DNA from: Pelagibacteraceae bacterium
Lineage (GTDB): Bacteria > Pseudomonadota > Alphaproteobacteria > Pelagibacterales > Pelagibacteraceae
NCBI GenBank assembly: GCA_016777565.1
Contig: JADHRF010000005.1
Location: forward strand, 1-41,361
Direction of reading: 5' to 3'
Length of the DNA stretch: 41,361 nt
How positions within the stretch are numbered: position 1 is the stretch's first letter; every line of letters begins with the position of its first letter. A program made the translations under genes and the position numbers. Of the stretch, positions 1-41,361 are shown one piece after another. The notes under the pieces are model-generated. The model worked only from the letters and a program-made list of their open reading frames with translations. It did not search any database and was not told the origin of the DNA.

Positions 1-53
1 GTGAAGGTGGAAAAACTGTTGGAGCTGGAGTAGTAACTAAAATTTTAAAGTAA
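1..53 (+). CDS. tuf: Elongation factor Tu, C-terminal fragment
   Basis: Only the last 16 codons and the stop are in the window, read from base 3. The translation EGGKTVGAGVVTKILK matches the C-terminal beta-barrel end of EF-Tu, the GTPase that delivers aminoacyl-tRNA to the ribosome. It is followed after 6 nt by tRNA-Trp and then secE-nusG, the arrangement seen for one of the two tuf genes in many Proteobacteria. No second tuf follows fusA in this window, so this may be the only copy. Partial at the left edge. Confidence 0.93.
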   Translation, partial: EGGKTVGAGVVTKILK

Positions 54-59
54 ACGCTT

Positions 60-135
60 AGGAGCGTAGTTCAATTGGTAGAGCGCCGGTCTCCAAAACC
101 GGAGGTTGTGGGTTCGAGTCCCTCCGCTCCTGCCA
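60..135 (+). tRNA. trnW: tRNA-Trp (anticodon CCA)
   Basis: A full cloverleaf can be folded. The 7-bp acceptor stem pairs AGGAGCG (60-66) with CGCTCCT (125-131). The anticodon stem CCGGT/ACCGG encloses loop CTCCAAA, with anticodon CCA at 93-95. The T arm contains GGTTCGAGTCC, the discriminator base is G132, and the 3' CCA (133-135) is encoded. It lies between tuf and secE and is probably cut out of a shared transcript, since no separate promoter is visible in the 6 nt upstream. Confidence 0.98.
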
Positions 136-154
136 AAAAAATTATAAAGAAAAT

Positions 155-346
155 ATGAAAAATCCTCTTAGATTTATTCAAGAAGTGAAGCAGGAAGCTT
201 TTAAAGTTACTTGGCCAACTAAGAAAGACACTGTTCAAGGAGGTTTGATGGTATTTGGTTTAGCATCTATAGCAGCTATTTTTTTTCTTATTTTAGATCA
301 GATACTCAGATTTTTACTTAATTTAGTCTTAACAATAAGTTTTTAA
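155..346 (+). CDS. secE: Preprotein translocase subunit SecE
   Basis: This 63-residue single-span membrane protein is the small essential subunit that clamps SecY in the Sec translocon. The N-terminal cytoplasmic amphipathic part carries the signature EVKQEAFKVTWPTKKDT (about residues 10-26, with the conserved V-W-P), followed by one hydrophobic helix at about 30-58. The length is typical of the short alphaproteobacterial form. It sits 19 nt after tRNA-Trp and 2 nt before nusG. No strong Shine-Dalgarno is seen, only A-rich sequence. Confidence 0.95.
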   Translation: MKNPLRFIQEVKQEAFKVTWPTKKDTVQGGLMVFGLASIAAIFFLILDQILRFLLNLVLTISF

Positions 347-348
347 AT

Positions 349-873
349 ATGAATTGGTATATTGTACAAGCATACTCAGGTTTTGAAAAAAAGGTCGTTG
401 AGTCTATTAAAGATACTTTAAAAAAGGCTAATTTAGAGTCTCATTTAGGAGAAATGTTAGTTCCAACACAAGAAGTTACTGAAGTTAAAAAGGGAAAAAG
501 AACAAAAAAACAAAAGAAATATTTTCCAGGCTACATTCTTGCTCAACTTAATATGACAAAAGAAGTTTACCACTCTATCAAAAATATACAGAAAGTTAGT
601 GGTTTTTTAGGTTCTGGAGATAAGCCTACACCTATATCTGATCAAGAAATACAAAGAATTTTAGGCTCAGTTTCAGAAAGTGCAATTAATCAAAAAAGTG
701 GTATAAGTTTCGAAATTGGTGAAAAAGTAAAAGTTTGTGATGGCCCTTTTGCTTCTTTTAATGGTTTGGTTGAAGAAATAGACGAAGAGAAATCGAGACT
801 TAAAGTTTCTGTTTCTATTTTTGGTCGAGCTACACCAGTCGATTTAGAGTATAACCAAGTAGAAAAAAATTAA
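349..873 (+). CDS. nusG: Transcription termination/antitermination factor NusG
   Basis: This 174-residue NusG has the N-terminal NGN domain (begins [16 protein letters not shown]; core [10 protein letters not shown] near 62-71), which binds the RNA polymerase clamp, and a C-terminal KOW domain (about 120-172, [19 protein letters not shown]), which contacts Rho or ribosomal protein S10. It reduces pausing and couples transcription with translation or Rho termination. The length is close to the family norm. It lies 2 nt after secE and 1 nt before rplK, so it is cotranscribed. Confidence 0.97.
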
Positions 874-874
874 T

Positions 875-1300
875 ATGGGAAAAGAAATAGCAGGATTAAT
901 TAAATTACAAATTAAAGGTGGTCAAGCTAACCCAGCACCACCTGTAGGCCCAGCGTTAGGTCAGCGTGGAGTAAATATTATGGAATTTTGTAAAGCGTTT
1001 AACGAAAAAACAAAATCAATGATGGGAAAACCTTGTCCTGTTGTAATCACAGTATATAAAGATAAAAAATTTGATTTTATTGTAAAAACACCCCCTGCAT
1101 CACATTACATTAGAGAAGCAGCTAAATTAAAAAGTGGCTCTAAAGAACCGGGCAGAACTGTTGCTGGTTCAATTACTATGAAACAAGCAGAGGAAATTGC
1201 AAAAGCAAAAATGAGTGACCTAAATGCTTTTGACATTAAAGAAGCCACAAAAATTATTTGCGGTTCAGCAAGATCAATGGGTATTGAGGTCAAAGGTTAA
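875..1300 (+). CDS. rplK: 50S ribosomal protein L11
   Basis: This 141-residue L11 forms the GTPase-associated stalk base with 23S rRNA helices 43/44. The N-terminal domain shows the diagnostic [20 protein letters not shown] run and [12 protein letters not shown], including the proline-rich loop contacted by thiostrepton-type drugs and release factors. The C-terminal RNA-binding domain ends [13 protein letters not shown]. The stop overlaps the rplA start by one base (TAATG), suggesting translational coupling. Start chosen by alignment with the family N-terminus. Confidence 0.97.
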
Positions 1301-1992
1301 TGAGAAAAAAATCAAAAAGATATGATGAGCTCTCAAAAAATTCAAAAAATTTTAAATCTAAAGATTTAAAAGAGACTTTAGAATTAATTAAAAAAAATTC
1401 TACAGCAAAATTTGATGAGTCAATAGATGTTTCATTACGTATTGGACTCAAACAATCTAAAGGAGGAGACTTTAGTTTAAGAACTGTCACACAACTCCCA
1501 TCAGGCTCAGGAAAAAAAATAAAGGTTGCTGTACTTTGTGAAGCTGACAAAATTGAAGAAGCAAAAAAAAATGGAGCAGATCTGGTTGGTTCAGAAGATT
1601 TGATAGAAAAAATAGCAGCTGGAAAATTTGATTTTGACAAGTTAATATGTTCTCCAGGCATGATGGGAAAAATTGGAAAATATGGTAAAGTTTTAGGTCC
1701 CAAAGGATTAATGCCAAATCCTAAACTTGGAACAGTTTCTGCAAATATTAAAAAATCAGTTAATGATATTAAAACTGGTTTAATAGAAATTAAGCATGAT
1801 AAAGATGGAAATATCGGAATATCTATTGGAAGAAAAAGTTTTTCTACTGAAAAATTAGTAAATAATTTTAAACATTTTTTAGATTTTATTAAAAAAGAAA
1901 AACCTGATGCAATTAAAGGTGATTTTATAAAAAATATATATATAACATCTTCAATGGGAGCTTCTATAAAAGTAAGCAGTAAAATAATTTAA
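1300..1992 (+). CDS. rplA: 50S ribosomal protein L1
   Basis: This 230-residue L1 is of family length and forms the L1 stalk that moves E-site tRNA. Recognisable segments are KFDESIDVSLRIGL (about 33-46), the L1 signature region KLICSPGMMGKIGKYGKVLGPKG, and LMPNPKLGTVS. In many bacteria L1 represses its own rplK-rplA mRNA. The leader site for that would lie near the start of rplK, which here follows nusG by one base, so any such site must overlap nusG coding sequence. Two bases separate it from rplJ. Confidence 0.97.
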   Translation: MRKKSKRYDELSKNSKNFKSKDLKETLELIKKNSTAKFDESIDVSLRIGLKQSKGGDFSLRTVTQLPSGSGKKIKVAVLCEADKIEEAKKNGADLVGSEDLIEKIAAGKFDFDKLICSPGMMGKIGKYGKVLGPKGLMPNPKLGTVSANIKKSVNDIKTGLIEIKHDKDGNIGISIGRKSFSTEKLVNNFKHFLDFIKKEKPDAIKGDFIKNIYITSSMGASIKVSSKII

Positions 1993-1994
1993 TT

Positions 1995-2507
1995 ATGATG
2001 AATAAAGAGACAAAAAAAAATTATATCGATGAAATGAAAAAAGTTTTTTCTTCTAACGATGCTGTAATGATTGCTCATTATCAAGGTCTGAATGTTATTC
2101 AATTAGACGCACTAAGAAAAGAATTGAGAGAAAATGGAATAATTTTTAAGATTACAAAAAATAGAATTACAAAATTAGCTGTTAAAGAAACTCCATTGAA
2201 AGAACTTGAAAAATTTTTTACTGGACCAACAGCTGCAGCGATATCTTCGGATCCTTTCATGTCCGCTAGAATTTTATCTAAATTTGCGAAAACTAACGAT
2301 AAATTAAAAATTGTCGCAGGTTTTATGGAAGGTAAGGTCATTGACCAAGCAGAAGTTGCAAAAATAGCTAGTTTACCAACTTTAAAAGAAGCTAGAGCTA
2401 ATATAGTGGGGGTTTTGAATGCTTCAGCGCAAAAATTAATTGGTATTTTACTTGCACAGAGCAAAAAAATGGCTAGTTTAGCGCCCGCGGAAGAAAATAA
2501 AAAATAA
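1995..2507 (+). CDS. rplJ: 50S ribosomal protein L10
   Basis: This 170-residue L10 anchors the L7/L12 dimers to the stalk base. The N-terminal rRNA-binding domain begins [16 protein letters not shown] and contains [20 protein letters not shown] and [15 protein letters not shown]. The C-terminal helix (about 135-160) binds L12. ATG codons stand at 1995 and 1998 and either could be used. The 2-nt gap after rplA leaves no intergenic space for the classical L10 leader that mediates autogenous control in many bacteria. Confidence 0.96.
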
Positions 2508-2523
2508 TTCACAGGATTTAACA

Positions 2524-2883
2524 ATGTCAGATTTAAATAAAATTATCGAAGATTTATCAAAACTAACTGTTGTAGAAGCGGCTGAACTTTCAAAACAACT
2601 CGAGGAAAAGTGGGGCGTATCTGCAGCAGCACCAGTAGCAGCAGCAGCAGCAGGAGCAGCAGCAGAAGAAAAATCTGAATTTACAGTTTTTTTGGCTTCA
2701 ACAGGAGATAAAAAAATTAACGTAATAAAAGAAGTTAGAGCAATAACTGGTTTAGGATTAAAAGAAGCTAAAGATTTAGTAGAAGCTGCACCTAAAGAAG
2801 TTAAAGCTGGAGTTGCTAAGAAAGATGCTGATGAAATGAAAGCAAAACTTGAAGCAGCTGGCGCAAAAGTAGAATTAAAGTAA
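2524..2883 (+). CDS. rplL: 50S ribosomal protein L7/L12
   Basis: This 119-residue stalk protein recruits and activates translational GTPases. The N-terminal dimerisation domain (about 1-31, [20 protein letters not shown]) is followed by an alanine-rich hinge (about 34-50) and the globular C-terminal domain (about 52-119), with the conserved [20 protein letters not shown] surface that binds EF-Tu and EF-G. An AGGA about 9 nt upstream is one of the few recognisable SD sequences here. The hinge is encoded almost wholly by GCA codons. The 58-nt gap downstream holds an inverted repeat. Confidence 0.97.
2623..2664 (+). repeat. GCA codon tract encoding the L7/L12 hinge
   Basis: Fourteen consecutive codons are eleven GCA interrupted by CCA, GTA and GGA, forming a trinucleotide microsatellite inside rplL. 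It encodes the flexible Ala/Pro/Gly hinge between the two L12 domains. Length changes by whole repeat units would keep the frame and only alter hinge length. Confidence 0.85.
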
Positions 2884-2898
2884 ACAAAATTTAGTTAC

Positions 2899-2929
2899 AT
2901 TTTACTGAAGTTTAAAACTTTAGTAAAAT
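2899..2929 (+). promoter_or_regulatory. Near-perfect inverted repeat between rplL and rpoB
   Basis: Positions 2899-2913 and 2915-2929 are complementary over 15 positions with a single G-U wobble (G2907/T2921), giving an RNA stem of at least 12 bp with a small A/U-rich loop. It is followed by TCTTATATTATT rather than a clean U-run, so it resembles a partial terminator or RNase III-type processing hairpin more than a strong terminator. In E. coli the equivalent rplL-rpoB gap carries an attenuator and an RNase III site that set the polymerase to ribosome ratio; transferring that role here is inference. Confidence 0.7.
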
Positions 2930-2941
2930 CTTATATTATTA

Positions 2942-5900
2942 ATGGATTTATCTTTTACTCAAAAAAAAAGCATTCGAAAAAATTTCGGAAAATTAATCGA
3001 AGGGCTGGCCTTACCAAATTTAATTGAAGTACAAAAAAATTCTTATAATGAATTTTTAAGTTCAAAATCAAATCACGAAATTAATGATGAACTAACAAAA
3101 GGTATACACAAAACTTTTCAAAGTATTTTTCCAATCGAAGATGGTAGCGACAAGTCTACATTGGAATATATTTCCTACAAATTAGAAAAGCCAAAATTTG
3201 ATGTTTTAGAATGTAAACAAAGAAGCTTAACATATGCCACATCTATAAAAGCTAACTTAAGATTAGTGGTTTACGATATAGATCCAGAAACAAATACAAA
3301 ACAAATATTATCAGCAAAAGAACAAGAAGTTTTTATAGGTGACCTTCCTTTGATGACTCCAAGCGGTACTTTTGTAGTTAATGGTGTTGAAAGGGTGGTC
3401 GTGAATCAAATGCACCGTAGTCCAGGAGTTTTTTTTGATCATGACAAAGGAAAGACCCATAGTAGTGGTAAATTATTATTTAACTGCAGAATTATACCTG
3501 GAAGAGGATCATGGTTAGATTTTGAGTTTGACCCAAAAGATATTTTATATTTTAGAATTGATAGAAAGAAAAAACTTCCTATCACTACATTGCTTTACGC
3601 ACTTGGTATTACCAGAGAGGAAGTAATTGAAAAATATTATTCTAAAGACTTATTTACATACGATGTAGAAACAAAAAAATGGAGTACAAAATTCATTCCT
3701 GAGAATTACAAAAGACCTATAAAATTACCTTATGATTTGATTGATTCAAAAACTAATAAAAAATTTTTAGACAAAGGCGAGAAACTTAATTTAGTTATAG
3801 CTAATAAGTTAAAAGACAAGGGTTTAGGAAATATTCTAATTTCTAACAGTGAAATTATTGGTAAATATATCGCTCATGATATCAAAGACAAAAGTAATGA
3901 ATTTATTATTCGATCAGGTTTTGACATAAACGAAGAATTGTTTGAAAAAATTATTTTTAATGAAACTTATTCTTTAAATTTAGTAAATATAGATCCAATC
4001 AATAAAGGGCCTTATCTACTTGAAACTTTAAAAATTGAAAAAAATATTGATAAAAACGAATCTTTAAATGACATTTATAGAATTTTAAGACCCGGAGAAG
4101 CACCTACCATAGAGGTTGCGGAGCAAGTATTTCAGAATTTGTACTTTAATAAAGAACGTTACGATTTATCAGAAGTTGGCAGAGTGAAACTAAATGCTAA
4201 ATTAAATCTTAAAACAAATATTAAAGATACAGTACTTTATAGAGAAGATATTTTGGCCATTATACAATTCATGATCGATTTACGTGATGGCAAAGGCGAA
4301 GTAGATGATATTGATCATTTAGGAAATAGAAGAGTGAGATCTGTAGGTGAGTTGGTCGAGAATCAATTTCGAATTGGTTTATTAAGAATGGAAAGAACTG
4401 TTAAAGAAAAAATGACAACCTTTCTTGAGATAGAGTCAGCTATGCCTCAAGATTTAGTCAACGCTAAACCAATTACAACTTCATTAAAAGATTTTTTTGC
4501 AACTTCCGCACTTTCACAATTTATGGATCAAACCAATCCATTGTCTGAAATTACTCACAAAAGAAGAGTCTCAGCACTTGGTCCTGGTGGACTTACAAGA
4601 GAGAGAGCTGGTTTTGAAGTTCGAGATGTTCACCCAACACATTATGGAAGAATTTGTCCGATAGAAACTCCAGAGGGGCCAAACATTGGATTAATAAATA
4701 GTTTAGCAACCTATTGTCGTGTAAATAAATATGGATACATAGAAAGCCCTTATAAAAAAGTTGTTAATGGCAAAGTTTCAAAAGAAGTTCACTATCTTTC
4801 GGCAATAGAAGAAGAAAAATTTACAATAGCTCAAGCTAATTCTCCAATAAATAAAGACGGAACTTTCGAAGAAGAGCTAGTATCATGTAGACACAATTTA
4901 AATTTCCTTTTGGCTAACAGAGAAAATATAGATTACATTGATGTGTCTCCAAAACAACTGGTTTCTGTAGCCGCAGCACTTATACCTTTTTTAGAGAATG
5001 ATGATGCCAACAGAGCTTTAATGGGCTCAAACATGATGAGACAAGCTGTGCCTTTATTAAAACCAGAGTCTCCATTGGTTGGTACTGGAATGGAATCGGA
5101 TGTAGCATTAGACTCAGGAGTTACAATTGTAGCAAAAAGGAACGGTATAGTAGACAAAATTGACGGTAAAAGAATTGTAGTCAAAGCTACTGAAGTAAAA
5201 GATTTATCACAATCTGGTGTAGATATTTATAATCTCTCAAAATTTAAGAGATCAAACCAGAATACGTGTATCAACCAAAGGCCATTGGTTAAAGTTGGAG
5301 ATAACATTAGAAAAGGCGATATTATTGCTGACGGGCCTGCAACTAAGTTGGGAGAGTTAGCGCTTGGTAAAAATGTTACAGTGGCTTTTATGCCATGGCA
5401 AGGTTACAACTTTGAAGATTCAATTTTGATTTCAGAGAGATGTGTAACCGATGATGTTTTTACTTCTATTCATATTGAAGAATATGAGGCAATGGCTCGT
5501 GATACAAAATTAGGTGCAGAGGAAGTAACCAGAGATATACCAAATGTTAGCGAAGAAAGCTTAAGGAATTTAGATGAGTCAGGAATTGTTTATGTGGGTG
5601 CAGAGGTAAAACCAGGAGATATTTTAGTTGGTAAAGTTACTCCGAAAAGCGAAACGTCCTCAAGCCCAGAGGAAAAATTACTTAGATCAATCTTTGGGGA
5701 AAAAGCCACTGACGTAAGAGACTCTTCACTTAAACTTAAATCAGGTGGCGCAGGAGTTGTTATAGATGTAAGAGTTTTTAACAGACACGGTATAGAAAAA
5801 GACGAAAGATCTATAGCTATAGAAAGAGCAGAAATAGAATTAGTGCAAGAGGATAAATTAGTCGAAGAAGAAATTTTGAACAGGAATATTAAGCTAAGAG

Positions 5901-7033
5901 CTGTAGATTTGATAAAAGACAAGCAAATAAACAAAACTTTTAAAGCACTTGAAGCAAACACAAACATTGATTCTGAAAAGCTAAATGATTTAAATTTAAA
6001 AGATATTTGGAAATTAACTTTTTCTGACGAAAAAGTTAACCAAAATCTTTTAAAACTAAAAAAACAATTTGATGAAGCACATGAAGATATCAAATTAAGA
6101 TTTGAAGACAAAGTAATTAAAATTAAACAAGGAGATGATTTATTACCTACTGTAATGAAAGTAGTAAAAGTCTTTGTAGCAGTTAAAAGAAGGTTAATGC
6201 CTGGTGATAAGATGGCGGGAAGACATGGCAACAAAGGTGTTGTTAGTAAAATTGTTCCTGTTCAGGATATGCCTTATATGACAAATGGAAAACCTGTTGA
6301 TATAGTTTTAAATCCTCTTGGAGTCCCTAGCCGGATGAACGTTGGTCAAATTTTAGAAACTCATTTAGGTTGGGCTTGTTCTGAATTGGGTGACCAAATA
6401 AAAGAATATTTAAGAAATTTTGATGAAACTATAGAAGATCTTAAAAAAAAATTAAAAAACATTTACGGAAATGATTATTATGAAAACGTTGTTAGCAAAT
6501 TAAATAAAAAAGAGCTTCTTGAACTTGTTGAAAATGTTTCAAAGGGAGTTCCTATCGCTACACCAGTTTTTGATGGAGCTTCCACAAATGATATTAAAAA
6601 TATGTTAGATCTATCTAAACTACCGAACACAGGCCAAACAACTTTGTGGGACGGTTTAACAGGAGAAAAATTTGACAGGCCTGTTACTGTTGGAATTATA
6701 TACATGTTAAAATTAAATCATCTAGTAGAAGATAAGATCCATGCTAGATCGACAGGACCGTACAGTTTAGTCACACAACAACCACTTGGTGGAAAAGCAC
6801 AAATGGGTGGTCAGAGATTTGGAGAAATGGAAGTTTGGGCTTTAGAAGCTTATGGCGCCTCTTACACTTTACAAGAGATTTTAACTGTTAAATCAGACGA
6901 TGTTGCTGGAAGAACTAAAGTTTATGAAACTATAGTTAAAGGAAACAATAATTTTGAATCAGGAGTTCCTGAGTCTTTTAACGTTTTAATTAAGGAAATT
7001 AGAGCATTAGGTTTGAACATAGAGCTTAATTAA
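2942..7033 (+). CDS. rpoB: RNA polymerase beta subunit
   Basis: This 1363-residue beta subunit is complete and close to proteobacterial length. Conserved blocks in order are the protrusion start ([10 protein letters not shown]), [21 protein letters not shown] (near 140), the rifampicin pocket at about 526-544 (starting [17 protein letters not shown]), [32 protein letters not shown], the active-centre [13 protein letters not shown], and the C-terminal [20 protein letters not shown]. Residues equivalent to E. coli D516, H526 and S531 are kept (D529, H539, S544), so the pocket looks rifampicin-sensitive. T531 stands where E. coli has N518. One base separates it from rpoC. Confidence 0.98.
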
Positions 7034-7034
7034 T

Positions 7035-10000
7035 ATGGAAAAAAATTTATCAAAACAATCTTATCAAAATCAAACTAATAATTTGGCCGAAGCTAATTTT
7101 GATAGCATAAAAATTACCTTAGCTAGTCCTGAAAAAATAAAATCGTGGTCATTTGGCGAAATTAAGAAACCAGAAACAATTAATTACAGAACTTTTAGAC
7201 CAGAAAAAGACGGTCTTTTTTGTGCAAGAATATTTGGACCAGTTAAAGATTATGAGTGTCTTTGCGGTAAGTACAAAAGAATGAAATTTAGAGGAATTAT
7301 TTGCGAAAAATGCGGTGTTGAAATAACAAAATCAAATGTAAGAAGAGAGAGAATGGGGCATATAGATTTAGCTTGTCCTGTTGCACATATTTGGTTCCTA
7401 AAATCTTTACCTAGTCGAATAGCTCTAGCGATGGACATGAAGCTGAAAGATGTTGAAAGAGTTTTATACTTTGAAAGTTTTATTGTAGTTGAGCCTGGAT
7501 TAACTACTTTGAAAAAAGGAGATTTAATAAATGAAGAACAATTACTTAAAGCACAAGAGGAATTTGGTGAAGATGCTTTCCAAGCAGGTATAGGCGCGGA
7601 AGCAGTAAGAGAAATTCTAATAAGTTTAGACTTAATAAAAGAACAAAAAAAATTACGCGCATCTCTTGATACTGTAAAATCAAAAGTTACAGAAGAAAGA
7701 ACAATTAAAAGATTAAAATTAATTGAGTCTTTTATTGATTCTGGAAACAAACCCGAGTGGATGATCTTAACTTCTGTACCAGTTATACCACCTGAACTTA
7801 GGCCATTAGTACCATTAGATGGAGGAAGATTTGCTACATCTGATCTTAACGATTTATACAGAAGAGTTATAAACCGAAACAATAGATTAAAAAGATTATT
7901 AGATCTTAAAGCTCCAGACATTATTGTTAGAAATGAAAAAAGAATGCTCCAAGAGTCTGTAGACGCACTTTTTGATAACGGAAGAAGAGGTAGAGTAATT
8001 ACTGGGACTGGAAAACGCCCTTTAAAATCCCTAGCTGAAATGCTCAAGGGAAAACAAGGTAGATTTAGACAAAATCTTCTTGGAAAACGAGTAGATTATT
8101 CTGGCCGATCAGTAATTGTTGTTGGCCCAGAATTAAAATTACATCAGTGTGGATTACCAAAAAAAATGGCACTCGAGTTGTTTAAACCCTTCTTGTATGC
8201 GAGATTAGATAAATTAGGCTTAGCAACTACCATTAAACAAGCAAAACGATTAGTTGAAAAAGAAGTTCCTGAAGTATGGGATGCACTAGAGTTTATTACG
8301 AGAGAACATCCAATATTATTAAACCGAGCACCAACTTTGCATAGATTAGGTGTTCAGGCCTTTGAAGTGAAGCTAATTGAGGGTTACGCAATAGAGTTGC
8401 ACCCTTTGGTTTGTGCAGCGTTCAATGCTGACTTTGATGGTGACCAAATGGCTGTACATATTCCTTTAAGTTTAGAAGCTCAATTAGAAGCTAGAGTTTT
8501 AATGATGTCGACAAACAACATTTTAAGCCCATCTAATGGAAAACCCATTATAGTACCAAGTCAAGATATAGTATTAGGGATTTACTATCTTTCTCAATCA
8601 GATGAGACAAAAGACGAAAAGCCAAAAGGTATATTCTCTAATATTGAAGAGATTGGCCATGCAATTGAGGATAAATCTATTAGCTTACACTCTAAAATTA
8701 TTTCAGTATTTGAAACTATAGATGATAAGGGTAATAAAACTAATCAGAAGTACACAAGTACAGCTGGTAGATTCTTATTAGCAAGCGTTCTGCCTAAACA
8801 TCACAAAATCAAATTTACTCTAATCGATAGACTTTTAACAAAGAAAAATGTTTCAGAAGTTATTGACACAATATTTAGATTTTGTGGTCAAAAAGAAACA
8901 GTTATTTTTTGTGACAGAATTAAAACTTTAGGTTTCAAACATGCTTTTAAAGCAGGAATATCCTTTGGTAAAGATGATCTAATTATTCCAGAAACAAAAA
9001 TAAATCTGATAAATCAAACAAAAAAACAAATAGAAGAATATGAAAAACAGTATTCAGATGGACTGATAACAAGAGGAGAAAAATATAATAAGGTAGTTGA
9101 TATCTGGTCGAAATGCACTGATACTGTTGCAAATGAAATGATGAAACAAATTTCATCTGCTCAAAAAGTATATCCAGATGGAAGAATTGAAACAAACTCG
9201 GTTTATATGATGGCTGACTCTGGAGCTAGAGGTTCACAAGCACAGATGAAACAGTTAGCAGGGATGAGAGGTTTAATAGCAAAGCCATCTGGTGAAATTA
9301 TTGAAACTCCAATTATATCCAACTTTAAGGAGGGTTTGACTGTGCTAGAATATTTTAATTCTACACATGGAGCTCGAAAAGGTCTTGCAGATACTGCATT
9401 AAAAACTGCAAATTCAGGCTATCTAACCAGAAGACTTTGCGATGTAGCACAAGACTTACAGGTAACAATGAAAGATTGTGGCTCTAAATCACATATAAAT
9501 ATTACTGAAATAATTGAGGGAGGAAATATCTTAGTTAGTTTATCGGAAAGAGTTTTAGGCAGAACTCCTGCGCAAGATATTAAACACCCAATAACAGGCG
9601 AGGTAATAATTAAAAAGAAAAAACTGTTAAACGAGTTTGATTGTGAATTAATCGACGCTGCAGGAGTAAAATCTATTCAAGTTTATTCTGTTATTACTTG
9701 CACAGCTGAAAGAGGCGTCTGTCAAACATGTTACGGAAGAGATCTTTCGAGAGGAAAATTAGTAAGTATTGGTGAAGCAATTGGTATGATAGCTGCTCAA
9801 TCGATAGGTGAACCAGGAACTCAATTAACGATGAGAACTTTCCACGTCGGTGGGACAGCTCAAATAAAAGAAGAGTCGCAAATTATTTCTCAGAACAAAG
9901 GTAAGCTTAAAATTATAAATAAAAATCTTATTGAAGACTCAAAGAAAAATATTATCGTGATGGGAAGAAACACCGAACTTTCAATTGAAGATGATAATGG

Positions 10001-11213
10001 AATTCAACTAGGTATGTACAAAGTTCTATACGGCTCTAAACTTTTCTTTAAAGATGGGGACATGATTGAAAAAGGAAAAAAAATTGCAGAGTGGGATCCG
10101 TATACACTTCCGGTAATTGCAGAAACTAGTGGTATTGTTAATTATATGGATTTAGTTGAAGGGGTCTCTTTAACAGAAACAATGGATGACTCTACAGGAA
10201 TTTCTTCCAAGTCAGTTACCGACTGGAAATCACTTTCAAAAAATACAGAACTTAAACCAAGATTAACACTACGTAATGACAAAGGTGAAGTCATTAAAAA
10301 AGCTGACGGTAATGTTGCTAGATATTTTTTAGTTCCAGACTCAATTTTATCAGTTAAGGATGGACAAAAAGTTACTGCAGGTGACGTACTTGCACGTTTA
10401 CCAAAAGAGACGTCAAAAACAAAAGATATTACCGGAGGTTTGCCAAGAGTAGCAGAACTCTTTGAAGCCAGAAAACCAAAAGATAGTGCAATTATCGCTG
10501 AGAATGATGGTGTTATAGAGTTTGGCAAAGAAATAAGAGGAAAACAAAAAATTTCTATTATTTCTTCAAAAGGTGAAACTTCAAATTATTTAATTCCAAA
10601 AGGAAAGCACGTTAACTTTAATCAAGGTGAAAAAATTAAAAAAGGTGAATACTTACTTGACGGTAGTCCATTACCTCACGATATTCTAAGAATTTTAGGT
10701 GTTGAGCGACTCACCGAATATTTTGTTACAGAAGTTCAAGAAGTTTACAGACTACAGGGTGTTGTAATTAACGACAAACACATCGAGACAATTGTTAGAC
10801 AAATGTTGAAAAAAGTAGAAATAAAAGAACCTGGGGATACAGATTATTTACTTAATGAAACAGTTGATTTAATAGATATAACTAAAATCAATGAAGACTT
10901 GAAAAAAAATGGAAAAAAACCAGCTGTTTATGAAAGAATTTTATTAGGTATAACTAAAGCATCATTACAAACTAAATCATTTATTTCTGCCGCGTCATTT
11001 CAAGAAACAACGAGAGTGTTAACTGACGCATCTATTAGAGGTAAAGTAGATACTTTAGAGGGCTTAAAAGAGAACGTAATAGTAGGAAGATTAGTGCCGG
11101 CTGGAACTGGCCTTACAAAAATGGGCTGGGATAAAGAAGCTAAAAAACAAGATGAGCTGAGGTTAGCTGAAATTAAAAAACAACAACTTGAAAACCCTCC
11201 TGCAGCAGAGTAA
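7035..11213 (+). CDS. rpoC: RNA polymerase beta' subunit
   Basis: This 1392-residue beta' subunit is full length. The first zinc site uses C75, C77, C90 and C93. The catalytic magnesium loop NADFDGDQ places the aspartates at 466, 468 and 470. The switch and lid region [20 protein letters not shown] and the trigger-loop/bridge-helix region near [21 protein letters not shown] are present. The second zinc site is CGS followed later by [11 protein letters not shown]. The C-terminus ends in a proline/alanine tail. It is the last gene before a 172-nt gap, the largest in the window. Confidence 0.98.
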
Positions 11214-11248
11214 TTCATTAAAAAAAAGCAAATTTAGCCTATTAAATA

Positions 11249-11276
11249 TTGACTTTTAGCTTTTCAATGCTAGTTT
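11249..11276 (+). promoter_or_regulatory. Candidate promoter upstream of rpsL
   Basis: TTGACT at 11249-11254 is followed after 16 nt by TAGTTT at 11271-11276. The -35 box matches the sigma-70 consensus at five of six positions; the -10 is weak at three of six. The same TTGACT with 16-nt spacing occurs before rpsM. A start near 11283 would give a leader of about 100 nt before rpsL containing two hairpins. This is the only long non-coding stretch in the ribosomal cluster, which supports a regulatory role. Confidence 0.45.
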
Positions 11277-11299
11277 AGCGCAATTTTGATAGTTAGAAG

Positions 11300-11352
11300 T
11301 AAGGTAGTATTTAACCTTAAACACTGACTTAAACGTACCTTGAAAACCAAGG
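11300..11352 (+). promoter_or_regulatory. Two small hairpins in the rpsL leader
   Basis: Stem 1 pairs TAAGGT (11300-11305) with ACCTTA (11314-11319) around an 8-nt loop. Stem 2 pairs CCTTG (11338-11342) with CAAGG (11348-11352) around AAAAC. The two stems share complementary AAGG/CCTT cores, so alternative pairing between them is possible. A T-run (11365-11371) lies shortly downstream, so an attenuator or weak terminator is conceivable. I do not recognise a named ribosomal-protein leader motif. Confidence 0.4.
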
Positions 11353-11385
11353 CCTGCCTTTAGCTTTTTTTATCAAAATTTTTTT

Positions 11386-11757
11386 ATGCCAACAATTAGT
11401 CAACTTTTAAGAAAACCTCGGGTTAAACCGATTACTAGAAATAAAGTTCCTGCTTTAGAAGGCCAACCCTTAAAGCGTGGCGTTTGTTTAAAAGTTTATA
11501 CAACCACACCAAAAAAACCTAACTCTGCTTTAAGAAAAGTTGCACGTGTAAGATTATCAAATGGATTTGAAGTAACTGCTTATATTCCTGGTGAAGGTCA
11601 TAACTTACAAGAACATTCTGTTGTATTACTTCGTGGTGGACGTGTAAAAGATTTACCAGGTGTTCGATACCATATTTTAAGAGGAAATCTAGATACACAA
11701 GGAATAGCGGCTAGAAAAAAAAGAAGATCGTTATACGGAACTAAGAAACCCAAATAA
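11386..11757 (+). CDS. rpsL: 30S ribosomal protein S12
   Basis: This 123-residue S12 sits in the decoding centre and monitors codon-anticodon pairing. Streptomycin-relevant residues are wild type: K43 in [10 protein letters not shown] and K88 in RVKDLPG, with D89 as the usual methylthiolation target. It ends [11 protein letters not shown] as in other alphaproteobacteria. It is the first gene of the str block (rpsL-rpsG-fusA) and is preceded by the window's longest non-coding leader. The start fits the family N-terminus [12 protein letters not shown]. Confidence 0.98.
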
Positions 11758-11765
11758 TTTTATCA

Positions 11766-12236
11766 ATGTCTAGAAAAAGAAAAGCACCTGTTAGAAAAGT
11801 TTACCCTGATCCTAAATTTAGATCAGAATTAGTTTCAAAATTTATAAATTGCATAATGTATGACGGAAAAAGATCTACAGCAGAAAGAATATTATACGGT
11901 GCTTTAGAGAAAATAAAAGAAACGAACAAACAAGATCCAATTAAAACATTTAATGATGCTATTAATAATGTAAAACCAAATGTTGAATGTAGATCTAGAA
12001 GAGTAGGCGGAGCTACATATCAAGTACCAGTAGAAGTTAAATCTAAAAGAGCTCAAGCACTAGCCTTAAGATGGATAAAAGATGCTACAAGAAATCGAAA
12101 GAACAAAACAATGGCTGAAAAATTATATGCTGAACTATTAGATGCTTCACAAAACAAGGGTTCTGCTATTAAAAAAAGAGAAGATACCCACAGAATGGCA
12201 GAATCTAACAAAGCATTTGCACATTTTAGGTGGTAA
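11766..12236 (+). CDS. rpsG: 30S ribosomal protein S7
   Basis: This 156-residue S7 nucleates assembly of the 30S head and contacts mRNA and tRNA at the E site. Diagnostic stretches are [18 protein letters not shown] at the N-terminus, [20 protein letters not shown] near 77-96, [13 protein letters not shown], and the C-terminal [20 protein letters not shown]. The length is standard. It lies 8 nt after rpsL and 6 nt before fusA. In E. coli S7 represses the str operon through an rpsL-rpsG intergenic site; the 8-nt gap here leaves no such structure. Confidence 0.98.
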
Positions 12237-12242
12237 AAATTT

Positions 12243-14321
12243 ATGGCTGAAAAAAAATATCCTTTAGATAAATATAGAAACATCGGTATCATGGCACACA
12301 TTGATGCCGGCAAAACAACTACGACAGAAAGAATTTTATACTATACTGGTAAGAGCCATAAAATTGGTGAGGTACACGACGGTGCCGCAACTATGGACTG
12401 GATGGAACAAGAACAAGAACGAGGAATTACCATAACATCAGCTGCAACTACTTGTTTTTGGAACGATCATAGAATTAATATTATAGACACACCAGGACAC
12501 GTTGATTTTACAATCGAAGTAGAGAGATCTTTGAAAGTTTTAGATGGTGCGGTTTGTGTATTTGACGGTGTTGCTGGAGTAGAACCACAATCAGAAACTG
12601 TATGGAGACAAGCTGATAAATATAAAGTTCCAAGAATATGCTTTGTCAACAAACTAGATAGAACTGGCGCTGATTTTTATATGTGCGTTTCAATGATAAA
12701 AGAAAGATTAGGATGTAAGCCATTAGTATTACAGCTTCCAATTGGTTCAGAAGCTGATTTAAAAGGAGTAATAGATTTAGTAAAAATGAAAGCTATCGTT
12801 TGGCAAAATGAGGATTTAGGTGCAAAATTTGATGTTGTAGATATTCCTGCAGATTTAAAAGAAAAAGTAGACAAATATAGAAAAGAATTAGTCGAAGCAG
12901 CCGTTGAAGAAGACGAAAAATTAATGGAGGGTTATTTAGAAGGTAAGGAGCCTTCTGAGACAGATCTTAAGAGATGTATAAGAAAGGGAACTTTAGGTTT
13001 TAATTTTGTTCCAATAACAACAGGATCAGCTTTTAAAAACAAAGGTGTACAGCCGCTTTTAGATGCAGTTGTAGATTATTTACCAAGCCCTATGGATATT
13101 GGATCAATAGAGGGAACAAAACTTGGAACCGAAGATAAAGTAGAGATGAAATTTGGCGATAGTGAACCTTTTTCCGCCTTAGCATTTAAAGTTGCTAACG
13201 ACCCATTTGTTGGTTCTTTAACTTTCATTAGAATTTATTCTGGTACAATCAAAACAGGAACAAGTGTTTATAATTCATCAAAAGAAAAGACTGAACGCGT
13301 TGGAAGAATGTTGTTAATGCATGCTAATAGTCGAGAAGACACAAAAGAAGCAACAACAGGAGACATAGTCGCTCTGGCAGGTCTTAAATTTACAGTCACG
13401 GGGCACACGCTTTGTGACGAAAATAAACCAATTTTATTAGAGCCAATGGAATTTCCTGATCCTGTAATAGAAATTGCTGTTGAACCAAAAACAAAAGCGG
13501 ACCAAGAAAAAATGGGTGAAGCATTATCTAGACTAGCTAAAGAAGACCCGTCATTTAGAGTCTCATCTGATGAAGAGTCTGGCCAAACCATTATTAAGGG
13601 TATGGGAGAATTACACTTAGATATTATTGTTGATAGAATGAAAAGAGAATTTAAAGTAGAGGCTAACATAGGAGCTCCACAAGTAGCTTATAGAGAGACT
13701 ATACTTAATTCATCAGAAGTCACTTATATCCATAAAAAACAAAGTGGCGGTTCAGGGCAGTTTGCAAAAGTTACACTTAGTGTAGAGCCATTAGAACCAG
13801 GCAAAGGAAGAGAAGTTGAAAATAAAATTAAAGGGGCTTCAATACCAAAAGAATTTATTCCAGGAGTAGAAAAAGGCGTTCAGTCAGTTGCTGAAAGTGG
13901 AATTTTAGCAGGTTTTCCAATCATTGATTACAAAGTTACAATATTAGATGGTTTACACCACGATGTTGACTCAAGTGTATTAGCTTTTGAAATAGCTTCA
14001 CGTTATTGTTTTAAAGAAGCATGTCAGAAAGCTACATTAAAACTCTTAGAGCCTGTTATGAAAGTTGAAGTAGTAACACCAGAAGATTTTATGGGAGATG
14101 TAATTGGAGATTTAAATAGTCGTAGGGGACAAGTCGCATCAACAGAACCAAGAGGCAACGCGACCGCAATTGCAGCTACTGTTCCTCTTGCCAACATGTT
14201 TGGTTATATAAACAATTTAAGATCATCTACTCAAGGTAGGGCTCAATATACGATGCAGTTTAGTCATTACGATAAAGTCCCTCAAAATGTTCAAGACGAG
14301 GTAACAAAGAAACTAGCTTAA
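12243..14321 (+). CDS. fusA: Elongation factor G
   Basis: This 692-residue translocation GTPase has the G1 loop AHIDAGKT (18-25), switch [13 protein letters not shown]4 NKLD, then domains II to V. Domain IV starts near [11 protein letters not shown] and contains the [14 protein letters not shown] stretch that reaches the decoding site; domain V ends near [15 protein letters not shown]. It moves tRNAs and mRNA after peptide transfer and helps recycle ribosomes. The next gene is rpsJ after 4 nt, so the tuf gene that commonly follows fusA is absent. Confidence 0.98.
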
Positions 14322-14325
14322 AATT

Positions 14326-14634
14326 ATGGACAAACAAAATATACGAATACATTTGAGAGCTTACGACAATAAAATTCTAGATCTATCGACAGAGGAGATT
14401 GTAAATACAGCTAAAAGAACTGGAGCACAGGTAAAAGGTCCAATACCTCTTCCAACGAGAATTGAAAGATATACAGTATTGAGATCACCTCACATTGACA
14501 AAAAAAGTAGAGAACAGTTTGAGTCAAGAACACATAAAAGATTAATAGATATTATAGAACCAACACCTCAAACAGTTGAAGCTTTAATGAAATTAGATTT
14601 AGCTTCAGGTGTAGATATTGAAATTAAGATATAA
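14326..14634 (+). CDS. rpsJ: 30S ribosomal protein S10
   Basis: This 102-residue S10 is a head protein and the NusE partner of NusB and NusG in antitermination. The sequence [20 protein letters not shown], the loop [21 protein letters not shown] and [13 protein letters not shown] are diagnostic. It starts the S10 block, but only 4 nt separate it from fusA, so the long S10 leader through which L4 acts in gammaproteobacteria is not present. Three bases precede rplC. Confidence 0.97.
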
Positions 14635-14637
14635 ATT

Positions 14638-15345
14638 ATGGCTTTAGGATTATTAGGAACAAAAATAGGGATGACTAGAGAGTTTTTATCAAACGGACAA
14701 TCAGTTCCTGTAACTGTCATTAAAATTGAAAAAGGAAGAGTTTTAGATGTAATTACTAAAGAAATAAGAGGATATTCAGCTGTTAAAGTTGGTTTTTTTC
14801 CAATTAAAAATTCTAAATTAACCAATCAGATGAAAGGTTATTTTACTAAAAAAAATACAGAACCCAAAAAAATTTTAAAGGAATTTCGTTTAGATAAAGT
14901 TGAAGAGTTTAAAGAAGGGAACGAAGTTGGTTTAGAGATATTAAAGGATACAAGATTTGTTGACGTTCGTTCAAAAACAGTCGGTAAAGGATTTGCCGGT
15001 GTAATGAAAAGATGGAATTTTGGAGGACTAAGAGCCTCACATGGTGTTTCAGTTTCTCATAGATCTCACGGTTCAACTGGTCAAAGACAAGATCCTGGAA
15101 GAGTATTTAAAGGAAAAAAAATGGCTGGGCATATGGGAGACAAATTTAGGACTATGTTAAATTTAGAAGTTGTAAAGTCAGATTTGGAAAACAATTTACT
15201 TTATTTAAAAGGCTCAATACCAGGCTCAAAAAATTCTACAGTTATATTAAGACAGTCAGTCAAAGATGTTAGAAAAAAAACATTAATAGAAAAAATTGAG
15301 TCCAAAATTAAAGCAGCTGAAGCAAAAAAAGGTAAAAAAAAGTAA
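14638..15345 (+). CDS. rplC: 50S ribosomal protein L3
   Basis: This 235-residue L3 is an early assembly protein whose extended loop reaches the peptidyl transferase centre. It begins MALGLLGTKIGMTREF and contains the signature GFAGVMKRWNFGGLRASHG and HRSHGSTGQRQDPGRVFKGK, which includes the glutamine usually methylated by PrmB. The C-terminus is a lysine-rich tail (about 215-235). It lies 3 nt after rpsJ and 1 nt before the chosen rplD start. Confidence 0.97.
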   Translation: MALGLLGTKIGMTREFLSNGQSVPVTVIKIEKGRVLDVITKEIRGYSAVKVGFFPIKNSKLTNQMKGYFTKKNTEPKKILKEFRLDKVEEFKEGNEVGLEILKDTRFVDVRSKTVGKGFAGVMKRWNFGGLRASHGVSVSHRSHGSTGQRQDPGRVFKGKKMAGHMGDKFRTMLNLEVVKSDLENNLLYLKGSIPGSKNSTVILRQSVKDVRKKTLIEKIESKIKAAEAKKGKKK

Positions 15346-15346
15346 G

Positions 15347-15982
15347 ATGAAATTTAATTTATTAAACATTGAGGGTGGAAAAGCCGAAACAATTGATGTT
15401 TCAGATAAAATAATGAAATTAAAATTTAACCATAAATTAGTTAAATACGTAATAGATTGGCAATTAAATCATCAAAAACCTCGTACAGCTAAAACTAAAC
15501 AAAGAAATGAAATTAGAGGTTCTACTAAGAAAATTTACGCTCAAAAAGGAACAGGTCAAGCAAGACACGCAAGTAAAAAAGCACCATTGTTTATTGGTGG
15601 AGGCCAAGCCCATGGACCTAAAGGTGCTGTTTATAAAATCAAGAAAATTAATAAAAAAGTAAGAAAGTTAGCCTTAGCCCAAACTTTAGCAAAAAAAAAT
15701 ACAGACAAAAAATTACACATTTTATCAGATATAAAAAAAGAAATTAAAAAAACCAGAGAGTTTAATAAGTTTTTACTTCATAACAAATTAGTAAATACTT
15801 TAATAGTGTCAGATAAAAAATCAGAAAAAAATTTTTCTCGATCAGCAAGAAATATCAAAAATGTGAAAATTATTAACGATGAAGGTGCTAATATTTACGA
15901 TATGTTAAAATTCACAAACGTAATTATTACTTCATCATCCATGAAAAAAATTGAAACAAGGTTATTAGATGAAAAAAATTAA
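15347..15982 (+). CDS. rplD: 50S ribosomal protein L4
   Basis: This 211-residue L4 begins MKFNLLNIEGG and contains the exit-tunnel loop (RGSTKKIYAQKGTGQARHAS, then PLFIGGGQAHGPKG), both diagnostic. I place the start at ATG 15347, one base after the rplC stop; a TTG at 15296 would add 17 lysine-rich residues that have no L4 counterpart and lie inside rplC. In E. coli L4 represses its operon, but no leader target is visible here. The 3' end overlaps rplW by 14 nt. Confidence 0.95.
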   Translation: MKFNLLNIEGGKAETIDVSDKIMKLKFNHKLVKYVIDWQLNHQKPRTAKTKQRNEIRGSTKKIYAQKGTGQARHASKKAPLFIGGGQAHGPKGAVYKIKKINKKVRKLALAQTLAKKNTDKKLHILSDIKKEIKKTREFNKFLLHNKLVNTLIVSDKKSEKNFSRSARNIKNVKIINDEGANIYDMLKFTNVIITSSSMKKIETRLLDEKN

Positions 15983-16262
15983 TACGATAGATTCTATTAG
16001 ACAGCCTATTATAACTGAAAAGGCAACTATTCTATCAGAGCAAAATAAAACAGTTTTCAAAGTACATTCTGGAGCAAACAAAAAATCTATAAAAAGAAAT
16101 ATCGAAAAATTATTTAAAGTTAATGTTATTAAAGTTAATATTATAAATTCAAAAGCAAAAAATAAAATTAAACAAGGTAAATCATCAAAAAAACCCGGAT
16201 ACAAGAAAGCAATTATAACTCTTAAAAAAGGTCAAAGCATAGATCTAACGACTGGAATTTAA
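15969..16262 (+). CDS. rplW: 50S ribosomal protein L23
   Basis: This 97-residue L23 sits at the tunnel exit, where trigger factor and SRP dock. IDSIRQPIITEKATIL at the N-terminus and VFKVHSGANKKSIKRNIEKLFKV match the family, as does the end (KKPGYKKAIITLKKGQSIDL). It begins inside the last codons of rplD (14-nt overlap), which suggests coupled translation. It is unusually rich in Lys, Asn and Ile. Two bases (TT) separate it from rplB. Confidence 0.96.
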   Translation: MKKINTIDSIRQPIITEKATILSEQNKTVFKVHSGANKKSIKRNIEKLFKVNVIKVNIINSKAKNKIKQGKSSKKPGYKKAIITLKKGQSIDLTTGI

Positions 16263-16264
16263 TT

Positions 16265-17095
16265 ATGGCATTAAAAACATTTAAACCTTATACAAAATCA
16301 GTTCGCGGAACAGTTTTGGTAGATAAAAGACAACTATGGAAAGGTGACTCTTATAAACCTCTCACAGTTGGACAACATTCTACAGGTGCAAGAAATAACA
16401 TGGGAAGAATAACCTCAAGACATAGAGGAGGTGCTCATAAACACAAATATAGGATAATTGATTTTCTAAGATCTAAACGAAACATTAAAGGTGTTGTGGA
16501 AAGAATTGAATACGATCCAAATAGGACTAGTTATATCGCATTAATTAAGTACGAAGATAAAGATATGAAATATATTATCTGTCCACAAAAATTAAAAGTT
16601 GGCGACACTATTGAAGCAGGTAAGGGTGTAGATATAAAAGTTGGAAATTGTTTAGAATTAAAAGATATTCCTCCCGGAACTGAAATACATAATATCGAAT
16701 TAGTACCTGGATCTGGTGGCAAAATGGCCAGATCAGCAGGTTCCTCTGCAACATTGTCAGGCTTTGATGGCGATCATGCAGTTATAAGATTAGGTTCAGG
16801 TGAAACTAGGAAAGTTTCTTTAAATTGTATGGCTACACTTGGCGCTGTATCAAATCCTGATCAAAAAAATATTAAAATTGGTAAAGCTGGCAGAACTAGA
16901 TGGAAAGGTCAAAGACCTCAATCACGTGGAGTTGTTATGAACCCAGTCGACCACCCTCATGGTGGTGGTGAAGGAAAAACTGCTGGCGGTAGAAACCCAG
17001 TGTCTCCTTGGGGGCAGTCTGCAAAAGGACTTAAGACTAGAAAACCACAAAGAAGTGATAAATTAATAATTTCTAGAAGGAAAAAGAGAAGATAA
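16265..17095 (+). CDS. rplB: 50S ribosomal protein L2
   Basis: This 276-residue L2 is needed for subunit joining and peptidyl transferase assembly. The OB-fold and SH3 domains are followed by the highly conserved C-terminal region [20 protein letters not shown] and [17 protein letters not shown], which includes the essential histidine of HPHGGG. The N-terminus [17 protein letters not shown] fits alphaproteobacterial L2. It lies between rplW and rpsS, each joined by a TAATTATG junction. Confidence 0.98.
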
Positions 17096-17097
17096 TT

Positions 17098-17415
17098 ATG
17101 GCTAGATCTGTTTGGAAAGGACCGTTTGTACACCCAAGTCTTTTAAAAAAGATTGATAAAATTAAATCAGGTGAAACAAAAAAACCCATTAAAACTTGGT
17201 CAAGAGACTCAACAATAATTCCTGATTTTGTTGGTCATAGTTTTTTAATACATAATGGAAAATCTTTTATACCTATCACTGTTTCAGAAGAAATGGTTGG
17301 GCACAAATTAGGAGAATTTGCATCAACAAGAACTTTTAGAGGTCATACGCCAGCAGATAAAAAAGCCGCAGCACCAACCGCAGCAAAACCAGGAGGTCCA
17401 GTTGGAAAAAAATAG
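17098..17415 (+). CDS. rpsS: 30S ribosomal protein S19 with extended tail
   Basis: S19 binds the 30S head near the A-site finger. [36 protein letters not shown] and [16 protein letters not shown] are diagnostic. At 105 residues it exceeds the usual length of about 92 because of an Ala/Pro/Gly/Lys tail (about 90-105). The tail codons for Gly-Gly create the AGGAGG at 17391-17396 that acts as SD for rplV, so the tail may persist for that reason. It overlaps the rplV start by 14 nt. Confidence 0.97.
17391..17396 (+). promoter_or_regulatory. Consensus ribosome binding site that sets the rplV TTG start
   Basis: AGGAGG lies inside the rpsS coding tail, 5 nt before TTG at 17402. It is the strongest Shine-Dalgarno I noticed in the window, where most genes have only A/T-rich leaders. 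It points to TTG 17402 as the rplV start rather than the in-frame ATG at 17318, which would add 28 Gln-rich residues without family support. Confidence 0.75.
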
Positions 17416-17764
17416 TATTTCAGTAACAGCTATAAACAAAAATGTTAGATCGAGCACTCGTAAAGTTGCTTTAGTTTTAGATTTTATAAGAGGCAAAAAA
17501 GCTGATGTGGCTATTAGAGATTTAGAATTTACAAGAAAAAGAATTGCACACGATGTTAAGAAAACAGTTCAATCAGCTGTAGCAAATGCTGAAAATAATT
17601 ATCAATACGATATTGACAATCTGTACGTTAAAGAAGCATATGTCGGTAAATCAATTGTAATGAAAAGATTTAGGCCAAGAGCAAAAGGTAGAGCAAGTGC
17701 TATAAAAAAACCTTTTAGCAGAATTACAATTATTTTAGCAGAAAAAAAAGAGGTTAAAAAATAA
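17402..17764 (+). CDS. rplV: 50S ribosomal protein L22 (TTG start)
   Basis: This 120-residue L22 lines the exit tunnel. [19 protein letters not shown] and the C-terminal hairpin and signature [23 protein letters not shown] are diagnostic. No ATG lies at the homologous N-terminus; TTG at 17402 is preceded at 5 nt by AGGAGG and yields [16 protein letters not shown], which fits L22 length. The alternative ATG at 17318 lies deep inside rpsS. It overlaps rpsS by 14 nt and is followed by rpsC after TT. Confidence 0.93.
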
Positions 17765-17766
17765 TT

Positions 17767-18456
17767 ATGGGACAAAAAATTAATCCGATTGCTTTTAGAC
17801 TAGGGGTTAACCGTGGTTGGGACTCTATATGGTTTGCAAAAAAGAAAGAGTTTGGAAAATATTTAATAGAAGACTTTAAGATTAGAAAATATATTCAAAA
17901 AAATATTTTAAACTCAGGAGTTTCTGACATAGTTATAGAAAGATCTGGAAAAAAATTGATTGTCTCAATTCACACTTCAAGACCAGGTTTTGTTATTGGA
18001 AAAAAAGGTGCTGATATAGAAAAAATCAAATCTAATGTTTTAAAAATTTCAAAAGATAGCGAAGTAACAATAAATATTAAGGAAATAAAAAAGCCTGAAT
18101 TAAATTCTTTTTTAGTGGCAGAAAACATAGCTACTCAATTAGTAAAAAGAATTGCTTACCGAAGAGCTATGAAAAGAGCTATGCAATCTGCGATTAGACT
18201 TGGAGCATTAGGAATAAAAGTGATGGTTAGCGGCAGATTAGCTGGTAATGAAATAGCAAGAACAGAATGGGAAAGAGACGGTAGTATCCCTTCTCATACA
18301 TTAAGAGCTAGTATTGATTATGGGACAGCAGAAGCTCTGACCACATACGGAATTATAGGCATAAAAGTTTGGATTTATAAAGGTCAATTATTTGAAAAGG
18401 ATGTTGATAACGAAAAAAAAGAAAGAGTAAAAAATAAAAATGTTACAGCCAGTTAG
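17767..18456 (+). CDS. rpsC: 30S ribosomal protein S3
   Basis: This 229-residue S3 lies at the mRNA entry channel, where it helps unwind mRNA. It begins [20 protein letters not shown], has the type-II KH motif [15 protein letters not shown] (about 76-90), and the C-terminal domain [27 protein letters not shown]. It ends in a short lysine-rich tail. Its last 17 nt overlap the start of rplP. In E. coli rplP follows rpsC in the same way. Confidence 0.97.
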
Positions 18457-18844
18457 AACAAAATTTAGAAAAGCCTTTAAAGGTAGAATACACGGACACT
18501 CATCAAGAGCTGTTGTCTTGAACTATGGTGCTTTTGGCTTGAAAGCTCTTGAGCCAGATAGAATTATTGGAAAACAAATAGAAGCCGCGAGAGTAGCTTT
18601 AACTAGATACATGAAAAGAACAGGAAGAGTTTGGACGAGAATTTTTCCAAACATACCTGTTTCTAAAAAACCCACAGAGGTACGTATGGGAAAAGGTAAA
18701 GGTAATCCAGAATACTATGCATGTCGTGTCAAACCTGGAAGAATTATATTTGAAGTGGATGGAGTAACTGAAGAAGTTGCTAGAATTGCACTTTATAAAG
18801 CTTCAGCAAAACTTCCAATTAAAACAAAGTTTATTAAGAGATAA
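18440..18844 (+). CDS. rplP: 50S ribosomal protein L16
   Basis: This 134-residue L16 organises the A-site region of 23S rRNA. The N-terminus [19 protein letters not shown] is almost the family consensus, and [21 protein letters not shown] is the signature containing the arginine hydroxylated in some bacteria. The start overlaps the end of rpsC by 17 nt and is fixed by homology at MLQP. Three bases separate it from rpmC. Confidence 0.97.
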
Positions 18845-18847
18845 TAT

Positions 18848-19045
18848 ATGGCAAAAAATAAAAAAGAAGATAAAAAATTAACTGGAGAACAAGCCATTAA
18901 AAAAATTCAAACTTTAAAAAAGGATTTATTTAATATCAGGTTTAAGAAAATTAATGGACAAGTTGAAAATCCAGCTCAATATAATGAAATTAAAAAAAAT
19001 ATTGCAAGATTATATACAACAATTAACACAAAGGTTTCAAAATGA
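18848..19045 (+). CDS. rpmC: 50S ribosomal protein L29
   Basis: This 65-residue two-helix protein sits near the tunnel exit beside L23. [35 protein letters not shown] corresponds to the L29 signature (LR..LFNLRFQ...GQLENP...R.VRR.IAR). It has an additional Lys-rich N-terminus ([15 protein letters not shown]). Its stop overlaps the rpsQ start as ATGA, indicating coupled translation. Confidence 0.95.
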
Positions 19046-19269
19046 GTAAAAGAACACTAAAAGGAAAAGTTGTAAGTTCTAAAAATGACAAAACGATTGT
19101 TGTTCAAGTTGAGAGAAAATTTCAACACCCTTTTTACGGAAAAGTGATTTCAAGATCAAAAAAATATCATGCACACGATGAAAATAATAGATTTAAAGAA
19201 GGAGACAACGTTGAAATTGTTGAATGTGCTCCTATCTCAAAAAAGAAAACTTGGGAGGTCAAAATTTAA
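19042..19269 (+). CDS. rpsQ: 30S ribosomal protein S17
   Basis: This 75-residue OB-fold protein is a primary 16S rRNA binder. [20 protein letters not shown], the [19 protein letters not shown] segment and [18 protein letters not shown] are diagnostic for S17. The start overlaps the rpmC stop (ATGA), and the final base is shared with the rplN start (TAATG). The length is near the short alphaproteobacterial form. Confidence 0.97.
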
Positions 19270-19637
19270 TGATAATGAATCATACAGAATGTAATGTCGC
19301 CGATAATACAGGGGCAAAAAGAGTGGAGTGCATAAAAGTTTTGGGAGGATCTAAAAGAAGATACGCGGGTGTTGGAGATATAATAGTAATTAGTGTTAAA
19401 GATGCTATTCCCAAAGGTAAAGTAAAGAAGGGTGCTGTACATAGAGCAGTTGTTGTTAGAACTAGAAAAGAGATTTTTAGAGATGACGGGTCAAAAATAC
19501 AATTTGACAATAATGCTGTAGTTTTAACAGACGAAAAAGGTGAGCCCATTGGAACTAGAATATTTGGTCCAGTAACAAGAGAACTTAGAGCTGCAGGTCA
19601 TACAAAAATAATTTCACTTGCACCCGAGGTTATATAG
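19269..19637 (+). CDS. rplN: 50S ribosomal protein L14
   Basis: This 122-residue L14 forms intersubunit bridge B8 and is bound by the silencing factor RsfS. It begins [27 protein letters not shown] and contains [26 protein letters not shown] and the end [18 protein letters not shown], all typical. The ATG at 19269, overlapping the rpsQ stop by one base, gives the family length; an upstream ATG at 19224 would add 15 residues inside rpsQ and is rejected. Confidence 0.97.
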
Positions 19638-19639
19638 AG

Positions 19640-19879
19640 ATGATTATTAAAAAAGGAAATCAAGTTAAAGTAATTACAGGTAAGGATAAGGGAAAAACAG
19701 GCGAAGTAATTGAAATCAATAGAAAATTAAACATGATAAAAGTGAAAGAAATTAATTTAGTAAAAAAACACAAAAAGCCTACTAAAGAAAATAAAGGTGG
19801 AATAATCTCTAAAGAAAGTTTCATACATTATTCGAATGTAAAAAATCTAGAAATTAAAAAAGAACCTATAAAAAAATAA
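19640..19879 (+). CDS. rplX: 50S ribosomal protein L24, short form
   Basis: The KOW motif at the N-terminus ([20 protein letters not shown], about 4-23) and [19 protein letters not shown] with HYSNV identify L24, an assembly initiator at the tunnel exit. At 79 residues it is shorter than the usual 100 to 105, ending soon after the conserved S-NV segment and lacking the C-terminal part with the usual GxKVR-RxxKKxGE pattern. The reading frame is otherwise intact. It lies between rplN and rplE. Confidence 0.92.
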
Positions 19880-19883
19880 ATAA

Positions 19884-20438
19884 ATGACACCAAGATTAAA
19901 AAATATATATCAAAAAGAAATTTTGCCAAAATTAATGACAAAGTTAAATTTTAAAAACAAACATCAAGCCCCAAAGATTGTAAAAATTATTTTAAATATT
20001 GGTTTAGGTGAGGATGCTTCAGATGCTAAAAAAGTTAAATCATGCCAAGACGATGTGACTTCAATAGCTGGACAAAAAGCAGTTATAACTAAATTTAAAA
20101 AATCTATAGCAAATTTTAAAACAAGAAAAGGATTTGCAGCAGGTGTAAAAGTAACATTGAGAGCTACAAAAATGTATGAATTTATTGATAGATTAGTTAA
20201 TATAGCCTTACCTAGAATTAAAGATTTCAGAGGTTTAAGCTCGACCGGCATTGATAAATTTGGAAATTATAGTTTTGGAATTAAAGAGCATATTATTTTT
20301 CCTGAAGTTAACTTCGATAAAGTAGATAAAATTAGAGGTATGGACATTACGTTAGTTACTACAAGTAAATCGAAAGAAGCAACATTAGAGCTTTTAAAAG
20401 AATTTAATTTTCCATTAACACAAACCAAGAAGAACTAA
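19884..20438 (+). CDS. rplE: 50S ribosomal protein L5
   Basis: This 184-residue L5 binds 5S rRNA in the central protuberance. [21 protein letters not shown], the block [41 protein letters not shown] and [14 protein letters not shown] are family hallmarks. Four bases separate it from rplX and two from rpsN. The start codon follows an AAATAAATG context with no clear SD. Confidence 0.97.
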
Positions 20439-20440
20439 AT

Positions 20441-20746
20441 ATGGCAAAAACAAGCGCAATACAAAAAAACCTAAAAAGAATAAAGTTAGCTGAAAAATTC
20501 TTAAAAAAAAGAATGTCTTTAAAAAAAATAATAAAAGATAAAAAACTATCTTTATCTGATAGATTTGCAGCTCAACTTAAATTAAATAAATTACCAAAAA
20601 ATTCTGCAAAAATAAGAGTAGTAAATAGATGTGAGATAACTGGAAGGCCTCACGGTGTTTATAGAAAGTTAAAAATATCAAGGATAGCACTAAGAGAGAT
20701 GGCCTCGTCTGGAAAAATACCAGGCATGACTAAATCTAGCTGGTAA
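20441..20746 (+). CDS. rpsN: 30S ribosomal protein S14, zinc-independent type
   Basis: This 101-residue S14 is of the long form that lacks the zinc-binding CxxC pairs of the short type. Its C-terminal half contains the conserved [20 protein letters not shown] and [20 protein letters not shown], typical of Proteobacteria. It folds into the 30S head beside S3 and S10. Only one S14 is visible here, in the canonical place between rplE and rpsH. Confidence 0.97.
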
Positions 20747-20754
20747 GGAAAATT

Positions 20755-21153
20755 ATGACTTTAATGGATCCAATAGGAGATATGTTGACAAGAATTAGAA
20801 ACGGACAGACTAGATTATTGTCTAAAGTTGAAATGCCCTCATCTAATTTAAGACTTAAAATTTTGGAAGTTTTAAAAACAGAAGGTTTCATAGCAAGTTA
20901 CCATATTGAAAAAAAAGAAAAAAATAAAATTTCATTAATTGTTGATTTAAAATATTACGAAGGTAGCCCAGTTATCAAAGATATAAGAAGAATTTCTAAA
21001 CCAGGTAGAAGAGTTTACTCAAGAGCAACAAGTATACCTAGAATTCAAAATGGTTTAGGTTTGGCAATTATATCAACAAATAAAGGTGTAATGTCAGACA
21101 TAGAGGCAAGAAAAAACAATATTGGTGGAGAAATAATTTGTAGGGTATTTTAA
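20755..21153 (+). CDS. rpsH: 30S ribosomal protein S8
   Basis: This 132-residue S8 binds the central domain of 16S rRNA and in E. coli represses the spc operon. DPIGDMLTRIRNGQ at the N-terminus, RRISKPGRRVYSRATSIPRI and the C-terminal ISTNKGVMSDIEARKNNIGG identify it. An AAGGA ending about 6 nt before ATG 20755 supports that start over ATG 20764 (MDPIGD). The last base of its stop is the first base of the rplF ATG. Confidence 0.97.
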   Translation: MTLMDPIGDMLTRIRNGQTRLLSKVEMPSSNLRLKILEVLKTEGFIASYHIEKKEKNKISLIVDLKYYEGSPVIKDIRRISKPGRRVYSRATSIPRIQNGLGLAIISTNKGVMSDIEARKNNIGGEIICRVF

Positions 21154-21698
21154 TGTCTAAAATTGGAAAAAAAAATATAATTGTACCAAAAGATTCTTCT
21201 ATTAAATCTGAAAATGGAGTTATTACTATAACTGGCCCTAAAGGATCAAAAAAGCTATCTATTAATGATAAGATTTTTTCAACAACATTAAATGAAAAAA
21301 ACGAAATTAATATAAAGCCAATTGGAAAAAATGTAGACACTAAAACTTCTGTGATGTGGGGTACATATAGAAGTTTAATTAATAACGCTGTTTTAGGTGT
21401 CTCTACCGGACATCAGAAAATTTTAGATGTTACAGGTGTTGGATTCAGAGCAAATTTAAAGGGAGAAATTCTTAACTTACAACTCGGTTTCAGTCACGAT
21501 ATAAATTTTAAAATCCCAAAAGAAGTTAAAATTACAGTTGAGAAAATGACTATGATAACTATCAGTGGTGTTGATAAAGAATTAGTTTCAAAAGTTGCGT
21601 CTGATATCAAAGCATTAAAACCTGTTGAACCATATAAAGCCAAGGGTATTAAAGAAAGAAATCAATATGTACTAAGAAAAGAAGGTAAAAAGAAATAA
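21153..21698 (+). CDS. rplF: 50S ribosomal protein L6
   Basis: This 181-residue L6 has two related RNA-binding domains and sits near the sarcin-ricin loop. [37 protein letters not shown] and the C-terminal signature [20 protein letters not shown] are diagnostic. It overlaps the rpsH stop by one base and is followed by rplR after 5 nt. Confidence 0.97.
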
Positions 21699-21703
21699 TT
21701 AAT

Positions 21704-22054
21704 ATGAAAAAAATTAATAATACAAAAAAAAGAGAACTTAGAAATAGAAAAAAACTAAAAACCGTTTCTTCTAGATATAGAATTTCTATTTTTAGATCTT
21801 TAAAAAATTTATCTGCACAAATTATTGACGATAAAAATAAAAAAACGCTTGTTTCAGTTTCTTCAATTGAGAAAGATATTAGGTCTAATAAAAAAAAGAA
21901 AAGTGAAACTTCTGTTTTAATGGGAGAGATGTTAGCAAAAAGAGCTGTAGAAAAAAAAATTACAAAAGTTTATTTTGACCGTGGTGCCTATAAATACCAT
22001 GGTAGAGTAAAAATGTTCGCAGATTCACTAAGAAAAAATGGATTGGAGTTTTAA
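21704..22054 (+). CDS. rplR: 50S ribosomal protein L18
   Basis: This 116-residue L18 carries 5S rRNA into the large subunit. A basic N-terminal tail (about 1-25) is followed by [40 protein letters not shown] and [20 protein letters not shown], all L18 hallmarks. There is no gap before rpsE: its stop ends at 22054 and rpsE starts at 22055. Confidence 0.97.
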
Positions 22055-22576
22055 ATGGCAGAATGGCATAAAAAAGTTAGTGAATATAAAGAACGTCTAG
22101 TTGGTATAAACAGAATAACAAAAGTAGTTAAAGGTGGAAGAAGATTTGGTTTTGCAGCTTTAGTAGTTGTTGGAAATGAAAAAGGTTCGATCGGAGTTGG
22201 ATCTGGAAAATCAAAACAAGTCCCTGACGCTATAAAAAAAGCCACACAGGACGCAACAAGAAATTTAATAAAAATTTCCCTTAAGGATGGTAGAACGTTA
22301 CATCATGATGTGCGAGGGAGAAACGGGTCTGGAAAAGTAATTTTAAGATCCGCGCCTGTCGGTACTGGAATTATTGCAGGCGGTCCGATCAGAGCAGTAT
22401 GTGATGTACTTGGTATACAGGATATTGTTGCAAAATCTGTTGGATCAGCAAATCCTCATAATGTAGTTAAAGCTTCTATTGATGCATTACTATCTCAAGC
22501 TTCACCAAAACTTTTATCTGAGATGAGAGGTAAAAAAATATCTGAAATTGTATCTAAAAGAGAAAACACAAAATGA
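22055..22576 (+). CDS. rpsE: 30S ribosomal protein S5
   Basis: This 173-residue S5 contributes to mRNA unwinding and decoding accuracy. It has [20 protein letters not shown] (dsRNA-binding type domain) and the C-terminal [20 protein letters not shown] with [14 protein letters not shown]. The N-terminus is shorter than in some relatives (directly [20 protein letters not shown]). It overlaps rplO by 4 nt (ATGA), leaving no room for the rpmD gene usually found at this junction. Confidence 0.97.
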
Positions 22577-23094
22577 AATTAAATAACTTAGTAAAAACAA
22601 ATCGTAATAAAATAAGACCAGGTAGGGGTATAGGTTCTGGAAAAGGAAAAACCGGTGGTAGAGGTATCAAAGGTCAAAAGTCGAGATCAGGCGTTGCCAT
22701 TAAAGCTTTTGAAGGTGGACAAACACCCCTGTACAGAAGATTACCAAAAAGGGGATTTAAATCTTTTACATCAGAAAATATAGCAATTATAAATTTATCT
22801 CATTTGCAGAAATTTCATGATAATAAAAAAATTGATCTTAATACTCCGATAGATTTAAAATTTTTACAAGATAAAAAAATATTGAACAAAAAATATATTA
22901 AATTAAAAATTTTAGGTGATGGTGATTTAAAAAACAAAATAATTATAACTACAAACTATGTTTCGAAGCAAGCAAAAGCTAAAATTGAAAAAGTTGGTGG
23001 TACATTAAAAATAATTGAGAAATTTGTTCTTAAAAAAAATCTTGCTAGCGTAGCAAAAAAACTCACTGAAAACGCAAATACTTCAAAAAAATAG
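22573..23094 (+). CDS. rplO: 50S ribosomal protein L15
   Basis: This 173-residue L15 begins [19 protein letters not shown], with the glycine-rich [20 protein letters not shown], then [18 protein letters not shown], all diagnostic. It is a late assembly protein threaded through 23S rRNA domains. The C-terminal half (about 75-165) is far more lysine- and isoleucine-rich than the conserved start. It is the gene before secY, separated by 8 nt. Confidence 0.97.
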
Positions 23095-23102
23095 AAATAA
23101 AA

Positions 23103-24404
23103 ATGTCTAAAGAAAACTTAACCCAAGGTGCTTTTGCTAAAGCTAATGACTTAAAAAGTAGAATTTTTTTTACTATAGGTATTTTAATTGTTTATAGAAT
23201 AGGAACTTATGTACCTTTAGCAGGAATTGATCCTCAGGCATTAACTCAAGTAATGAGCGATGCTCAAAAAGGATTACTTGGTATGTTCAATGTTTTTTCA
23301 GGGGGCGCCGTTACACGTATGGCAATCTTTGCTCTTGGAATAATGCCATATATATCTGCATCGATTATAATCCAACTTTTAACAGGTGTTTCTGAGTATT
23401 TTAAGAATTTAAAACAACAAGGTGAAATAGGAAGAAAAAAAATCACTCAATTAACTCGATATGGTACTGTTTTGATTGCATGCCTCCAAGGCTATGGTGT
23501 GTCAGTAGGTTTAGAAAATGCTGGTTCCTTAGTTTTGGATCCTGGAATGTCCTTCAGAATCACAACAACAATAGCTTTGGTAGCCGGCACTACTTTTCTT
23601 ATGTGGTTGGGCGAACAGATTACTTTAAGAGGGGTAGGTAATGGAATTTCATTAATTATTTTCTCTGGTATCGTGGCTGAAATACCTAGAGCATTAGCTT
23701 CTACGTTTGAATTAGGTCGAACCGGCGCACTGTCTGCAACTTTAATTGTAATAATTTTTATCTTAGTAATTCTTACAGTTCTTTTTATTGTTTTTTTTGA
23801 AAGAGCAATGCGTAAAATTTTAATTAATTATCCAAAAAGACAAATGGGAAATAAAGTTTATGGTGGAGAGTCTTCTCATTTACCCTTGAAAATAAATACA
23901 GCAGGTGTAATACCAGCAATTTTTGCTTCTGCTTTATTACTATTACCTGTAACATTAACAAACTTTGGTTTTTCTGACTCAGATACGTTTTTAAATATTT
24001 CTTCAATGTTCACGCAAGGCCAACCTCTTTATATGTTGTTATACGCATCTGGAATTATTTTCTTTTCTTTTTTTTATACTTCAATAGTTTTTAATCCAAC
24101 AGAGACAGCAGAAAACTTAAGAAAATATGGAGGTTATATTCCTGGAATTAGGCCAGGTGAAAGATCTGCAGAATATATTGAAACTATTTTAAATAGATTA
24201 ACAACTATAGGCGCACTTTATTTAACTTTTGTATGTCTGCTTCCAGAGTTTTTAATTTCAAAATATCCAATTCCTTTTTATTTAGGCGGGACATCTATTT
24301 TAATTGTAGTAGTTGTAGCTATGGATACGGTTACTCAAGTTCAAACTAGATTAATGAGCTCACAATATGAATCATTAATAAAAAAAACAAAGTTTGGTAA
24401 ATAA
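23103..24404 (+). CDS. secY: Preprotein translocase channel subunit SecY
   Basis: This 433-residue polytopic membrane protein forms the Sec protein-conducting channel. Ten hydrophobic segments can be followed, starting near residue 20 (IFFTIGILIVYRIGTYVPLAGI), with the conserved plug region near GMFNVFSGGAVTRMAIFALG and the cytoplasmic loops NPTETAENLRKYGGYIPGIR and RLTTIGALYL. The partner SecE is encoded at 155-346 in the same cluster. The secY-adk-rpsM order is typical of alphaproteobacteria. Confidence 0.97.
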   Translation: MSKENLTQGAFAKANDLKSRIFFTIGILIVYRIGTYVPLAGIDPQALTQVMSDAQKGLLGMFNVFSGGAVTRMAIFALGIMPYISASIIIQLLTGVSEYFKNLKQQGEIGRKKITQLTRYGTVLIACLQGYGVSVGLENAGSLVLDPGMSFRITTTIALVAGTTFLMWLGEQITLRGVGNGISLIIFSGIVAEIPRALASTFELGRTGALSATLIVIIFILVILTVLFIVFFERAMRKILINYPKRQMGNKVYGGESSHLPLKINTAGVIPAIFASALLLLPVTLTNFGFSDSDTFLNISSMFTQGQPLYMLLYASGIIFFSFFYTSIVFNPTETAENLRKYGGYIPGIRPGERSAEYIETILNRLTTIGALYLTFVCLLPEFLISKYPIPFYLGGTSILIVVVVAMDTVTQVQTRLMSSQYESLIKKTKFGK

Positions 24405-24415
24405 CTAAGACCAAG

Positions 24416-25066
24416 ATGAATATTATTATATTTGGACCACCAGGAGCAGGGAAAGGAACTCAATCTGATTTTATAGTTAAAAATTTTAATCTTTTTAAAC
24501 TATCAACAGGCGATTTACTAAGAGAAGAGATTAAAAAAAAAACTCCTTTGGGATTAAAAATAACCTCTATTGTTAATTCAGGGTCTTTAGTTTCAGATGA
24601 AATAATTAACATTTTAATTGAAACAGTTATTTCCAATAGCAAATATAAAAATAGAATTATATTTGATGGTTATCCAAGAAATTTATCTCAAGCAAAAAAC
24701 TTAAACACACTTCTTTCAAAGTATAACCAAAAAATCAATAAAGTTATAAAGCTGCAAGTTTCTTTAAATGTAATCAAAAAAAGAATTACTGGCAGACTTA
24801 CTTGTCCTAAATGTTCAAAAATTTTTAATGAATTTTTTAATCCTCCACCTAATAATATGACTTGTTGTGTGGGTGAATTATTGAAAAAAAGAGATGATGA
24901 CAATGTTGATGTAGCAATTAAAAGATATGAAACTTATGAAAAATCGACCGAACCTGTTTTAGAGTTCTATAAAAAAATGAATTTAGTAAAAGATCTTAAT
25001 GGAGAAATGAATATTGAGAGTATTCAGAGCAAAATTAGCGATTATTTGACTGTTATAGAGGGTTGA
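24416..25066 (+). CDS. adk: Adenylate kinase with altered zinc-type LID
   Basis: This 216-residue enzyme interconverts ATP+AMP and 2 ADP. The P-loop GPPGAGKGTQ is at 7-16, the NMP-binding part around STGDLLREEI (30-39), and FDGYPRNLSQA at 83-93 carries the AMP-binding motif. The long LID (about 127-161) has cysteines 130, 133, 150 and 151. Zinc-type LIDs normally read CxxC-x16-CxxC; here the last pair is adjacent, as if two residues were deleted. Arginines of KKRDDD and KRYETYEK follow as usual. The rpsM promoter overlaps the stop codon. Confidence 0.95.
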   Translation: MNIIIFGPPGAGKGTQSDFIVKNFNLFKLSTGDLLREEIKKKTPLGLKITSIVNSGSLVSDEIINILIETVISNSKYKNRIIFDGYPRNLSQAKNLNTLLSKYNQKINKVIKLQVSLNVIKKRITGRLTCPKCSKIFNEFFNPPPNNMTCCVGELLKKRDDDNVDVAIKRYETYEKSTEPVLEFYKKMNLVKDLNGEMNIESIQSKISDYLTVIEG

Positions 25067-25090
25067 CTTTGCAAAATAACGCCATATAAA
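25063..25090 (+). promoter_or_regulatory. Candidate sigma-70-type promoter for rpsM-rpsK-rpoA-rplQ
   Basis: TTGACT (25063-25068, five of six to consensus) and TATAAA (25085-25090, five of six) are spaced by 16 nt. The -35 box contains the adk stop codon. A start near 25097 would give a leader of about 24 nt before rpsM. The 54-nt gap is one of only three notable gaps in the ribosomal cluster, and there is no terminator in it, so it probably adds to read-through. Confidence 0.65.
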
Positions 25091-25120
25091 TACATTTTTT
25101 AAACTTATACCCAATATACT

Positions 25121-25501
25121 ATGGCCCGAATAGCCGGAATTAACATTCCTCCGAACAAAATCGTCAGCATAGCCTTAACCTATATCCACGGCATAGGCAT
25201 GCACTCATCTAAGCAAATTTGTGAAAAACTTAATATACCGAAAGATGTGAGAGTTAACAATTTAACCGAAGAGCAAGTTCTTAAAATTACTGAGTATATT
25301 AATACTAATCATAAAGTTGAAGGTGACTTAAGAAGAGATATATCATTAAATATTAAACGATTAATTGATTTAGTAACATACCGAGGAACAAGACATAAAA
25401 AAAAATTACCAGTTAGGGGTCAAAGAACCCACAGCAATGCACGAACTAGAAAAGGTAAAGCAATTGCAATAGCAGGAAAAAAACTTACACCACAAAAATA
25501 A
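25121..25501 (+). CDS. rpsM: 30S ribosomal protein S13
   Basis: This 126-residue S13 forms intersubunit bridges and contacts P-site t[23 protein letters not shown], a helix-two-turn-helix in the middle, and [20 protein letters not shown] with [11 protein letters not shown] at the C-terminus are diagnostic. It is the first gene of the alpha block and directly follows the promoter at the end of adk. The first codons are visibly richer in G/C than the surroundings. Confidence 0.97.
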
Positions 25502-25511
25502 TATTTAATTT

Positions 25512-25964
25512 ATGAATAAAAAAGTTGAAAGCAAAAAAGACACTAAAAACACAAACACCGAAACAGCAAAAACAGAAAAAGTTTCTACTTTCAAAAAAAA
25601 GAAAAAAACTAAAAGAAATATAACTTCAGGTATAGCCTTTGTATATTCAACTTTTAATAATACAATTATTTCAATAGCTGATGAAAGCGGTAATGTTATT
25701 GCTTGGTCCTCTGCTGGAGCAAAAGGTTTCAAAGGATCAAGAAAATCTACACCATATGCAGCACAAGTTGCTGCTGATGATGCTGGAGGTAAAGCATATG
25801 AACAAGGTTTAAGAACTTTAATAGTCGAAGTTAAAGGTCCTGGATCTGGTAGAGAAACTGCTTTAAGAGCATTTCAATCTAAAGGTTTTAAGATTACATC
25901 AATTAAAGACACAACACCTATGCCGCATAACGGTACAAGACCACCAAAAAGAAGGAGAGTATAA
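25512..25964 (+). CDS. rpsK: 30S ribosomal protein S11 with N-terminal extension
   Basis: The core from about residue 35 ([20 protein letters not shown]), [20 protein letters not shown], and the C-terminal [20 protein letters not shown] is clear S11, a platform protein near the Shine-Dalgarno helix. At 150 residues it is about 20 longer than usual because of a lysine-, threonine- and glutamate-rich N-terminus (1-34). The ATG at 25512 is the first in frame after the rpsM stop. The stop overlaps rpoA (TAATG). Confidence 0.96.
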
Positions 25965-26998
25965 TGCAAACAAATAATAATATTATAGACAGCAATTGGA
26001 AAGCTTTAATTAAACCTAATAAGTTAAAAATTACAAGTAGTGAAGATAAGTCAAGTGCATCTGTAATTGCGGAACCTTTAGAAAAAGGTTTTGGTCAAAC
26101 ATTAGGAAATGCAATTAGAAGAATCTTGCTTTCATCTATTCAGGGTGCAGCAGTAACTGCCGTACAAATAGATGGAGTGTTGCACGAATTTTCGTCAATA
26201 AAGGGAGTAAGAGAAGATGTAACTGATATAGTTTTAAATGTAAAAAGTTTAGCTATTAAATCTTCAGTAAATACTCCAAAAAAAATCATATTAGATGTAA
26301 AAGGACCAAAAGAAGTTAAAGCTAAAGATATTACTTTACCATCAGAAATCGAAATATTAAATCCGGAGCAGACAATCTGTAATTTAGATGAAAAAACTAA
26401 TTTTCATATGGAGTTAATAGTTAATACCGGAAAAGGCTATGTTCCGTCTACGAAAAACAAAGGTGAAGATAGTCCCTTAGGACTAATAGCGGTAGACTCA
26501 CTTTTTAGTCCTGTTAAAAAAGTATCTTATACCGTAGAAAATACAAGAGCTGGTAGTGCACTTGATTATGATAAATTATTAATGAATATTGAAACAAACG
26601 GCACTGTAAATGCTGAAGATGCTATTGCATATGCAGCAAGAATTTTTCAAGATCAATTAGCAATGTTCGTTAATTTTGATGACCCAAAAGAGGTTGTAAA
26701 AGAGGTTAAATCATCAGAACCAGAATTTAATAAGAATTTGTTAAAGAGAGTAGAAGAGCTTGAACTTTCAGTTAGGTCTATGAATTGTTTAAAGAACGAC
26801 AATATAATTTATATTGGCGATTTAGTTCAGAAAACAGAACCTGAAATGTTAAGAACACCTAATTTTGGTAGAAAGTCTTTAAACGAAATCAAGGAAGTAT
26901 TGAGCACTATGTCACTTTACTTAGGAATGGAAATACCCAATTGGCCGCCAGACAACATAGCTGAAATGTCTAAAAAATTAGAAGAGAACAATTATTAA
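25964..26998 (+). CDS. rpoA: RNA polymerase alpha subunit
   Basis: This 344-residue subunit has an N-terminal assembly domain ([20 protein letters not shown] at about 37-56; [20 protein letters not shown] at about 74-93; GYVPSTKN) and a C-terminal domain (about 260-325) with [20 protein letters not shown] and [13 protein letters not shown], which binds UP elements and activators. Length is near the norm. It lies between rpsK and rplQ, as in most bacteria. rpsD, which precedes rpoA in many gammaproteobacteria, is not here, as expected for alphaproteobacteria. Confidence 0.98.
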
Positions 26999-27001
26999 AC
27001 A

Positions 27002-27439
27002 ATGAGACATAATTTAGGTTATAGAAAGTTAAATAAAACACCAGAGCACAGAAAAGCTCTTTTTAAAAATATGCTTAATTCACTAATTAAGTATGAACAA
27101 ATAACCACTACATTACCAAAAGCTAAGGAATTAAAACCGTTAATAGACAAAGTTATTACAATTGGAAAAAAAAATAATCTAAGTAACAAAAAAAGACTCT
27201 TTTCAAAATTGCAGGACAAAAGTTCTGTGACAAAAATTTTTGGTATACTTTCTACAAGATATCAAAAAAGGCAAGGAGGTTATAGCAGAGTTCTTAAAGC
27301 TGGCTTCAGATATGGTGATGATGCCCCAATGGCAATAATCGAACTTATTGACAGAAATATAGAAGCCAAAAAAGTTGATAAACCAAAAAAAATTGAAACC
27401 AAAGAAAAAGACTCTCCACCTGTTGCAGCAACTAAGTAA
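27002..27439 (+). CDS. rplQ: 50S ribosomal protein L17 with C-terminal tail
   Basis: This 145-residue L17 begins [20 protein letters not shown], has [20 protein letters not shown], and the conserved [20 protein letters not shown]. It lies near the tunnel exit. After the core (about 120 residues) follows a charged, proline-containing tail ([21 protein letters not shown]) that is probably disordered. It is the last gene of the ribosomal cluster; rluC begins 19 nt later on the same strand. Confidence 0.97.
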
Positions 27440-27458
27440 TTTAGTTTAAAGTCTTCAC

Positions 27459-28373
27459 ATGGCCAAAAAGTTTGAAGTAGAAAAAGACTTTCATAATACT
27501 CGTTTTGATCGTTGGTTTAAAAATAAAATTTTAGACATACCTCAGGGTTTAATAGAAAAAATTATACGAAAAAATCAAGTTAAAGTTAATGGTAAAAAAA
27601 CTAAAAGTTCCTATCGTGTACAAGAAACTGATGTTGTTGAAATCTTCAATATTGATAAAATTAAACAATCAGAAAAAAAAATAATAACACAATATATTCC
27701 CACTAATACAGAAAGAGATAAGTATGATGATTTTATTATTGAAAATAATGAAAATTTTTTAGTTATCAATAAACCATCTGGCATAGCCGTTCAATCTGGA
27801 ACAAAATCGTTTAAAAATGTTGTAGACACTTTGCGTGGAACAAAATATTTTGAAAATTCAAAACCTTTTATTGTTCATCGTCTCGACAAAGAAACTTCGG
27901 GAATTCTTATTGTTGCTAAGAATAGAGAATACGCTCAATTGTTTACTTCATTATTTAGAATAAGGAAAATCCATAAGACTTATTTAGCGGTCGTTTATGG
28001 TGAGGTTAAAAAAGAAATTAGACTTCTAGAAGATGAACTTATTTTGTTTGAGAATAAAAGAAAAATTGTTCAAAAAGCAACTTCTTATCTTAAAATTTTA
28101 AAAAGTAATGCTCAATATTCGTTAGTTGAATTAAGACCTATAACGGGTCGTAAGCATCAGTTAAGAAAACAACTCTATAATATTGGAAACTCTATAATTG
28201 GTGATGATAAATATTATGTAAAAAAGAGTGGAGTTTTTATAAAAAGTAAAAACTTAATGTTACACGCTTATGAAATAAAATTTATGATAAATAATGTTAA
28301 GTATAATTTTAAGGCTAATTACAATAAAGATTTTGAAAATTTTTTAATTAAAAAAGATTTAAATATTTTTTAA
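27459..28373 (+). CDS. rluC: RluA-family 23S rRNA pseudouridine synthase (RluC-like)
   Basis: This 304-residue protein has an N-terminal S4-type RNA-binding domain (about 12-62, starting FDRWFKNKILDIPQGLIEKI) and a pseudouridine synthase domain with the catalytic aspartate D143 in HRLDKETSG. ENFLVINKPSGIAVQSG and RPITGRKHQLRKQL are further family motifs. RluC modifies three uridines in 23S rRNA in E. coli; RluD-like specificity cannot be excluded by eye. It follows rplQ on the same strand and converges on lipB with a 15-nt overlap at the 3' ends. Confidence 0.88.
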   Translation: MAKKFEVEKDFHNTRFDRWFKNKILDIPQGLIEKIIRKNQVKVNGKKTKSSYRVQETDVVEIFNIDKIKQSEKKIITQYIPTNTERDKYDDFIIENNENFLVINKPSGIAVQSGTKSFKNVVDTLRGTKYFENSKPFIVHRLDKETSGILIVAKNREYAQLFTSLFRIRKIHKTYLAVVYGEVKKEIRLLEDELILFENKRKIVQKATSYLKILKSNAQYSLVELRPITGRKHQLRKQLYNIGNSIIGDDKYYVKKSGVFIKSKNLMLHAYEIKFMINNVKYNFKANYNKDFENFLIKKDLNIF

Positions 28374-28970
28374 GTTTTTTACGAATATTTTTTTTAAATT
28401 TTTTTCTACATTCTTAATATCTATTTTAATCTGTTTTTTAACTGTTGTAATTTTTTTATTATCAAGGCCACAAGGAATTATTTTTTTATAAGGATCAAGA
28501 GAATTATTAATGTTTATAGAACACCCATGATATGCTATCCATTGAGTCACTCGTATTCCAATTGCCGCAATTTTTTTTTTATCCACCCAAATGCCAATAT
28601 TTTTTTTATCTTTATAACCCTTAATTTTATAAATTTTTAAAAATTCGATAATACTATTTTCAATATTGCTTACTAAATTCCTAATATCTTTTTTTCGTTT
28701 ATTAAGATTTAAAGCAAAATAAATAATTTTTTGACCTGGATTATGGAGGGTTATTTTCCCGCCTCTATTCGTTCTTATTAAACTTATTGTTTTATCTAAA
28801 ACTTCTTTTTCATTTGATCTTATCCCAGCAGTATAAGTTAGCGGATGTTCTAGGATCCACAATAAATCCTTAGACTTATGTTTTTTTATTGAATCTACAC
28901 GTTTTACAAGCTCTCTATAAGCTCGCTCATAAGGGACAAGTTTTTTGCTTACTTTTACTTCTAAAGTCAT
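28359..28970 (-). CDS. lipB: Octanoyl-[acyl-carrier protein]:protein N-octanoyltransferase LipB
   Basis: LipB moves octanoate from acyl carrier protein to the lipoyl domains of 2-oxoacid dehydrogenases and GcvH, the first step of lipoate synthesis. In this 203-residue protein the family motifs are LLWILEHPLTYTAG (36-49), RGG (69-71) with HNPGQ (76-80), KIAAIGIR (133-140) with catalytic K133, the AYHGCSININ segment, and IIPCGL with catalytic C167. LipA, which completes the pathway, is not in the window. Its 3' end overlaps rluC, and the 5' side faces mgtE across 63 nt. Confidence 0.95.
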   Translation of the reverse strand: MTLEVKVSKKLVPYERAYRELVKRVDSIKKHKSKDLLWILEHPLTYTAGIRSNEKEVLDKTISLIRTNRGGKITLHNPGQKIIYFALNLNKRKKDIRNLVSNIENSIIEFLKIYKIKGYKDKKNIGIWVDKKKIAAIGIRVTQWIAYHGCSININNSLDPYKKIIPCGLDNKKITTVKKQIKIDIKNVEKNLKKIFVKNLKNI

Positions 28971-29033
28971 TTTAGTTTGAATTTTATCACTAGATCAACT
29001 AATAGTCTCACAAATAATACAAAAGGTACTTTT

Positions 29034-30410
29034 ATGAGTCTTATAAAATCGATAGGTAGTAAAAAAGTTAACTTCGATTTTAATAAAAATTTTATAAGCA
29101 CTTTTATTGAAAAAATAAATAGTAGCGACCTTCAATTTATTAATCAAACACTTAAGGATTTGCACCCTTCTGATGTAGCAAATTTAATTGAAAATTTACC
29201 TGAAGAAAATAGAGTTAAACTTATTGAAATTGAGTCTTTTAATATCGCACCTGAAATCTTTATTGAATTAAATGAGTCAATCCAAAGTGAAGTTCTAAAA
29301 TTATTATCAAATAATTCAATTTCCAATATTATTAAAAGATTAGAGTCAGATAATGCAGTTGCTATCTTAGAAAATTTAGATTTAGAAAAGAAAAATTCAA
29401 TTTTAGATAAACTACCACCCAAAGACAGATTCTTATTAGAAGAAGGTCTTAGTTACCCAGAGGACTCTGCTGCGCGAATTATGCAGAGAGAGTTTACGGC
29501 TATACCAAGTGATTGGACTGTTGGTCAAACAATTGACTATTTAAGGGAGAGTAAAGATTTGCCTCAAGAATTTTTAGAAATATTTATAGTTGATAATGAT
29601 TTTAAACCAATAGGAATTGTTCCATCTTCACGTGTTCTAAGAACGCCCAGAGAGTCAAAAATGAGTTTAATCATGAGAGAAATGCCAGTTTTAATTTCTG
29701 TAAATATGGACAAAGAAGAAGTAGGTAATGCTTTTGAAAATTATAATTTAGTTTCTGCTGGTGTTGTGAATAAAAATAATAAATTAGTAGGAATGATAAC
29801 TGCAGACGATGTAGTTACTGTAGTTCAAGAAGAAGCTGAAGAGGATGTTCTAAGACTAGCCGGTGTAGGTGATGAAGAAATTACTGACACTGTCTTTGTT
29901 AAAACAAAAAGGAGATTTAATTGGCTTTTAGTAAATTTGGCGACTGCGTTACTTGCTTCTTGGGTTATAAGTATTTTTGGTGCAGAAATTGAAAAAGTTG
30001 TAGCCTTAGCATTTTTAATGCCCATAGTAGCATCAATGGGTGGTAACGCTGGCATGCAAACACTTGCAGTAACTATTAGAGCTATTGCAACTCAAGAATT
30101 ATCAAGTAGCAATATAAATAAAATTGTTAGTAAAGAATTTTTTATAGGCGTACTTAACGGAATTATATTTGCAATTATTACAGGAGGTATTGTTCAACTT
30201 TGGTTTAAACAAATTGATCTATCAATAATTATAGCTGCTTCTATGGTTCTGAACATGATAGTAGCTGGACTATTTGGAATTTTAATTCCTGTTACGCTAA
30301 AAAAAATGAAAATTGATCCTGCTTTAGCATCTAGCGTTTTCGTCACGACTGTAACTGATGTAATAGGATTTCTATCTTTTTTAGGTATTGGATCCTTAGT
30401 TTTTTTATAA
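29034..30410 (+). CDS. mgtE: MgtE-type magnesium transporter
   Basis: This 458-residue inner-membrane Mg2+ channel has a cytosolic N domain (about 25-115, with LHPSDVANLIENLPEENRVK), a CBS-domain pair (about 120-245) that senses Mg2+, a connecting helix, and five membrane helices from about residue 293 to the end (NWLLVNLATALLASWVISIF; the MPIVASMGGNAGMQTLAV pore segment). I chose ATG 29034, which has AAAGG 7 nt upstream; a TTG at 28977 would add 19 poorly conserved residues. It is divergent from lipB and its last 6 nt overlap panC. Confidence 0.94.
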   Translation: MSLIKSIGSKKVNFDFNKNFISTFIEKINSSDLQFINQTLKDLHPSDVANLIENLPEENRVKLIEIESFNIAPEIFIELNESIQSEVLKLLSNNSISNIIKRLESDNAVAILENLDLEKKNSILDKLPPKDRFLLEEGLSYPEDSAARIMQREFTAIPSDWTVGQTIDYLRESKDLPQEFLEIFIVDNDFKPIGIVPSSRVLRTPRESKMSLIMREMPVLISVNMDKEEVGNAFENYNLVSAGVVNKNNKLVGMITADDVVTVVQEEAEEDVLRLAGVGDEEITDTVFVKTKRRFNWLLVNLATALLASWVISIFGAEIEKVVALAFLMPIVASMGGNAGMQTLAVTIRAIATQELSSSNINKIVSKEFFIGVLNGIIFAIITGGIVQLWFKQIDLSIIIAASMVLNMIVAGLFGILIPVTLKKMKIDPALASSVFVTTVTDVIGFLSFLGIGSLVFL

Positions 30411-31220
30411 GTTATCTATCAGTCTTACACCGCCAATATAATAAGCAAAAAAAATATTGTAATTTTCTCCAGGTTTTTTACACAATTTTTTTTTAGCTAA
30501 ATTTATACATTCAACATAATCAACTTTAGCTGCTCCTAATTGAGTTAAATTCTTTACTACTTCACTCTTCTTTTTATTTATAATTTTATGAAAAATTTTC
30601 CTTTTATTTTTCTTAATAAATTTATAAATTTTTGCCGCTTTTTGAAGTTGGTTTTTCGATAATTGGGTATTTCTTGAAGAGATAGCAACACCACTTTCAT
30701 CTCTTATAGTCGGACATGGAATTATATTAGATTTTATTTTGTTTCGATTTATATGTGATTTAATCAATATTAATTGCTGAAAATCTTTCATACCTAAATA
30801 AAGAAATTTAGGTTTTGTAATTTCCAGTAATCTATTCACTACATTAATTACACCTTTAAAATGAAGTGGCCTAAATTTTCCACAAAGTATTTTTGAAAAC
30901 TTATCTAGAAATATTTTATTTTTTGGAATGAAGGAATAAATATCATTGTGCCTTGGAATATACAAATAACTTATATTAATTTTTTTTAATATTGAAATAT
31001 CTTTTTTTAACCTTCTTGGATATTTTTTAAAATCTTTTTTTGAATTAAACTGTTTAGGATTTATATATATAGAAACTAAAATTTCACTAGATTTCTTTTT
31101 GGCTTTTTTAATTAAGCTAATATGACCTTTGTGTAATGCACCCATTGTAGGAACAAATGCTAATTTTTTACATTTAGAAATTTCCTTTATTAATTCAATT
31201 CTTTTTTTAAATATTTTCAT
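30405..31220 (-). CDS. panC: Pantothenate synthetase
   Basis: PanC joins pantoate and beta-alanine using ATP to make pantothenate, the coenzyme A precursor. This 271-residue protein has the class I nucleotidyl-transfer motif HKGH (30-33) within FVPTMGALHKGHISLI, then VSIYINPKQFN, the pantoate site GMKDFQQL, and a KMSKS-like AISSRN. It ends VRLIDNL. panB, panD and panE are not nearby. The gene is isolated between the convergent mgtE and the divergent galU. Confidence 0.95.
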   Translation of the reverse strand: MKIFKKRIELIKEISKCKKLAFVPTMGALHKGHISLIKKAKKKSSEILVSIYINPKQFNSKKDFKKYPRRLKKDISILKKINISYLYIPRHNDIYSFIPKNKIFLDKFSKILCGKFRPLHFKGVINVVNRLLEITKPKFLYLGMKDFQQLILIKSHINRNKIKSNIIPCPTIRDESGVAISSRNTQLSKNQLQKAAKIYKFIKKNKRKIFHKIINKKKSEVVKNLTQLGAAKVDYVECINLAKKKLCKKPGENYNIFFAYYIGGVRLIDNL

Positions 31221-31237
31221 TTGTATTAATTGAAATT

Positions 31238-31243
31238 TATAAG
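31238..31243 (+). promoter_or_regulatory. galU: Possible -10 box in the panC/galU divergent gap
   Basis: TATAAG on the + strand lies 12 nt before the galU ATG, and its overlap on the other strand reads TATAAA 15 nt before the panC ATG, within a 35-nt shared gap. No convincing -35 box pairs with either, so this is a weak call based mainly on the fact that two divergent genes must start from this small region. Confidence 0.25.
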
Positions 31244-31255
31244 TAAAAGAAACTT

Positions 31256-32077
31256 ATGTTAAAACAAGCAATAATTCCATTGGCAGGATTAGGCACAAGA
31301 CTTTTACCACTTTCTAGTATCACACCTAAAGAATTACTTCCTATAAATGGTAAATCTAATTTGGAGCATATATTAGACGAGTGTATTGAAGCAGGGATTA
31401 AAGAGTTTATATTTATCATATCAAAAAAAAAAAATAATATTAAAAAATATTTTTTTAACGATCAATTTTATAAATCTATATTAGCTAAAAAAAAAGATAA
31501 AAGAATCAAACAGGCTTTTCAAAAGTTAAAAAACTATCAAAAAATGATTAAATTTGTTTATCAAAACAAGCCTAAAGGGACAGGTGACGCCATACTTAAA
31601 TCTCAAAAATTTATAAAAGGTTCACATTTTTTGATGTTATTTCCAGATGATTTGATAATTAAAAAAAATTGTTCAAAAGAAATGATTTTACTACATAAAA
31701 AAACCAAAGGTTCTATCATCGCAACAAAGACTGTAAATAAAAAAACAGTTTCTAGGTGGGGCATTCTTGATAAAAAAAATAAGAAAAAAAATTACTTTGA
31801 AATTAAAGATGTAGTAGAAAAACCCTCTGTAAATCAAGCTCCGTCAAATTATGCCATTATTGGAAGATATATATTGCCAAAAATTATTATGAATAAGTTG
31901 AAAAAAATAAAACCTGGCCAAGGCGGTGAAATACATATTACAGATGCTATTAAACAATTAATTTATGATGGTGAAAAATTTTATGGCAATATTTTTAAAG
32001 GAAAATATTTAGACTGCGGTACATTAAATGGTTATATAAATTCAACTATAGAAATTTCTAAGGAAAATAAAAAATGA
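31256..32077 (+). CDS. galU: UTP--glucose-1-phosphate uridylyltransferase
   Basis: GalU makes UDP-glucose from UTP and glucose-1-phosphate. This 273-residue protein has the nucleotide-binding GLGTRLLPLSSITPKELLPI (11-30), the NKPKGTGDAIL segment, FPDDL, VEKPS and GQGGEIHITDAI, as in bacterial GalU. The C-terminus is a little shorter than in E. coli. The stop overlaps the start of ugd by 4 nt (ATGA), so the two are cotranslated and form a UDP-glucuronate module. An A12 run (31423-31434) lies in codons 56-60. Confidence 0.94.
   Translation: MLKQAIIPLAGLGTRLLPLSSITPKELLPINGKSNLEHILDECIEAGIKEFIFIISKKKNNIKKYFFNDQFYKSILAKKKDKRIKQAFQKLKNYQKMIKFVYQNKPKGTGDAILKSQKFIKGSHFLMLFPDDLIIKKNCSKEMILLHKKTKGSIIATKTVNKKTVSRWGILDKKNKKKNYFEIKDVVEKPSVNQAPSNYAIIGRYILPKIIMNKLKKIKPGQGGEIHITDAIKQLIYDGEKFYGNIFKGKYLDCGTLNGYINSTIEISKENKK
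31423..31434 (+). repeat. A12 homopolymer inside galU
   Basis: Twelve consecutive A residues encode the end of Ser56, Lys57 to Lys59 and the start of Asn60. Such runs are prone to polymerase slippage on DNA and RNA; the frame as given is intact through the conserved C-terminal motifs. Confidence 0.8.
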
Positions 32078-33375
32078 AGATTTGTATGATAGGTACAGGT
32101 TATGTTGGTCTTGTAAGTGGAACTTGTTTTGCAGACATAGGTCACACAGTTCATTGTGTTGACAACAATAAATTTAAAATTGAAAAATTAATTTCCGGCG
32201 AGTCTCCTATTTATGAACCAGGTCTGGATGAACTTATTAGAGAAAATTCTCGAGCTAGAAGACTTTTTTTTACCTCAAGCCTTTCTGAAGGTGTAAATAA
32301 ATCTGATATTATCTTCATATGTGTTGGAACGCCCAGAAAAAGCAACTCTTCATCCGTGGACTTAACCTTTGTTTTAAAAGCGGCAAAACAAATAGCCAAA
32401 ACAGCAAAAAGTAAAAAAATTATTGTCACTAAATCAACTGTTCCAGTCGGAACTGGTGACTTATTAGATAAAATATTTAAAAATAAAAAAAAATTCACCA
32501 TAATTTCAAATCCAGAATTTTTAAGGGAAGGTGAGGCAATAAGAGATTTTCGTTTTCCTGACAGAATAATAGTTGGATCGAACTCAACAAACTCATTTAA
32601 TATAATGAAAAATCTATATTTACCTTTAATAAATAAAGGAGCTAAATTTTTTAAAACAAATAGAAGAGGTGCTGAATTAATTAAATACGCATCGAATGCA
32701 TTCTTAGCTACAAAAATTACTTTTATCAATGAGATTGCAAATCTTTGTGAAAAAACAGGAATTAATATTGAAGATATATCCTTAGGTATGGGCTCTGATG
32801 CGAGAATAGGCAGTCGTTTCTTGAGAGCAGGTCCCGCATATGGTGGATCATGTTTTCCTAAAGATACTAAAGGATTAGTGTCTATAGCTGACAAAGTAAA
32901 AATTAACCTATCAATTGTAAAGTCAGTTATTAAATCAAACTATAATAGAAAAATTTTACTTCTTAAAAGAATAAATAAAATTTTTGGTAAAAATGTAAAA
33001 AATAAAAAAATTGTTTTTTTAGGTGTAACTTTTAAACCAAACACAGATGACATGAGAGACGCTGTTAGTCTTTATATGATACCATATTTACACAAGAGAA
33101 AAGCAATTATTAATTATTACGATCCAACTGGTGAAAAAAAAGAATTTAAAAATTTAAAAAATTGTTACTTTTATTCTAACACTAAAGATGCATGTAAAAA
33201 TGCAGATCTCATAATTCTACATACTGAGTGGGATGAGTTTAAATCTCTGGATTTCAAGAAGCTATTAAAAAAGAAAAAGTTTACTCTCTATGACTTAAGA
33301 AATCTATACAATCATGAACAAATGAAAAAGAAAAAAGTCAGATACTTTTCAATTGGAAGACCAATAATTAATTAA
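32074..33375 (+). CDS. ugd: UDP-glucose 6-dehydrogenase
   Basis: This NAD-dependent enzyme oxidises UDP-glucose twice to UDP-glucuronate. In the 433-residue protein the Rossmann motif GTGYVGLVSG is at 7-16, the family signature STVPVGTGDLLD and NPEFLREGEAI follow, then the active-site GPAYGGSCFPKD with catalytic C260, and the C-terminal UDP-binding domain with FLGVTFKPNTDDMRDA. Its substrate is the product of the overlapping upstream galU. No glycosyltransferase, capsule or LPS gene is adjacent. The 3' end overlaps the convergent ridA by 8 nt. Confidence 0.95.
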   Translation: MKICMIGTGYVGLVSGTCFADIGHTVHCVDNNKFKIEKLISGESPIYEPGLDELIRENSRARRLFFTSSLSEGVNKSDIIFICVGTPRKSNSSSVDLTFVLKAAKQIAKTAKSKKIIVTKSTVPVGTGDLLDKIFKNKKKFTIISNPEFLREGEAIRDFRFPDRIIVGSNSTNSFNIMKNLYLPLINKGAKFFKTNRRGAELIKYASNAFLATKITFINEIANLCEKTGINIEDISLGMGSDARIGSRFLRAGPAYGGSCFPKDTKGLVSIADKVKINLSIVKSVIKSNYNRKILLLKRINKIFGKNVKNKKIVFLGVTFKPNTDDMRDAVSLYMIPYLHKRKAIINYYDPTGEKKEFKNLKNCYFYSNTKDACKNADLIILHTEWDEFKSLDFKKLLKKKKFTLYDLRNLYNHEQMKKKKVRYFSIGRPIIN

Positions 33376-33829
33376 TTTCAAAAATAGCTTCAATTTCTAC
33401 TGCAGCACCTAAAGGTAATGAATTTACACTTACAGCTGCTCTTGCATGCTTACCTTTGTCACCAAAAATGTTTGAAATAAGTTCTGACGCACCATTTATT
33501 ACCTTTGGTTGATCTAAAAAATCACTATTCGAATTAACAAATCCAGTAATTTTTATGCAATTTTTAACTTTATTTAAATCATTATTACAAGCAGCTTTGA
33601 TTTGGGAAAGTATATTAATTGCACAACACATTGCAGCATCTTTGCCTTGTTCTAAAGTTAAATCAGAACCAACTTTACCTTTAATTAAATTTCCATCCGC
33701 ACCAAATGAAACTTGTCCTGATATAAAAATAAGATTACCAACTTTTTTAAATGCAACATATGAACCTACTGGCTCAGGTGCTTTTGGTAATTTCAAGTTT
33801 AGTTTTTTAAGGTTTTCTTCAGCTAACAC
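33368..33829 (-). CDS. RidA/YjgF-family protein
   Basis: This 153-residue protein matches the RidA (YER057c/UK114) superfamily, whose best-known member hydrolyses reactive enamines and imines from PLP enzymes. Visible features are VGNLIFISGQVSFGADGNLI (about 31-50), INILSQIKAACNNDLNKV, and the end GKHARAAVSVNSLPLGAAVE, with the arginine used by active deaminases and the closing VEIEAIF. It is longer than typical RidA (about 128) and resembles the separate subfamily of about 150 residues, so the exact substrate is unknown. It is the last gene of the topA group. Confidence 0.88.
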   Translation of the reverse strand: MLAEENLKKLNLKLPKAPEPVGSYVAFKKVGNLIFISGQVSFGADGNLIKGKVGSDLTLEQGKDAAMCCAINILSQIKAACNNDLNKVKNCIKITGFVNSNSDFLDQPKVINGASELISNIFGDKGKHARAAVSVNSLPLGAAVEIEAIFEIN

Positions 33830-34125
33830 TATTTTTTATTTTTCATATTTCTAATAGTTTGATCAATTGTCTTATTTTCTTTAGCTATTTGTTTTAGAGT
33901 TTTTTTTGGCTTATCAGTTTCTTTTTTTTTAATTACCCCTACATTTTCTAAAGATTGGCCAATAGTTTTATTGTTTTTGCTGAAATCCTTCATTTTTTCA
34001 ACACCTTTACCTACAAAATTACATGAAGGTTTTAATTTGGCGAGGGCACCATCACAATTATCAGCTCCATACAATATAGTTGAAGAGCATACTATTATGA
34101 ATAATGAATATATTAATTTTTTCAT
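33829..34125 (-). CDS. Small exported protein of unknown function
   Basis: I do not recognise this 98-residue protein. It has a clear signal peptide (MKKLIYSLFIIVCSSTILYG, 1-20), a probable cleavage near A21, two cysteines in the mature part (C24, C35) that could form a disulfide in the periplasm, and a basic C-terminal half with a degenerate repeat: SKNNKTIGQSLEN (49-61) and AKENKTIDQTIRN (81-93). It overlaps the topA stop by 4 nt and the ridA start by one base, so it is expressed with them. No lipobox is evident. Its tight placement argues that it is a real gene. Confidence 0.75.
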   Translation of the reverse strand: MKKLIYSLFIIVCSSTILYGADNCDGALAKLKPSCNFVGKGVEKMKDFSKNNKTIGQSLENVGVIKKKETDKPKKTLKQIAKENKTIDQTIRNMKNKK

Positions 34126-36701
34126 TTTTTTTTCTTTTTTTTCTTATTTTTATCATATTCTTTTCTTTTTTCTATAAGTATTAAAGCCTCTTCTATAGTA
34201 ATCTCTGAAGGATCTTTTTCCTCAGGAATTGTTGCATTTAAAGACTTATACTTTATATATGGACCGAATTGTCCCTTCATAACTCTAACTGGTTTTTTGT
34301 CTTCAGGGTGTTCGCCCAAATCTTTAATAATAGAAGAAGACATCCTTCCAGGCTTTGCATCTGCTATTAAAGTAATTGCTCTATTTATTCCTATTGAAAA
34401 AATTTCTTCAACATTATCAAGTCTAGCAGATTTATTTTCACACTTTAAATAAGGACCAAATCTGCCAGAGTTGAGAATAATATCTTGACCAGTTTCAGGA
34501 TTTTGTCCCAGCACTTTAGGTAAAGAACATAAAAATTTTGCTTGAACTAAATCTACATTATCAACCTCAATACCTTTAGGTATTGACACATTCTTCATAT
34601 TGTTATCCTCCTTGGTACTTTTTTTCTTTTTCTTTTTTTTTATTTTTACTTCTTCTTTTACAATTTCTATTTCTTTTTCATATTGTAAGTAGGGACCAAA
34701 TCTTCCATTTTTTAAATATATGTCCTTTCCTAAATCATTTTTTCCAATTAATTTAGGTTCAGCAAGATTATATTGAGCAGCTGCTTTTGCTTTGGATAAA
34801 GGTCTAGTAAATTTACACTCTGGGTAATTTGAACAACCAATAAATGCCCCGCCTCTAAAGCTATTTTTAAGACTTAATTCTCCACTAGAACAAAGTTTAC
34901 ATTTTCTATCAACAACGTTCTGATCATTTCTTTCAAATATCAAATTACCAAGACTTTCATTAAGTAAATCTAAAACTTCACGTGTTCTTTTTTCTTTAAC
35001 AGAATTAACATTTGTATAAAAATCTTTCCAAAATTCCTCTAAAACTTTAATCCATTCAACTTTACCACTTGTAATATCATCTAATTGATTTTCTAAACTG
35101 GCAGTGAAATTATAATCAACATATTTTGTAAATAGTTTTTCTAAAAAAGCAGAAATTAACTTCCCCCTATCAGTCGGATGGAAACGTTTATTAATTTGTT
35201 CCACATAATTTCTAGTAGACAAAACAGATATAATACTTGCATAAGTAGATGGCCTTCCAATTCCTAGTTCTTCCATTTTTTTAACTAAACTTGCTTCAGA
35301 GTATCTTGGTGGAGGATCTGTATAGTGCTGCTCATCATTTAATTTTAAAATGTTAACACCTTCTCCAATTTTACACTCTGGTAGTATATTTTTGGCATCA
35401 TCATCTGTTTCTGGGGCCTCATAAACCTTTAAAAATCCGTCAAATTTAACAACAGACCCATTAGCTTTAAAATTAATCTTTTCATCTTCTGATGAAATAA
35501 CAATACTATTTCTATTGAACTCTGCTGGATTCATTTGAGATGATAAAGCTCTACTCCAGATTAAATCATAGAGTTTAAACTGATCTAAATTTACGTATTT
35601 TTTTATATCTTTTGGTTTCCTTAAAATATCTGTTGGACGAATTGCCTCATGAGCCTCTTGAGCATTCTTAGCTTTTTTTCCAGTGTAACTATTAGCTATA
35701 TCGGGTAAGTATTCTTTTCCATATTCTTTTTCTACCAGACTTCTAAATTCAGTAATCGCATCTTTTGATAATTGAGTTCCATCTGTTCTCATGTATGTAA
35801 TTAGTCCTGTAGTCTCTCCTTCAATATCGACTCCTTGGTATAGTCTTTGTGCGATTTGCATAGTTCTTGACGCACCAAACCCAAATTTTCCTGATGCTGT
35901 TTGCTGAAGAGTTGAGGTTGTGAATGGAGCTAAAGGATTTCTCTTATGAACTTTAGAGTTTATGTCTTTTATTTTAAATTCTGATTTGTTGATTATACTT
36001 AATGTTTTATCTATTTCTACTTTATTTCTAAAGGAAAAACGTTCGACTTTTTCTCCATTGAACAAACTAAGTTTAGAGAAAATATTTTTATTTTCAGTAT
36101 TTGTAAATTCAGACGTTAGGGTCCAATACTCCTCAGGTTTAAATAATTCAATTTCATGTTCTCTCTCTGTAATTAGTTTTAAAGCAACTGACTGAACACG
36201 ACCTGCAGACTTAGACCCAGGAAGCTTGGTCCATAAAATTGGTGATATATTAAAGCCAACAAGGTAATCTAGCGCTCTTCTAGCCAAGTATGCATCTACT
36301 AAAGGTAACTCTATTTGTCTTGGTTTTTTTATAGCATCTAGAATAGCATTTTTAGTGATCTCATTGAAAACTACACGTTCAAGAGTTTTACCTTTAAGAA
36401 TTTTTTTAGAAGTTAAATATTCTTTAACATGCCAGGCTATAGCTTCGCCTTCACGATCTGGGTCAGTAGCTAAAATAATTTTATCTGAATCTTCAACCGC
36501 ATCAGTTATTTCTTTTAAATATTTTTTAGAAAAAGAGTCAATTTCCCACAACATCTCAAATTTTTTTTCTGGATTAACTGAGCCATTTTTAGATGGTAAA
36601 TCTCTGATATGACCATAACTCGCTAAAACTAAATAATCTTTTCCAAGATATTTATTGATTGTTTTAGCTTTTGCAGGACTTTCAACAATAACTAAATTCA
36701 T
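34122..36701 (-). CDS. topA: DNA topoisomerase I
   Basis: TopA relaxes negative supercoils by single-strand passage. In this 859-residue type IA enzyme the TOPRIM domain opens with MNLVIVESPAKAKTINKYLG and has DPDREGEAIAWH; the catalytic tyrosine is Y303 in GLITYMRTDGTQLS. One four-cysteine zinc ribbon (CKLC..., FIGCSNYPEC) is followed by three C-terminal repeats ending GRFGPYLQ, GRFGPYLK and GQFGPYIK, as in alphaproteobacteria, and a poly-lysine tail. It lies 67 nt downstream of plsY; dprA, often found between them, is absent. Overlaps the small exported protein gene by 4 nt. Confidence 0.97.
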   Translation of the reverse strand: MNLVIVESPAKAKTINKYLGKDYLVLASYGHIRDLPSKNGSVNPEKKFEMLWEIDSFSKKYLKEITDAVEDSDKIILATDPDREGEAIAWHVKEYLTSKKILKGKTLERVVFNEITKNAILDAIKKPRQIELPLVDAYLARRALDYLVGFNISPILWTKLPGSKSAGRVQSVALKLITEREHEIELFKPEEYWTLTSEFTNTENKNIFSKLSLFNGEKVERFSFRNKVEIDKTLSIINKSEFKIKDINSKVHKRNPLAPFTTSTLQQTASGKFGFGASRTMQIAQRLYQGVDIEGETTGLITYMRTDGTQLSKDAITEFRSLVEKEYGKEYLPDIANSYTGKKAKNAQEAHEAIRPTDILRKPKDIKKYVNLDQFKLYDLIWSRALSSQMNPAEFNRNSIVISSEDEKINFKANGSVVKFDGFLKVYEAPETDDDAKNILPECKIGEGVNILKLNDEQHYTDPPPRYSEASLVKKMEELGIGRPSTYASIISVLSTRNYVEQINKRFHPTDRGKLISAFLEKLFTKYVDYNFTASLENQLDDITSGKVEWIKVLEEFWKDFYTNVNSVKEKRTREVLDLLNESLGNLIFERNDQNVVDRKCKLCSSGELSLKNSFRGGAFIGCSNYPECKFTRPLSKAKAAAQYNLAEPKLIGKNDLGKDIYLKNGRFGPYLQYEKEIEIVKEEVKIKKKKKKKSTKEDNNMKNVSIPKGIEVDNVDLVQAKFLCSLPKVLGQNPETGQDIILNSGRFGPYLKCENKSARLDNVEEIFSIGINRAITLIADAKPGRMSSSIIKDLGEHPEDKKPVRVMKGQFGPYIKYKSLNATIPEEKDPSEITIEEALILIEKRKEYDKNKKKKKKK

Positions 36702-36709
36702 ATTTGCAT

Positions 36710-36738
36710 TTACTTACAAATCTAGATGGTTTTGTCAA
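36710..36738 (-). promoter_or_regulatory. Possible promoter for topA
   Basis: On the - strand a perfect TTGACA -35 box lies at 36738-36733. With 17-nt spacing the -10 position reads AAGTAA (36715-36710), a poor match, so the call rests on the -35 box and on its place in the 67-nt plsY-topA gap, the largest non-coding stretch on the - strand. topA promoters are often supercoiling-sensitive; nothing here shows that directly. Confidence 0.35.
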
Positions 36739-36768
36739 ACGCTAGAATAATTTAATGGAAAAAACGTC

Positions 36769-37350
36769 TTAAAGATTGATTTTATTTTCTGTTTTATTCT
36801 TAAGCCGAACTATATTTTCTCTATGTGTATAGATTGTAATAACAAGTATTATAAAAAAAAATATACTTTCTGTGGAATTATTTAAATAAATTGAATAAAA
36901 AAAAATAATTCCAGTCGATATTAACGATGATGCTGAGGAATACTTTGTTAAATATAAAATTACAGCCCAACAAATTATGAAAATCATTCCATAATTAATT
37001 GACAACGCAAAAAGTACCCCAAGAAATACTGCTATTCCTTTTCCTCCTTTAAAATTCAACCAAATGGGAAATATATGACCAAGAAAGCACAAGAGTGCTG
37101 ATAAATAAACATAATCTGTAAAATATTTATAAGTTATAATTATTACTACATAAGCCTTAGAAGCATCTAAAAATAAAGTCGAAGCTCCTAAAATTTTTTT
37201 ACCTGTCCTAAGTACGTTTGTAGCTCCAATATTTCCAGAACCTATATCTCGAAGGTCTTTTTTTAAAAAAATTTTTGTTAAAATTAGACCAAAAGGTATT
37301 GATCCTAAGAAATAAGAATAGAAGGCTAAATATAAAATTTCTAAACTCAC
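36769..37350 (-). CDS. plsY: Acyl-phosphate glycerol-3-phosphate acyltransferase PlsY
   Basis: PlsY adds the first acyl chain to glycerol-3-phosphate in membrane phospholipid synthesis, using acyl-phosphate from PlsX. This 193-residue protein has about five membrane helices and the three conserved cytoplasmic motifs: GSIPFG (near 17-22), GSGNIGATNVLRTGKK (near 37-52), and GHIFPIWLNFKGGKG (near 91-105). The start shares a base with the stop of the upstream dihydroorotase-like gene. It is the only lipid gene in this group. Confidence 0.96.
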   Translation of the reverse strand: MSLEILYLAFYSYFLGSIPFGLILTKIFLKKDLRDIGSGNIGATNVLRTGKKILGASTLFLDASKAYVVIIITYKYFTDYVYLSALLCFLGHIFPIWLNFKGGKGIAVFLGVLFALSINYGMIFIICWAVILYLTKYSSASSLISTGIIFFYSIYLNNSTESIFFFIILVITIYTHRENIVRLKNKTENKINL

Positions 37351-38636
37351 TAAGATTTAAATACTACCTCTCCGCCTAAAAAGGTCATTTGAATTTTTCC
37401 TTGAAGTTTTCTGCCTTCAATAGAAGTGTTTTTCGATTTTGATTTTAAATCATCTCCATTAACCATCCATGGTTCATCTAGATCAAAAACACATATATCT
37501 GCATCTGAACCTTTTTTTAATGAACCTTTGTTTATTTTTAAAATATTTGCTGGATTTATTGTTAAAGTTTCAATTATTTTTGTCAGTGGCAATGATTCAT
37601 TGTGGTGCATTTCTAAAGCCAAAGGTAAAAGAGTTTCAATTCCTACTGCTCCTACAGCAGCTTGTGCGAAGGGTAATCTTTTTCCCTCCTCGTCCACAGG
37701 TGTATGATCAGAGACAATTACATCAATTAACCCTGATTTTATTCCCTCTACTAATGCGACTCTATCGTCTTCTAACCGAAGAGGAGGTGAGAGTTTTAAA
37801 AAAGTTTTAAAATCACCAATATCATTTTCATTTAGTGAAAGATTATTAATAGACACACCAACACTAAAGTTCAATCCCTTTTCTTTATTTCTTTTAATAA
37901 CGTTAAGTGATTCTTTTGAAGAAATTTGGTTTACATGATATCTGCATGGAAATTCATTCAATAAAGACAAATCTCTCTCAATGATTATTTTTTCTGCTAT
38001 ATACGAAATTCCACCTAATCCTAATCTGGTTGACACTTCACCTTCATTGATACACCCATTTTTTGAAAGTTCATAATCTTCGACATGTTGCATGATTAAA
38101 ACACCTATATCTGATGCATAATCCATTATTCTTGCCATTGTTTCTGTATTTTGGACTGTTTTTGCAACGTCTGTAAATCCAATAATACCTTTTGCTGAGA
38201 GGAGACCAAACTCAGACATTTCTTTTCCAGAAATATCTCTTGTTAAAGAAGCACAAGGGAATAAATTTACAGATGCTTTGTCTCTTCCTCTTCTAATTAT
38301 GAAGTCTACCATAGAAACATTATCGATAATTGGTTTTGTGTTCGGCATAGTAACAACAGAGGTTACACCTCCAGCTAATGCTGCTTGGCTTAATGTTCTG
38401 AAATTTTCTTTATATTCATACCCAGGCTCTCCAACAAAAGCTTTCATGTCAACAATTCCTGGAATTACAATGCGATTTTTTATATCTATAATTTCCGCTG
38501 AAGGCTCATTAATTTTTTTTATATTTTTTCCTATTGCTTTAATTTTTCCCTTATCATCAATAAGAACAGAACCTTTTTCATCCATTCCTTGAGAAGGATC
38601 TATAATACGTGCATTAATTAATATTTTTTCTTTCAT
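37350..38636 (-). CDS. pyrX: Dihydroorotase-like protein PyrX, probably catalytically inactive
   Basis: This 428-residue amidohydrolase-fold protein aligns with the PyrC subtype that assembles with aspartate carbamoyltransferase. The normal metal motif PGxxDxHxH is replaced by PGIVDMKAFVGEPG (59-72), so the two zinc histidines are K65 and F67. Later family positions such as MPNTKPIID, YHVNQISS and VSDHTPVDEE are partly kept. Loss of HxH is known for pseudo-dihydroorotases (PyrC'/PyrX) encoded next to pyrB, where the protein has a structural role. An active PyrC is probably elsewhere in the genome. It lies 1 nt after pyrB. Confidence 0.88.
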   Translation of the reverse strand: MKEKILINARIIDPSQGMDEKGSVLIDDKGKIKAIGKNIKKINEPSAEIIDIKNRIVIPGIVDMKAFVGEPGYEYKENFRTLSQAALAGGVTSVVTMPNTKPIIDNVSMVDFIIRRGRDKASVNLFPCASLTRDISGKEMSEFGLLSAKGIIGFTDVAKTVQNTETMARIMDYASDIGVLIMQHVEDYELSKNGCINEGEVSTRLGLGGISYIAEKIIIERDLSLLNEFPCRYHVNQISSKESLNVIKRNKEKGLNFSVGVSINNLSLNENDIGDFKTFLKLSPPLRLEDDRVALVEGIKSGLIDVIVSDHTPVDEEGKRLPFAQAAVGAVGIETLLPLALEMHHNESLPLTKIIETLTINPANILKINKGSLKKGSDADICVFDLDEPWMVNGDDLKSKSKNTSIEGRKLQGKIQMTFLGGEVVFKS

Positions 38637-38637
38637 T

Positions 38638-39582
38638 TTATTTACAATAAATCTTTAAACACGCCATTCTTACTGCTACACCTAATTCAACTTGTTCCTT
38701 AACAAGACTCACGTTTATATCATCTGCAAGTTTTGTATCTATTTCGACACCTCTATTCATTGGACCAGGATGCATTATTAAAGCATCTTTACTTGCAAAC
38801 CTTAATTTTTCTGGAGTTAGACCAAAAAATTCATAATATTCTCTTTTCGATGGTAAAAATGTTCCTTGCATTCTTTCATTCTGCAATCTTAACATCATTA
38901 CGATATCACATTTATCTAATCCTTTTTTCATATCAGTAAAACTTTTAACACCTAATCTTTCAACTGATGAAGGCATTAAAGTTTTTGGACCTATTACATT
39001 TACTTCTGCGCCTAACATATTCATTAAATAAATATTTGATCTAGCCACACGTGAGTGAAGAATATCTCCACAGATTGCAATCTTTAGTCCTTCAATTTTT
39101 CCTTTACGATTTATTATAGTCAATGCATCTAATAAAGCTTGAGTAGGGTGTTCTCTTTGTCCATCACCTGCGTTAATTACAGCACAATTAACTTTTTGTG
39201 AAAGTAAATTAGGTGCTCCTGAATCTTGATGTCTTATCACAATTATGTCCGGGTGCATTGCATTTAAAGTCATAGCTGTATCCATTAAAGTTTCACCTTT
39301 TTTTAGGGCTGAATTACTTACGTTCATAGTCATCACATCAGCACCTAGTCTTTTTCCAGCTAAATCAAATGAACTTTGTGTTCTTGTCGAAGGTTCGAAG
39401 AATAAATTGATTTGAGTTTTACCTCTCAGAATGTCTAATTTTTTTGATGCACTTCTATTTAGTGATATGAAGGCTTTTGCTTCTTCAAGAATTTTTTTAG
39501 ACTCTATAATTGATAAATTTTGAATACCTAGTAGATGCTGGGAGGTGCTTTTAATAGCTGAAGTCTTTTTTGGAACTGCCAT
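38638..39582 (-). CDS. pyrB: Aspartate carbamoyltransferase catalytic subunit
   Basis: PyrB condenses carbamoyl phosphate and aspartate in the committed step of pyrimidine synthesis. Motifs are [20 protein letters not shown] (carbamoyl phosphate binding), [18 protein letters not shown], and [13 protein letters not shown] near the end. I chose ATG 39582 (314 residues); an in-frame TTG at 39591 lies within 2 nt of a candidate -10 box. No pyrI follows, and the next gene is the PyrX-like partner after 1 nt, suggesting a dodecameric PyrB-PyrX complex. Confidence 0.95.
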
Positions 39583-39592
39583 TAAAATCAAC

Positions 39593-39621
39593 TCTATAGG
39601 CCTTTTGTGCTAGTAGATCAA
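39593..39621 (-). promoter_or_regulatory. Candidate promoter for pyrB, nearly leaderless
   Basis: On the - strand TTGATC (39621-39616) and TATAGA (39598-39593) are spaced by 17 nt, with four of six matches to consensus at each. The -10 box ends 10 nt before the pyrB ATG, so the predicted transcript would carry only about 3 to 5 nt of leader. The pair sits in the 44-nt ruvX-pyrB gap, which has no other apparent content. Confidence 0.45.
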
Positions 39622-39626
39622 GTAAT

Positions 39627-40082
39627 TTATCTCTTTAAATAGTCCAAAGCACCCTGAAGAATAAAAGCCGCAGAATTTTCATCTAATTTACTTATCTTTT
39701 TAGTCGTATTAACATTTAAATCATTGAATAGATTAAATGCACCTCTACTTGAGAGTCTTTCATCCCACATTGCGATAGGTATTGTAATATTTTTTGATAG
39801 ATTAATTGCAAGATCTTTTGCGGATTGAGATGAATTACTAAAAGATCCATCTAAGTTAATAGGGTTACCAATAATGATACCTTTAATATCATTTTCACTA
39901 ATAATTTTATTTATTTCAATCATCAAATCTGAAAAATTATTTTTAATAATCGTTGTATAAGGTGTAGCAATAATTTTATTTTCATCACATATAGCTATGC
40001 CTATTCGTTTCTTTCCTGGATCAATCCCTATTAATCGTGATTTTTTATCTATTTTTTTTTCGAATTCTTCAATATCCAGCAT
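39627..40082 (-). CDS. ruvX: Putative pre-16S rRNA nuclease / Holliday junction resolvase-like protein
   Basis: This 151-residue RNase H-fold protein belongs to the YqgF/RuvX family, implicated in 16S rRNA 5' maturation and named for resemblance to RuvC. Family marks are the first acidic residue D21 in LIGIDPGKKRIGIAICD, IIIGNPINLDGSFSNSS, AMWDERLSSRGAFN, and a C-terminal acidic LDENSAAFILQ. The length is close to the family norm. It is divergent from gatC across 50 bp and lies upstream of pyrB on the same strand. Confidence 0.93.
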   Translation of the reverse strand: MLDIEEFEKKIDKKSRLIGIDPGKKRIGIAICDENKIIATPYTTIIKNNFSDLMIEINKIISENDIKGIIIGNPINLDGSFSNSSQSAKDLAINLSKNITIPIAMWDERLSSRGAFNLFNDLNVNTTKKISKLDENSAAFILQGALDYLKR

Positions 40083-40096
40083 GATTGTGTTATAAT
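40068..40096 (+). promoter_or_regulatory. Candidate promoter for gatC-gatA
   Basis: A perfect TATAAT (40091-40096) lies 17 nt after TTCAAT (40068-40073), a -35 match of only three in six that falls inside the divergent ruvX start. Transcription would begin near 40103, giving a leader of about 30 nt. On the opposite strand the overlapping TATAAC sits 6 nt before the ruvX ATG, so both genes may start from this 50-bp region. Confidence 0.5.
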
Positions 40097-40097
40097 T

Positions 40098-40124
40098 TAT
40101 GTTATTAGATTCCTAAATAACATA
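40098..40124 (+). repeat. 9-bp inverted repeat in the ruvX/gatC intergenic region
   Basis: TATGTTATT (40098-40106) and AATAACATA (40116-40124) are perfect reverse complements with a 9-nt spacer. The dyad straddles the predicted gatC start site just after the TATAAT box and ends 8 nt before the gatC ATG. It could be an operator for a dimeric regulator or a 5'-leader hairpin; the two cannot be separated by eye. Confidence 0.7.
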
Positions 40125-40132
40125 GATCACAA

Positions 40133-40420
40133 ATGTCCATAGATAAAGATAAAATTAAACATACCGCTAAATTAGCTAGGATTTCATTAGATGATAAAAA
40201 AATAGACAATTTATCAAAAGATTTATCTAATATTTTTAAATTTATTGAAAAACTAAACAATGCCAACACAGATAATGTAAAACCATTAAGCTCAATTCTA
40301 GACACTTCGTTAAGATCAAGAGAGGATAAAGTTAATGATGGAAATATACGAGATCAAATTTTAGAAAACGCACCAAATAAAAATGAAGATTTTTTTATCG
40401 TACCTAAGGTTATAGAGTAA
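40133..40420 (+). CDS. gatC: Aspartyl/glutamyl-tRNA amidotransferase subunit C
   Basis: GatC is the small clamp of the GatCAB complex, which converts misacylated Glu-tRNA-Gln and/or Asp-tRNA-Asn to the cognate form. This 95-residue protein has IKHTAKLARISLDDKKIDNL (about 8-27), the NTDNVKPLSS segment, DKVNDG, and the C-terminal FFIVPKVIE, all typical. Its stop is immediately followed by the gatA ATG, with no spacer. The presence of GatCAB suggests reliance on indirect Gln-tRNA and/or Asn-tRNA charging. Confidence 0.96.
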   Translation: MSIDKDKIKHTAKLARISLDDKKIDNLSKDLSNIFKFIEKLNNANTDNVKPLSSILDTSLRSREDKVNDGNIRDQILENAPNKNEDFFIVPKVIE

Positions 40421-41361
40421 ATGACAAATTTAACTAAAAATAGCTTAAAAGAAAATGTTAATCTAATTAAAAAAAAAGAAATTAAGTCTGAAGAATTAAC
40501 GTTAGCTTACGTACAAAATATTAAAAAAGGAAAAAAACTTAATTCATTTATTACTGAGTGTTGTGACTCGGCAATAACTAATGCAAAAAATTTCGATCAA
40601 AAGCAAAATTATGAAGGTTTATTGCCTGGCATGCCTCTTGCTGTTAAAGATTTATTTTGTACAAACGGTGTAAAAACTACTGCTGCAAGTAAGATGCTAG
40701 AAAATTTTGTTCCAAACTACGAGTCAACAGTTACAAAAAATTTATGGTCGGAAGGGGCATTTCTTTTAGGAAAGTTAAACTGTGACGAATACGCAATGGG
40801 TTCTTCAAATGAGACCAGTTTTTTTGGAAATGTTATTAACCCAGTTAAAGAAAATACTGTTCCTGGAGGATCGTCAGGAGGTTCCGCTAGCGCTCTAGCT
40901 GCTGATCTTACGCCAGCTACAATTGGAACTGATACCGGTGGCTCTATAAGACAACCAGCTTCATTTACAGGTACAGTCGGATTAAAACCTACTTATGGAC
41001 TTTGCTCAAGATGGGGAATCGTTGCTTTTGCCTCTTCATTAGATCAAGCAGGCCCAATGACAAAAACAGTTTCAGATTGTGCTTTAATGTTAGAGGCTAT
41101 GGCTGGATTTGACTCAAAAGATTCTACATCTATTAATAAAAAAAAAGAAAATTATTCTAAAAATTTAACAAAAAATATAAAAGGTTTAAAAATAGGAATT
41201 CCTCAAGAATATAGAGTTGATGGTATGCCTAAAGAAATTGAAGATCTTTGGGAAAAAGGTAAAAAAATTTTGAAAGAAGAAGGTGCTGAGATAATTGATA
41301 TCTCGTTACCCCATACAGAATATGCTTTACCTACATATTATATAGTCGCACCAGCAGAAGC
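40421..41361 (+). CDS. gatA: Glutamyl-tRNA(Gln)/aspartyl-tRNA(Asn) amidotransferase subunit A, 5' part
   Basis: The open frame continues off the right edge (about 313 of an expected 480 or so residues). GatA is the amidase that releases ammonia from glutamine for the GatB kinase site. The amidase Ser-cisSer-Lys triad is visible as K76 in LAVKDLF, S151 in GGSSGGSA, and S175 in [12 protein letters not shown]. It follows gatC without a gap; gatB would be expected downstream, outside the window. Confidence 0.96.

Follow-up and report, generated by a model that had tools for sequence, protein, structure and literature searches.

A conserved RNA hairpin between rplL and rpoB in SAR11 bacteria and its candidate role in rpoB expression

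Few cells in the sea outnumber SAR11 bacteria, whose genomes are very small and poor in regulators. How might such bacteria separate the expression of RNA polymerase from that of the ribosomal proteins encoded in the same operon? In E. coli, the rplL-rpoB spacer contains an attenuator (PMC4670729) and an RNase III substrate (PMC2777011), which, according to excerpts of these papers, are said to decouple the genes. We analysed the same gap of the same operon, between the genes for L7/L12 and the RNA polymerase beta subunit, in a 41,361-nt stretch of DNA (hereafter the window) from a 69-contig genome of 1.17 Mb, whose nearest named relatives are Pelagibacterales (SAR11) contigs. The original prediction placed an inverted repeat here, at the site of the E. 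coli attenuator and RNase III cleavage, a match of place with which both excerpts agree, and leaned towards processing or partial termination as its function.

The hairpin in the window

All features of the locus lie on the forward strand. The rplL gene (2524..2883; Pfam PF00542 and PF16320) encodes ribosomal protein L7/L12 and its stop codon ends at 2883, while rpoB (2942..7033), an open reading frame for RNA polymerase beta whose first 500 codons match PF04561 and PF04563, starts with the ATG at 2942, leaving a gap of 58 nt. Within this gap, at 2899-2929, we found ATTTTACTGAAGTTT A AAACTTTAGTAAAAT, two 15-base arms around a single centre base with one G-T, which is the predicted 31-nt near-perfect palindrome with its one G-U. 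In the coding-strand RNA, it folds at -12.0 kcal/mol into a 14-bp stem closed by a loop of 3 nt, and two of the pairs are G-C. The 14 paired bases of the 5′ arm occupy 2899..2912 and the loop 2913..2915, and the 3′ arm (2916..2929), defined by the RNA fold and by covariation, carries the U of the sole G-U. The stem is preceded by the linker ACAAAATTTAGTTAC (2884..2898), of which the ACAAAATTT portion is frequent within the genus, and followed by the AU-rich linker CTTATATTATTA (2930..2941), which runs into the start codon without a U-run or a Shine-Dalgarno motif.

The hairpin exceeds chance. None of 200 dinucleotide shuffles folded as well as the 35-nt piece at 2897-2931, and 1 of 200 folded as well as the 58-nt gap. 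The opposite strand of the gap folded less well (-8.9 kcal/mol, with 11 of 200 shuffles equally good), because the wobble turns into A-C. A repeat search of positions 1-12000 at default seed and length listed three other pairs, the hairpin palindrome being absent. The covariance model R1 had the hairpin site as its sole match in seven of eight genomes of the genus, its training set including some of these; each search scored 150 of a genome's roughly 3,500-5,600 first-look candidates, and uniqueness of the site is therefore unproven. In nine genomes of other genera R1 gave no match at E<=1, and within the window its only further match was the reverse strand of the hairpin site (E 0.35).

The idea that hairpins are general in short SAR11 gaps was rejected. 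Using a home-made ORF caller on 143 kb of the window's own genome, we sampled 16 co-directional gaps of 30-80 nt, of which 3 folded at p<=0.01, the rpoB gap among them; the count at p<=0.05 was likewise 3 of 16. In another genome (G123), only 3 of 15 sampled gaps reached p<=0.05, one of the three being the rpoB gap. The own genome also carries, at L270:4047-4089, between a gene for a Cys/Met-metabolism PLP enzyme and a rhodanese-domain gene, a hairpin of 12 bp that is built on a GCCCC/GGGGC core, lacks a U-run and stops 3 nt short of the called start codon.

Conservation of the fold across SAR11

The rplL-rpoB gaps of relatives were gathered from 80 named contigs, some of them non-SAR11, and from further genomes, in which the rpoB start region was located for 87 of 121 genomes of the genus, 115 of 147 of the family and 123 of 147 of the order, these lists overlapping. 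From the genus list, 30 loci and 54 hand-fetched regions were used and three partial matches were left. The family and order lists contributed the returned loci and 60 hand-fetched regions picked for genus coverage; many places in genus g4 were left out, and coverage of the second family was 15 of its 40 matching genomes. Gaps were readable in 262 of the 267 records (266 loci and the window), the failures being L047, L060, L070, L132 and L218. Removal of non-SAR11 gaps, identical gaps and L230 (unread bases) gave a final set of 202 distinct SAR11 gaps, which represent two families and 17 genera. Genus labels were assigned by similarity for the named contigs and otherwise taken as given by the search tool.

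A fold at p<=0.05 (at most 5 of 100 dinucleotide shuffles as good) was found in 171 of the 202 gaps, with a median z of -3.3; near-identical gaps were retained, so that the 202 are not independent. The counts were 86/91 in g1, the window's genus, 52/55 in g4, 6/7 in g15, 5/6 in g5, 5/5 in g6, 4/5 in g16, 4/8 in g3, 3/3 in g9 and 2/3 in g12. The single gaps of g7, g11 and g17 folded (1/1 each), those of g8, g10 and g14 did not (0/1 each), and the remaining counts were 0/2 in g18 and 1/11 in g2. A separate stem scan scored at least 14 in 190 of the 202 gaps and in 215 of 606 mononucleotide-shuffled gaps, none of which attained the window's 27.5. Nine of the 12 stemless gaps belonged to g2, a genus that, judged by these gaps, has mostly lost the hairpin. 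Six g2 members (L039, L187, L188, L255, L257 and L258) instead carry GGTAC...GTACC shortly after the rplL stop. Stems were mostly 8-15 bp long, with a median of two G-C pairs in both g1 and g4, and their letters visibly differed between genera at the same place.

We then considered compensatory changes, which the original prediction had proposed looking for in relatives. Alignment A1 comprised 59 of the 90 g1 gaps with a stem, leaving out a shorter subtype and some others, and alignment A2 comprised 47 of the 55 g4 gaps. Pairing was kept in 94.4% of cells in A1 and 95.7% in A2, and of the pairs, 10 of 14 in A1 and 7 of 10 in A2 had changed on both sides. The expected compensatory changes are thus abundant, and the refuting case named in the original prediction, pairing not conserved among close relatives, does not hold. 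Cells changed on both sides numbered 56 in A1 and 42 in A2; shuffles gave 15.6 and 14.5, and slid partners 8-27 and 6-15, respectively. Counts of this kind are inflated by relatedness. For A2, two of five measures were matched by 5 and 13 of 500 shuffles. RNAalifold recovered 13 pairs of the stem from A1 unaided.

The mismatches in the stems point to the strand. In a scan weighting both alike, G-T numbered 185 and A-C 19, whereas the best stems of shuffled gaps, which were unmatched for score, had 369 G-T and 254 A-C (Fisher p 7e-19). Since G-T pairs only in the coding-strand RNA, this RNA is most simply the molecule under selection. Taken together, these comparisons show that, in most sampled SAR11 genera, selection has preserved a fold of the coding-strand RNA that lies between the stop of rplL and the start of rpoB; with pair-keeping changes beyond chance on the RNA strand, it qualifies as a conserved structured RNA element.

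Stem position and rpoB translation

In family f1, to which the window belongs, the stem starts a median of 16 nt past the rplL stop and ends a median of 10 nt before the ATG, and its end lies 3-13 nt ahead of the rpoB start codon in 166 of 175 gaps, a placement that the original prediction did not mention. The median deviation is 1 nt for the spacing to the ATG and 2 nt for that from the stop; by standard deviation (3.6 and 3.5) the two spacings do not differ. For family f2, 12 of 15 gaps place the stem's end 19-23 nt ahead of the start, at or beyond the 30S footprint, and interference with initiation is therefore not common to all SAR11. The f2 stem is followed by a G-rich stretch such as GGGTGA. 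In this purine-rich stretch the count of Shine-Dalgarno motifs was not above chance (1/7 in g15 and 0/5 in g16), and the anti-Shine-Dalgarno energy was -4.0 against -1.6 when shuffled in g15, with no excess in g16. In L242 and L246 of this family, the ATG called as the start comes right after the stem (ATGGGTGA...), in the place of the relatives' G-rich stretch; the true start of rpoB may be further downstream.

Based on the position of the f1 stem in the rpoB ribosome-binding region, where a Shine-Dalgarno helix would be expected, we tentatively favour the reading that the hairpin is a cis-acting RNA element in the rplKAJL-rpoBC message, which would separate rpoB from ribosomal-protein expression post-transcriptionally by metering rpoB initiation; we put its chances somewhat below even. 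The f1 stem would begin beyond the reach of a ribosome terminating on rplL and would end where an initiating 30S subunit must sit. With its median of two G-C pairs, the AU-rich stem is weak; the subunit would either melt it or load while it stays folded out, and the hairpin would thereby lower or meter rpoB initiation.

How the 30S subunit might be recruited was approached by counting the motifs AGGA, AAGG, GGAG and GAGG. In g4, such a motif lay 5′ of the stem in 20 of 55 gaps (shuffle mean 4.3, with 0 of 500 shuffles as high), the gaps with it being related to each other, and after the stem in 1 of 55. In g9, 2 of 3 gaps had one 5′ of the stem. In g1, motifs occurred before the stem in 2 of 90 gaps (2.5 expected by chance) and after it in none of 90, and the window has none. 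Duplex energies with the anti-Shine-Dalgarno sequence before the stem were slightly better than shuffled in g1 (-1.4 vs +0.2) and, with an assumed anti-Shine-Dalgarno tail, hardly above shuffled in g4 (-1.5 vs -1.0). The usual 3′ end of 16S rRNA is GGATCACCTCC. A search for the 16S end with this sequence gave five places, none with a 16S hallmark nearby, and a search with GGATCACCTCCTT gave nothing. Located via another motif, the 16S 3′ end in two g4 genomes (L298 and L299) reads GGATTACCTCCTTT, with an intact anti-Shine-Dalgarno core, and ends in CCTCCTTT.

In phage T4 genes 25 and 38, structure between the Shine-Dalgarno sequence and the AUG leaves them 11 nt apart instead of 27 and 5 nt apart instead of 22, respectively, according to an excerpt of PMC3014915. 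Similarly to gene 25, the folded stem in g4 would bring the far-side motifs to the AUG: in 19 printed g4 gaps, the spacing from motif to ATG minus the stem is 8-20 nt, and it is 11 nt in seven of them, which are close relatives. Unlike genes 25 and 38, the motif is present in only 20/55 g4 and 2/3 g9 gaps, and is found neither in the window nor in g1 beyond chance. The bridging idea thus rests on the g4 motif count and two g9 gaps, because g1 is at chance and the g4 energies show little excess. We consider it unlikely that a hairpin-bridged ribosome-binding site is SAR11's standing setter of the RNA polymerase:ribosome ratio. If it were, the 30S subunit would load between the rplL stop and the hairpin and reach the rpoB start across the folded stem, and stem stability, set by temperature or by ribosome traffic on rplL, would meter RNA polymerase synthesis without a regulator protein.

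Processing and termination as alternatives

The leading rival to the translational reading is a processing or stability boundary, in which the AU-rich linker next to the stem would be cleaved by an enzyme of the RNase E type and the hairpin would shield the 3′ end of the rplKAJL message, so that ribosomal-protein mRNA would outlast rpoBC mRNA. A gene of the RNase E/G family was found in all five SAR11 genomes searched, the window's own included, and an excerpt of PMC2777011 describes RNase E sites as A/U-rich stretches usually with a stem-loop before them. Such a boundary needs only a stem and thus suits both SAR11 families, and it accords with the long structured spacers that other Alphaproteobacteria have here. 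However, it does not require the tight spacing to the AUG in f1, and the stems, whose median number of G-C pairs is two in both g1 and g4, are weak. Weak stems make a poor exonuclease barrier. We regard the boundary as possible, although on balance we would not expect it, and a translational role as at least as likely, given that the stem lies in the rpoB ribosome-binding region. The two roles are compatible, and the translational hairpin may double as a processing boundary.

Partial intrinsic termination, that is, an attenuator as in E. coli at the same place in at least part of g1, would require a U-run directly after the stem, which in intrinsic terminators is usually G+C-rich. In the window, the stem has two G-C pairs and the next eight bases are CTTATATT, without a U-run, which upholds the earlier observation that a proper U-run is lacking; nor did a terminator scan list the hairpin. 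In g1, 52 of 90 stems are followed directly by a T-run of at least five, 28 of these runs being seven or eight long, and at least five T occur among the next eight bases in 68 of 90. After the stems of other genera, a T-run of at least five occurs in 1 of 55 g4 gaps and in none of 31 in g3, g5, g6, g15 and g16, where the hairpin is mostly kept. A U-run shared across the order was therefore not found in the genera tabulated (g1, g3, g4, g5, g6, g15 and g16), and the hairpin is more widespread than the U-run. Because the T-run is confined mainly to part of g1 and is absent in the window, termination is unlikely as the shared function, and the earlier lean towards it is unsupported as regards a common mechanism.

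AU-only stems need be no bar to this reading: 3 of 46 convergent gene ends in two genomes were terminator-like, with 0, 0 and 1 G-C pairs. Convergent gene ends failed as a yardstick for terminators, since only these 3 of 46 scored, and given such stems we make no general claim of G+C-rich terminators in SAR11. In the sampled gaps, two strong hairpins that carry long U-runs (L268 and L281) are G+C-rich, unlike the window hairpin. With the attenuator known from the E. coli spacer (PMC4670729, in excerpt) as precedent and the g1 T-runs in hand, a partial terminator may have evolved in part of g1, but as an explanation of the hairpin we think termination unlikely.

RNase III cleavage, as between rplL and rpoB in E. 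coli, where an excerpt of PMC2777011 lists the spacer as a substrate, shares the place with the hairpin, the genome has a gene of the RNase III family, and in some g1 members the fold can be extended below the stem. The lower extension is missing from the fold of the gap alone and from the A1 consensus fold, though a 121-nt piece, with more sequence, does give a few flanking pairs. The usual RNase III substrate has a longer double-stranded stem of about two helical turns, whereas the stem here is 14 bp in the window and mostly 8-15 bp elsewhere. RNase III cleavage is therefore improbable, but processing as such, towards which the original prediction leaned, is still a candidate. Finally, a DNA-level palindrome (a regulator site or promoter feature) or chance, suggested by the almost perfect symmetry and by promoter-like hexamers overlapping the palindrome on both strands, was rejected as highly improbable on the G-T/A-C asymmetry (185:19), with stem letters and loop lengths widely variable and promoter-like sites in 2400-12000 numbering 41 against 32.8 (sd 6.4) in shuffles.

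Related elements and meaning for SAR11

The SAR11 element differs from that of E. coli in being one short AU-rich hairpin, in a 58-nt gap in the window, with a stem near the start codon that is short for RNase III, and in a U-run that is absent from the window and, among the genera tabulated, found only in part of g1 plus one exception. Another element in this gap is the Rhodo-rpoB RNA (Rfam RF03074), a cis-regulatory family likewise upstream of rpoB, on whose name a literature search returned no paper. RF03074 matched the rplL-rpoB gap of L051, L063 and L073 (Rhodobacteraceae). Among 16 further alphaproteobacterial loci, it lay upstream of rpoB in one (L307), and no Rfam family matched in the other 15. 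Its model has 93 positions and did not match the SAR11 hairpin: the window gave none at the gathering score, nor did the SAR11 loci L036, L037, L130 and L161 at E<=5, in the same search that matched the three Rhodobacteraceae. Over these searches no Rfam family was found for the hairpin.

In other alphaproteobacterial families, 25 gaps (from 29 loci, four of them without a readable rplL or start) were 52-838 nt long, and 22 of 25 had z <= -1.6 against 50 mononucleotide shuffles each of their first 400 bases. One non-SAR11 gap of 52 nt and 17% G+C (L326) had no such hairpin (z +0.77). Judged from these gaps, SAR11 seem to have been reduced to one hairpin. No published SAR11 rplL-rpoB hairpin appeared in the titles and abstract openings searched, but most subscription papers lay outside the search and absence from print is unestablished; the main text of PMC2704228 has 0 occurrences of either rpoB or rplL.

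Altogether, about 30 bases in SAR11 take the place of the structured spacers, 110-840 bases long, of most other Alphaproteobacteria. Retained through extensive sequence change in two families, the hairpin is a concrete candidate for keeping ribosome and RNA polymerase synthesis proportionate from one operon.
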